From: Ciborinia camelliae
Taxonomy: Eukaryota; Ascomycota; Leotiomycetes; Helotiales; Sclerotiniaceae
Reading direction: 5' to 3'
Length of the DNA stretch: 64,000 bases
Assembly: GCA_025890175.1 (NCBI GenBank)
Contig: JANPYM010000018.1
Span: forward strand, 384,071 to 448,070
The position numbers and the translations under genes are program-made. Below are positions 1 to 64,000 of this stretch, one piece after another (position 1 is the stretch's first letter; each line of letters begins with the position of its first letter). Below the pieces are notes generated by a model. It made no database searches and was not told the origin of the DNA. It was given only the letters and a program-made list of their open reading frames with translations.

Positions 1-794
1 AAACTATAATTTCTGGAATCCCTACTATATCTGTGATATACCTAGGTAGATAGATAGTTTTGAATTATATTCACATAGTATATAGTTAGATACCTAGGTA
101 TATAATCTATAGGTAAGGTCTAAGGTCATTCGAACCTTATGATCCAAATGGTCTCCAGTAAAATGCACGGGCACCTGATCATGACTTATTTTTCAGCCGC
201 AAACCTTACGTACGGTATTTATGGACCCTATAAGGTAGGTGCTTTACAGGCCCTATTAGGCCACAAGGTCAAGAAAAAGAAAGTCCCGATGTTCATGCTT
301 CTTAACTTTTGAGAAACATATACTTTGTGTGTGTTAAATCAATACCTTTGAAGGGAATTAGCATATGGATGTTCTCTTAGGCTTTCTTTTCTTTTCTGTT
401 TCCTTCGAACTATCATATACTGTGTAGGACCCCACGTACCTTGAATAAAGCATGGCTTTAATCCAAGCCATGGTCGTACATCATGAGTCCAACATCAAGT
501 TACCTGTAGATGAAACGCAAGCTAGTATAACAAGGCTTCTTTGTCAATACTTAGCCAGCTGAGCGGTACGGCTAGTGCCACGTCATGCTTGCACTCAAAG
601 AACCCACTGGGCCGTACTGCGGTGCTCAAATCCCAGTATAAAGTTTACGCGTCTACACTTCTAGAGAACAAAACATACGACTTTCTTTTCCAAATATCTA
701 CATCGCGGAATCAATTCTACACTTGATACTCTGAATAACAGGATTCAACTCAGTTCTTCATACGAACCTCATACAATTCTCAACACTTGCCAAA
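1..794. other. Intergenic, upstream of first F-box-like gene
   Basis: I see no gene here. The AT-rich start carries two copies of the palindromic TACCTAGGTA motif (around 40 and 90), which recurs across the window with the AGGT/ACCT microsatellites. The last 200 bases are pyrimidine-rich and probably form the promoter and 5' UTR of the gene starting at 795. Confidence 0.5.
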
Positions 795-1723
795 ATGCCA
801 TCAATCGAGAAAGATCACGATTTGACACCCATTTTACCTCTTACCCCAACCAAGTATTCAATTCCAAGTCGTGCTAATTCTAGTTTAGAGATTCCAAGTG
901 AGACTATTTTCTACTATTTTTGTGTCTATTTTGATCTAGATATACTAACATCCTTCTAGATGATGATACCTCCACTCAACCAGAGTCAACCAATACCACG
1001 AAGAGAGTGATTGAAGACCTAGCCCCTGAGCTCCTCGAAAATATAATGAGGTTTCTCGATCAAGTATCCGCAACTGTATTTGGTCTGACTTGCCACAAAG
1101 TCTACAATGAGTACCAGCGTCAATATCCAAAGGCACATCCCCTATCTTTGGAGACATATGTTTGGAGTCTGGAAGATGTTCTCCATCCGCAATTTCAACC
1201 GTCGATGCAGCTTTACCAATTGCTTGATCGATGGGTGGGTGGTGGAGATGCCACAAAGTACATCTACTTCCGAGATAAAAACATCAAATTCTCCAAGTCG
1301 AGGAGGTCCTCAATCGGTTCTTTGGATCAAGGTGGTCAGTTCCTGATTCGAAGTCTCTATGGTGAGGAAGCCAGCCGCTCAAATTATGCCTTAAGGAAAC
1401 TGCTCATTGCATGGTGTGCTTATGATTTGATTGAGAAGGAATGGCCATGGTTCTTTGCCGACGAAAGGATTGCCGTGGAACAGATTGCCGCGGGGGAGAT
1501 TCCCGCAGAAAAGATTCCCCAGTATCCTTCGCCATTCAATATGACTGGGCAAGGATGGCTTGATGAAATGCAACTAATTCTCGCTGTGCGCCATCCACAT
1601 CCTAGATCTTTGTTCAGAACTGTCGTCTCAGAAGCGATCAGCTCGGGTCGTAGGCAGTATGGTAGAGGATGGTCAGCGGTTCAAGCAATAAAGAAGCAGT
1701 CAATTGAACAGAAACTAAAATAG
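795..1723 (+). CDS. F-box-like protein, paralogue A (288 aa)
   Basis: Exons 795-897 and 960-1723; the 62-nt intron starts GTGAGA, ends CTTCTAG and is phase 1. The ATG at 795 follows a CAAA context and the spliced frame is continuous. About residues 52-95 look like an F-box (LAPELLENIMRFLDQ, then a Thr-Cys-His ... Val-Tyr pair), the motif that usually binds Skp1 in an SCF ubiquitin ligase. The rest has no repeat or enzyme motif I recognise but matches the other paralogues in layout: an LETYVW block, a YQLLDRW block, a 'GGQFLIRSLYGEE' block and a PSPFNM block. It is closest to paralogue E at 16834. The F-box call is from pattern only; the family could equally be named a lineage-specific hypothetical family. 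The N-terminal 35 residues are Ser/Thr/Pro-rich and look disordered. Confidence 0.75.
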
Positions 1724-2774
1724 GGGGTCTGGTGAGTTTTATGCAGTGGTGGTGAACAATATTTTGGTTATTCTGGGTGCTTGGAGTAGTCTTACTAGAA
1801 GGCATATCAAGGAACTATCAATATTTGTAAAGGGGAAGAAGCGAAGAAGCAAACAAGACCTTTTTACACGTTGTGTCTTGTTCTGATTTTCTTGATTTTT
1901 CTCAGTTCAGTTCAAGCAATAATAATCTTTTTAATATTCTATGCAATTTCAAAAGGATACTTTTGTTTCTATTATTCTTTTCACACCAGTCAGGTTTCTT
2001 GTAACTCAAAATTCAAAGTTTCTGCTATAGTTGAGGTGGCTGAGCCTGCATTTTGACGAGTTGATCTGACAATTGACAATTGTTCTGTATTTAAGCACTA
2101 GGTAGTAACCAGATGTTGATAAAGTTTCCACAGTAGTGTTGGAATCTGGTCTATTGCCATTCATACTTGTTTGAATATAGTCTTTACCAGTTTTGTACTA
2201 TTAATGATGTTCTAAAACAACTGATATCAACCACACACTTCTCAAAAAAGGAGTGGACAGAAGAACAACTTCTTTGTAATAACAAATAGCCGATGCTTTT
2301 CTATTAATCAAAGGCATGAAAATATATGACTGTTGATTACTCTTCACTAGAGTGAAACATGACCATGATCACAAGTCCAACAATAGATCACACAAAATCA
2401 TTGACTTTCATGGGCGCAGCACTTGATACAGAATCAAATCATAATAGTTCAGTAAATCCAAGGCACAGTCATTTACTGTTAGCCGAGCATGACTAACCTA
2501 ACCTCCTTGTGGCCCTTGATTCTCGGTTGTTTATATCTCTGCTGCGCCTCCAAGTCTTTCTCCAATAGATCCGACCTCCGACTTCTTTGTGAATTTGAAC
2601 TGTCTTGTTTGATCTTAACGTTTACTCTGATTTTTCCACTTCCGCAGCATATCTTTGAGTCTTTCTGTGAAGCTTGAATATCAAGAAATTATCTTGTTTG
2701 ATCTTAACTTCTACTCCAATTTTTCCTCTTCGCCAGCATATCTCTGAATCTTGATCTGAAGCTCTAATATCAAG
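1724..2774. other. Intergenic between F-box-like A and B
   Basis: AT-rich with only short, unconvincing open frames. Around 2570-2775 a roughly 90-base segment occurs twice in imperfect form (TCTTGTTTGATCTTAAC...TCTTTGA/TCTCTGAATC), a small tandem duplication just upstream of the next gene. Confidence 0.4.
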
Positions 2775-3791
2775 ATGTGGTTAGTTCCCCCCATATATTC
2801 AGATTCAAAGAGTTATTACTAATAACAAAATATTTCAGGAGAAATAATACCTGCAAGAGGTACCTGGTGGATAAGAGGGTGTGTCATAGAGATGCTATGC
2901 TGGCTGAAAAATCAAATAAGAGTATCCTTGCAAGGAGATGTGGACTGGAACCAGGAATGAGTGCTGGCGGCCTTACATTGGGTAGACAATGTATCATGAT
3001 GGACCCTTTGAGTAAGTGACATATCTGCAGCTTCGAATTCAAGATAGAAAGGCCCTGTCTAATCTCTATGTTCGAACTCTATAGCTCTTAGCCTACGGAG
3101 AAAATCCCTCGAAAGCTTACCCAAAGATCTAATTGTCGAGCTTCTCTTAAATTGGCTCGACCCAGACTCCGCCCTCATTCTTGCTCTGACAGTCCCTCGA
3201 TTTTACCAAGTCTATAAGGGCCTTTTCCCTCAACCAATCAATATTAACAACATTATAGAAGCTACTAAAACGCGTTGGCGTCCATATTTTTCTTCTTATC
3301 CGAACGACTGCTATGTTAAAGATGGACTGTTGGACGCATTTAGGTTCAATTTGTGGTATCCTAATTCTCACTATATCTACAATTCCGACCTCAAGATTAC
3401 AACCGAGCCAGAAAAACTGGGACGATACGAGAGATTTGGTCGTTTCCTCTCTCGTGAGGTTTATGACTGTGCCTGTAGAGAGTCAGGAATCAATATACCG
3501 TTGAAAAAATTAAAACAAAGATACCTCCAACATGGCATGTACAATGCCATGTTTCTTCGCTTAACGGGTGTGGTCTTAGAACATCCCCATAACCTTGGGG
3601 AGAACGGTTGGAATGACGCTGTGGTGGAGATGTTAGAGGGCGTCGTTGCTACAATGGATAATCCAGCCTCGTTACTCAAGGTCACTATGAAAGGCCAACA
3701 CTGCTTTCCCTGGCCTGGAAGATTGAGATGCCTCATTGCGGAGAATTTGTTGGTTGCATTTGGCGAGTGGATCAACATGATGAAATTATGA
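2775..3791 (+). CDS. F-box-like protein, paralogue B (294 aa)
   Basis: Best model is exons 2775-2779, 2839-3011 and 3085-3791. The 59-nt first intron has a textbook TACTAATAAC branch site and TTTCAG acceptor. The second intron (73 nt, GTAAGT...TATAG) is phase 1 and sits shortly before the F-box, as in the other paralogues. The F-box-like part reads SLPKDLIVELLLNWLDPDSA followed by a Val-Pro-Arg-Phe-Tyr-Gln-Val-Tyr block; the C-terminus ends AFGEWINMMKL, close to the FGEWRDMIGF and FSEWRVMSGF ends of paralogues C and D. The tiny first coding exon (ATG plus two bases) is the least certain part; the start could be an internal ATG or lie on an unseen upstream exon. Cys replaces no obvious catalytic residue; there is none in this family. 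Confidence 0.65.
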
Positions 3792-5646
3792 ATTAATCGA
3801 AGAACAGATGAAAACGGTGCTGGCTTCATTCAGATAATAGGGACTGTACTTTTATTATTGCTGAATATTTTCGGAATTGAATCAACGAAGGAGAAATATC
3901 AAACTCTTCCGGTCAAACAGTTATTTTCTTCTTATTTCTTTTGCTATACAATGGTTGCATGCTCAACTTCCAAATATACAAGGTATATTTTACATATGCG
4001 GGTTGAATCAAAGAATAGAAAGTGAAGAGCTATTGGATATATTCAGAGAAGTATTCTCATATGATAGCTTTAAACTTTTAGAATATATTCCTACCTAGCG
4101 GGAGAACGTACAATGCGTACCATGTACCACCTACTGATGGTTTATGCCACAAAGCACTAAAATATCAAAAGATTCAGACAAAAACTAATATCCCCTCACA
4201 TCTATCAGAAAATTCTGAATTAAAGGAAATATTTTCAGAATCCCCAACCCCAAAGAACCAAATTTTCATTCAAAAGATCCTTCAATTGGATCGATCGGGT
4301 TTTACTTTTACTCTTTCTTCTCAACACAAGGTTTCGTTTCTTGCATTTACAAGTAAGGATTTAGAATCAACAATGACTTCAGTTATTTCTCCCAATATTA
4401 TCATGATGGGTTGTGGAACGCAGGAACAACACCTTACTCAAGTAATTAAATCCTCGGTGTGCTGAGATTTGACGATGCAATGAAAAGGCTGCATAGGAGC
4501 ATATCATAATTTTAGAAGCTCAATCCCGAAAATCCATTTTCGAGTCTAGTGATGAGAATATGCCTACATTCCTGAGCTATTCGAACCATGCATATACGTG
4601 GGTCTCTGAAGTCGAACTGTGAAACCCCACGCCAGTATTTGAGTGAATAAGTTTTAGTGACTTTAATCTCAAAGAATATACCCGGACCTAATCCATGGAT
4701 CTTCTAGGTGATTGGATAAAGTTTGACTCTTCACACAGGAGGAAGTAACAGGGGTGGTCTTAGCAGGTCAAGTGAACATTAGCTTAGCGTAGTGTCCGCT
4801 TAGGAAGTGGCTTATGAACAAGATCACTCTTATTAGTCTTCAATCTACATCTCTCATCTCCGAAACATATCCGTTTTCTGAGGAGGCCCGTATGTGAATT
4901 ATCTACCTACCAGTAGGTGATGTGAAATACGGTTCCTTTTTGTTTTCACTGATCTCAGTTGATTGACCCTCAGCAAAAACCACCTTGATGGCGCCATCAT
5001 CCCATCTAACCCTAAATTATATAAAGGAAAATAGAACTAAACAAATCATGTGTCGTACTGTAGTACCTGATGATAAAGAATGAAGACATCCATACATCAG
5101 TTATCTTATTTAACACTACCTATAAATAGGCAAGTTGGGATAATAGTGGCCTGCGGGACTTATGTTGCGCCTGGCATGACTAATATACTAAGGTAGGGGA
5201 AGCAGATGAATCAAATGACCGATTCTCGGCTCAAGACCATCCTAAGAGCTCATTTAAATGACGGCAACTCTTCATGGATCACTGAAATCGTTTTATACAA
5301 AATCAAAGCTATTCTTCACGAGTAGTACGGTTGATAAAACTATACAGTACTGTGGTCATATTGTTGGGCTAAACCGACAACGGTGATTCAGCCATAATAT
5401 ATACGAATCTGCCGTACAAGATTCTACTTGCTTAAAAGGCCAACCCTTCTAGCCCAGCTACCTTTCTCCCTCCTTCATCTGATTCGACAACCACTAGAAT
5501 AATCACAAACATCGTGAAAGCACTCAAATCACTCCAGATACTATTTCTGACTTCCTCAACCTTTCTGCAATTGTTTTTCCGCACTTTCTACTCACCAGAC
5601 AATACCTACACCTACAATTCTGAAACACCTTCATCTATACTACAAT
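3792..5646. other. Intergenic between F-box-like B and C
   Basis: 1.9 kb without a credible gene. A 73-codon open frame at 3877 has no start context, no homologous look and AT-driven composition. The last 150 bases are a C/A-rich leader typical of the 5' UTRs in this family. Confidence 0.4.
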
Positions 5647-6496
5647 ATGGGTAGTCAAGCATCAATAGATCACCACGTCGATGCTCAGGAAGAAGACAGC
5701 GAGGACACTATTGGTCGTGGGCCTGTATCTGGATCTTCGGGAAAATGCGGTATGTGGGAAATCATGAGATTGTTGATCGACACAAGCTAATAATTTGCCA
5801 GCAGACTCTTCACTCGAGAAGTTGCCCACGGAGACTCTCATGAGAATCATAGGATTCCTTCATTTCCCCAAGGTCTCTATCGCATTCACCTGCTCCCGCA
5901 TGTATAAAATATTCAAGAAGGTGCATCCAGAACCGATTAGTCTATGCAACACCGGTGTTTGCGAGTTCATAGATCATCTTGATCCCTTTGAATCCGAGAA
6001 GGTACACCTGTCACTTCAAAATTACTCTCCGATCTTGAGGGTATACGAGCTGAAGAACTATGTGTATAAGGTGGTATTACATTTGTATGAACGCAGACCA
6101 GCCACACCGGAAGAAGGTCCTCTTTTTGCTTCACAAGCCTATGGTCGGTTTCTTCGCCGTCCGTATTACGACGAGCGTGGAAACCGCAAAGATCTTCGAG
6201 CCAAGTACCGCACTTACGAATTGTACCTTGCGTGCTGGACCGACTGCATGCCAAAGGGTTTCTCAATTCCATACCCGCACAACAAAGGGCGAATCATGTA
6301 TGAGCTCGAAATGAAGCAGGCAATCGATGAATTGCTTGATTCTATGGATGATGCGACTCCTGAGGAGTATCACCATCGCTTCGTCTTTCTGGTAAATTTC
6401 CTACGCGTTGGATCATCTACAGAGGTGAACAATCTCATCATGATGAGTATATCATGGAAGCAATTTGGCGAGTGGAGGGACATGATAGGGTTCTGA
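5647..6496 (+). CDS. F-box-like protein, paralogue C (265 aa)
   Basis: Exons 5647-5749 and 5802-6496. Exon 1 is 103 nt, exactly the length of exon 1 of paralogue A, and the 52-nt intron is again phase 1. The acceptor reads CAGCAG, so splicing at 5801 or 5804 both keep frame and would include or omit one Ala. F-box-like segment about residues 40-80: KLPTETLMRIIGFLHFPKVS followed by a Thr-Cys-Ser-Arg-Met-Tyr block. The C-terminus ends SWKQFGEWRDMIGF, the most conserved tail of the family. No substrate-binding repeat is visible. The gene converges with the GH47 gene 245 bases downstream. Confidence 0.75.
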
Positions 6497-6741
6497 TTCA
6501 AGGCATTGAAAAAAAGCTTGGGAAATTTGGGGAAACCAAAGACTCGTAACGCATTTTCTTGTACTTTGAACACTATTGACGTGACTGGGGCAATACCCCA
6601 TGACTAATTGTCGATTTCGAAGGATTATAATCAAAATACACTAGATCACGAAATAAATTCTATCCAGTATTGTCGCATAAAAGTTTGCAAAACGCGTGAA
6701 AATCATTGATATTCAATAACTATGACTGACAGATATATCGG

Positions 6742-8668
6742 CTACTTAGGCCTCTTCAAAGGATGTGCCTCCGTGTTGAGCACATATTCATCTAAGCTAA
6801 TAAAATCCGGATCAGCAAAGATAAGATAGAAATATTTGAGAGTCTCAGCCATCCAAAAAGACTCCATTCTATCAGCCTTGGGTGGATGTTCTGAGACGGT
6901 GCAATCGTCGAGAGCAGCATGCGCAATGTTGGTGATTGTATGCTTGATAATATTGTTGAACATTTTCCAGGCCCGTTCCAACAACTCACGGTCACCAGTA
7001 ATGCGATAAAGTATAAAAATGGACTCTATTGCCTCAGGTCTATTGAGAGTTAGATGAGTGGCCGGAATGAGAATATGTAGAAGACTTGCCTAAGAATATA
7101 GCGACTATCATCAAACTTAGTGACTGCGGGTATGAGCCGGTGTTGTTGTATCTTTTCTTGCACGATTTCATTGCCCTCAGTATCTTTATCTATCCCTTGG
7201 AGCCACTTCTGCTCGTCCCAGGGACAATAATTTTCGTTCTCACATGGAACAGTGTGCATCTTCTCGGCCATTATTCCAAGTGGCATGATTTCATAAGCCC
7301 AGATACATCCGTCAGTGAGCTTCCTTGCCAGTTCCAGATCTTTCTCGTTCTCGAATATCTTGGCACCAATGGCAACCATTCCTCCTGCAAAACAGCCCAA
7401 ATGTTGCACCTCTCCTTGAGTCTGTAGTTCTGTGACCAGCGTCTTGCCATCACTATCTACGTTACCTGGCAAGCGAACATCCTCACCAGTCTTTGTCATC
7501 GGCCGGAAAAATATATTTCGTTTGATTGCAATGATTGCGAACTCATACATTCTTCTGTATTGCTGAGTGGCACCTCCAAGTAGTAAGTGTTGCTTTTTAC
7601 AGGTTAGTATATGAAGTTGATTGCTGCTAGATGAGGGAGAATTCACCTTTGGCAAGTACTCATACAATGAATCGGCCATACCACCAATTGTAAAAGCCCA
7701 ATAGTCCACAAAATTCCCTTCCTTCGCATTCACAATCACTGGCCACATTCCTGGCAGCTTCGATTTCGGTTGCTGCTCGTCAAAAATATCCATGATACGT
7801 TGCACAGCATCGTAAAATCGTGGATCACCTGTAATTTGACTAAGGCGTGTAAACTCCAAAGTTAAGGAGCCAATCTCAGATTCGAGAACATTTTCATCTG
7901 CCTCCTGTTTGGCTCCAGTAGCAGCAACGTGATAGTACCATCGGAGAATGGGCAAGTGATTGGGTGTATCAAATGACTTGTATAGCATTTCCCCAATCTC
8001 CGTCGCTTTTCTGAGCAGAACTGGATACTTTTCACCACTTAACTCGTAAGCGGAAAGAAAGCCGCCCAAGTATCGAATGGTGGTTTCGAAAACATTGATT
8101 TGTTCAAGAGCGCAAGTACTAAAGTCAATTTCTTGAATGGCTTCGACGGCTGCTTTGAATTCCGAATGCATACCCATAATCCAAAGAGTATCTAGAAAAG
8201 GCCTTAGTAAAGAGACAAGAAGTTATGAGCTGGATACCGACCAAGAGTGTCGACCAAGCTGGCGGCCCATCCACCGAACGGATCCATTGATCCACCTGAC
8301 AGAGGCATTACCTCATCCTTTAACCAAGCATGCTTAGTATAGCCATTCCAAGCATGTGTAAAGTTGCCTTTGACAGCCGCAAGTCTGGCCAGTCTCACCG
8401 ACTTTTCTGCTCGCGTTTCTGTACCGAATTGATGTTGAATTCTCGGTATGGTCGTGACGGGGTTTGTTGGAAGAGATATGAAGTCGGTAATAGGAAAACT
8501 GTGTGGGACCTCTGACCATCGAAACTTGTTTCCTTCTTTCCCTGACTGAAGTATAGGTTGACGCTGATTATAGTAGTCCTGGTAGCGCTTAAACTCAGAC
8601 CTGTGGTAAGGAAGAAGAAAAAGGAAAATTGCAACGACGAACGTCGTGACCTTCCACCTAAAGTGCAT
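6742..8668 (-). CDS. Class I alpha-1,2-mannosidase, GH47 (590 aa)
   Basis: Exons (minus strand) 8668-8242, 8191-7647, 7592-7090, 7039-6742. A short basic N-terminus and a hydrophobic segment (about residues 7-20) suggest a type II membrane protein of ER or Golgi. GH47 landmarks in order: GGWAASLVDTL joined across intron 1 to DTLWIMG, VFETTIRYLGGFLSAY with the conserved acid, GNFVDYWAFTIGGMADSL, HLGCFAGGMVA, RYILRPEAIESIF, ADRMESFWMAETLKYFYLIF, and the terminal NTEAHPL whose Thr binds Ca2+ in this family. The enzyme should trim alpha-1,2-mannose from N-glycans or secreted mannans. Intron 2 (54 nt) is a multiple of three without stops, so it hides inside an open frame; intron 3 has a GC donor (AG|GCAAGT). 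Both splices restore family sequence. Whether it is an ER, Golgi or secreted paralogue cannot be told. Confidence 0.93.
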
Positions 8669-11390
8669 AATTATTGGCTAGAATGTGTTCTTACAAAGGC
8701 AAAAGTTAAATATCGAAAGAAATGTATCTGAAGATGACTGTATAAGAATGATTATATTTAGATACCTAATTAATGAATACGACCTGGGAAACAAAATGTT
8801 GCATGTTTATATTGAAGTGAACTTCTGAAAACTTTCATTGGTTAAACATATTGAATGGAAATAAATCAGATGATAATGGTCCTAGTAGAGTTGCATTGCA
8901 AGGTTATCATTGCATATGGGTAAGCGCCTAACTGGCCCCCTCGATCAAATTGAGTTGGCCAATGCTTTCTAGTTTTGCGGAAACATCATTTCATTGGTTC
9001 ACTAACCGATAGACCGCTTAGTAATAAGTAATAAGAAGCCTGATAAGCTAACAGTACCGGGGGATTCGCTGGGGGCAACTCAATGTTATAAATTCAAATT
9101 TATTATTTGGTGTAGAAATCTCCAGCTTGATTATGATTCGCGTTTAGAGTCTGGACCCATAAGAGCCTCAGATTATAGCCAAAATTGGTTAGCTTGAGGC
9201 TTGGTTCGATTTTCCAACTCTATGCTAACCCGAGGCGCAGAAGGTAGAAGAAGGAGGATGTAAATTGAGAGCTAAGATGCCTGTAGATAAGCCACTCCCT
9301 AGGTACGAGGAGCTGGTATACACGTGACCTGATCAAACCATCCCTATTACTGGAGCGGCACAGAAGAGCCAAGGCCACCACAAACTTCCACCACCACTTA
9401 TTATAGGAGCGTGGGCAACGCCCACAGAGCCTGAAACGCGCCCCCACCTTCCCCGGTGCCCAGAAATACCGAATAATGTGAGCCGATCGTAGTTAAATGA
9501 AGCGATCGGGTTTTTGCTCCTGCCCCGAAACCGTTCCACTTCGTTTCAGGCACAGCGCTGCCAGGTGTCATGGTAAGTGGTAAAATGACACCCCATCACT
9601 AACACGGGCGTCAGTTTAAGTGAATATTTTAATTATACAACCGATTCGGTTCTAAAACAAAATACCTACATAAAGTTCAAATTCATATTACCCTTACTAT
9701 CCTGGCTGTCGCGATACTAGTGAATCGTACATGCGGGCTAATTCATTATTTGATGTCACGGAGTCAGAATTTACAGGAATATATATTCAATTCAAGTTGA
9801 CCTATTAGATGACCTTAAGCGAAGCCTAAAATGTAGATTTTATAGACGACTAATCCTAATAGATTTTGCCGACCGTGACCAAAGTCAAAGTGAAGTCTCT
9901 AACTTTGCTTAGATCAATCTTATAAGATGGATTTGGAATCGTTTGAATGACATTGAAAAAACACTCAACGCCAGTGTCGCGATACCTTTCAGGCATTTGA
10001 CTCATTACGTGCCAGCGACCTGGGGAGAAATAAGGTGGAAGCTAAAACGGAACATGCTACCATTGAACCACACTATACCCCGAAGGGCGGCACTGCCTAT
10101 ACTAGGTACTTTATCATAATAAATCCTGAAATTGCTTAGTGATCTCCCTTAGGTTGTAGCTTCCAGATCTTCAGTTTAACAACTATGATGTCGTGCTATA
10201 TATCATTTTAGGTTAATCAATCTACATACCAATACCACCGAGGTTATACCAACAATAACTTTAATAATTGATTGATGATATTCTAAAATTAGATGCTACG
10301 AAAGGCTTATATACCCGCAGAGTAAGTAGTGTGGTTACGTGCTAGTCACGTACCTATTTACTAATTATATGCCCAATGAATCAGTCATTCACTGATATCG
10401 CAAAGAATATAAATAGATATTGTGTTAAGAGAATCCATGAGTCTCGATAGGGACCTCGGGAATGATAGGAAGCAATAGGTTGGAATTGATTAGGTAGCTA
10501 GAAGTGAAGTAGAACGCATTATTTACGATACTTTCCAATGTAAAGGTGTAGGTACGCTACGCTAGAGTACTCTAACCTACATTGAGACTAGCCTCATTTC
10601 CTGTAGTATATAGTAACCGTCTCATGTCTTCAACATATCGTTAAAAATATTATTATTGATGGATTTTTTAAAGTTTAAATATACGAGCTTGAAGTCCGGC
10701 CGCTCGGCCTGACCAATAACATGTACGAGCCATGGGCGAGGAATATTATTGGCAACGCCCCTCCATGACCTACCTCGCAGCGCAGCTTGTAAAGCCCTAT
10801 ACATTTGAATTTATTACATTCCTCAAAAGTTTCTTTTCAATTAATGTTCCCGTACATGTCAGGCACGTTATCAAGAGCATATGGAATGATATCTAGAATG
10901 TGTATATGATAAAAGAACTAGGTAGGTATGCTGAAGAAGTCCAGAGGATCAGCATCTAATATAGAGGGTGATCAAGTGACTAGCTACATGGCATTCACTA
11001 CCTAGGCAAGGGCCTAGGTATGATAGTAGTGAAATTACGGAAAGACGAAAGCACCAACAGCACTGTCCATACAGGTTGAGCTTCATAAATCTTCCAACAT
11101 GTTGGGATGGGATCATGAGTTGATAGTAGATGGCAGCGAATAATATATGGATAAAAGCATAAGTCCAACATTATTCTCTCCAGTGAGATGTTTTCCATCC
11201 ATTGAATCTGGAATGCCCCCCCCAGACCACCGCATTAATTCACCATCGCCGAGCTTTCCAGCATTTTCAGATACTGCTCATAAAACTCCCTAATCCTTCG
11301 TACAATGTACACAGGTTTTTGATCTCTCGCGATCACAATTTTCATGACGACGTATGACTAAGAGTGTTTCTTTCGGGGAAATTAACGGCA
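8669..11390. other. Long AT-rich intergenic region
   Basis: 2.7 kb with no gene I can support. The first 300 bases should hold the GH47 promoter (minus strand). A slightly GC-richer patch at 9220-9600 has overlapping antisense frames but no recognisable protein. The CTAGGTA/TACCTAGG motif recurs at 10915-11020. The segment could be decayed repeat DNA, but I see no terminal repeats. Confidence 0.4.
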
Positions 11391-12426
11391 ATGGAATTCT
11401 ATATCCCCCAGTTTATTTTCATTATTTGCTTCCTTTGCGCCCTTCCAGCCAGCGCTCAAACCGATCTATCATCGACCGTATGGGTTAAGCCGGATGGTAG
11501 CATTGAAGACTTTTCCCTAACCTATACAGAGGGTTACAATCTTCCTATTACTTGGAATGCAATTCCAGACGGGTATCAATTCAACACCTTATGCAATCTG
11601 TGGATTACGTCGTGGGATTATCGGTTTACGGAATACAGTCAGCTACTTATAGGTATGCTCTTTCACTATGACTTTACTCCCACACTTCTAAGCCCTATGG
11701 CTTTATTTTACACTCTATTTGTTTTGCTAATAACTCTACCACCCGATAGGAAATGTGAATGCGAACGTGAGCGGTACCTATACCTGGACCATGAAAATCC
11801 CACAGAATATTTTAATCCAGAACGCGAAATACGTCCTCCGGTTCATGGATCTCAACCCTGTGTATAACCAAAGTGCAAAAGAGGTCTCGAGTACCGGGTT
11901 TTTGGTTCTTGCAGCTTTTTTGACCTCGAAAACTTCTTCATCCTCGAAAATTTCTTCGTCCTCGACCACTTCTTTGTCCTCGACCACTTCTTCGTCTTCG
12001 ACCACTTTTTCGTCTTCTACAACTTCTTCGTTCTCGTCAGCTTCTTTGCCCTCGACAAATTCTTCTGCTCCAACATCTTCGTCGGCTTCAGGGACGGGTT
12101 TCGCTAGCACCGTGACAACACCACAAGTAACATCGACGGCGGGAATTGCTGCCACATCGGCAACATCCATATCCACATCTGGAGACAGTGGCCTTGGTCG
12201 AGGCACAAAGGCCGGTATTGCTGTTGGTGCTGTGGGCGCAGCTGTGTTTATTGCTGGTTCCGCGTATCTTTTTTTCAGGCGGAGACGCTATGCCAAAAAT
12301 TCATCCACTGAACTTCCTACAGACCCTCCGAGATACTGTAAACCGTCCGAGCAATCTTCTACTAACAACACGAACCTCATCGCCGAGATTGGGATCCATG
12401 AGAGAGTAGAGTTGCAAGGTAGCTAG
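11391..12426 (+). CDS. Secreted Ser/Thr-rich single-pass membrane protein (312 aa)
   Basis: Exons 11391-11652 and 11750-12426; the 97-nt intron has a GCTAATAAC branch site and is phase 1. A signal peptide ends near PASAQ. Residues about 25-135 form an extracellular domain with many Trp, ending in a TWTMKIPQNIL / AKYVLRF pattern, which resembles the Ig-like domain of Kre9/Knh-type cell-wall proteins (loose resemblance only). Then comes a Ser/Thr stretch of about 100 residues that would be heavily O-glycosylated, a transmembrane helix (AGIAVGAVGAAVFIAGSAY), an RRRR stop-transfer signal and a short cytoplasmic tail. The plan matches fungal wall-stress sensors or surface receptors. It is the tandem partner of the gene at 13487, with an identical 262-nt first exon. 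The ATG at 11391 is chosen because it starts the signal peptide. Confidence 0.8.
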
Positions 12427-13486
12427 CCCAAGCTATGGAGGAAAGAATGGTTGATGGATTTTGGGCATGCAGAACGTGGTAAATAATCTCGATTATTCGA
12501 AACTTGCATGGAAGTTTTGTGATAGCGAGAATTAAATATTGCGGCATTTTGGTCTCCTAGAATGGTTGACGGCTACGTTATATCCACCAGGTCGCATTTT
12601 GTGTATGTAATACTGATAATCAGTTCTTCAAATATCTTGCAATTTTATTTCACAGAGAATTTCGGATCACGAAAGGGGATCCCCCACGGCTCAACATCTC
12701 GTTCCTTGCAAAATAGGTGGATACGTTGCTTTTTAAATGACAGTACCCAAACAGTCATCTAAAGCTCAATTCATGGAATGTTGAGGGTTACGTGTGGGTA
12801 ACACTTCTGATTGTATCAGTTAAAACAGATCTTTATATCAACAGGAACTGGAGACCTTGAACTAAACTGCCTCATGTCGAAGATAAAGCTAAACGTGAAC
12901 CACACATATGGATAACTTAACAATTCCCAACAGGCGGCCATTGAGTCTCTCCCCCTCATCAGCATACTTGGTGCAAGTTACCCAGTATGTATACAAAGGT
13001 TGGAACATCTTCTGGTTCTAAGCCCAGCTAGCATGTGTTATAGCTCCATGAATCAGAGTCGTAATTACCTCTGCTGGAGGACTGGTCAAGTGAAACTCTC
13101 ATGGACAAGGCGAGGGTGGGGAGAAAATATAAGCATTTTCGTGAGAAGATAGAGTGAGGAAGCGTATGTAGATTAGTTTGGCCATAACTCAACTGGTAGA
13201 CCAAATTTAATAATCAAAACTGCGATTCATATGAGAGGGGATTATTATCCGATGTCGTTTGTACAATGAGAATTCAATATTCACCAACGGTTTTCACAAT
13301 AAAGATTTGTAATCTACTGATGTGTTGCCCTTATATTTGAGTTATTCACTCAGGAAAACAATATTTTAGCGGGAGAAGACTACTAAATGATAATAAGCTA
13401 CACGTCTTTATGCACTCTCGAGATTCTGAATCCCGCAACAAAGAGCGAAGTTATTCGACGAGTTTCTCTAGTGCGTATTGATCGCC
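12427..13486. other. Intergenic between the two tandem membrane-protein genes
   Basis: About 1 kb, AT-rich, no supported gene. Its first part (12470-12770, with ACTGATAATCAGTTCTTC) resembles the sequence just after the second gene (14560-14660, with ACTGATAATCAATTCTTTTC), so the duplicated unit includes the 3' flank. Confidence 0.45.
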
Positions 13487-14388
13487 ATGGAGTTCAACAT
13501 CTATACAGTTATACTGGGTATCTACACCCTCCATTTGGAATTAGTTCGAGCTCAAGATCCAGAATCCGCATCAAATTGGGTTGTGCCAAATGGAGATCGG
13601 CCAGACTTCTCTTCAACATTTACCCAGGGTACTGTTCTTCAAGTTATCTGGACCCCAATAAAACCCGGGGCATTTCAACCAATTCTATCTACTCTGTGGG
13701 TCTCAACGTGGGATGGCCGAACTACGCCATTCAATCAGCTACTTGCAGGTATGATAATTTGTTAAAGATGGTCCTTCCTCAGCTCCAAGACTTGGAATCC
13801 TTTGTAATCTCTTATTAATGGTTTTATTATCCTATAGAAAATATAGATACGAATCACATGGGTTCCTTCGACTGGACTATTGCAATCCCAACGAATATCT
13901 TGAATCAAGCCGCTAAATACGTACTTCGAATGAAAGATTTCAATTCTGAGTATAACTCAAGCTCCGAGCAATATCCAAGTCCAGGGTTTATTATTGTAAA
14001 TGGGGATGCTGCCTCTCCCTCAAAGACGGATTTCGCTACCACTATAACAACCACTTCAATGACGTCAACTACTGAACTTACGACCACGTCGACAGCATCT
14101 ACGGCAACACATACCGCCGGCGGTAGTGAACTGAGTGGTGGTGCTATAGCAGGCATTTCTGTTGGCAGTGTGGGCTCGCTACTCTTACTCGCTGGTTCGG
14201 CATATCTTTTTTACAGACGAAAGAAGCGTAATAGGAAATTTCTAACAGAGTCTCCGATCTACCATGAAGTACCCATGCAGCAATCTCCCGTACGTCCGGG
14301 CGCTTCGACTGATCACGGACATAGAGGACCAGTGGAGTTAGAAGGAACTTATAAGGGTCGGAAATGGCCGGTAGAATTGGAGAGCTAG
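13487..14388 (+). CDS. Secreted Ser/Thr-rich single-pass membrane protein, tandem paralogue (270 aa)
   Basis: Exons 13487-13748 and 13838-14388, with a phase-1 intron of 89 nt. Exon 1 is 262 nt, the same length as in the upstream paralogue, and splits the same Gly/Glu-type codon after the NQLLAG block. Order of parts: signal peptide ending near LVRAQ, an ectodomain with matching Trp positions (NWVVPNGDRPDFS; STLWVSTWDG; FDWTIAIPTNIL; AKYVLRMKDF), a Thr-rich stalk shorter than in the paralogue, a transmembrane helix (GISVGSVGSLLLLAGSAYLF) and a YRRKKR anchor. The tail shares the VELEG/VELQG end. The shorter stalk is the main difference. Surface sensor or adhesion role is inferred from architecture alone. 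Confidence 0.8.
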
Positions 14389-15267
14389 CACAGGTCATGA
14401 TGGAAACAGTATGGGCAGTCTCAGGAACACTTGGAAGAGCATGGCGGCTGCAGTCGTTTTGCTGAGGTAGAAAGGTTTATAGCATGGCATTTTGTCATAT
14501 TGGTTACATTTAAAGACTTGATTGTTTCTTGTATTGGCCTGGTTGCATTGATAGTTGCGCAGCCGATACTGATAATCAATTCTTTTCAAAAAGATTGGAA
14601 TCCTATTTCACAGGGGACTTTGCGAGATGAAAGAGGATCTAAAGGCTTAACGTTCTTTGATATCTAATAGGGTAGGAAGAACTGCCGGATTCACTAATGG
14701 TCAACTTACTTGCGGATCCAAAATTTCCAAAACACATCTGACCAACTGATATAGCCAGGCTGTATAGGTATGTTTGCCTCTATACCCGCTTCATGGATAG
14801 ATTCAATAGGTAATTAGTCTTAATACGATACTCATTTCTATACGGTTTCTGTATGTATCAACTGGGTGGATTCAAAGTGTAAAGTACTTTATGCTATAAG
14901 TGTATGTATGATGATTCTTGATTCCTCTAATACTAGGTACTCTAAAGTGATCCCTTATATAGAGATATAGAAAGAAGTGCTAGTTCCTGCGCTAGTCCAT
15001 ATACTACGGCTCGTACGGCCCCTATGTACGATCGCATGATTGTACCGACAGTTCCCATCGAGATACGTCGTTTCTTTTGGCTATTTAAACTTCCAAATTG
15101 CAACTTCTAATCTCCTTCTAATTACAAACCATATTTTCAATAAACGTTAAACACTTCCACTTTCCAGACTACGCAGGTCTTCCAACGAAAATCCTTATGA
15201 CTTGGCTTCATTGAGCCTGCACAACTATCCTAAATCGCCTAGATATCCATTACAGATAACTAGAAAA
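14389..15267. other. Intergenic, downstream of tandem pair
   Basis: No supported gene. The first 270 bases are related to the 3' flank of the upstream paralogue. The region ends in a C/A-rich leader before the F-box-like gene at 15268. Confidence 0.4.
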
Positions 15268-16219
15268 ATGGCATCCAGGAAAAAGAAGGCAGCATCTAAA
15301 TCAAAACCACCCAGGAATAGAAAAAAGGGTGCTGTCGATGTTCGCCCTAAGCCTGAATCCGCTAAATCTAAATCAACGCAATATAATAGAAGAATGGATG
15401 TGGCTGTCCGCCAAGAGCAAGGTGAGTGATCTACTACAAACTTCAAAAACTATGAATTTGCTGATCAGTAAAGTAGCTCCCAAATCCTGGGCCGAATTTG
15501 GAGATCTTTCGCTCGACATCATATTATGCATTATGGATCTCCTTGGCTGGGAGGGCTCGGTTTGTCTTGGCTTGTCTTGCCCAGAGATGTACCAGGCATA
15601 CAAGCGTTTATATCCATTAAAAGTACCGCTGCGAAATTTGGTCGATACAACACTTCCGTCTCAACATCTACAGACTCAGATCCAACTATACAAGTTGATC
15701 CAAGACTGGTCTGGCATAGGAGACAAATATTCATATTGGGCATGTCATTTTACATGGGGCTCGTATCTTCCCAAATCTATGTACTACTATCCGTCTCGTT
15801 TCCTCTTCAAGTCTGTATACGAGGACGACGGAGAATTCGCAGTGAGCCGTTCCAGACTCCGCCGTAGATATGAAGATTATCATATATATTCAATGCCAAG
15901 TGAGGTGTTGAGCTTGCCCGCATATCCTGACTGGCTCATACCATGGGCGGGAGGAGATGACAGTTGGTCGTCATTGCTGAAAAAATATAGACTGCCCAAC
16001 CCGTACAACGTGGGACAAGAGAATTGGGAGAAAGAAGCTACGAAGGTTATTAAGCAAAGTATTGAGGCGGTGCGCGACCGAAGTCACTGGAACTGGTTTT
16101 GGTCTCAAAGCAGTTTCTGGGGAGAGAACTATGACCATTTTGAACGTGTGTGGGCTGCGCATCATGCTGATATAAGTTGGGATGCATTCTCGGAGTGGAG
16201 AGTAATGAGTGGTTTCTAA
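15268..16219 (+). CDS. F-box-like protein, paralogue D (299 aa)
   Basis: Exons 15268-15421 and 15474-16219; 52-nt phase-1 intron. The nearer CAG (15468) would put a stop in frame, so the AAG acceptor at 15473 is used in this model. The first 50 residues are very Lys/Arg/Ser-rich (RKKKAASKSKPPRNRKK), longer than in the other paralogues and looking like a nuclear localisation signal. F-box-like part about residues 55-100: FGDLSLDIILCIMDLLGWEG then a Leu-Ser-Cys-Pro-Glu-Met-Tyr block. The family blocks YKLIQDW, FLFKSVYEDD, LPNPYNVGQENWEKE and the tail SWDAFSEWRVMSGF are all present. Trp content is high near residues 240-285. Confidence 0.75.
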
Positions 16220-16833
16220 GGAAGAAAGGGGTTATGATACGAACAACTCAACAATAATAAGGGTAGTAATGGGGGATCTTAGGAGATACAGAAGAGAAGT
16301 CTCATAATATGTATTGAGTTGACATTCACATTCAAGGATAAGCCTTTCCAAGTATTCATTCACTCACGCTTAGCCATACATTTCATATCATAGATAATTC
16401 ATCGAATCTTGTCATCTAATTGGACAAGATTCTTCATTGTCATACAAATAGATTGCCCTAATTAAAGCAGAACATTTCTCGGTTGTCTAATTGGCCAACT
16501 ATTTCAAAAACATATAGTAGTACCTACAATTGAGACCTAAAGTAACTTCTTCTGTTTGTGACATTCACTCACAATACCTACTTAACATCTCATTCATCGA
16601 ATGTTCGCAAAGTGCCATAGTGAAGTGTGGTTGGTGCTAAGGTATCTTGCTTCTTGGATTCTGTGTTTCAATCAATTCGCTATAAAACTAACCATCTCTG
16701 TCAGCCTTCCTACAGCCTTATCTCAATAAATCTTCTCAAGAACAACTTTAATATATCCAGTACACCGAAAAGATTCATCAACGACAGTTAATTACATCAT
16801 CGACATACTCACATTAGTACACTGACTTTGAAG
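16220..16833. other. Intergenic between F-box-like D and E
   Basis: About 600 bases, AT-rich; holds the 3' region of D and the C/A-rich leader of E. Nothing else seen. Confidence 0.45.
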
Positions 16834-17858
16834 ATGCCGGTAATCAGAGAACATCTTCACCATTATGGGGATGACAATAATACCAGGACGGCATCTGCGC
16901 TTGTAAATGCCTCCCTTCTTGCTAATGCCTCAATGAGCAGTAAGTGTTCTTCTCATTTCCAATGATTACAGCCAAACTAACTCCTAGCTTAGTGAACCAG
17001 GGACCAATCAAAAACATTCCAGAGGAGATGATCTCCGAAATCATGTCGTATCTTTCACCTTGCTTCGCTGCCTCCTTCGGACTCACCTGTACTAAAGTCT
17101 ATGCCGAGTTCAAGCACAAACATAGCAAGCCTCTTAAACTCGAAACACTACTCTGGGATACCGAAGATGAAAGCATTAATTCTGCTGATCGCGAGAAGAA
17201 ACTACATCATCTTATCGGTGGTTGGATCAATAAGGACCGTCAATACTTTTACCATCAAATGCACCTCTTCCCAAACTGGCAGGAAAAGCTTGCTGGTATC
17301 CGTCCACCCACATCGAATTATGTCACACAATCTCGTCAATGTGTTGGAGGAAGATTTCTTCTCACAGAGTTGTACGCACCCTCGAGCTTTGTACTGCCAA
17401 GTAGTCGCATACAACCACCTACGCCATATAGTGCATCACAAAAGAACCTCGCACGACTACGGGAGGCGTATGAAGTTTATACAGAACTAGTACAGGAAGA
17501 CGAGGAAAAGTATCCAAGACTGGTCCCACGACATGAATTCGCAGCACCTATTCCTTCTCCATGCAACATGGGAGATGATTGGTTTCTAGTATTTTTCAAT
17601 TGTCTCGTGACAGATTGGAATCTTACTTCTCCGGTGGGTATCATTTTTGATGGCGATCTGTATTATATCCTACAGGAGATCAAAGTGAATCGACAGGGGG
17701 GATGCATTATGATACCAGGATTCTGCAGCCGGACTGACAGATATAACGTCGGCAATGGAACAATCTATGTGAAAGACTTCATTGCCAAAGTTAGGGACGT
17801 CCACCAACCCCCAGACAATAATGGCGTCGATGCTACGGTCCTAGACCAGATAATCTGA
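16834..17858 (+). CDS. F-box-like protein, paralogue E (323 aa)
   Basis: Preferred exons 16834-16939 and 16993-17858; the 53-nt phase-1 intron has an AAACTAAC branch site and a TTAG acceptor. A 32-nt alternative (acceptor at 16971) is also in frame but shorter than usual for fungi. The F-box-like part NIPEEMISEIMSYLSPC, with Gly-Leu-Thr-Cys-Thr-Lys-Val-Tyr after it, is close to paralogue A. Shared blocks LKLETLLWDTED, LIGGWIN, GGRFLLTELYAPS and PIPSPCNM follow. It is the longest member: after about residue 220 it has an extra C-terminal stretch and lacks the FGEW tail of B, C and D. Regulation and substrate are unknown. Confidence 0.72.
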
Positions 17859-19075
17859 AGGTGGAGGGACTAGAAGAGTGCCAAGGGGTTATGAGATAAG
17901 CCAGGTATTGAGCGTATATTATGGTATGCGTGGAGGATAATTGCATTTCAGCAGACCGGAGGGGACGAAGCGGGATTGACCAATCAGAGCACATCATAAT
18001 ACTATATGTTAGGTCTTTTTTACTTTCCAAACACATAGCAAGTCAATTCAATTGCACTTTGCATTAATCAACATAAATTAACTTCATGTCTGGATTCATG
18101 AGACAATGACATGTAAAACACTCAGACTATATCCAAGGGTACTAGGTAACTCTATTGATTCTCATCAGGAAATTTGCCAACAGGAATCAGACAGTATCTT
18201 TAAAGAATATATGGCTAATAAGCTAAGTGATGAAATGACGCCACTTACCTTATAATGATATCTGGTACAATATCTAGTAGTGAAATGATGCAGAAGGCCA
18301 TTCTTTGTATCGGTGTTAGTTGAAGGTAAATAGGAGATCTCGGGAAAGCTCCTACCAATCAGTTGCTATCAGTCACCCCGGCCGCCCATCACCCCTAATC
18401 GAAAAGGAGTTCATCTAGGAAGTACTTTCCAGATTAACCAGACTTCTCTTGCTTCAATGGGAGCAAAAAGAAGTCAAAACGATGGGGCTTTACCTGGGAC
18501 TGAACTGGGGACTTCTTACGTGGAGAATCAACCATGAAGACATACCACTAACCCAAATACCACGTGACATTCCAGATTCTTTGCTCAGGTGCGAAATGAT
18601 ACTAGAGTCAGCAAGAGCTGATATATATTCTATTCAGATATGCTAGGAATAGCATGAGGCGCGCCCCCTCGACGTCGTGGGCATACAACATGAGTAAGAC
18701 AATGCGTCCGCAGATGCCGCAAAATTGGATGCTGTACAGGATTCACAGGCTGCATCACGTGAGCTGATCACGGCAGTGTTTGGCCCATTCCTGCAGCAAT
18801 TAACATCTTTCTTCATTTTACCAAGTGAGGCATTTGATTCCACCTCAAATCTACATCTAGTAAAACTTACGTTAATATTCAATTCATAATATGATATTGT
18901 AGCGCCTACCATTTATGAAGTCTGTTTTACATACTAGGTAAGTGGTAGGTGCACCCCCTCATTTTACTAGAACTAACCATAAGGCTTAAGCTTTATCTTG
19001 GTGCATATGAATCTCCGATAAAGTATGGAGAAGCATCATTATCATCATCATCACAATCAACCAAAACCAATAATC
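17859..19075. other. Intergenic between F-box cluster and ATG29
   Basis: 1.2 kb, no supported gene on either strand. Just before ATG29 there is a run of ATC/ATCATC triplets (19035-19060), probably in the 5' UTR. Confidence 0.4.
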
Positions 19076-20692
19076 ATGTCGAATCCAGATCCAGATCCAG
19101 ATCCGTCTTATACTGTATTCATAAGATTACCATTTCCACGTGGTGATTTTGTCGATCCCCCAAATGTATGAAATATTCTCATGAATATTAAAGATATTAT
19201 ACTGACCTCTCTCTGTAGGTGGAATGGGATGCAGCAAAGGACAAGGCTCTATGGAAGATATTGTCTAAAGCTTCTAAGAATAGTGATATCGATTGTAAGT
19301 TCTTGAATCAGCTATCATTATTAATATGCTAACAAACACAGGGACTGCATTGTAGGTCTCACAAACATATTTCCATATATGATCTAATTCAATCGCAGAG
19401 CTTCGAAATTCGACGTTACTCTTGCATTCCTTCTTCAACAAGCTGCATTTCTTTACGAACGACAACTCTCACAAGTTCGCGAGCAGATGAGAAAGGTGAC
19501 GGTATCGAAAGGTTCTTTGGCTCCGTCACCAGTTCCAGGTAGTACATCGGAAACAGCAGGTGGTGAAGGAATGAAGAGGACAGGGTCTGGAGGTGGAGGT
19601 AAGTCGGCACATGCGACTTTACAATTGATGGGCTCATGATTCGCAGGTCCACGGATTCAATCTTCTTTATCTAATAGAAAAGATACCCCTCTATCAAAGA
19701 AAGATGGCAGTGTGCCGAATACACCGAGTCGTGCAATGGGTATGACCCCTCATCTTAGCTATGTAACATATCTAACATCAAGTAGCTCCACCATTCTCTC
19801 GCACATCATCTCGGGAAACAACGATCCAATCCCGCACTTTCGTATCAACAAGTCCACGACCAAGTCATGCCCCTATAAGCCGACGATCTGTTTCTCCAAA
19901 TTCACGAGCACGACCGGCTTCAACGGCAGTCGACCATCCACCTCGAAATTCCCCTCAACAGGCACAAATTTCTTCTCCCGATGACTCTTCTGACGATGAT
20001 TCTCTCCAACTTCAGTCTAAACTCATCCGCCGACGCTTCCCCTCTACAAGGAAAGTTTCTGAGGGTCCTTCTTCAGATGATGAAGAGCCCGTCTTCCTCC
20101 CAACCTCGCACGATCCATCCGCCACCCTCCGTGGAGACCCCCACAATATCTCACGACGAACACCAATTCATCCCAAAAAACCAGTACCAATCGAATCACA
20201 AACCTCAGATTCATCCACAAGTTCCACCGCCCAAATTGTCAACAGAAGACATGATGTTGTAAGCACAGAAGGAAGACGACCGAGTGGCCCATTGAGTCCG
20301 CGCCGAACAACCGAGCTACAAAGTGAAAGAAGTGATGGCGGTACACCGAGTATGGGTAGTAGTTTTAGTGATTTGGATGGTCTGTCTTCCCCGTTTAGCT
20401 TGAGTTATAAGCCGTGAAGCCTATTCCGTTTTTGTTTTCTGTTCATTTCTTTTGTAACTCTCATTGATACCCATCTCCTTTCTTAACTTCTAATTCCACG
20501 TCTTTCTTCTACCATTCTTAATTAATTGCATTTTGAATGAGGAAAGAACACGAAGCTAATTTGAAATTAATAGATGCGTCCGTGACACAAAGTGCACTAG
20601 AAGAAGCACTCGCGAGTAACATGCAGGCTGGTGGAATGGCAAGTAGGATGGGTGGTACTATCAGCCAGGCTTTCCGGAGTAGATATTTATGA
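19076..20692 (+). CDS. ATG29: Autophagy-related protein Atg29 (394 aa)
   Basis: Seven exons: 19076-19165, 19219-19294, 19342-19351, 19399-19598, 19647-19739, 19783-20379, 20574-20692. The N-terminus carries the Atg29 signature: YTVFIRLPFPRGDFVDPP, VEWDAAKDKALWKILSKAS, then DIDW-TALASKFDVTLAFLLQ and QAAFLYERQLSQVREQMRK. In yeast Atg29 acts with Atg17 and Atg31 as the scaffold at the phagophore assembly site in autophagy. The middle is a long Ser/Pro/Arg-rich disordered region; the end (SFSDLD-DASVTQSALEEALASNM ... SQAFRSRYL) is the conserved C-terminal motif. Exon 3 has only 10 nt but is needed to join IDW to TAL in frame. The last intron (194 nt) has an unusual GTCTGT donor; if kept, the protein would end GLSSPFSLSYKP and lose the conserved tail. 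Confidence 0.93.
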
Positions 20693-22367
20693 TCCTGACT
20701 TACATTGCAAAACTTTACTTTATCTTGTACTATTTATGGGGTCTCAATGGCTAGGACTTGGGGTTGGATACAGACACGGTTGTACGGATAGGAAATAGGG
20801 GCAATATTAGCATGGGCTGTTTGGGAAGGAGCCTGCCCGGATGGTTGGGTTGGGTTGGATTGGGTTGGGCTGGGCGGGGTTGAACTTAGATATTTTAATA
20901 TTGTAGTTTTTCACAAATAATCATATACTTCGTACCTATCCTCACTCACTACACAAGACCTCGGGAGGGTAAGGCAATCCCCTCTTTTGGTTTCTCTTCC
21001 CTCTTCCCTCTTTCATGTTTTCTGTTTCCTCAGAACGGAAGGAAGGAAGAGGTACGCTCACACACACACACATTTGAGAATGTTAAACAAGGACAGAAAG
21101 GAACGAGGCTGGAGGTTCACTCACTACCCGTGCCCGTCGAGGATGACGAGGATGACGAATGCTAGCGGGAAAGGAAAGGCGGGAAATAAGCATGAAGTCA
21201 GTGGTCATGAAAACATTGAGAGGAAGGAAGGGGGAGAGAGGGGGAGGGGATGTATATGTAGTATGATTTTTTCTGTTTTTATTATTGTTATTGTTGTTAT
21301 TGTTATTATTGTTATTGTTGCCATTGCTTCCATCCATCCAAAATATTGGGTGGTGGTCTAACCTATTGGATAGGTCCTATTGGATAGGTTACCTACCTAT
21401 AGTCGGGTATGCCTGATGATTTTTGGGAGGGGAAATATTTGAATATTCAAATGTCCAAATGTCCAAATTGAATTAAATAGAAGGAAATAGAATGCAGCAC
21501 TTCTTTTCCTTGTGGTGAAGATTCAAGTCGCCCCCAATCCAATCGCACACTTAATTTTGGGGTTGGGTATCGATTATGCCTTGCGCTGTGATGTTGCGTT
21601 TTTTATCCATGGGGGGGTGGGAGGAGGTGATGGATTGCCGTGAGGATAGTTTCCAGTGTGCTTGACGTGAGGATATTGGGGCTTGACATGATATATCGGA
21701 TCAACATGATGATATTGTTGATCAACATTATAATATTGTTGATTAATCTGTTGATCAACCAGTTGGTTTGGTTAAGGCGAAGTTCGACAGTACGAATGAG
21801 TTGTAGAATGGCTTCTACATTTGGAGTAATCATATCTGGTGGTATGATACCCCTGATCACCTCATCCAATTTTAGATATTCGGGTTGTACAAAGGTTGAC
21901 AAGATCAAAATAATCAAAAGCCATTAGGTAAATGTGCTTAAAATTATAATGATTCGGGGATTCCACTTCGGTATCTGTTGCAGTTATGATGTATCTTGGT
22001 ACGATATGATACTGAAACGAGGACTGTTTCTTGATCCGTATTCCATCTATCCATCCGGAGTGGTTGTGTATTCCTCCCGTGTTTCGAAGCGATGAAAACG
22101 CGAAGTAAAGATCCCGGCATCGACTTGATTTCTTGGTTTTTTTTGGTCGTGTTATATTTTCTCCTAATTGGATAAGACCGCTCTAAAATCCACACATTTT
22201 CATCGCCGGTCTTCCCTGACTTCTCCATGGCCATAATAAGTAGATATTACTACATCCGCGGCTTCTTCTTCGGGTTGTAATCGGGGGAGAAATTTCACAA
22301 TCCGAGTTGAATCAACGCTCAACACGCGTAGGAAACCTCCGAATGGATTTTCAATATCTCCCTGCTC
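20693..22367. other. Intergenic with simple repeats
   Basis: 1.7 kb between convergent genes. It contains a GGTTG/GGGTTGG run (20838-20882), a G/A-rich tract, a TTATTG repeat (21271-21331) and an AT-rich patch of repeated ATATTGTTGATCAACAT-like units (about 21700-21765) able to fold as hairpins. Open frames here follow the repeats and do not look like genes. Confidence 0.5.
21271..21331. repeat. (TTATTG)n-type microsatellite
   Basis: Direct run of TTATTG/TTGTTA units with few interruptions; it produces a poly-Asn antisense frame that should not be called as a gene. Confidence 0.8.
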
Positions 22368-23052
22368 CTAAAGGGATTCCACGGCTCTCGATGCCAATTT
22401 AGTCTTTTTCTTCCCATTGGCAGATGAACATTTCTCAGGAGTGGAATCAGTAGCCCCCCATTCATCAGCCGCCGAAGTCTTATCCGTGTCTATAAGTTTC
22501 GGCTTGGCAATTAACGGCCTATTTCTATTCCTATAAGCCTGTACCTGCACCTCCCTATGTAAGATTCCCTCACTTCCTACATACGTATGTAAGAAGGCAC
22601 AGTCGGCTTCAGAATTAAGGCATTTAAGCCCATGCCAAAAGAAACACGTGAAGCGTTTTCCGACCGTGGTGGAGGGATTTTGGGGGGGCGTGTGTGATTT
22701 ACCGGGAGGGGGAGGGGGAATCGCGTGGACTACGTCCCAGAGGGGTCCCGGGTTGGGTTTGCCGTTGCGTATGTTGGTTTGGAGGGTGTATTCGCGATCT
22801 TCGTGGAGGTCACGACACTGCGCTTCGGTATAGCGACAGTCGTTTTTAGAGGCCCAATGACTGTGATGTGTCAGTGGTGGGTTCTGAACAGTCAAGATGT
22901 GGTGCGTCGGGACTGGAATTGAATGCGAAGCATGAAGGTTTCCTCGAAAGAACGAGAGACAAATAGGTCACTTACTAACAGACTTCGGTCTTTGGAACGA
23001 CAATTTCATATGGCTCGTTACGGAGTCTCTCTCTGGTCTTACTTCGTGGCAT
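22368..23052 (-). CDS. Tandem CCCH zinc-finger protein (189 aa)
   Basis: Exons (minus) 23052-22976 and 22860-22368; the intron (115 nt, GTAAGT...CACAG) splits a Tyr codon inside the first finger. Splicing gives finger 1 as C25-X8-C34-X6-C41-X3-H45 (CYHWASKNDC...CRDLH), and finger 2 lies further on as C-X7-C-X6-C-X3-H (CFFWHGLKC...CAFLH). Between them is a Pro-rich linker containing PPPPPGKSHTPP. The C-terminus is Lys-rich. CCCH fingers usually bind RNA, so a role in mRNA processing or chromatin-linked transcription is likely but not shown. The fact that finger 1 only forms after splicing strongly supports the intron. The 3' end lies close to a convergent intergenic repeat region. Confidence 0.82.
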
Positions 23053-23547
23053 AGTATCCTCGGGTTTCGGTGAGCTATTCCTTGATTTGTCGGCACGACT
23101 TTTGGAGATTCGTAATTCCTGTTATGAAGTATTAATTCCTGTTGCATCCAAAATGTTTGAGAAATTTGAGAGAGAAGAATTCAATGTTGAAGTCACAATA
23201 AGCAGTGGAAGCTAAATGGCGGGTTCAGCCCTAGTGCGTGAAGTCATTGAATCCTATATTTTAGTTTTCCCACATCGACCACGGTCATTTATTAGGCCCG
23301 AAACACTCATGGATTCACCTACAAAAGCACTAGCTTGCAATAATAGTTAAACATAAGCCTTTAGGGGTAACTTTAGGTAGGTCGAGACTAACCCAAGGCC
23401 AACATCACTAGGGATGATCAAAATCGCAAACGACTCACAGTATTCTAGAAAATCATGAAATCCTGTATAAAGCACTAACTTTCACACATTTTACTGGAAT
23501 TTAAAAAAGAAAACAGGGAGCAAGAAAGAGGTCACAGCGCTATACAA
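23053..23547. other. Intergenic: CCCH gene promoter and 3' region of SH3-like gene
   Basis: About 500 bases between two minus-strand genes. It contains a probable 3'-UTR intron of the SH3-like gene (GTTAGT at 23562 down to TTCCAG at 23494) and one AGGTAGGT motif near 23375. No gene seen. Confidence 0.45.
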
Positions 23548-25145
23548 CTAAAGGAAACTAACCTTATTATCAGCCATGCTCTCTGTTAGCATCTTCCACC
23601 CGACAGAATCTTCTTTCTGTCCAGATTTCTCATTCGAAGCTGTAGACTCCAGTTCGGAGCTCTCACTGCCGCTTTGTTGGTCAATGTCAGCCAGAGCGGT
23701 ATATCTGGAGCTTCCTAGGCTACCTACCTTTGCCCAGCTTCATCATTACTTGATGTGCTCTGTGACTTTGGCATTGCTTGTTTGAAATCGTCATCATCAT
23801 CTTCCCACTAAAAGTTCTCGGCATTAGTAGTGTATTATTTGACACGAATGTAGATGCAAATTATAGATGCTGCACTCGGAACCCATAGAAGGAGTAAAGA
23901 TATGCAAACAGTATATCTGGTTATACTCACTTCCGCAGTTTGGGCCTTTTCAAATTCATCCATCGAAAATCCACCGACTTTCTTACTGGTTGTCTCGACC
24001 TCTTGTGATATCAAGGCGATATTGAAGTGACCCGACTTGCCGGTCCTCCCATTTTGTCCCCGATATTCATTTCCCGAGACATGATTAGTGACGTAAATTG
24101 AATCACCACGAGCAATCTCGAGCTTTACGCTTTTAGAAGCCCCTGGGGAAAACTCCCTTGTTGCTATGAACCATTTATCTAAGTAGGCGGATGGATTTGA
24201 CTTTGTTGCGATTCTAGAAGTGAAGGAGTGCCGTGGCAACATAGACTTTGGACCGTTGGGGGCTGATAAGATGGAAACAGAATTACTGCTGGATTCTCCT
24301 AGCCATTTCGGACGAAATTCTGGATTTTTGGGTTGCCAATAGTCTGATTCTTCGTTCGGTGCCCTTCCAAAATTCTGCGTAAACATTTTGATACGACGTT
24401 TTTTCTCATGGTCAAGCAACCGCATGTTTGATTGGACTCTCAGTGGTTGCGATAGAGTTTTCTGGACAGATGCCGATTTCCGGTTTGTGACTGGACATAC
24501 AGGCCGCTTAAATTCCTCTGAATTCTGCTCCTGTTCAATATAAACTGGCTCGCCCATATTAGTTACCTCATCTTCCATGCAGATATTTTCATTAACCGAA
24601 GATGCAAAAGTGTTGCATTCTCTCTCTTGGCTTGAACTCGTAGGGAATCCTTCGTGCTGGAAGTTGGGTGGAGTAATATCAGTTTCCACTACACTGTTGT
24701 CCTCGTCCATATCATTTTTCGTATCGATTGATGTGATTGAGACAGTTGCTTCCCCTGAATTATCCTCGGGAGACTCATCAAACACCAAGAGGAGCTCCTC
24801 AGCTTGGCTCTCGGGTTGGGGCATTTTTTCATTCCTGGTTATTGGGCTTTCTCCGAGTTCCCAGGGATCCATAGAGGCTGGTGGTGAACTTTGCGGACTC
24901 TCCGTGAAGACATATCTCCCCTTATGAAGTAAAGGATCCAGCTTCACCCATTCTTCTCTCGTGAAATAGCCAGCACCATAAAGTATGTACGAGCCCTGAA
25001 ATTGAGAGAATATTAGCATAGAAACGAATCCTGTGGTTAGTTGTTCCCTTTTCCCAAATAATTGAGAATTCGCATATTCCTACGACAAATGACTTACCGC
25101 CTCAACCATTTTGAGACCCTCTGCAGCAAATGTGGACAGCGCCAT
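23548..25145 (-). CDS. SH3-like domain protein (438 aa)
   Basis: Exons (minus) 25145-25098, 24995-23931, 23807-23728, 23671-23548. The middle is acidic and Ser-rich, hence probably disordered. About residues 290-350 (DKWFIATREFSP ... LEIARGDSIYVTNHV ... EYRGQNGRTGKSGHFN) look like an SH3 fold; the RGQN-x-RT-x3-G-x-F pattern recalls the SH3 of ACK-type kinases, but no kinase domain is present here. Exon 3 encodes an Asp-rich WEDDDDDF stretch. The third intron (56 nt) starts GTAGGTAGCCTAGG, a copy of the dispersed AGGT motif, and its CTGAC branch site plus AAG acceptor restore the frame; no shorter splice does so sensibly. A last intron could put the stop at 23491 instead (ending ADNK). Likely an adaptor protein; partner unknown. 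Confidence 0.7.
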
Positions 25146-27132
25146 ATTGCTGAGATACAAGGATCGAAAGATTTTCTTGATGAAACAAAGAAATGAGAAC
25201 GGTTTCCTAATTTGTCAAACAACAAATGGAATGTAAAGAGATATATGTATTCCATACAAACGACGAAGCCCCTCCAGGAGGTAAATAACAGATCACCATT
25301 TGAGAAGTTATATATCTGGCTTCAAGACTAAAGGGAAATAAACCCTGTCTAAAGGCCCTTTTATATCAGGAAAGATGCATGTTGTTCAACCACAGCTACA
25401 GCTTGAACGATTGTCCTTTCATAGTTTTTATTCGGTGTTGGCATTTATTAGCCTGGCCATGAGGGATGGGTGTGGGTGGCTTCCTGTAAGAGTCTGCATA
25501 TGGAAAGATGGGAAGTGAGGAGGGAGACGCGTTAAGGCATCATCGATCAATCCGATGGGCTACCATCAAAACGCGTGATCAGGATATCAGGATATTGTTG
25601 TGAAATTTGCTTGTAATTGGTTTGAGTATAGGCATCTACGAAAGGCTGAATGATGAATCACCCACGCAGTGCCCAGTGCGCACCCAGTGGTATCCACAAA
25701 ATACTGTACAACTTGAATCATCAAAATAACATCCATAACCTGGAGTAACTTGAGCCGAGATAATAAAAACATATATACCGGTATATTATATACATACCTA
25801 GTATATATATTACTTTTTCCGTGACATCACATCGTTGCTGTTTGAACCTGTAGATATACTTATTACTTATATCTATCCTATAATACTTTATCTATGACTA
25901 TTTAGCATCATCCAAACTCTAGGCTATAGTGAACATTCTTAATCTGATCATTTCGCTAGCAGAAATCTTGAAAATGTAGAGAAAACCAAAATCAATCATC
26001 GGTGTTGAAGTGCCCACCCGCTGGAACTAGGCCTGCATGATTACCGTCTAGACTCTAAACTCATCCGCATGAGCTCACACTAAACCCTTTTGAATCCCTG
26101 ACTTTGCTGATTCTTCCAATCGTATACTCTGCTTAACCAAAACACCTAACCAAGGGCTAGATCAATTGGGCTTGGTTTGAGTTTATGTAAATGAGTTTAG
26201 ACGGTACAGTATTTTGCACTTGCCATCACTTTAGTTCTACAAGCCGTTCAAGTGTAACCAACCCCTTGCTTGCATAGCTCCAAGCATGACAATCGCAGAG
26301 AAATTGTCTTTTGAATGAAGGCGATTCACGAATATGTATTGCCGGTACGTTTGAAGTTCGAACGAATGTGCGATCTGGTTTCGCAATGCGCATATTCTCT
26401 CTACCACTTTGGTGAAAATGGATCGCGCTGCAACCTGCATGCACCTTGGTCCCAACAAAATTTCAAATCAAATATTTGGCCATCTGCGATACAGATTTTT
26501 ACCTCGTTTATTCCCGTTTGTTGCTAGTTTGTTTCTGCATTTGTTTCTTGCCCCAATTTTCCACCAAGGTAAAATATTCAGACCGGCGTGTAACACAGCT
26601 TACACCTAGAATTATTTGTGATTATTAATCTTGATGATACATGTTCTTTGCCAGGCTTCTATCTTCAGATTCTTCATCCCATATGTCCCATTCAATAATT
26701 TAAAAGACTAACCTTTACCTTGGTATATCCGCTGGAAATCCGCAAACCCACATCTAATTCGCCCGAATATCTTCTGTGGAGAAATTGTCATTAGCAGATA
26801 GGGTCTAGATTACATGGTATTTTACTATCGCCTGTCACCATTGCAAGATTAGTCATGAAAGTGGCATTTATTGCTGACCTCCATCTTGTCCCCGCCAATT
26901 AAAATGTTCATAATCAAAAAGAACGCTGCATGAGGCTTTTCAGCATGGGATCATTGAGCCTTACCTCGCCAGTACGAAGATTCTATAGTTTCGATAGCAG
27001 TATAGTAATCTTTCCTCCAGAGCATGAGATCGAAAATATAAATACCTAGGGACTCAGTATGCCTTGCGATAGCTTTCATCTCCCGTTATTCCTCAACCTA
27101 ACTCTAGCAAATCTTCCTCTTTCTTAAAAGCC
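25146..27132. other. Intergenic, 2 kb
   Basis: Divergent promoters for the SH3-like gene (minus) and the peroxidase gene (plus). The span contains TATATA-rich DNA at 25770-25815 and no supported gene; overlapping short frames at 26226-26628 on both strands look like chance. Confidence 0.4.
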
Positions 27133-28708
27133 ATGATTTTTTTGTTGTTGCTAGGGGTTTTTACCGCAACTGATGCAGCTTTCTTCTATCCCGATGCTCA
27201 AATTTCACAACTTGAACACATTCTCGTCGATACTCATGGTGCACATGCATCCGGGTTTGCTGATGCTATAACGCCCTGCTCCAACTACGTATCTGGAGGG
27301 CCAACCTTTGGACGAGAAACTGCTGCACAATGGCTTCGAGTCGCCTTTCATGACTTCGTTACTGCTCGTGTTGATGAAGGTATCGGTGGAATTGATGCTA
27401 GTATCGGGTTCGAAACGCTCAGAGAAGAGGACTCTGGCAGTGCGTTCAATGACTCCTTTGCATTCTTTCGGCCTTATGTGAATGCACGAGTGAGCATGGC
27501 AGATCTTGTAGCTTTGTCTGTTAGCATGAGTGTTGGGAACTGTGGAGGACCTCAAATTCCTGTCCGAGGTGGAAGGATTGACGCGACTGGTCCGGGCCCA
27601 GAAGGTGTACCGGCTCCGGAGACATCTCTCGAGCTTACTTTGGAATACTTCGCCAATGCAGGATTTAATCAGGTAGATTCAATTGGGCTTACTGCTTGTG
27701 GCCACACCATGGGTAGCGTACATCATGGAGGTTTCCCGACTGTGGTAGGGAATGAAACTGTCAATCCGAACAACAATAGCGCTGGAGGAATTCATTTTGA
27801 TGCTACCGGCGATGTCTTCGACAGCAAAGTTGTTCACGAATATATCGATTGGACAGGCAATCAAGGTGGACCTCTTGTCACCTCATTTAACGAATCATCA
27901 AGGAGTGATCTTCGACTTTATGAGAGTGATGGTAATGTGACAATGCGTCGATTATACGATCAAGGTGACAACTTTTTGAACTCGTGCGTGCCTCTAATGC
28001 AGCGTATGGTTGAAACGGTGCCGAAGGAGGTCATACTTTCGGATATAGTCTTTCCTATGACTATCAAGCCTGTTAATGTCACTTTTGACTTCTCAGAAGA
28101 TGGATCTTCTATCTTGACTGGCACTATTCGGGTACTTATTTACCTTTACTTCTTTGAATTCCTTTCTAACACTCTGGCAGGTTCTCACTGCTTCTGGATC
28201 TACTCCACCAACCAGTATTTCTCTTACTGTATCCTCCGAACAGAATGTCTCCCTCTCGGCAAAATCTGGCACTGGGACATCCGTGTTCGGTACTACATCG
28301 TACTTCCCATTCACGCTTCCAGTCACATCTTTCTCCAGCCTTCGATCCTTTACAATCTCAGTCCCCTCGATATCTTCACAGTCATTCATGATCGCGTGCC
28401 CTGATGCTTTTGTCGTTCCCTCACTTTCTGCGCTTTCTTCAAAGACAACATCGATAGTCAATGTAACCATTGCATCTCAAGAGCAATCTTATGGAACACC
28501 AAAAGTAGTACTCAAAGCGCCAATACCACAACAGGGAACTTTGGGCCCCACAATTGGGAGTTACGAAGTATCGAATTTGAATGCAGTGGGCATGAAAGCC
28601 GACTTTAAATTGTGGGAAGGTAGTCTAGATCTTGGTGTCTTAGCTACTGGAAGTGTCGCCGTTGAAGTACTTCACGGAGACGATGTTGCTGATCTCATTT
28701 TCCTATAG
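27133..28708 (+). CDS. Secreted heme peroxidase, class II-like (508 aa)
   Basis: Exons 27133-28131 and 28181-28708; the 49-nt phase-0 intron (GTACTT...CTGGCAG) is needed to leave the first frame. A signal peptide ends near ATDAAF. The distal heme site is WLRVAFHDF (Arg and His), followed by a Ca2+-site-like GGIDASIGFE. The proximal His lies in LTACGHTMGSVHHGGFP, and GPGPEGVPAPE matches the peroxidase fold between them. This is the plant/fungal/bacterial peroxidase superfamily. Many Asn-X-Ser/Thr sites fit a secreted enzyme oxidising phenolics with H2O2. The last roughly 180 residues form a Ser/Thr-rich extension with no domain I recognise, which is unusual compared with the typical 350-residue enzyme. 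Whether it attacks lignin cannot be judged. Confidence 0.88.
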
Positions 28709-29098
28709 AAATTATATTTTATGTATTTAATTTGAATATATACCATACCCTTTTGTACCAATCTTCAGAAGTGTCGAGTCAAGTTACAAGTTACAAGTTT
28801 TTATTTCCTGCAATAATCAAGATGCCTCTTCATGGTGCCATCATTCTTGCCGCTCTCTTTTCATCTAATGAGTCTACGGGAAGGTACCAGAAGCGCGGCT
28901 TCCGCTCACTTAGTATCACTTTCCTTTTCATGCACAGAAATTCAAGAACTTTACGCTTTAAATCAATGTTTACGCTGCATTGTCTTCAAGTTGTTGCGGC
29001 ACTCCATTCCCATTATTATATTCTTCAATCTCCTACTCCATTGCAAATATCACAATTTCTATCCCAAACCTTTCAGGACATACATATTGGAAGTTTTC
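28709..29098. other. Short intergenic region
   Basis: About 390 bases between two plus-strand genes. Open frames starting at 28732 and 28832 run through it but the downstream ATG at 29099 fits the spliced gene better. Confidence 0.4.
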
Positions 29099-30255
29099 AT
29101 GTCGTACGACAATTGGGCTTACGATATTGGCTCGGACTCAGATCCCGATGAGCTTCATTGGGATGTAGACATAGTGGCTGGTTATGAAACTATGGATGAA
29201 TTGCACAATCATTCCAGGTTAAACATTTGTAAGTAGACATCCTTATTTTGCCAATCAACGATCTATTCGAGTACTTATGATGACATAGCTACACCTGAAG
29301 GAAACGCTGTCAAGAATAAGATGCACGCAGTGTTTAATCTATCTCTTTCCGAGAATTGTAGGCATATATCCTAACTCGCTGACACCGAACGATCTATTCT
29401 ACTACTTACAATCATAAAGTTAAAACCAAAGAATACGCGGTCGGAAATGTCTCACACAAATCATGGTACACAGAAAAGAACTTTCCAAGGCCACATAATA
29501 TTGTTAGCTATCCATCAACCATAAGCCAGGCTTGTTTCCTCGTCAATCCCCAACTGCCTCGAATAAGCACACTCCCTATTGAAGCTTACCAAAGCATTAT
29601 TCCTCGAATCAATTTCGCTACTCCGCAAGATGCGTTTACAGCAGTACATAACGAAGCAAGAGATTCATATAGTCTTTACTGGAATCAGATCCGTTTGAAT
29701 TTGGACAGTTATGCCAAGAAGAAGCGTGAAACATGGATGGAGAATCATGCAAATTTGGTATCAATGAAGAGAGGTTATACCGGCAAGGACGCATGCAAAG
29801 TTTCCTCTGTCCGTTTGATCTATCCCGAAATGAAAAGAGGTCGGCAAAAGATCTTCCTCGATTCAGTACGCGAGATAATCAGGGAACATGAGGTACCAAT
29901 CACAAGAAATGGGCACACTTGGTTTATGACACCTTCAGTTGGCGATGCTACCAGTTTCAGGATGAGAGACAAAGACATATTGAAATGGGGTAATAAATAC
30001 GGATCTCATGACGAACGTCTCTCTCTAGCACAGTGTAAATTCTTGATCTGGAATTTACTAAGGTCTGGTGAGGATGACAGACTGAAGAGACTTGAAATTT
30101 GGGAGGAGGCTCAAAGGGAGAGGCACGTCGGTGTACCCTCAAGAACTGGAGTTGAATACGGAACAATGAAATCAGCTATGTACATAGTGTGGAGAGAATT
30201 TGGCTGTCCGGAAATGGTCAAAGATATTCTCTCACCTCCAAATTTTGCCATATGA
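29099..30255 (+). CDS. Uncharacterised protein (344 aa)
   Basis: Exons 29099-29228, 29289-29357 and 29420-30255; both introns are phase 1 with good GTAAGT/GTAGGC donors and TAG/AAG acceptors, and the frame is open for 835 bases after the second. The N-terminus is acidic (IGSDSDPDELHWD), the C-terminal half is basic with many Trp and Arg (RETWMENH, RGRQKIFLDSV, RLKRLEIWEEAQRERH). No signal peptide, membrane segment or known motif is visible. Probably soluble, cytoplasmic or nuclear. I cannot assign a function; the pattern is that of a lineage-specific gene. Confidence 0.68.
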
Positions 30256-30738
30256 CCCGTCGGAAGCTTCTCATGAGTCTAGCTAGACCAAATTCTTCGG
30301 ATAGCAGCAGCTTTGATGCACTTGGCCTTTAATGAATCAAAACATCTGCATCTCATTTACCCGTTATCATACCTTTTCTTGACACTTTTAGTCTGTTGAA
30401 CTGTACCATCTTCTATTGTTATGTCATTAATTTCGACTACTTTTGCACCTTGGGTGAGTCTACGCAGAGGTCCCAGAAGTGCACAAAAGGACGGCTTGCT
30501 CGCTCCCTCCATATCCCTATTTTCTTTTCTTAATAGTATAGAAATGCAAATTATCTTACTTCAAATGTACACTCCATTCCTAGTATTCAATAAACCTCTT
30601 GACCTCCTACTCAACTGACCTTTTTGGTCCTAACTCCTTCATTGCTATTTTCTCTTTGCTTTTTGATCATAAGAATCTTAAATTATTGTTTCGGTTCAAA
30701 TTTCTATTGTATGAACAATGTTTCAACATTAGAATATT

Positions 30739-30788
30739 ATTGATATAAAATAGTTCTACATATACTGGCTCGATATACAATAATAACA
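30739..30788 (+). repeat. Dispersed repeat relic, copy 1
   Basis: Matches 32131-32180 at 46 of 50 positions; all four differences are transitions (C/T or G/A). Part of it also occurs at 49542-49567 on the other strand. Probably the remnant of a transposon or LTR. Confidence 0.65.
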
Positions 30789-32130
30789 AAAAATATTATT
30801 GTATAGATCATTTCCAGGTATTAAATCTCTATCTCCATCCCATACATCATATTCGAGCATTCAACTCTATTCTAACCTTGTTGTAACCAGGCCGAACCGC
30901 ATGGACTTTCACATATGGTAGTTACTCTGAATCTTCGATTCAAAATGCTATTAAATGATCTTATTATTCATCATATACCCAACATGAATTCCTTGATCAA
31001 AATTCATAGCATAAACGAAGGAATTTCAATGGCGGGAACGATTTTTCTATTTGCCATGCAAGCAAAGTTATCTGTCTTTGCATGATTTCCACTCTGGGAA
31101 TTCAAAAAGAATTATCCCCATTAAAAATAGTGAAGTAAACAACGCCGTTCTTTCTCTTCTCCCGACTTTGAAGGACACCTGAGAATATCATGATGCTAGA
31201 TAGTGCTGCAGGCTATATATTTTGGAGTCCCGAGTATTACGATACATTTCTGATGTCTTTATGAGACCGATAGCATTATAATGAAGTGCCGATAAGATCT
31301 TTTGCTAGATGATATTCGGTACTCAACTAGTCTTAACTCGACATACCTCATAATGATTCATCATCTCGTCGTACACTGATAAATGCCCTCATGCACACTT
31401 CTCAAGTATTTTGACAAAATCCAATGGAGCTCAAGATCGATTCTTGCTTGGATAATAGCTTGGGCTATCTAGGTAGTTGGAACAATCGCCAATGATTTCT
31501 GCATTTCACAGTACAAAAATCACTGATCCCGTTTTGAGAAATAGGTACGCCAAATTCAAAAACCGTCTTACCTGCTCTTCGCGAAGCCGTAAATGGAAGT
31601 TACGCCGCAAGATATATTTTTCTTGACCTCTGTGTGTGGAAATCCTGCCCAGATATTCTGAAGGCAATACATGCGTAACCCAGCCAAATCCATATATGTT
31701 CTCATTAGGCATATCAATGGAGATGGAAAATATAGGAGCAATTTTCACGCATAGTCTTCATATTTCTCATCATAATTTGCCTTTCCTCTTCTATCCTACC
31801 CTTCGACGCAAAGATCCACTTTCGCAAGAAGCCAGCCTAGCCATCGCCGATATTCATCTCATTCTCCGGCTTCAAGACCTTTCCGACTATGAAAGATATC
31901 CCACTTGAGCAATGAAGCTTGGCACCCAAGTTTGGGAAAACCGGAATATGATCGACGACGTGCATCAATTTTTAGGGCTCAAGATGGTCGGTCGGTCCAT
32001 GGATGCTGTACCAAGGAATATCAATATGCGGTATTCCCATTCGTCTAGTCTCGTGGGTGGATATCATACGCATCCATTCGCCTAGACAACATTCCGTCTA
32101 CTCTTATTCTTGGACTCGATATCATCTTTA

Positions 32131-32180
32131 TTGATATAAAATAGTTCTACATACACTAGCTCGATACACAGTAATAACAA
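32131..32180 (+). repeat. Dispersed repeat relic, copy 2
   Basis: Partner of 30739-30788. On the minus strand it reads through an AATAAA-like box just outside (TATCAATAAAG), as an LTR polyadenylation region might, but no matching LTR partner is in the window. Confidence 0.65.
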
Positions 32181-32862
32181 GAATCTTGAACTCCTAGGGG
32201 TTTCGGTACAGGAACTATCCGGACCTTCACAATCTTCCCCTACTTTTTCTAGCTCTCCAATTCTTACCACGCTCCACGCTCCATCTCAATTACACATTCG
32301 AAATTGTTCTATTCCTTTCGTAGACCCTACAGAAACTCAGCCCTCAGTCACGCAACCTCTTCGGATCCATCTTCTCGCAAGAAAAGTCTCGACTACCAAT
32401 TCCAAAATCTCTCCCCATATAGACTACACCGACAATTCTGCTTCCATGTATTTCTGACAAAGATTATGTATGATGTTCAAGCTACCTAGCTTTAACAAAT
32501 AGACCTCATAGACTCAAGAGAAACTATTGCATATCCTCATCCTCCGGTCCTCATATTTTATACTATACTCGCAGCTGCTCTCTTCTCACGCCTTGGTACA
32601 TGTGCAAAGGATATATATCTAGATGTTTTGTAAATTTACCGCGATTTCTCAATCTCATGTTGCGATTGCCATGGGAAATAGATCGGGCAGATACCCACGA
32701 TGATTTTCGAAAGATGAACAACATATCGCAGAGAAATCAGGTGGAAGTATAATTCTTCCCACCAACCAACCACGGATGATAGAAGCAAGAACCCCTCCTT
32801 GTCCATTCATACCCGCACAAAAAAGAATGTCCCACGAACAAACCCAAAACTCCACATCTCAC

Positions 32863-33899
32863 CTACGGCAAAACATGATTCCGGAACCAATCCAAAATAA
32901 CCGGCGTCGCATTAAAGCTCGCCGGTCCCTCCCCATGGGCCAGCAAATCCGAATTCCCCACCGTACTCGGCCAATCATGACCGAGGGCGCGATCAAAAAC
33001 ATGCGTAACCAAGCCGCTCTCCGCGCCGCTCCCAAACCGATAAACCGTCGTATCCACGCCCCAAACCTCCGTCGCATTCTGCGTTCCCAAGCCATCCCGC
33101 ACCGCCCACGCGCGCACCCAGTGCGGAATCGCCGGCACGCATTCGTTCGAGCGGTTCGCCTGTCCCGAATACCGAATCGTCGTGTCGTTTCCGCCGTGGA
33201 TCTCGAGCATGGGGATTTTGGCGCGGCCGGGCGAACATGGGATCGTGACGTGCGATGGGTCGCACGGTTGCGTGTCGATGTAGAAGGCGCCGGAGACGGG
33301 GGCGAAGGCCGCGATCTGCGTGGATAGGTGTGGGTCGCACGCGAGCGTGTTGCAGAATCCGCCGCCGGCGGATTTGCCTGTCGCCCAGATGCGCTTGGTG
33401 TCGATGCAGTAGGTGGTATTGAGGCTGACGATGATGTCGCTCACGAGCTGCGTGTCGTTTGCTGTGGTTCCGGGGCTGCCTTGCCATTTTCCCTGGTTTT
33501 TTGTTAGGGCGGTGTTTAGGTAGGTAGATAATCTTGAGGAGGAAAGTCTTTCTTTCTTACCTTGATTCCCTGGGGGTAGATGGTGATGGCGAAGTTATTG
33601 AATTCCGGGTTTGAAATTTGGTCGAGGGCGAGTTGATGCGAAGCATTTCGATTCGCACCATGGAAGGAGAAAATGACGGGGGTGGAAGATTGGGTTGCGT
33701 AGAGAGGGGGGACGACGATGAGATAGGATCGGGTCACGTTGGAACTTATGATGGAGATGTTTTGAGGCTGTCCGATGGTTATGTCGGAGGGTATTGTCTT
33801 GGTGCATGTGGAAGATGGGGAGTACTCTCGGGCATTTATGAGACTGAAGAGCGAGAAATGGGCTACGAAAGCATATACGGCATTATTTAGAGAAACCAT
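32863..33899 (-). CDS. Feruloyl esterase-like CE1 hydrolase, secreted (322 aa)
   Basis: Exons (minus) 33899-33561 and 33492-32863; the 68-nt phase-0 intron carries an AGGTAGGTAG microsatellite core. The ATG at 33899 begins a signal peptide (VSLNNAVYAFVAHFSLF); the longer frame upstream has no ATG. Alpha/beta-hydrolase landmarks: VIFSFHGANRNASH (oxyanion region), ATGKSAGGGFCN with the nucleophile Ser in G-x-S-x-G, MLEIHGGNDTTIRY with the likely acid, and ALGHDWPS with the His. Paired Cys in CIDTKR / CNTLACD and CDPSHVTIPC fit the family's disulphides. This matches the LpqC/polyhydroxybutyrate-depolymerase-like group that includes type C/D feruloyl esterases, which release ferulate from plant cell-wall arabinoxylan. 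Exon 2 is much GC-richer than the surrounding DNA, giving long antisense frames that are shadows. Confidence 0.88.
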
Positions 33900-35504
33900 G
33901 ATTGATGTACGGATAAGACTAGTATGACCGGTCGAGTATTCAAGAAATTTGTCCACTGGTATTCAAATTCGTAGAGAAACTGAATCTCAGCAGACCTGAG
34001 TTGCAGATATACCGAGACCTAGTTTAGATGTCCAAAGACGGCGGAATCCGGATTCCGTTGAATAATCCGTTGTTTAGTGCTACGACTGATTCCGCTACGT
34101 CATAAATCTGTTCCGAAAAAGCGAAGGATCGAAATCCGGACTTTCTTATGTATATATAAAATCCGGGAGAAAATGTGCATAGACAGTAGAAAGAGAAGTG
34201 GCGCAACCCAAGTGGACTGCAAACAAAGGCATAAGATTTTCCAGGTTTGGCGTATCGGTTCCGCCATCCACCTCGTTAATTTAAGCGAAAATGGGAATAG
34301 CTTCATTTTTAGCTCGGGAAATTGAGTTTTTGGAAACTTTATCTTGAACCTTATTTTAAGCCCTATTGCAAGCCTCACTTCACGCCTTATTTTATACGGC
34401 ATTCGAATTCATTTTGTGGTTTTTGTTATGAATATAATGATTGTAGTATTGTCAGGGTGTATTCTATTATAATGAAAGTCGGAGATGGAAAGTATTATAT
34501 TGTAACTATTGAGCCCCTGTTCTTATATGCCTCTTCTCCATTCTTATTGTAGCCTAGTATCGAACCATGTGACCTTACTTTCTTAATGGTTTTATAGTAT
34601 ATTTATTAAGAACAGTTTAAAATCATATCAAAAGTCGGTAATGGTTTAGAGAAAAAGCGGACTTTTTTTAATAGAAAAAGTAAAGGTAATAAAACGCATT
34701 TTTTTTCTTTTCAAATCCGTATGTATGTAAATATCTTCAAAATACATATAATACAATTATTCCATTGAATTTTACAACTTTTTTGTTTTACAAAATTCGC
34801 AATTCCATATCCAAATATATATAACAGAAAAAAGCAAATCATTTTGTGGAAAAGGGGGGATTATTTTGCGGATTTTGACATCGAGACGAGTCCTTAACTG
34901 CCTGAAGGAAGTCAGACGCCCTATTAATAAATCAATCATCAGGCGCTAGCCATTTGAGCTTCTCTCGTAGACCGCTGACAGGATCATACTCATCCTTAAT
35001 CGTAGGCGAGGCAATGCTGACCTCCTGTTTGTACCTACCAAGGGTAGCTGGCACGCCTACGATTACACGGCTATATAGAATGAGTAAGATACGAACTTGT
35101 AGCCTGTATTGATTGTACGAGAGTTGTTTTCACCTTGAATCAATGAGATTTACGAAAGGAAATTGTTACCCCTTCATGTGACCCCTTCATAATGTATTAG
35201 ATTAGTAATCCCCTATTAATAAGGGATTAATAAGCGAAAGCTATTATCTTAGCTTCCGTCACTTAACTAGGTAATTCTACATCCTTTTCAATTATAACAA
35301 ATCTTGACAGAAATCAATAGAATGAAGTTGGAGTTGGTGCTGATATCTACTTTAATATGCTGGAGACGTCATGATGATGAAGTTGTGGGGGAGTAGTGGT
35401 CTAGGTATAGGGATACTATGCCGCACACTGGCACCAGCGCTAGAAACATTCGTTTCCAAGATGGCGGACGACCACCCACTGACCCAGTGCGCACCTACCA
35501 CCTA

Positions 35505-35560
35505 CCACCTAGCCATCTAGCCATCTAGCCATCTAGCCATCTACCCACCTACCCCTCCCA
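35505..35560. repeat. (CCATCTAG)n / (CCACCTA)n tandem tract
   Basis: Four near-perfect CCATCTAG units followed by degenerate CCACCTACC units; related to the ACCT-type microsatellites elsewhere in the window. Confidence 0.75.
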
Positions 35561-36401
35561 CCCACTCACTCTCCTATCCACCTGCTCACCCGCTGAGAAA
35601 ATTACTTTAATATGGGAAAGGACCTCGGGAATGAAGGAATCATAACCTCGGAAATCATGAAGGAATATTGAAGGAATATTGAATGGTTGAATTCATTAAG
35701 ATTATCTAATCAGCAAGCAGGGCTGATGGTTATGTATCCACTTATTATGGAAGTATCCATGTACTACCTAGGTTACCAGTACCACCTATCTAAGCTTATG
35801 TAAGAACTAGGTAGGTGGTACTCGTACTCGTACATACCCGTATGTACGAGACCTTCCTTACCCAAAATACCTCCTACTAATACACGTACTAATAACTCGT
35901 TCCTTCCTTTACACCGCCCGAACGCCTTCACATCCTTCTTTTCACGACCATCCGTACAACAACACATAACATCATCAACATCGAATATCCTTCAATGCCA
36001 TCAAGACAATGCGATAGAGAAGATCTGTAAACCGGTTTTGATTTGAACATGGCAGATCCTGGCTACAACAAGGTTATCTATTATGCCCGTTCGCGATCAG
36101 ATAATGCCGACTCCGATGAGGAAGGTCTCAAATGTGAATCTATGTAAGGTTATCGTTATCATTCTCTACCAAGTTCATAACAAGCGAATCCATACCTTTG
36201 ATACTGGAAACGTCCCCCTTGTACGGTTCTAGATCCTCTAGAGTTACGTGAACCCAGATCCCAGATCGATATTGTTCGACGTCACTTATCATCAAATTTT
36301 ATCAACATCACATCATCTTGAGGTGAAACTGTGTGAAATCCTAAGGATTTCCTATACGTTGAACGAACTGTGAAGTAGTACTCACTCTCACTCCCCGCGG
36401 C

Positions 36402-37122
36402 ATGTTTACGCGAATGATCGGGGTTCCTCCCCAAGTTGGGCTGGCTCCTTCCAAAAGCAGTGGTGATTATGAAAAAGTCCCTTGGTCACACTCGCATATA
36501 TCTCGAGGTCAGATCAACCTAGTCTTGAAACATGCCACCCATTCCAAGCAAAATTATAAGGCTTAATTATAGTTTTTCTTCATATAGGCATACCTACATG
36601 GTTAATCGTATTTCTCCACGATTTTTGGACCCGGGGCTTTTTCTTCCATCTCCCGAGCCCTTGGAGATGAAACCTCCAATCTCCCAATGGCAACCACCAC
36701 TGGTTACTCAACAGTTCTTTATCAGACCTGAGCATCATTCATATATGTTGAAATGATGCACAAGCGGGTACATTTCGGTCAAATTTGAGGTTGCATTCAC
36801 GAAACGCTGTGAATTCAGATAAGCCGTTGAAGCATAATCTAATCTGTTTAATTATTGCACGAATCAGCCTTACCATTGACCGAGGCGTTCGTTTCATGGG
36901 CATCACGTTGAAGGAACATTTGCCTTGTCATACCAATCTCCTTCCCCTCTGAGCATTTCTATATTCAACAAGTGTTTCTGGGGATATGATGTAACTTCCC
37001 AAATACAACTCTGCTACGAGCCCAGTTCATGGCTGCACAGGAGGGACATCAAGACGGGCCTTTTGAGTTCGCTACTCGATCTTGTGATTCGTCATGGTGA
37101 CTGGTGCAATGAGGAATTTTAA
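36402..37122 (+). other. Possible uncharacterised gene or gene fragment
   Basis: A 106-nt open segment from ATG 36402 to 36507 (containing GVPPQVGLAPSKSSGDYEKV) ends at a possible GTCAGA donor, and a TTCATATAG acceptor follows at about 36586. Downstream frames at 36590-36756 and 36925-37122 are open, but I cannot join them into one convincing protein. A separate short ATG frame lies at 36049-36147. Either a small gene with an unusual structure or decayed coding DNA. Confidence 0.22.
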
Positions 37123-37640
37123 GTTTATAATTGGAAAGAGTGATCATTTGAGGGAGGTAATATCCCGGAAGGAACATACGCATAGATCCATGGATCTCAT
37201 TATTCATGGGCAATCTTATAGGATGAAATTTGGACTCATGATAAGTTTCTTCTCTGTCACCTGGAGTCTTGCGTGAGAAGTGGAATTAATTTTTCAGGGT
37301 GGTTGAGGGTGGTATAGTGCGTACGTGCTAGAGCCTCGGCGCTCATATATATGATTCCCCTCGGTCTATAATTCTAGTCAACAATCAATACATTCCTTCT
37401 GAAGACTACTATATAGTTCAGGTGGTATTCCGAAAGTGATATCAGAAATTTTGTTTAGCTACCCGCCTATTTTTGAGTTCTCACACTCCATTGCGCAGTT
37501 TACATACGTCACTTCCATTTTCTAAAAGTGAAACGACAACAGAGGTGGATTAGCTCTCCTCTCTCACCTCCTGCTTTCCCGCCACTGCTCTAGTTTCCAA
37601 TCCTCAATAAAATTCTGTACTCTCTCGCTTCACTATCACT

Positions 37641-38993
37641 ATGTACCTCTCAACACTCCTTACTGCCTTTCTGGCTAGTACAGCCAGTGCATGGATGCCA
37701 GGTGGTGAAAAAGATCTTCGCTCAGAAGACGGTGTTTCTATCTTCAACCCAGAAGCAAAACATCCCACCGCACGTCGCTGGACTCCCGCGTCCGGCAAGA
37801 TTCGAGGTGTGAACCTTGGATCCCTCTTCGTTTTCGAGCCATGGATTGCCAATACTGCATGGACAGATATGGGCTGCGGAGCATACAAATCCGAGTTTGA
37901 CTGTGTAGCTGGTTTGGGACAGGCAGCAGCTAATACCGCCTTTGAAAACCACTGGAAGACTTGGATCAACGCTACCGATATTGCCAAGATGGCAAGTTTC
38001 GGTATCAACACGATTAGAATCCCCGTCGGATATTGGATGATGGAAAGTCTCGTTTACGCCGATAGTGAACACTTCCCTCAAGGAGGTATTTATCACCTCG
38101 AGAATATCTGCGAGGAAGCCGCCAAGGTTGGCTTCTACATCATCATTGATATGCATGGAGCGCCCGGAGCACAAGTTGCAAAGAACCCTGATTCCGGACA
38201 ATATGCCTCGACTCCTGGTTTCTATGTTGACTACCAATATGCTCGTGCTGAAACGTTTCTCTCTTGGCTCACGACCAAAATTCACACTCGTACGGCTTTC
38301 AGAAACGTGGGCATGATTGGTATTGTGAATGAACCGGTCCAAGATGCTAACAAGACTGCGAGTATGATTTCGAAGTTTTATCCGGCTGCTTATAAGGCCA
38401 TTCGAGATGCCGAGGCGGCGGTGAATATCACGGCGAATAATTACTTGCATGTTCAGGTCATGGATCAGGGATGGGGTTCGGGAGATCCAAATCTGGGATT
38501 GGCCGGTGCTGTTTCTTTGGCTTGTAAGTTCTCCCATTCTTTTCTTCATTCATTTACGATCCGATCACGTTCCCTCACCCATGCATGTTCCGATTTCCCA
38601 TCCTAACCCACTCTCCTCATAGACGACGAACACCGCTACCTCAAATGGTCCTCGGTCAACGTCTCTCAAACAGCCTACCTCGAATCGTCCTGCACCTACG
38701 ATCCGATCTCCAGCACCGGCGGCCCGACGATCGTCGGCGAATTCTCCATCTCCCCCCCGGACAACGTGCAAGACACGGCCGGCTGGTCCACGTCGTCGCA
38801 AAAAGCCTTCTACAAGCAGTGGTTCGAGGCCCAGGTCTGGGGCTATGAATCGCATGCCCGCGGCTGGATCTTCTGGACTTGGAAGGCCCAGTTGAATGAT
38901 TATCGCTGGAGCTATTTGGATGCCGTGGAGGCGGGCGTGGTTACGAAGGATTTGGACGCTGTGGCGGGTACTGAGGCTTGTAGTTCTTATTAG
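37641..38993 (+). CDS. Secreted GH5 glucanase (417 aa)
   Basis: Exons 37641-38523 and 38623-38993; the 99-nt phase-1 intron (GTAAGT...CTCATAG) restores a Tyr codon. A signal peptide ends near STASAW. GH5 landmarks: KIRGVNLGSLFVFEPWI near the start, INTIRIPVGYWMME, GFYIIIDMHGAPGAQV, the acid/base Glu in GIVNEP (about residue 231), and the nucleophile Glu in IVGEFS (about residue 334), then RGWIFWTWKAQ. The sequence resembles fungal exo-beta-1,3- and endo-beta-1,6-glucanases, so the substrate is probably fungal or plant wall glucan; which linkage cannot be decided from motifs. Exon 2 is clearly more GC-rich than exon 1. Confidence 0.92.
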
Positions 38994-39296
38994 GGTGGGA
39001 GATATGTTGGTGTTGGTGGCTTTTGTTTGGGCGTTTTGGTATGGTATTACATCCTCTTGTTGGGGGGGAGGTGGCGTTGATGCTCTTAGGATATATCATG
39101 TTTTAGAACATTCAAAGTTCGAATTTGGCTTGGTTAGGTCCACGGGGGGAATCTTTGAGCGGCCTGGCGTTGGTTGGAATTGGTATTTTCTCCTTTTTTT
39201 TAAAAAACAAACACACGAATAAACGAATAAACGAATAAAAGAACACTCTGGATTGATAGTATCAATAATTCGTTGGATCCTATTCTATCCTTTTAT

Positions 39297-39343
39297 GTCT
39301 ATCTTTCTGTCTTTCTGTCTGTCTTTCTGTCTGTCTGTTTCTC
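39297..39343. repeat. (TCTG)/(TTTCTGTC)n microsatellite
   Basis: Pyrimidine-rich tandem units of CTTTCTGT and CTGT. Confidence 0.8.
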
Positions 39344-39438
39344 ATTTACTTGGATTCTTGTTTTGTTTTGGCTTCTTGGGTTTTTTGTGATGATGATTTG
39401 ATTGTATATATATATATATGTATACATATACATATTTA

Positions 39439-39512
39439 CATGGATAGATAGGTAGATAGGTAGATAGGTAGGTAGGTAGGTATCTTTACATAAGTAGGTA
39501 GGTAGGTAGGTA
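39439..39512. repeat. (GATAGGTA)n / (GGTA)n microsatellite
   Basis: Runs of GGATAGATAGGTAG and GGTAGGTA, the commonest repeat motif of this window. Confidence 0.85.
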
Positions 39513-39566
39513 TCTATCAACGAAAAGTTCGGCGCACCATTCACGCAATGATTTTTAATCATCGTA

Positions 39567-39586
39567 CTCTCTCTCTCTCTCTCTCT
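39567..39586. repeat. (CT)n microsatellite
   Basis: Perfect CT dinucleotide run of ten units. Confidence 0.9.
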
Positions 39587-39840
39587 GGCCACCTTATTTG
39601 CTTTTCACTAATACTATATTTATTGTTCCCTTTATTCTTTCACCAGAACCCCATCATCCATCCATCAAAATCAAAATAAACTCCTCGAACTCCTCATATA
39701 CCGCTACATTATCCAATGTATATTATCCATTATATCTCTTCAAACCCCCCAACCCTCCAATTTCGAATTTCGAATTTTCATCCCGGATATCCCATCCCAT
39801 CCCATTCCAAATCTATAGAGTTAAAGTTCAAGTTAAAATT

Positions 39841-39888
39841 GATTTTGATTTTGATTTTGATTTTGATTTTGATTTTGATTTTGATTTT
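39841..39888. repeat. (GATTTT)8 microsatellite
   Basis: Eight perfect hexamer units; the open frames over it code only for Asp-Phe repeats and are not genes. Confidence 0.92.
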
Positions 39889-40459
39889 ACAACTTGAGAA
39901 GAGGTACCTATCTAGATAGGTAATCATCTACCTATTTATATAACTACCTCAATAACTATATATCTATCTAGATATCTATCTAGATATCTATCGATCTAGA
40001 TCTAGATCTTTTCTTATTGTTATCATCACACACAGAGAGAGACATATACATCAGATTCGTCATACATACACATATATACATCATCACACAATAACAAGCA
40101 AGATCTTCCACCTTCATCGTAACGCAACACAATGAATAATAAATAAGATTTTCCATTTTCCATTTTATCTTTTCTATTTTCTTTTTCATTCTTTATAATG
40201 TATAAACTCTATAATCTTTATTCTTGAAGATCTTTTCGGATGTTATGTTACCTTATGTCATGTTAGGTACGTTTTTTCATGCTATGTTACGTCATGTTAT
40301 ATTGTGTTTGGTATCTGCAGCTGTAGCTGTAGCCGTAGCTGCAGTTGTAACCAAAGAGGGAGGTTAGTGAGCTAGAGGTTTCGCATACAGATTTTTATTT
40401 TATTTTTTTAGGGGGGGGAAGTGGTTGGGGATAAGGGGTGAAGGAAGGGGAAGGGGTGT

Positions 40460-40469
40460 NNNNNNNNNN
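40460..40469. other. Assembly gap (10 N) flanked by identical sequence
   Basis: The 46 bases before the gap (40414-40459) and the 46 after it (40470-40515) are the same G-rich sequence, so two contig ends overlap here and the true locus probably has one copy. Confidence 0.9.
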
Positions 40470-41899
40470 GGGGGAAGTGGTTGGGGATAAGGGGTGAAGG
40501 AAGGGGAAGGGGTGTGAGGTATAGGGGGGGGGGGGTTGTAGAGGAGAAAGGCGTGAGGGGTGTATGTATACACCAACCTTCCTCACTATCCATCTAGCAA
40601 ATAAACAAATAAATCATCTGAAAACAAAAATTCACCCCAGATGAACCCTAGAAACCTTGATAAATTAACATTCACTCATTCTGAATGGAAAAATAAGTAA
40701 GTAAACTTCTATTCTATTCATTTATGTAATAGTATCTCGGTAGGTAATGGGGATTTAATGAAGTGAGATGACATGCGATGAGATATTACCTATATGGAGA
40801 TGAGATATTACCTATATGGATCGCAGTCGCCGTACTATAGAGCCTCCCCCCTTCGAGCGAGAGGCGAGAGGAGAGGAGAGGCTTTTCTTTGCCCCCCCTT
40901 TACTCTTTGAAATAGCTTCCTTATTATTAAATTGAATGACCAATAAGCTGGCGCCCTTAAGGTGTCTGTATTCTTTTTAGTCCCGAAACGGCAGAACTCA
41001 AAGCTCGTTGCCTATATACAATACAGTACCTATGGCATATATTGGTATCCCATAACAATTGGATTTGGCGGTGCTAGCTTACTTGCCAACCTTTACAAAG
41101 AGAGGGCTTACAGCTTCCTTCATATCCATGTACGAGAAAAGACGCGTAAGTAGCGAAGAGAACGAGGTGGTGCAAAGCTGTAGCATTCGTCAATTTTCAT
41201 CACAACTTTCTGCAGCCAGTGTTATCTGTAGTCTACCGCTTTGACCGAACCTTGGAGAGATTATTAGGTAGTATTTGATATGGGCGTATGGACGCCTACT
41301 ATCAGACCAGGTTCGAGGCCGAGGCTGGGTGGTAGCTATGCACTGTTGGCGTGCCAGACTGCCCGTTGTGAATAATAAGTTCCACCTGGGCATACGGTAG
41401 TAAGACCTCCCAATTTGATATATTCATTCATAGATATGTCATCTGGGCATCCCCATAGGTAGGTATGATGATATCTCATATGACATACCCAGTCTTCCGA
41501 ACACGTGGGTCCCATTCCCCAGAAATAGGATGATAGCTCCATCGCCTATGATATCCGGATGTTGATATCACGATGGTGAACCAGGCTGGCAACATGTTAC
41601 GGTAATTTCCCATGGAAACTCGGGATAGGTTGGAGTATTGCCATAGCCTCAATACCATTCACTGACCTCACTAGCGCCAAGCCTCAATCACATTGTTTCT
41701 TTTGTTTATTTAGGGGGCTGCGAACGCTCTCCCAGCTACCAGGTACCCTTCATCTACAACACCTTCGTTTTTATCTGTCGGCACTTCAACTTTCTATTCA
41801 ACTGTCTATTCAACTTTCAATTCAACTTTCTACTCAAATTTCTACTCAACTTTCGATTCAAATTACAGGTAAATACCCAAAGAATACTAGGTAGCCATC

Positions 41900-42805
41900 A
41901 TGTCTATCATTCAGAGATTCCAACTCTTCGCCATTCTCGTAATCGCACTCGTCCTTCCCATCAACGCCCAATTCCAGGGTATTGATCAAGTCGCTCGTGG
42001 TGTTGCATGGACAAGCAGTGAGTCGGAGCCCTCCAGATCCAGATGTTGTATGAAAACATGATTCTTTCCCTGCACTGCGAGAATGCAAGTTCTAATGCGA
42101 AAATGCTAGCCGGTTCGGTGGAGAGCTCCATTCCCACTATTGTTCCCGATACTGATACCGATACCGATACCGAGTCTTCTTCCGTTCCTATTACTTATAC
42201 CTCCTCCGCCTCCTATGAAACTCTCACGCCAATCTTGACTTCAATCCCCGGTACCTACACTCAAACTTCAAGCTCTTTGGTTCGTTTCCACATCCATCTT
42301 TCTGCTTTTCTGAATCAATCCACAATGTTCAAGCACAATTCTTTTCTTTTCTTTCTCGCAATAGCTTTATTCCTCAGATTCATCCCCTCTAAATATTTCC
42401 CAGTTGAATAATTGCTAACTCCCTCATCCGTAACAGCCAACCCTCATCACCACCAGTCCGACCGGCACCCTCTCAGTCCCCCTCTCAATTCCCACCTCCT
42501 CCCCATTCCTACCCACCACCACCGGTTCCTCCCCACTCCTCCCCACAACCTCTGGTCCCTATACCAACGCCACGTTACCCATCACATTCACCACCAGCAC
42601 CGCTTCGCCTTCCCATTCATCCGATGCTTCCGGTAGCTCCAGCAAGGGTTCCAGTAGTGCTCCAAGCAAGGGCTCGCCAAGCAGCAGCGGAAACCCTTCG
42701 GAGACTTCCAAGGCCCCTCCTGCTTCTGGTGGAGCCATTGAGGCTAATAAGCTTTCCGGCGGTTTGATGGCTATTGCGGTTGCTGTTGCGTATCTTTTTG
42801 GTTAA
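41900..42805 (+). CDS. GPI-anchored Ser/Thr/Pro-rich surface protein (218 aa)
   Basis: Exons 41900-42017, 42110-42279 and 42437-42805; introns of 92 nt (phase 1) and 157 nt (phase 0, with a weak GTTCGT donor and a GCTAACT branch site). The spliced frame gives a signal peptide ending near PINAQF, a short N-terminal part with a (Asp-Thr)4 run, a long Ser/Thr/Pro-rich stalk and a Ser/Gly-rich linker. It ends in a hydrophobic tail (LSGGLMAIAVAVAYLFG) preceded by small residues, the typical GPI-attachment signal. Expected to be an O-glycosylated cell-wall or plasma-membrane protein. No catalytic domain. The second intron is the least certain part, but the third exon frame fits a GPI signal only in this model. 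Confidence 0.72.
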
Positions 42806-45680
42806 AGTATGCAGGCATGCAAGCATGCGATGATAGATATGTTATGATACCACGCCACGTCTTGTGATCTATGCATGGGGGGGGAATATTTTTCTTTTTT
42901 CTTTTTTCTCTTTTTCTGGGGGTGGAGGGGAGTGGAGGATTTAATGGGGTAATAACACCTGGTACAAAACAGGGAAGCTAAAGAAAGGAAGGAAGGAATT
43001 CGCATTCGCATTTGTATTTCCAGTGGCGTCGGGTATCTAGGTACCTATCAAAGGATCATTGTTTGTTTCCATTGTTTCCATTGTTTCATTCATTCAATCA
43101 ATCTCTGGATGGATGAAATCAAAATCACGTTCGTGTCATCTTGGGATCGGGAAAGGGGACTTTCAATTCATTTCATTTCCGAACCGGGAACCATGGGTTT
43201 AATCAATAGGCTTGCCTTGCCTTACCTACCTTGGGTCTGTCTATATCTCCCATTGGTTCTTTGATAGGTATTAATGAACAGATGTTTTTCTTTTGCGACC
43301 TGTCCTGCTTTGCTTTGCTTTGCTGTAAACTGATCGGTATTTTGAGTGTGTGAATCTGAAACGTGATATTTTTTGGTTGATTAGACAGGTAAGGTAGGTA
43401 GGTAATCTTAGATGAAGTTACATGAGGTGGTTTTCTTATTATTCACCAGGTCTTGTTATAGTTATGATTTTAGTGTGAAGTTGATTAGGATAGGTAGTTA
43501 AATTCATATTCATGGTTGATTTATTTATTTGTACAATAGAGTCTGATATTAAACATTGAAGCTTTGTTGGATAGTCAAAGTATCCATTGTCGATTTGTAT
43601 TAGGGCCTAATATTTCATACTCATTTATACCAGCGAGTCTAGTATGTATAGTCTATTTGTATAACTGATTTTACTATTCACAACTAATTTATACAATTAA
43701 GCTAATATTTTCAGCCGCTTGATATTATAGAGCTTAATATTCAAAACTAATTTGTATCATACCGGTCTAATATTCGAAACCCATTCACATAATCGGCGCT
43801 AAATGTTCAAAACTAATCAAGGTTTAATGTTGAAAATATCTATATGGCAAAGGCCTAGATAATGCTCAACACTAATTTGCATAATCAAGGCCTAATATTT
43901 GTATAATCACGGCTCAATATTTGAAAATGTTTGAGGAAATATAGTTAAGAACTAGCATCTCTAAAAATACTATATACTATCTCGATCAATGCCCACGAGT
44001 AAAGCGATTCATATGTTCAAAATTATTGGATGCTTGACTAAGTACATTTAAAACAGTATCAAACGACCATGTATAACCATTAGCACGGGTTGAATGAATA
44101 GGAAGATAAAAAGTATAACCTTCTATTTCGTCTTTGGAACGCTATATTGATACGTTTATCTTATGTGAAATCGAGAGTATAAATATTGTAGTATTATTAT
44201 GACTGAGAAGCTAAATTTTAAGGAATTGGGAGATGATATATAGAGAATCAATACAAGGCCAACGGGACGATATAGAGCATTTATATCAAGATCTTGTAAG
44301 AGACTTCGGGAACTCTTGGAGAAGGGTCAATTGGGCATTAAATAAAAGGTTGGGCTAAGAAACGTGTGTTGATTTAATCGAGAGATGTATAGAAATGGGC
44401 ATCGGAATTTGAGGAATGTCGATTGGTATAACAGCACCTGCTAGTCCTTGTCGAAGGTTATTTTGTCATGACGCTTAGCTTTTTTCTTGCTGATTATGGA
44501 TTTAGACCGCTTGCTCTCTACATTCGGTGATGCTTCCACTGCAATTTTATCGGCCTCGATATAAGCTCAATCCGATCAGTTCCGAACTACTGTTTATCGG
44601 CGGATCGGCTGATTCCTCCCAAGTAGAAACGACAAGACTTCTTGGTGCTCATGCTCATTATATGCCATGCCATGCCATGCTGAATTTTATAATGCCGGCG
44701 ACTTTGAGATTATAGCAGGCTGAATACTCAAGTGTGATTTACACAGCCGAGCTTTAATGTTCAAAAGTGATTTATATAATCGAGGTTGGATGTTTAAGAG
44801 TAATATACACAATCAAGATTCATGTTTGGGAATGATTAACGCAATGGAGGCTTCATGTTTCAAGTAATATCAAATACTAGAAATAAATTATGATAAAGAT
44901 ATTATAAGCGTTTATTTGCGTATCGCACTTCATCGAAATAGCAATAGAAATATTCAGCTGTCTCTCATATAGATAAAACATGTTTCAGAATAATCTTTCA
45001 CTAGAACTAAACATCAGATCTGGGTGGACAGTAACCGAAGTAGAAAAGCTTCAAACAAAGACGACAGCAAGTGTATCAATTTCTCATCCACTTGAATTCT
45101 TGAAAATAAATTCATTGTATTCCTGTGGTTGCATTGGTGGTCACCACTTCAACAGAAATAAAGCCCCCCTTCTTTTAGAATAAATGCAGGTGTTGGTTGG
45201 GTCTATAGAAATATAGACACAATTCGCAAGACAACATGTACGTATGGCCATCCAATATCATTATCATCAAGGTGCGCTCATCCTGGGCTCATATGATCCT
45301 TTCGATGACCCAATAAAGGGTGTGGTTTTGAGTATAGGCAAGACCAGATACCAAAAGAATGATTTGATCACAAAGATGTTTTGCGTATTTACCTAAGGTA
45401 GGTAGGTATATTGACGACTCTGGGTTTAAGAATCCGAGGATTCAAATTGAGACTGTCGCCACGCATGCAAAGGCGGCGCGTGAGGCTGGTTCTGATTTCA
45501 TGTCTTGAATGCACAAAAACCTTCTAACAGAATCCACGGCGATTTTGGTTTCTCCACGAAATGTCAGGCAGGATATTTCCAGTATCTCAATAGCAAAATG
45601 GGTCATTCATGAAGTTATGTTTGATTATACATTACAATTCCAATGTGTATGCGTAGAAAACTTTCGTCTCCGAGCTTGAA
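42806..45680. other. Gene-poor AT-rich region with repeated short phrases
   Basis: 2.9 kb without a supported gene. From 43530 to 43930 and again at 44710-44880 the sequence is built from imperfect repeats of a phrase like 'CTAATATTCAAAACTAATTTGTATAATC', at intervals of roughly 30-60 bases. AGGT-type motifs lie at 43388-43405 and 45390-45403. This looks like an old, decayed minisatellite. Confidence 0.45.
43540..43930. repeat. Degenerate minisatellite (CTAATATTCAAAACTAATTTGTAT-like units)
   Basis: At least eight imperfect units containing 'CTAATATT' and 'AACTAATTT', with variable spacing. A weaker block of the same phrase lies at 44730-44870. Differences between units are mostly transitions. 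Confidence 0.55.
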
Positions 45681-47349
45681 GTGCGAGGATTGCAACCGAA
45701 CGTGATCAATCTCCTGGCTGGAATCCCTTCTTACGACACAGAAGATGGGCCGACGATGGGCTTAATATATACGGCCTTGGAGGAAGAGATGTGGAATCTG
45801 GAAGGGCAGAGGGTAATACGCATGCCATACCATTACGTATGGAGGCAGTCCACAAACATTCGGTTGCTGAAGTCTTTAATATTACCCCTGATACCGAGTC
45901 TTCATCCCTCATACAAACCATAGAAGAGGATGTTATTAGATCACAGTCGGCTGGTGATGTAGATACTGTAAAGACCACTGCCTCTATCATCGGAGAGAAA
46001 CATCATCGGTATCATTTCCGACACTCTACTTCCTTAACCAAACCAGAAACTTGTGAACTTGATACAGGAATTGTAAATGCAAAAAGGCGCACCTGGCTAT
46101 CGGTACAGTTGGCGAAACACATAGTGGCGATTTTCTGTTCATCATGATTATCACTTCTCCTTGCTTTTGTACCAGCAGGATTCGCTTCAAATTATACCAA
46201 TTTACCACCGGTAGTCAACTTTAAACTGAACTTCCTCGCCATCTTCCAAGTGCTTCAATTGTTGGTATGGCTATGGATGAAGAAATGTTGCGTGTTGGAA
46301 ACGCTGTTGGTGTATTAATCTATACGACCTTCGGAAATATCGTGCAACTGACTACCCCAATCCTTCTGCTAAAGACTCGCCCAGTAGAGATTCTGAAGAC
46401 TTCACTAGTTGGTGTTCTTGGTGGAGTTCTGTTACCCATGGGCGCAAGTTATCTTGCAGGTGGAAATCATCGACTGGAGCAGTTCTTTGATGTTAGGTCC
46501 GCAAGCTACGTTTGCAATTTAACATTATCTGTGGCCAGTGTGATAATACCAACAGGATGTCATATATCTGCCCATTCGAATACGGAGACGATTGCGGCAC
46601 AATGCCGGTGAACGTCGATTTTGCTTCTGTTTGTGTACGGCATCTATCTGTCCTTCCAACTTCACATGCGCATGTTTTTAATCTGGAAGCCGGCATGGTA
46701 ATTTCAAACTTTCAACCCGCTTAATAAGTAGTGACTGGGTTGATATACACCGAAAACCCACCAAAACGAGCCATCAAAGGTGCCGCAGAAGGCGTAGTTA
46801 CTAAAACTCAACCTTCCCCTCCATCAATAGTATCCTCAATAACCGAGGAGGAAGAGCCCCAACTATCTTTGTTCATCGGTATAATTAGCCTCATAATCGG
46901 GACAGCCGTTCTCGCCTTCAACACCACTTTCGCCATCGAAAGTATCGATGGCTTGACAGAACATCATGCCTCACCCAGTTTCGTCGGTTTAATACTCCTT
47001 CCTTTCCTTGACAATGATCTCCTGCTCATTACATGTATGTGCACGTATACATCATGGCATAGGCGTGAAAATCACTCCAAATTTCGCTGCTAATTATGCC
47101 TCTTATCATACTCATCACTTGGATTTGGGGCATTGATGATATGGGTTTGTTGTGTGATGGATTCCAGGTTTCATCACTGTTTACGGCGGTTTTATTTCTT
47201 AATTTTCTTATTGTGGATGGAAAGAGTAATTAGCATGTGAATTTGATTTGCATCCCCGTATCTACACATTGCTAACTCAATATAGTCTACAAGGTGTTTT
47301 ACTGCTTTCAATTTATGTCATGATAGCTATAGCAGCTTTGTACAACTAG
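45681..47349 (+). pseudogene. Decayed Ca2+/H+ exchanger (Vcx1/CAX family)
   Basis: Translating in pieces gives a near-complete CAX protein: an N-terminal cytoplasmic part (about 45800-46100), AKHIVAIFCSS then a stop where the family has Trp, LSLLLAFVPAGFASNYT, a one-base shift near 46250, then EEMLRVGNAVGVLIYTTFGN, ILLLFVYGIYLSFQLHMRMF after another in-frame stop (TGA at 46609), then LSLFIGIISLIIGTAVLAFN and SFVGLILLP. Next a deletion or shift near 47020, then SLLIMPLIILITWIWGIDD, LFLNFLIVDGKSN, a broken intron, and LQGVLLLSIYVMIAIAALYN. The signature GNAVEL motif reads GNIVQL, so the ion-binding Glu is gone. Family members pump Ca2+ into the vacuole; this copy cannot. Several independent lesions make sequencing error unlikely. 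Confidence 0.85.
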
Positions 47350-48924
47350 ATTAATCTCGACCTATTCACACATTATCTCTATAATATTTGAACCATTGAT
47401 AAGTATTTTAATGATTTTGTCTACATTTGCACTTCTGGAAAAGATTATATCTTCCTAAACCAACTGAACACATTTGGTAGTATATAGATTTCTTGTCACC
47501 GATCTTAAATCCTTGAATGTATACTTGATAATCTTTTCATTTCTGTAGCTGGCAACTAAAAGAAAATGGACCAAGATTCTGATTTATTACACACAAAGAT
47601 GCATCTAGCGTGAATTGTTTTGCGAGAATAAGATATTCACCAGGTATGCACAATTTCACCGTCACGGTGCCTTCCATTTACAGAAACAGCAGACTTGGCC
47701 ACTTATGTACTATAGTAGTATACCTTCCTTCTACAAACATAATTCGATAGTAAGAGATCATTTATCTGTTATGCGTTTATCTCTCTTTCCTTTCGGAACA
47801 AATTGAATCAATGATACTCCTCCAGCTACTTGCAAGAGAAAGAGCAATATTGTAAACGAGCGCACAAAGTCTGAAATTGCCTCATCATTAAAACACCCAG
47901 AGACCACCCAAGGGTCTCGAGCGCGACTTCCTAGCCATCCTACCATTTCATCAATTTCTATATTGATGTCCAAAGAAAAAGCCCCTTTTCCAAATTCCAT
48001 GGACAGATTGACGAAATCTGGTGGTACAAGATTTAATTTATAATCTAATGCCAAATACCAAAAGCCAAAACCCAAGCCCATTGAGTACCATCTTTCATGC
48101 CGATTATCCATCAATTATTACCTGCCTACCTACCTACCTAATATGCATCTTCAACCCTTACAATTCCCCCTTCATAATTCCATGGTAAAATTCAATATGG
48201 ACTCTGAAGTACGTACGTAAATAGAAAGAGCTACGAACGATTTCAACAGCGGAGATAGTGACGCGGTGCTGACCTAGCATTAATAAGTTTATCCCCATCT
48301 TTGTGCTCCGCACGAGATATTTCCACGATGAGGGGGTAGTTCGTGTTGTAGGGTACCTAAATTCTAATGCCTATAGAGAGGATGATTATAATCCGAACGA
48401 TGATACTGCGATAATATAAACCGACTCTGTCATCTTACCTGGCATATTGATCCTTAACCACGGGCTATGATGCCCAAAAGCGCATCTTAGAAAATGCGAC
48501 AAGCGGCCGCATTTGCGCAGGGGTTGTCACGCTCAAGACATCGTCTTGTTGTTCCCGTGAATGCAGAAATGAAGCGTGGGAAGATAATGAATGTCAGGAC
48601 TTGATGGTGGGATGATGGATTGCGAAGAAAGGTATATAAAGTCCTGGATGGCTGGTGAAGATATAGCAAGTTTTATCCTTTTTATAGCGACTGCTATACG
48701 AATTCATATCGCAATTGAATGTGGATCCCATATATCCCCTTTTCCTAGCTTCTTGTATTGATTTAAGCGAAAGAAATCAGCCTTCGAAAAAGAAAATGTT
48801 TTTCAATATCAAAATCGATGCAAGCTTCCCGCCGATACAGTTTGGTTTAGTGCGTTGCCCACTCAAACCTCCCCAACCCCCCCCCCCCCAAACACCATAC
48901 TACACCACACCAACTAACCAGCAC
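47350..48924. other. Intergenic between two pseudogenes
   Basis: 1.6 kb, AT-rich. Contains a CCTGCCTACCTACCTACCTA microsatellite at 48120-48140 and nothing else I can name. The frames at 47615-48114 have no family resemblance. Confidence 0.4.
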
Positions 48925-49290
48925 CCACAAAGTAAGCGGCTGTTCCTCCAACATCGGCAAATCCCTCGCGCAAGAAATCTTCCACACAACCCCGCACACC
49001 CTCATAGCCACAGCGCGCACGCCTCCTCGCTCACCTCCCTGCCCTCATCCCCACGTGTTCTCCCCCTCGCCCTCGACATCCCATCCTAACATACATCTCC
49101 GCGGGCTAACGACCAGTCTCTCCACCTCCCCACACATCGACATCCTCGTCCACAATGCCAGGTACGGCTTTCTCAGCGCTACCTCGACTATCCCCTCCTC
49201 AGGCTTGCGGAAAACCGTAGCGACGAATTTCTAGGGCGCCATCCACTGATCTCGAGAAGCGATGCTGATGGATTTTCCGAGGCGTGAATG
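48925..49290 (+). pseudogene. Decayed short-chain dehydrogenase/reductase
   Basis: One frame gives the start of an SDR Rossmann fold (SGCSSNIGKSLAQEI ... LIATAR); a shifted frame continues with RVLPLALDIPS; the first frame then resumes with HIDILVHNARYGFLSAT, the usual strand-4 NNAG region, and TVATNF followed by TAG where the family has Trp. At least two frameshifts and one Trp-to-stop change are present, and the catalytic Ser and Tyr-x3-Lys part is not readable. The C-rich tract just before it (48885-48899) may be an old intron. Confidence 0.7.
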
Positions 49291-50916
49291 CGGGGACGGG
49301 AGGCTTGCTGATGCAGATGAGATCCACGGGTTGCGTGAAGGGTTTTACGGGACCGGCTTATGATCACGCGGGGTATGTATGATTTTCCGTCCTGCTCTGC
49401 AATCCGGGCAAAAGAGTATGCGGAAACCCGATCGTAAATTTCCCTTGGGAGGCTTCATCGAATCCCTGTCCTGCGAGATCTCCCCATCCTGGAACATCCG
49501 GTTCCGGATTATCGAGTCCGTAGAACTTAGCTCCATGACTAAGCTAGTGTATGTAGAACTATTTTATAACAACAAAATCTATACCTTTCCACAACAGCAT
49601 TCGGATCGAGCCATATTCTCACAATCTCGAGGCTCCGACCATATTCACGCGCGAACGAAAGCTAGGACAGAAGTGTTTGATAAGTCAGTCGGTTGTTCGG
49701 ATCCATATACCCCAGAGTTTGGTTTCCTGTATTTCCGTTCCAATGATATGAAATCGCCAACGAGAAATATTCAGAGTGTATATAATCTTACCTCCATACC
49801 GATGACGAGTTGAGCCGACAGAGATCTTAGACGACGTAAGCGAATAACCGATACCCCCGACAGCAAAAGAACGTCCTTGAAGTATCTGCGTTCATTTTTC
49901 ATTTTTCATTCCATAAATAAAAACCAGAGTGCAAGATCTATCTGATACATGAAAAGCACTTCAGATTACCCGATGTATTTTTCGAACCGGAGGGGCTAAT
50001 CATGAAACGCGCAGCCGAGGAATATGATCTGAACCGCGTCTTCATCGTCAGAAGTGTGACTACAGCCATGATAACGAGAGTCAACAGTTAACTCTCATAA
50101 TTATAACAAGCACCAAAGGTAATTGGGTAGATGATAGCAAGAATGATTTATATGGTTTTCATTTCGGCGGAAATATGGGTGCGATAATGGGGCTTTTCAT
50201 GCCACGCCATGTGTATTTTTGTATTTTTCCAAATACCACGTTCGGGCAAACACTAATGCACTCGAATGTGATACATTCTGGAAAATGTAAAGATTGGTCG
50301 TGGGAGATTGGAGAGAAATGGGAATTTCTTTCGTGTTCCATATATACACCCCAACAGTGCGTGAGCACGAGCTAGCCTCCTGGGTAAACGAGGAGGTATT
50401 TAAAATATTAGGTATGAGTTTATCTGGTTTCTAATGCAGATAGCACGCGTGGGAACAAAAAGGAAAAGGTCCCAAAGTCCGTGGACTATATTTCTAACAA
50501 GACACCATGAATGCCAAAGATACCATGAGGAGACCTTGCTCATACCTTTATCGTTTCAAAGGAGCATCTAATACGGACTGAGAAAAAATGCATACAGACT
50601 TAAAAAAAAGCTAAATTTTTCCGGACCAATGTAAGTTAGACGTACCCAAAGCTTGTGGTGAGCAGAAAAATTGATATCTTGGTAAACTTTATGTTCCCCC
50701 TCGAGGTTCATTCCTCAAGACAATGCAAGACCAGACATCAGACAAAGGCCAAGCTCACAAAATGAATATACCGCTCCCCATCCACATATATGTATGCATG
50801 CATGCAGACTTCAATTTCAGCTCTGTCGTGACCCACCAGCGTGACACCCATATCCCCTCATATCGAATCCCAAGCAAGCCATGCCAACCCCCCAACCAAA
50901 AGCCCTCCCACACGCA
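49291..50916. other. Intergenic with repeat relic
   Basis: 1.6 kb with no supported gene. A 144-codon frame at 49379-49813 covers the third copy of the dispersed repeat and has no recognisable protein features. Confidence 0.4.
49542..49567 (-). repeat. Dispersed repeat relic, copy 3 (inverted)
   Basis: The reverse complement shares 26 consecutive bases with 32131-32180 and most of them with 30739-30788. Flanking similarity fades quickly. Confidence 0.6.
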
Positions 50917-51468
50917 CTAAGCCAACAAACCCACGACGCCATAAACGACCCAACTCATGGCCAAAAACAATTGATTCGCGCGAACCCGACTCGTCAAGCC
51001 CATCGCATCGTGAAAATCGCCCGTGCCGGGAATCGGCAACTTCGGTTTACTCTTCCAGAAATCCCCCACGTAATTTCGCGTCACGAGGAGCACTGCAAGA
51101 TTCACGTTCGAGAGGGCGAATATCGTGCTGTGCGTATAGGTGACGAGGAGAAATGTCGAGGCGGTTATGAAGGTGAGGACGAGCTGGAGCAGAGAAGCAT
51201 GTTAGGTTCAGGTACCTCCAGCTAGTTGTGGTTGACATAGACGTGGGATGAGTGAGAGAAGACTTACAGCTCCAACACTGGCAGCCTGTGTCGTACGCGT
51301 CTTGAATAATTGATCCTCGGCGAGATTCGAATATTGGGCAGCTTTGACGGCTGTGTCTTCGTATTTGAGAAGCTTGGGGATGGCGATGGAGGAGAGGTAG
51401 AGATTGTATCCTGTGAAGACCATTTGACCGGTGCCGATGAGACCGAGGATTGCGGCAAAGAATACCAT
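50917..51468 (-). CDS. Small multi-pass membrane protein (155 aa)
   Basis: Exons (minus) 51468-51268 and 51183-50917; the 84-nt phase-0 intron runs GTAAGT...TGCTCCAG. Four hydrophobic stretches are visible: at the N-terminus (VFFAAILGLIGTGQMVFTGY), after the intron (VLTFITASTFLLVTY), IFALSNVNLAVLLV, and the C-terminal LFLAMSWVVYGVVGLLA. A charged segment (KYEDTAVKAAQYSNLAEDQL) lies between the first two. I do not recognise the family; small four-helix proteins like this are common in ascomycetes. It lies outside the proposed peptide cluster and may be unrelated to it. Confidence 0.72.
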
Positions 51469-52294
51469 TTTGATTATGTCGTTGATTTATAGGTGAAATT
51501 GAGGATTTTTTTTAGGGATTGGTACAATTGAGGTTATTATGGAGAGAAGAAATTTATATTTTTATTTCTTCGGACGTCAGGTAGAAGGAGTATTGAAGCA
51601 CATGAATATGCCCGGTTTAGAAGGCAATGATGTCATTCTTGAAGCGGGAACGCGAACCTTCTTGATTTGTGAAACTGCATCCATATCCATATTGGTAGTC
51701 TAGAATAGAACCCCTCGTCATCAAAAATAATTCATACATTCATCTTAAAAATATAATATAATATAATTGTCCAGTTATTGTAAGATGGAAATTCAAAATC
51801 ATCGATACGACATTGATGGGAGGAGATCGATATCGAGATCAACGCTGAAAATGTGTGACCGATGATTAAGCGGTACTGTACCGAACAGTCACACCTAAAT
51901 TCCAATGTTAATGTCAATTTTAATGCACACGAAGAATCCGAAATATCATTTCTATGTAGTCGGATGATGGTTAATGATTTGCTGGATATGTGCTGCTGGA
52001 AGTAGATAGTCATATCGTATCGTATCATAGAGCTCAACCTATCTATAGAAAAAGTAAATATCATTCCCCAGAAACAAATATCCTGCTGAGAAAGTAAATT
52101 AGACATCCATCCCCCATCCAAATTCCCCAATCCCAACCCACAAAGATATAAATCAATCAACTAATTAAAAGAGAGGCCATATCCCTGAGAGGCCTCCATA
52201 ATTTTCGCCCTATCACTCATTATCATCATCCGAACCCGAAGGGGAGGGGCCAGAAGTCACGCTACCTATGCTAACTACTGTTACGAATCCTGTG

Positions 52295-52336
<42 letters not shown>

Positions 52337-52981
52337 CATATATATAAATAAATATAAATAAATATCCTATTCCCCACAAACAAAAATTAAGTTAAGAAAA
52401 ATCAAAATCAAAATCAAAATATAGATATTATTATACGATATATATAAATATCCATCAGAAGCTACAAATGGGACTCTTGTGGCAGGATCAGGGTAATTTA
52501 TAAGGAGGGAGGGGAGTTTCCTGAATGCAGGGGATTGAAAAAGTCTGATTATGGATATGGATATTGTTATGTATATGGGTATTATTTTCTGGAAAAGAAA
52601 TAGATAGGGATTCAGGTGAGTGAGTATGAACAGAATATAACATCCCTTGTGAAAAATGCTCAAGGATTCTTTCTTTTTTATCCAAAAGAGTTAGAGATGG
52701 CCTACCTGAAACCACCTGTAGCCGGAGCTGTGGAGCGTGTGTTTGAAGCAATGGAAAGCCGTGGTTGGGATCAAGAAAGATTCACTCTTGAATTTACGTG
52801 GAAAGTTCCTTGGGAATGGCGGTGTAATATCCAGAAACTACGAATCTTATGTGCATCGATACGATTATGATGAAACGAATGAGAGGACGCCATTTGATTT
52901 AATTTGTATCTCACAGCTGCAAGAGCTCATCCGCACCAGGCCGATCAAAAAGAACCAAAGAACCCAACCAAATTCCACCCA
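51469..52981. other. Intergenic with TA microsatellite
   Basis: 1.5 kb between two minus-strand genes; AT-rich with a (TA)n run and (AAATCAAAATC)n beside it. No gene seen. Confidence 0.45.
52298..52332. repeat. (TA)n microsatellite
   Basis: About 17 perfect TA units followed by TACATACATATATA. Confidence 0.9.
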
Positions 52982-54702
52982 TCACAATTTCTTCCCCAAG
53001 ACGTGTGCCTGAACCCCCTTTGAATCCAAGCGAGCAGGATACGCCACGTGAAAATCATGGGTGAACTGGACGTCTCCAAGATCCGTCTCGAAAAGCTGCA
53101 TATCGAATCTCGCCACCGCCGCGAGCGCCAAGAACATTTCCGCGTGTGCCAAATTGATCCCGATACAATTTCTCGCTCCCTTGTTAAACGCCATCTGATA
53201 TTTCTTGCGCTCAACGCCTTCGGGGCCTATCCATCTCTCCGGTTGGAAAGCCCAGGGATCGGGGAATATCGTCTCGTCGGTGTGGACTACGAGCGTGGTT
53301 TGACTCATGGGGGTTCCGGGTGGGATGGCGTATTGTTTGTATTGTAAGGTTTCGTCGGGGGCAATACGACAGACGCGTGCTGTGACTCCAAATGATAGCC
53401 TATTACCTTCTGCAATGCACCCGCTGAGATATGGCAACTGTTCGAGTTGTGACCATGATGCTGATTCTGGTACTGTGGCTAGCTCAGCCCGAAGCTTGGC
53501 CATGCATTCAGGGTTATTGAGGAGATGGAAATGTGTAATGGCGGTTGATTTTGCCGTAGATTCGGTGCCTATTGATTATATCGATGTTATTTATATTCCA
53601 TCTCGGTTTTCATGCTTTAGTAATACATACCTGCCATAACAAGCAATGTTGCCTCCTGTTCAAGACGCAATGCACTTTTCTCAGCAGGTGGTAGATTTGA
53701 ATTATCACGAAGCTCGTAAAATATAGAGCGTCTTTCGCCTTTGAAGAGATTATCTGTGTCTCCCAGGACCTGATCAACTTCTTCTCGAATACTCTAGAGA
53801 TCCGTCAGAGAAAGATGCATGACAAGATGATGGAACGAAACTTACATCGGTAAAAGCTACCATGTCCAGCGCACCCGGTGGCATGATATGTTTTGCTATC
53901 GGAAAAGGTATCATATCCAGAAGATCAAATAACCATGGGAAGTGCTGATTGACTTTCACTCCCATCAATAATCTGGATATATTGTTTCTTTGCGTCGACG
54001 CTTTCTCTTCATTTCCAAGAAGATTATTATCATGTCCGAAACTATAGAACGACACGACACTAGATCATTCTCAGTAAATAGTACTTCAAACCAGGCTAGG
54101 GATCAACAGACTCATTGGCAAACGCAAAATATACATCAAGTAAATTGACAGGTGTCTGCGTGATTTCGTGGGCCGCAATCACTTCAACTAATTTCTCGAC
54201 TTTGTCTTGGAGTACGGACTCAAACTTTGAAACACTTTTCTTATTGAAGAAAGGATTGAGTGCTTCTCGACGTCTTCGATGAAGATCATTTTGTATAGTT
54301 CCTCCAATCGATAAAGGTACTTTTAACGTTCTTGTTTGAAACGAATATTTCTCTCGATTTCGAGAAGCTGGAGCATATATTTCGTCAAGAAATGTGACAT
54401 CTTTGATATGGATTTCCCATGGTGTAACTCGTATAATTGGACCTAATGAGGAATTATCAATATTTCTTCGGTACAAGTTGAGTTTCGTGAAGAAGGCGCA
54501 TACCATATTTTTCGTGAAGATCTCTTATGTGCCATACGAATTGACCCGGCTTAATCACATCGTAGTAAAATTCATACCATGAGGTTAAAGCTGCCAGACG
54601 AGGACCTGGAATGTGGGAAATGGGACTCAAGAATAATCTCCATAGAGATACGTAAATGATTTGTGCTAAGATTAGACTGATGATTATTTCTACAACTGCC
54701 AT
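52982..54702 (-). CDS. Cytochrome P450 monooxygenase (497 aa)
   Basis: Exons (minus) 54702-54504, 54442-54112, 54059-53846, 53793-53631, 53568-52982. An N-terminal membrane anchor (VVEIIISLILAQIIYVSLW) is followed by the Pro-rich hinge SHIPGPRLAALTSWYEF. The oxygen-binding I-helix reads AG-TEST across the last intron, the K-helix E-x-x-R is AEGNR, the PERF-type motif is FQPERWIGP, and the heme loop FNKGARNCIGINLA has the Cys ligand at residue 437. Overall it resembles trichodiene-oxygenase-type fungal P450s. Intron 2 uses a GTCTGT donor; only that splice gives the family-like FANDVVSFYSFG. It sits about 460 bases from a UstYa gene on the same strand, so oxidation of a peptide in the same pathway is a reasonable inference, but a stand-alone P450 is possible. 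Confidence 0.93.
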
Positions 54703-55164
54703 GCTGTATGTTTGTAGTTGAATGTTTCAGAGAATATGAATCTGTTGAATCAGCTTCAAAACCCTAAAGTCTACGGAGTGTTGGAGTATCAACTGTTTTA
54801 GAGTGGCTTATTATTATTGTTTGTAAGTCTTACAAACACCAAGTTTGGTGAATGGACCACCACATTTGGGCCATGCTTTCTATTTCGGTACTTCTGTGTA
54901 ACTGCCAGACGTGTGCCACATATGCACATGCATGATGTTACACCAATAGAGAGGGGCTTAGATATCTGCAAGAGAAAGAAGAAAAGCCAGGACAAAATCT
55001 ATGCAATAATATATATTCCCCGTTATTCAACTGTAAATTCAAATTCTTACATCCTTTCGCTCTTTCAACCTTGAATGTCTTATAGTTTGCTTCCATAATC
55101 ACTTGGCAATACAACGTCCATCTTCCCGATACCTAGTATGCTGAATCATACAGTAATACAATCC
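54703..55164. other. Intergenic between P450 and UstYa gene 1
   Basis: About 460 bases between two minus-strand genes; should hold the P450 promoter. No distinct motif recognised. Confidence 0.45.
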
Positions 55165-56010
55165 CTACACCTTCAATCCATCGGTCCTTGCAACCTCACA
55201 ATGTCCAAAATGATCCAAAAGACTGCTTGGCTCACCGTCACGGTAGCATGCAGAGTGCTTACCAGCCCAATCACTAAGCGCGCTCCAATCTCTACATTTA
55301 CGAAGCTGACCATCCCCCGTCGTATTCAATCCCCAGGAATACAGCAAAGTATCCCCTGCCGTACATTGAATATATTGTCTGAAGTTATCAAAGCAATGTG
55401 TGGAATGCCCAATCGGATACGTCAATTCTTGCCCTCCAGCGAGTTCGTAAAATGTTTTCCGGACGATTTTCTACCTTCTTGTTAGGTGGATTAAAGTATG
55501 ATGTGGAAGAGGACTTACGAGGCAATGAAGCTGATGGTAAGCATCGATCACGTAAACCCCCTTACTTGGGTCATCCGGAAGGCTGATTGATTGCGGTAGC
55601 TCTTTTTCAGATGCCCAGGAATGGTCCACCGCTACAATTCCATGTGCAGGTATGATTTCATCCCATAGCTGATCGACAGCTTGCTGTTTGGTGTGAGAAG
55701 CAGAACTGTAGCTTGACCACCATGTATAGTTCTGGATGTGAATTCCAGAAGTTAAATCGAGAGCAGCTGGAAATTGTCAGTGGTAATGCTTGTTTAATTT
55801 TCAGAAGAACTCACGGTAGCCAAATTCCTCTTGAATCGGGATATATCTTTTATTGAAAGCACTGATTGAGGATATCGTCGTCGAAAGTGCAAGAAGAACG
55901 ATCACGATATCTTTCATGGAACTCGGAAATGGTATTCGACCGGAGAGTTTCGGTTTTTCCGCATAGTTCCCTCCATCTAAAGGAGTATACACAGGTTCTT
56001 GTGGTGCCAT
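55165..56010 (-). CDS. UstYa-family oxidase 1 (DUF3328, 249 aa)
   Basis: Exons (minus) 56010-55815, 55766-55519, 55470-55165. A cytosolic N-terminus and one membrane helix (DIVIVLLALSTTISSISAF) are followed by the UstYa catalytic-type domain. The first H-x-x-H-C motif is YHQLHC (His143-Cys147) and the second is HCFDNFRQYIQC (from His173); KGVYVIDAYHQLH and WSALSDWAGKHSACYRDG are typical. UstYa proteins are copper-type or metal-dependent oxidases that cyclise or otherwise oxidise ribosomal peptides (ustiloxin, phomopsin, asperipin) and also occur in other pathways. The second intron falls directly after HCL in phase 0, exactly as in the UstYa gene at 62249, so the two are homologous. Divergent from the receptor-like gene 465 bases upstream; close to the P450. 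Confidence 0.88.
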
Positions 56011-56475
56011 AATAAGTTATCATGCAAAATAATGACTTGGAAGAGGTCGAGTATATTCAAAACAAAAGTGTCCAAAATTTCGCATTCTGCTTCAAAATAT
56101 GTTCAGAGATATTCCGAATGTTCCACCGTGCCTAGATAACAATGACTGATGTAGTTTCAAGACTCTCATCCGCCACCATTGTAGCCCTGGTCTTCTTTGC
56201 TTACATGGTGGGTTACACGCAGACCTTTCAATTACAATGGATGCTAAGGTGAGAACGGGACATAGTCATTGTTACACAACTGAGGCAAGGCCAAAAGACT
56301 TTTTTACTCCGCCGAAGTAGCTGGACAAAAAACGATCATTTTTCTTGCTGTGCAAGTTATCCTTCTCATTCTCACGTCACCACTTTTGTTCTCACTGCGC
56401 ATTCACAACTTTGATCCGCTTTCAATCGAGCCTCGTTTGTCCCCAGTGCAAGTTCTACATTCTATACCATTAAAG
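56011..56475. promoter_or_regulatory. Divergent promoter region
   Basis: The two start codons face away from each other, so this 465-base stretch probably drives both UstYa 1 (minus) and the PTH11-like gene (plus). A 36-codon hydrophobic open frame at 56142 ends just after a possible GTGAGA donor; it may be a tiny gene, a 5' exon or chance. Confidence 0.45.
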
Positions 56476-57728
56476 ATGTCAGATCCAACTGCTGGGCCGC
56501 CGGACATTAATGCTCTGGTTGCGACATTTCACCCCGTAACTCCATCATCCATCATTGCTGTTGGGGCTGTAATGCCCAGCCTGGCTTTCATTGCCGTATC
56601 TCTTCGATTCTACGTCAAAATAAAGAAGAGAACGGTCGGCCTAGATGACTGGCTGATACTTGTTGCTCTCATCATCTGTTGTGGATTGGGAATCACACTC
56701 ATCGTTGGTAAGTAGAAATTTATTTTCATTTCTCCTAGTCCGTTTTTCTGATGATCTCGAAACTACAGGATCGGCAGTGAAGGCTTTGGGTCAACCTACA
56801 CCATTGGGTGATGGCCCACTCGGCTTCTTTCACGTTATCAATGATGCTATTGTTACTACCGAGAAGGTACGTCAGTCTGTGTTATGAAATAGGAGGTCAA
56901 ACTAATACGATTCCTTGGAAGATCAAATATGCCTTCAACCTTCTACAGATGATTGCTTTCGGAGCTATCAAACTCTCAGTTCTATTCTTCTACAGAAGGA
57001 TCTTTCGAGGCCAAATCTTCGACATCGCATCTTGGACGATGGTTGGAGTCGTCATAATATGGACTTTCGGATTTTTCTTCACCATGATGTTTGAATGCCG
57101 AACGGATTTCTGGGCATTCTGGTCCACACTGAATGATCTCCTAACACACTGTCTCGACGACGTCAAGTTCCAAAGAGTGCTATCAATTTCGGACGTCATC
57201 TCCGATATCCTAATTCTTCTCATTCCCATCCCCATCATATGGCAATTAAACTTGTCCATCGAAAAGAAAGTGGGTGTGTGCGGTGTCTTCCTCATGGGAT
57301 CATTAGCCGTCGCCTTCGGAATCGTCCGTTTAGTGGTCTACGACAACCGTCTCGCCGACGCATTCGCAGGCTCCCAAGGAATTCTCCTCCTCTCCACATG
57401 GTTCTACTGGAGTCTTATTGAAATGGGCATGGCAATCGTAGCCGCCTGTCTGCCTACTCTACGCCCTATTTTTGGCAGCCTGGGTACATTCAACAGTCTT
57501 ACGGAAGTCATTCGAAGCATTTTTTCATTGCGATCCATTCGATCGCAAGGCTCGTCACGATTTTCCGGCAAGAGGAAACCTCAGGATGGTAGTACGAAAC
57601 TTAAGGAACCGCCTAATTTGTCCGAAGAACATTTTGGCGTCGATCGTTTGGGAGAACATTATTCTATGCAGGGTGTACGTCGAGGTGGGATTTTGAAGAG
57701 TGATTCTTATTCTGTCACGGTGGTTTGA
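56476..57728 (+). CDS. PTH11-like / fungal rhodopsin-domain membrane protein (378 aa)
   Basis: Exons 56476-56707, 56769-56866 and 56922-57728. Seven hydrophobic segments fit the order of the family: SSIIAVGAVMPSLAFIAVSL, DDWLILVALIICCGLGITLI, the FNLLQMIAFGAIKLSVLFFY block with RRIF, WTMVGVVIIWTFGFFFTMMF, the SDVISDILILLIPIPIIWQL block, VFLMGSLAVAFGIVRLVV and WSLIEMGMAIVAACLPTLRP. These blocks match the integral membrane domain of PTH11-type and related proteins, presumed G-protein-coupled sensors in plant-pathogenic fungi. The C-terminal tail is Ser/Arg-rich. Role in the peptide cluster is unknown; such genes are sometimes found in clusters. Confidence 0.85.
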
Positions 57729-60001
57729 TGGCGAGCATAGCTTGAGTACAGTGCATTGCGAGTGGCATCTTTTATATTGTGTAACCGTAAAGTAATCAAT
57801 GTCTTATTCGATTTAATCTCAAGTACCATGTTTAGGCAACACATTTATTAAATTGTCCACACGAAGATTCAAAACTCGAATTAAGACCATGAAACCCAAA
57901 ATTATTTTCTCCATCCCCCAATCCCAATCCCCAATCCCCATTCCAAAAGTCATCCAAAAATACACCGCTGCAATAACGCATATTATTAATCTTCCGTTTC
58001 CCATTTTTCACACCCACAGCAATCAATACTACTCTTACCCCGCGAATCCTAGTATGGACAAAAAATCCATGACCCAGCTGACGTGATATTGCGCATCCAC
58101 CAGCAACCTTGGAAACCCCCGGGCACGCAAGAATCCCACACCAACGCTCCCCCCGGCAATTGGCTCCCATGCCATGCTCTGGATTAAGAGATGACAAGAC
58201 CCAAGGAAAAAATAAAACAACGTTGCACAACTGCCGAGCTACGAGGGTGATGCACTTACTTCCCTGCATTGAGAACGTCGCGTCGTGTATGCTGATACAT
58301 ACCTACCTACCTACCTACCTACCTACCCCATGCGATTTTTGCTCGGCGACTGGCTGGTGACTGACTGGCTGACTGACTGTCGGTTGGTGCGTGTGTGTCA
58401 TCGTCTTTTCTTTCTTACGTGATGTTGATGGAGAGGTGGATTGTTTTGTGAGGGTAAGAGTTTTGGTTGGTTGGTGGGTGGGAAATGAGTGGGAGGTAGC
58501 TAGATAGGTAGGTAGGTAGGTAGGTCATATGTTTATGCTTATGTTTATGTATATTGGAACGTGGCATTTGGGTATGGATAAATGGATAGATGGATGTGAG
58601 ATGATGGTTGTAATCTTTATTTCCGGGAATTCATGTTACTCCAGCTCCCTCCGTAGGTATGTATGGATTCCAAATAATCTCCATTGTGTGACTGTAGGTC
58701 CGAATGAGAGATCTCTTGGCCAACTTAATTGGAATCGTCGGTCACACTGCGTAAAGTTATTTTGCTATTCCAACTACCTACCTACCTACCTACCTACTAA
58801 TAATCAACTCCTTCATCTTCGCTTCGGCAGTCAGCGACACACACTGATATCCTTTATATTTTAAAATTATATATTAATTAAATTACGTTGAATAAATAGG
58901 TATCTATATATATATATCTGTGTATATCCATCTTGGCACAAAAAATACCTCTCTCGGATTGCTCTTCCAGGGGTAACGGTTTTATTTTCGTCTTTCAAGT
59001 GCCAGAACAGTGGCTCGAAGCGAATCACTCACGAAATGCACATCATTCATTCACCGTCGTGGCATCATCATCATCGTAGGTAGACGCCGGTCCGGTGGCG
59101 CATCAGCCATCTTTCTAGAAATTTTTATTATTAAAATTTTAACACTGTGGATGATGCATTGCCAATGCGAAGTGCGTGTCATGTAATGTCATGTCATGTC
59201 AGGTATCACTTATGCGCACGTTTGCATGGAGGATCTTGCACTCCATTCATTCCATCTGCAGGGGACAAAGCTTGACGGTTCTAAGTTAAGCATTATCAAT
59301 ATAATGGATTCCGAGTGTGTCTCAAAATATCATGGGCGGAGAGGTGAAGAAAGGAAAGGTTGTATAGATACCAAGATAGATTATGGCTCGAACGGACGGA
59401 CGTCTTGTCACGGCATGCATGGATAAGTTTGATGAAGGGATTTTTGCTAGCAGGAAAGTCTCATCTCATGACCACCCGTGCCCCAGAGTAGCATTGAGAG
59501 TGAACGAGTAAGTAAGTAAGAGAATGCCATGCTATTCTTCGGAGGCGATTTACCTTGCCACTCAAGCCCAGCCGGTCAAGACTCCGCAAGAATCTCCATC
59601 TAACTAATGCCGGAGAAAGGAGAGAGGAGAGGCACAGCTCGAAGAAAGGTTTCAGGATCATATTATCCATGTCACGGTACTCATACCGAGTCCTGAGTCA
59701 GTCAGTAAGCTCTTGGGATGGGTGGGGGCTGTGATCATTCATCATGGATCGAAACCTCTCTACTTATATCCGATGATCCGAGCTGAGGAGGACCAATATT
59801 TTCCTTCTCGCTCGTTTTTATCACACCATACCACATCACATCACATCACATTGCATCACACAGAGATATCGAAATCAGAGAACCTACATACAGCTTCCTC
59901 AAATTCCACAGAAGAAAGGAAAGATTTTTCTCCACAATATCAAGTCACTTACTTACTTGCTTCACTACGATCCATCTCTCTCTCATTATCATTGTCAAAA
60001 A
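57729..60001. other. Microsatellite-rich intergenic region
   Basis: 2.3 kb with ACCT/CTAC runs at 58300-58326 and 58774-58798, AGGT runs at 58505-58525, and TGTTTATG repeats at 58530-58550. The last 250 bases (CATCACAT repeats and a pyrimidine-rich leader) lie directly upstream of the peptide precursor and should include its promoter. No other gene supported. Confidence 0.45.
58300..58326. repeat. (ACCT)n microsatellite
   Basis: Six perfect CTAC/ACCT units; the same motif occurs in reverse at 58505. Confidence 0.85.
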
Positions 60002-60415
60002 ATGCATCTCCTCAACATCAACATCATCATCCTATCCTTAACTCTCAGTGTCCACGCCATACCCGGTACATCCATCCATCCATCCATCCATCCCCCCCCC
60101 CCCCCAAAAAAAAATCAAAACACAAAACTAACACGCACCACAGTTCCCCACAACGGGGGCGTATCGATCCCCAACATTGACGGCAGCCTTGACACCGCAG
60201 AGCTATGGAGAAAAAGCAACGCCGGGGTCTCGATCCCCAATGCTGACGGAACATCCGACGCCGCGGAATTATGGAAGAAGAGGGGGAATGGAGCCGTGGA
60301 GATCCCCAATGCTGATGGATCGTCCGATGCCGCCGAGTTGTGGAAGAAGAGGGGGAATGGAGCCGTGGGGATTCCGAATGCGGATGGGGGGGAGGATGTT
60401 GCGGAACTTTGGTGA
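60002..60415 (+). CDS. Secreted repeat-containing peptide precursor, Kex2-type (111 aa spliced)
   Basis: Exons 60002-60065 and 60144-60415; the 78-nt intron (GTACAT, CTAAC branch site, CACCACAG) is a multiple of three without stops and contains a CCAT/poly-C/poly-A microsatellite, so it hides in the frame. A signal peptide (MHLLNINIIILSLTLSVHA) is followed by four tandem units of 21, 22, 23 and 20 residues sharing a V-x-IPN-x-DG core and an AELW end. Units 2 and 3 end in Lys-Lys-Arg, unit 1 in Arg-Lys-Ser, unit 4 at the stop. Kexin proteases cut after KR, so the chain would be cut in the secretory pathway into near-identical peptides. This is the layout of fungal RiPP precursors (ustiloxin, phomopsin, epichloecyclin). 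Flanking UstYa genes support this. The repeats have no Tyr or Cys. It is not an alpha-pheromone precursor: no known pheromone core. Confidence 0.8.
   Translation: MHLLNINIIILSLTLSVHAIPGTSIHPSIHPPPPPKKNQNTKLTRTTVPHNGGVSIPNIDGSLDTAELWRKSNAGVSIPNADGTSDAAELWKKRGNGAVEIPNADGSSDAAELWKKRGNGAVGIPNADGGEDVAELW
60155..60412 (+). repeat. Four-unit tandem coding repeat in the peptide precursor
   Basis: Units at 60155-60217, 60218-60283, 60284-60352 and 60353-60412. Conserved positions: Val, Ile-Pro-Asn, Asp-Gly, Asp, Ala-Glu-Leu-Trp. Units 2-4 are closest; synonymous differences (CTATGG, TTATGG, TTGTGG, CTTTGG) show the protein sequence is kept by selection rather than by recent copying alone. Confidence 0.85.
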
Positions 60416-61670
60416 GGGGTTGTAAGGAAGGGGTTATCTTAGATCATCGATCGGGATGTGCGGTATCGTATCGTATCTCATTGAACTGAAAGATGGATGT
60501 TATGCTTTGTTTATTTATGGATTATGGAATTCTGGGAAGATATAGATGGGAATGGGAAATTGGGTGCGGGCGGGTAGCTTTTGCTTTTGCTTTGAATTGA
60601 ATCGAAGTATCTGAATTTATTTCCTTCTCTTGTTATATTGTAACACTACCATCATTCTCGATCTCGGTCTCGGTCTCGTTGCAGAAACCGAAACCACAAC
60701 CGCCTCTTTTGTTAATTCGAGCTTGAAATACCAGTATCAGAATACCAAGAACCTAGTTTCGTTCTGCACTTACAAATACCAATCCCAGATTCCCGGTATA
60801 GAATTTCCACCCGAAGTAAAGTAAGCACGCAACTTACAAACAAACCAACATCACACCCTCAACATACCGTACCTACCGTAACTGTAATCATGAATTTGAT
60901 GATATGTATCTACCTTACCTTACCCAAATACCGTGATACTTAATAATCATCCCAATCATCATCTCCCCTCCACTTCCGCTCGAGACCTCGAATTACGACT
61001 AACCCTACACATCTATCTGACTAGACTATCGGCCAGTCAGCACATCCATACATATGAGACTTCTCATCCCATCTCACACCCACCATATGCAAGCATGCAT
61101 GCAACAATCACGTAAGCCAAGCCAAGCCAAGCCAAGCCACCACAGGAACGAACCCTGCCAATGATTCGATTAGATTCGATTTGGGAGGTGAGAGTATGAG
61201 TGGGTGCAGGTGGGTGTAACAGCTCTTATACGAATCGCCATCGCCATCTCCGCATCAATCCCAGCCCAGCCCAGCCCAGCCACGTCCCGTCCCGATTCCC
61301 AAGAATAGAGTTGAGAGAGTAGGTAAAGAAAAGAATGAAAGAAAGGAAGAAAGAAAGGTATCGAATCAGCATCTCAGCATCCAGAAAGAAAGAAAGTTAG
61401 CCAGCCCTACCCACCAAACAAGAATCTAGCAAGCCACCCAGCGGCGTTGCGTAGCGTAACCCTCCTCCACCCATCCAAGAAACTTCATCCATCCATGAAA
61501 CTCCTGCACCCATCCACACCCATCCACACCAACCCAACCCAAGAAAAATAAGACTCAACCCACCCCCTAACCCCACCCCCCTAACTCAACTCAACTCAAC
61601 CCACCCACCCACCCCCCTGCAGTCAATCCAAACGCAAAGCGGTGCAACATCTCCGGAGACATACATCATC

Positions 61671-62218
61671 GGCCCTATCCATCTATCCATCCATCTATCC
61701 ATCCATCTAACCATCCATCTAACCATCCATCTATCCATCCATATGACTCAGAATGTGCGTTTTCGCCCGGCCATCCCACATACGTACCTAGGTAGGTAAG
61801 TAGGTATCGAAGTGGCGAGAAATGCCGTAAGCATGTATTGAGTTTCCGACGCTCTGTCATGGTAGGTATGTACTAGGTAGTATTTCATATTGCACATAGA
61901 TAGTAAGCTAGTGAAAGCATGGGGGCCAAGCCAAGCCATACTCAAGCCATACTACACTTAAAATCCCGGGTGATGTTTTTTTTTGGCCCCCCTTTCTCCC
62001 CCAAAAGTTGTGGAAGAGTTAGAGTACCGTATTAGCACCCTGAACCCTTTTTTACCTTCATGGTCCCTCCTTCCATGAATTTCTCGACTCTCGCCCGCTT
62101 GTTCTCTTGTTCTCTTTGAATATTACCCACCGACCGACCGATCGACTGACTTCCTTTTACATCTCTTTTCTACTTTCCCATAGCATCACATGATCCCAAC
62201 CCATCCCATCCCATCCCA
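61671..62218 (+). repeat. 548-base segment duplicated after the N-gap
   Basis: Matches 63453-64000 along its whole length; the only difference I found is one extra G (GATAGTAAG here, GATAGGTAAG there). The copy runs to the window edge. Confidence 0.9.
61675..61742. repeat. (CCATCTAT)n / (CCATCTAA)n microsatellite
   Basis: Tandem CCAT-based units; frames over it read Asp-Gly-Trp repeats and are not genes. Confidence 0.88.
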
Positions 62219-62248
62219 TCCCATCCCAACCCATCCAACAAAAAAAAC

Positions 62249-63225
62249 ATGACCTCCTACACCGACTCCGAAACACCCAGTTGGTCGAAAGAAGCTGGAG
62301 CCGAAGATGCCGAACAAAATCTACTACCCAACCCAGACTCCTCGGCTTCGCATTCCCCTCACCGCGCGACATCTGCACTGCGCACCAAACAATACCTGCT
62401 GCTAGCCCTTTCCATCCTCTTGACCAGTATCACGAGCGGCGTTTGCGTCTTCATGCTCATGAGCGTTTCCCAACGAAAACCAGCGCAAAATATAAATACA
62501 CTCACATCATGTAACCCAGTTCTCCCCCCTCCCCCCCCCCCCCCGCACCCCAGCAGTCGCATCCCACTCTATAATTCGCGAGAGACTATACTAACACCCA
62601 TAAAACCAACAGCATCATTAACCAGCATCGACCAGCGCTATGAAAAACTGCACACCTACACCGATTTTAGTTCTCCGGACGATGCCATCTCCGCCTCTGC
62701 ATGGAACGAATACGTAATCAATGGGTTTGTCGCGCTACCGCATGCGTGGGCGCAGGACCGCGGGTGGCCACTGGGTCGTGAGATGCCTGGGGATCCGCAG
62801 AAGGGTATTTATGTTGTGGATGGATTTCATCAATTACACTGTCTGGTACGTCTTATTCCGTTTACCATGCTTGCACAATCTCTCATTTTCATCTTTCATC
62901 TTTCATCTTTCATCCCCCACCCCCAAAAAACATAAACTCACCCCCACCCGTCCCACCCCAGATGTCGATCCGCAGCGAAGTGCACTCCCTGCTCTCCGGC
63001 CAACCCATACCGAACATAACCCATACGAAACGTCATCTAAACCACTGCTACGACGCGCTCCGACAAGCGATTATATGTCGAGCGGACGCGACGCCGCTGT
63101 ACGTGCCGAAAGATACGTTTTTTGCAGGGGATGGCCAGGAGAGATTGTGTCAGAGTTGGGGGGCGTTACAAGAATGGGTTGTGGGGAGGAGTATTTGTTA
63201 TAACGGGGTGATTTGTGAGGAATAG
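62249..63225 (+). CDS. UstYa-family oxidase 2 (DUF3328, 286 aa)
   Basis: Exons 62249-62845 and 62962-63225; the 116-nt intron follows HCL in phase 0, the same place as in UstYa 1. An acidic, Ser-rich N-terminus (about 45 residues) leads into a membrane helix (LLLALSILLTSITSGVCVFML). After a Pro-rich linker coded by a poly-C run come the family blocks: SASAWNEYVINGFVALPH, QKGIYVVDGFHQLHC with H-x-x-H-C at 194-198, then NHCYDALRQAIIC with the second motif from His227, and a C-terminal W-x5-W plus Cys. Same reaction class as UstYa 1: oxidation or cyclisation of a secreted peptide. It lies 1.8 kb from the repeat precursor on the same strand, the strongest positional support for a peptide pathway. 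The poly-Pro linker length may vary between strains. A short intron could also remove it, but none is needed. Confidence 0.88.
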
Positions 63226-63442
63226 GAAGAGGTGATGTTTTGAGTTGGGGGTCGATGGGTTGGGAAGATGAGGAGAGGAGCTAAACTTTCGAGAATGAAA
63301 GAAGGTATGAGCGCCGATCCCTTCGACAAAGTAAATGAAGGGGATGAAGTGAATGACACTTTATCATCGGGAAGGAAGTTTGAAAATTTTTATATACTGA
63401 AATCAGATTATAGAATCTAATTAATCTGTACAGTATCATCTG
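63226..63442. other. 3' flank of UstYa gene 2 up to the gap
   Basis: About 220 bases of AT-rich sequence; presumably 3' UTR. No gene. Confidence 0.4.
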
Positions 63443-63452
63443 NNNNNNNNNN
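63443..63452. other. Assembly gap (10 N)
   Basis: Ten N. The sequence resuming at 63453 repeats the one from 61671, so contig order or copy number is uncertain here. Confidence 0.95.
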
Positions 63453-64000
63453 GGCCCTATCCATCTATCCATCCATCTATCCATCCATCTAACCATCCAT
63501 CTAACCATCCATCTATCCATCCATATGACTCAGAATGTGCGTTTTCGCCCGGCCATCCCACATACGTACCTAGGTAGGTAAGTAGGTATCGAAGTGGCGA
63601 GAAATGCCGTAAGCATGTATTGAGTTTCCGACGCTCTGTCATGGTAGGTATGTACTAGGTAGTATTTCATATTGCACATAGATAGGTAAGCTAGTGAAAG
63701 CATGGGGGCCAAGCCAAGCCATACTCAAGCCATACTACACTTAAAATCCCGGGTGATGTTTTTTTTTGGCCCCCCTTTCTCCCCCAAAAGTTGTGGAAGA
63801 GTTAGAGTACCGTATTAGCACCCTGAACCCTTTTTTACCTTCATGGTCCCTCCTTCCATGAATTTCTCGACTCTCGCCCGCTTGTTCTCTTGTTCTCTTT
63901 GAATATTACCCACCGACCGACCGATCGACTGACTTCCTTTTACATCTCTTTTCTACTTTCCCATAGCATCACATGATCCCAACCCATCCCATCCCATCCC
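63453..64000 (+). repeat. Second copy of the UstYa 2 upstream region
   Basis: Same as 61671-62218 apart from one inserted G. The window stops about 30 bases before the place where the UstYa start codon would fall in this copy. Confidence 0.9.

Follow-up and report, generated by a model that had tools for sequence, protein, structure and literature searches.

A putative dikaritin-type precursor with tryptophan-bearing, tyrosine-free units between two UstYa genes of Ciborinia camelliae

A 64,000-nucleotide stretch of the Ciborinia camelliae genome (the window; contig C10, 384071-448070) contains a small gene for a repeat protein that has one UstYa gene upstream and one downstream. This gene probably encodes a dikaritin-type precursor: a Kex2-processed repeat protein (KEP) with units that UstYa enzymes would oxidise. 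Its splicing, transcription, cutting and modification, like the target of its product, are inferred. The initial annotation had proposed a Kex2-processed precursor of a dikaritin-type RiPP; with cutting and oxidation as its predicted parts, the proposal is supported by the published definition of KEPs, by the two UstYa genes and by a relative in Monilinia. Neither the intron nor the UstYa genes nor the absence of Tyr had been part of that annotation.

The precursor gene has two exons on the forward strand and occupies 60002-60415, exactly where it had first been placed, with the ATG at 60002 and the TGA at 60413-60415. Its spliced product would have 111 aa. The parts of the gene are as follows.

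60002-60065, + strand: exon 1 (64 bases), encoding the signal peptide MHLLNINIIILSLTLSVHA together with the start of unit 1
60066-60143, + strand: predicted intron (78 bases), with GT donor at 60066 and CAG acceptor ending at 60143
60144-60415, + strand: exon 2, encoding the remainder of unit 1, units 2-4 and the stop codon TGA
unit 1, + strand: IPVPHNGGVSIPNIDGSLDTAELW, 24 aa, followed by RK at 60209-60214
60215-60274, + strand: unit 2, SNAGVSIPNADGTSDAAELW, 20 aa, with RK before it and KKR (60275-60283) after it
60284-60343, + strand: unit 3, GNGAVEIPNADGSSDAAELW, 20 aa, followed by KKR at 60344-60352
60353-60412, + strand: unit 4, GNGAVGIPNADGGEDVAELW, 20 aa, abutting the stop codon with no basic tail

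The protein thus reads MHLLNINIIILSLTLSVHA, then IPVPHNGGVSIPNIDGSLDTAELW-RK-SNAGVSIPNADGTSDAAELW-KKR-GNGAVEIPNADGSSDAAELW-KKR-GNGAVGIPNADGGEDVAELW. AELW closes every unit, and the four units share the pattern V-x-IPN-x-DG...AELW. This agrees with the earlier description of a signal peptide followed by four near-identical units, two of which end in Lys-Lys-Arg; another, unit 1, ends in RK. On hydropathy and the -3/-1 rule alone, the N-terminus qualifies as a signal peptide (best 12-residue mean hydropathy 2.32, Val/Ala at -3/-1), and a similar N-terminus is found in the Monilinia relative (P0002). There is a Trp in each unit and one His in unit 1; Tyr, Phe and Cys do not occur. The absence of Tyr is the main peculiarity of the precursor. 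Calculated monoisotopic [M+2H]2+ values are 987.956 for unit 2, 986.948 for unit 3 and 970.953 for unit 4; intact unit 3 and unit 2 less 2H coincide to four decimals. A Pfam search with the precursor gave no domain match, and all matches listed for it in the 46.2-Mb, 27-contig assembly fall at this single locus.

The proposed intron lies just past the signal peptide and consists in part of a CATC microsatellite, a C run and an A run. Its length is divisible by three and it contains no stop codon; an unspliced reading would therefore also connect the signal with the units, and the frame does not force splicing. The intron is proposed because the low-complexity residues that it would encode are absent from P0002. 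In the public annotation (NHQ30_011215; P0001, 161 aa) the 5' part differs and the signal exon is missing.

The units are conserved as peptides. When the mature part is compared with itself in 20-residue stretches, the best match agrees at 19 of 20 positions, while the maximum in 300 shuffles was 8. Pooled divergence between units is 0.82 at silent sites (pS) and 0.21 at amino-acid-changing sites (pN). For the six unit pairs, each of 16 codons, pS is 0.62-1.12, pN is 0.08-0.28 and pN/pS is 0.13-0.30; the ratio is rough, since pS is near saturation. IPN, DG and AELW are fixed among units and the silent positions are nearly randomised. Silent change far exceeds amino-acid change, which argues for selection on the peptide and not for recent DNA slippage: purifying selection acts on the units. 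A chance repeat or non-coding microsatellite is ruled out by the shuffle test and by the mostly silent differences between units.

A test proposed with the initial annotation was whether the repeat pattern is conserved in relatives, and the same unit pattern was found in Monilinia vaccinii-corymbosi. The hypothetical protein DSL72_002051 (P0002, 87 aa) is 62% identical to the precursor in the search table and 79% identical over aligned positions. The two proteins share a similar N-terminal signal (MHLVNILIISLGLSAHAIPVP in Monilinia), the unit pattern and the C-terminal AELW; they differ in the number of units (three in Monilinia, four in Ciborinia) and in the separators (KK as against KKR/RK). 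Neither DSL72 tags nor RiPPs nor DUF3328 come up in the main text of the paper on the M. vaccinii-corymbosi genome (PMC8022979). The database search considered candidates of 0.55-1.75 times the query length that share 5-residue words with the query, so longer or diverged relatives may escape it. Within these limits it gave no further relatives: two of 26 candidates matched at E <= 10, one of them being C. camelliae's own protein.

KEPs are defined by a signal peptide and by three or more tandem repeats, each 8-100 aa long and set off by KR, KK, RK or RR (PMC7329392). The repeats here are 24, 20, 20 and 20 aa long and are separated by RK, KKR and KKR; the predicted protein is a KEP by the published definition. 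The genomic criterion for dikaritin clusters is a KEP gene with UstYa genes near it (PMC9632046, PMC10512285). Two such genes accompany the precursor gene, and by this criterion the predicted locus is a dikaritin cluster; chemically, its product is a putative dikaritin. The genes around the precursor are listed below.

52982-54524, - strand: cytochrome P450 (PF00067, 5.8e-32 for 52985-53575), exons partly modelled
55165-56010, - strand: UstYa-2 (PF11807), exons 56010-55815, 55766-55519 and 55470-55165, 249 aa, HQLHC...HSTHC
56476-57728, + strand: seven-helix 'fungal rhodopsin' domain protein (PF20684, 1.9e-38 for 56790-57725), start codon placed by eye
62249-63225, + strand: UstYa-1 (PF11807/DUF3328), exons 62249-62510, 62613-62845 and 62962-63225, 252 aa, HQLHC...HLNHC

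The UstYa genes near the precursor are the strongest support for the dikaritin-type reading. UstYa-1 lies 1.8 kb downstream of the precursor on the same strand, with no other annotated gene in between, and the two bear consecutive tags (NHQ30_011215 and NHQ30_011216); UstYa-2 lies 4.0 kb upstream. PF11807 matches UstYa-1 at 2.8e-24 (in a two-exon reading) and UstYa-2 at 3.6e-24. In the alignment, both proteins have an intact HxxHC(x)nHxxHC motif with its four His and two Cys, and an N-terminal hydrophobic segment is visible by eye in both. This motif is the binuclear copper site in CctR, where alanine mutants of its residues lose activity (PMC12435403). In the three-exon model of UstYa-1 a poly-C run falls within an intron, and the product aligns better with the Monilinia proteins; the public models (P0003, P0004) take the last exon in another frame. 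The public models of both the precursor and UstYa-1 thus appear wrong, and automated mining may miss the locus as a result.

UstYa-1 and UstYa-2 do not form a clear sister pair, since their best matches are not mutual. In a comparison that covered the window and 20 further UstYa regions, the best other match of UstYa-1 is UstYa-2 (35% over 168 aa); the best match of UstYa-2 is in L031, and L034 and L039 also come ahead of UstYa-1. The UstYa-1 database search gave 14 matches with species named for five; besides Ciborinia, these were Monilinia fructicola (EYC84_002568), M. laxa (EYC80_001172) and Aspergillus violaceofuscus, and M. vaccinii-corymbosi was not among them. No Sclerotiniaceae, Ciborinia included, were named among the 15 matches of UstYa-2. 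Solved structures held no relative of UstYa-1 at E <= 1. Relatives of the precursor and of the UstYa proteins were thus found in different named species, and both together only in Ciborinia. This split may come from missing or wrong annotation, as seems to be the case in Ciborinia; it could also be a sign of loose pairing between precursor and UstYa genes.

The neighbouring P450 perhaps belongs to the same cluster, as its nearness suggests. Membership of the seven-helix protein, which lies between UstYa-2 and the precursor and whose first exon matches below the cut-off, is uncertain. To the right of UstYa-1 are an inositol monophosphatase and an OPT transporter and, further off, an MFS transporter. 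The first two are taken as housekeeping genes, which probably makes UstYa-1 the last gene of the cluster. Five frames at 45680-52160 gave nothing in Pfam.

A 10-N gap at 63443-63452 lies close to UstYa-1. Its flanks, 61671-63442 in the window and 24-1792 in stretch L011, repeat each other with 99.7% identity over 1773 columns, with no mismatches and two gap openings. The copy past the gap adjoins it directly and encodes an identical UstYa-1 protein. A tandem duplication of UstYa-1 was therefore rejected, and the repeat is read as an unmerged contig overlap. NHQ30_011216 and NHQ30_011217 are probably two records of one UstYa gene. A second 10-N gap is found at 40460-40469 in the window, spanned by a 56-base tandem repeat (40412-40530).

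In the proposed pathway, the signal peptide would take the precursor into the secretory pathway, Kex2 would cleave behind the dibasic sites and Kex1 would remove the basic residues. Four peptides of 20-24 residues with Trp at the C-terminus would be released. One or both of the nearby UstYa/DUF3328 enzymes, perhaps with the P450, would oxidise the units by cross-linking, desaturation or hydroxylation; the product would be a secreted dikaritin-type ribosomal peptide. The last unit stops at Trp in both species, at the point where internal units would end after trimming, which suggests that Trp is the mature C-terminus. The P domain of Kex2-type proteases falls at one locus among the matches listed in the genome. 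KK and RK are poorer Kex2 sites than KR. KK was counted as a site in the 2020 KEP survey (PMC7329392).

The dikaritins, UstYa-dependent fungal RiPPs that include ustiloxin, phomopsin, asperipin-2a, epichloecyclin and victorin, resemble this locus in having a secreted precursor with dibasic repeats near UstYa/DUF3328 genes. They differ from it in that the units in the window have Trp and neither Tyr nor Phe, and that conservation covers the greater part of the 20-residue unit. To our knowledge, the characterised dikaritins have short cores. A Tyr in the unit, the usual although not strictly defining cross-link site of dikaritins, is absent here. The ustiloxin B cluster also has a P450 nearby (PMC6941272). 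The ustiloxin and phomopsin clusters have a tyrosinase and an S41 peptidase, whereas contig C10 has no match to either: tyrosinase (PF00264) has 12 matches in the genome and S41 peptidase (PF03572) has four, none of them on C10. Asperipin-2a is alike in its small gene set; it has one UstYa homologue (PMC12048977).

Units without Tyr have a precedent. In a survey of 7878 KEPs, the 15 nearest genes include a DUF3328 gene in 22%, and the count peaks at the next gene; repeats of DUF3328-linked KEPs contain Tyr in 65.6% and Trp in 20.5% (PMC7329392). In the same survey (Umemura 2020), KEP type P-3 is set apart from Tyr-bearing types by Trp with Pro; like the precursor, its units contain Trp and Pro, and four of its seven members are DUF3328-linked (PMC7329392). 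The P-3 genera given are Fonsecaea, Cladophialophora, Galerina, Psilocybe and Coprinellus, and the likeness to the precursor is one of composition. Given the Trp share and the P-3 type, units near UstYa that carry Trp but no Tyr belong to a minority, though one with precedent. The precursor belongs to a known group; its Trp-only units with UstYa on either side are the feature of interest.

UstYa-family proteins have been reported to desaturate (PMC10512285), and the family is implicated in hydroxylation, halogenation, macrocyclisation and isomerisation (PMC12435403). With this range of chemistry, oxidation without Tyr is plausible. One more specific possibility, which we put forward tentatively, is a Tyr-free dikaritin: UstYa enzymes, perhaps with the P450, would place a cross-link or another oxidation on the C-terminal Trp or the conserved V-x-IPN-x-DG to give a Trp-bearing, perhaps macrocyclic product, made by flower- and fruit-infecting Sclerotiniaceae. 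A search of literature listings found no report of such chemistry for UstYa enzymes. The initial annotation did not know the unit from described dikaritins and considered that the product may be undescribed, which fits the search: no paper on the peptide was found in the literature listings or the papers cited here.

The genome has 58 UstYa matches, which we grouped into about 33 regions; nearness to one is therefore, by itself, weak evidence. Twenty of these regions, each as a 10-kb stretch, were examined for further repeat precursors, and these were found in four.

L023, 2061-2372, - strand: repeat precursor, Tyr-bearing unit SDAKEALNAYQMFSDVE
L032, 8333-8590, + strand: repeat precursor, Tyr-bearing unit SADEDLIEQY
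L033, 7354-7827, + strand: repeat precursor, Tyr-bearing unit EPDRSVVGTGSDRY
L036, 1547-2038, - strand: repeat precursor, Tyr-bearing unit AKDADTAIVYPAE

Like the precursor in the window, these four have a hydrophobic N-terminus (picked up by script in L023, L032 and L033, by eye in L036) and dibasic-site repeats close to a UstYa gene. In contrast to the window precursor, which has no Tyr, their repeat unit contains Tyr. A genome search with the window precursor matched none of the four at E <= 10. The L036 unit AKDADTAIVYPAE is similar to a conserved motif from the literature, DADAATXYV[A/V]D (PMC6339444). The detector reported no precursor in 69,501 bases of control sequence (window 1-50000, L011 and L012, where L011 holds the second UstYa-1 copy) and none in 20 triplet-shuffled replicates; it reported one (L031) when the 20 UstYa stretches were reversed. 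It found the pheromone gene on contig C7 and reported the one on C6 only as an antisense frame. In L031, 6568-6821 is a 90-base tandem repeat of 2.8 copies within a UstYa region; it has no regular dibasic sites and so was not called.

Three other explanations of the precursor were weighed. The first is that Kex2 and Kex1 yield linear peptides with little or no modification, which act as a hormone-like or host-directed signal, and that the UstYa genes act elsewhere. Many KEPs do give linear peptides (PMC9769878); the units here have neither Tyr nor Phe, their conservation extends over most of the 20 residues and not over a short core, and no other named species yielded both the precursor and UstYa-1. 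However, two motif-intact UstYa genes lie within 4 kb, one on each side, and repeat precursors also occur in four of the 20 other UstYa regions, so that we regard this explanation as rather unlikely.

The second explanation, an uncut repetitive cell-wall or surface protein with the basic residues as mere linkers, is improbable. The RK after unit 1 and the KK in the Monilinia copy are of the weaker kinds of site, a point in its favour. On the other hand, Lys and Arg after the signal are confined to unit boundaries and absent from the last unit, and UstYa genes are close by.

An alpha-factor-type mating pheromone precursor, which has the same general plan of signal, repeats and dibasic sites, is barely credible and was rejected: the units lack Cys and the GQ/PG turn, the WC..PGQ.C pattern has 17 matches elsewhere (four on C6 and 13 on C7), WCGRPGQPC is reported for 31 of 36 Sclerotiniaceae species and the putative a-factor of the class mostly ends in CTVM (PMC10569646), which is absent from the precursor, and a nearby DUF3328 gene is lacking for 98.6% of 216 putative pheromone KEPs (PMC7329392). 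The alpha-pheromone repeats of C. camelliae form two separate loci, C6:490646-491041 (L015, four matches) and C7:164732-165670 (L019, 13 matches).

As of 2022, no more than five dikaritins were on record (PMC10512285), whereas 22% of the KEPs surveyed lie near UstYa genes. A Trp-bearing, Tyr-free precursor flanked by UstYa genes is a compact test of these copper enzymes on such units. C. camelliae, a camellia-blight fungus, infects only camellia flowers, according to a published abstract; the locus is a candidate source of a secreted product in a fungus with this restricted niche.

Elsewhere in the window, the neighbouring reading frames 11734-12426 and 13819-14388 each encode a Ser/Thr-rich region and, after it, a hydrophobic segment that is similar in the two (AVGAVGAAVFIAGSAYLFFRRRR and SVGSVGSLLLLAGSAYLFYRRKK). 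These are seemingly paralogous membrane-anchored proteins.
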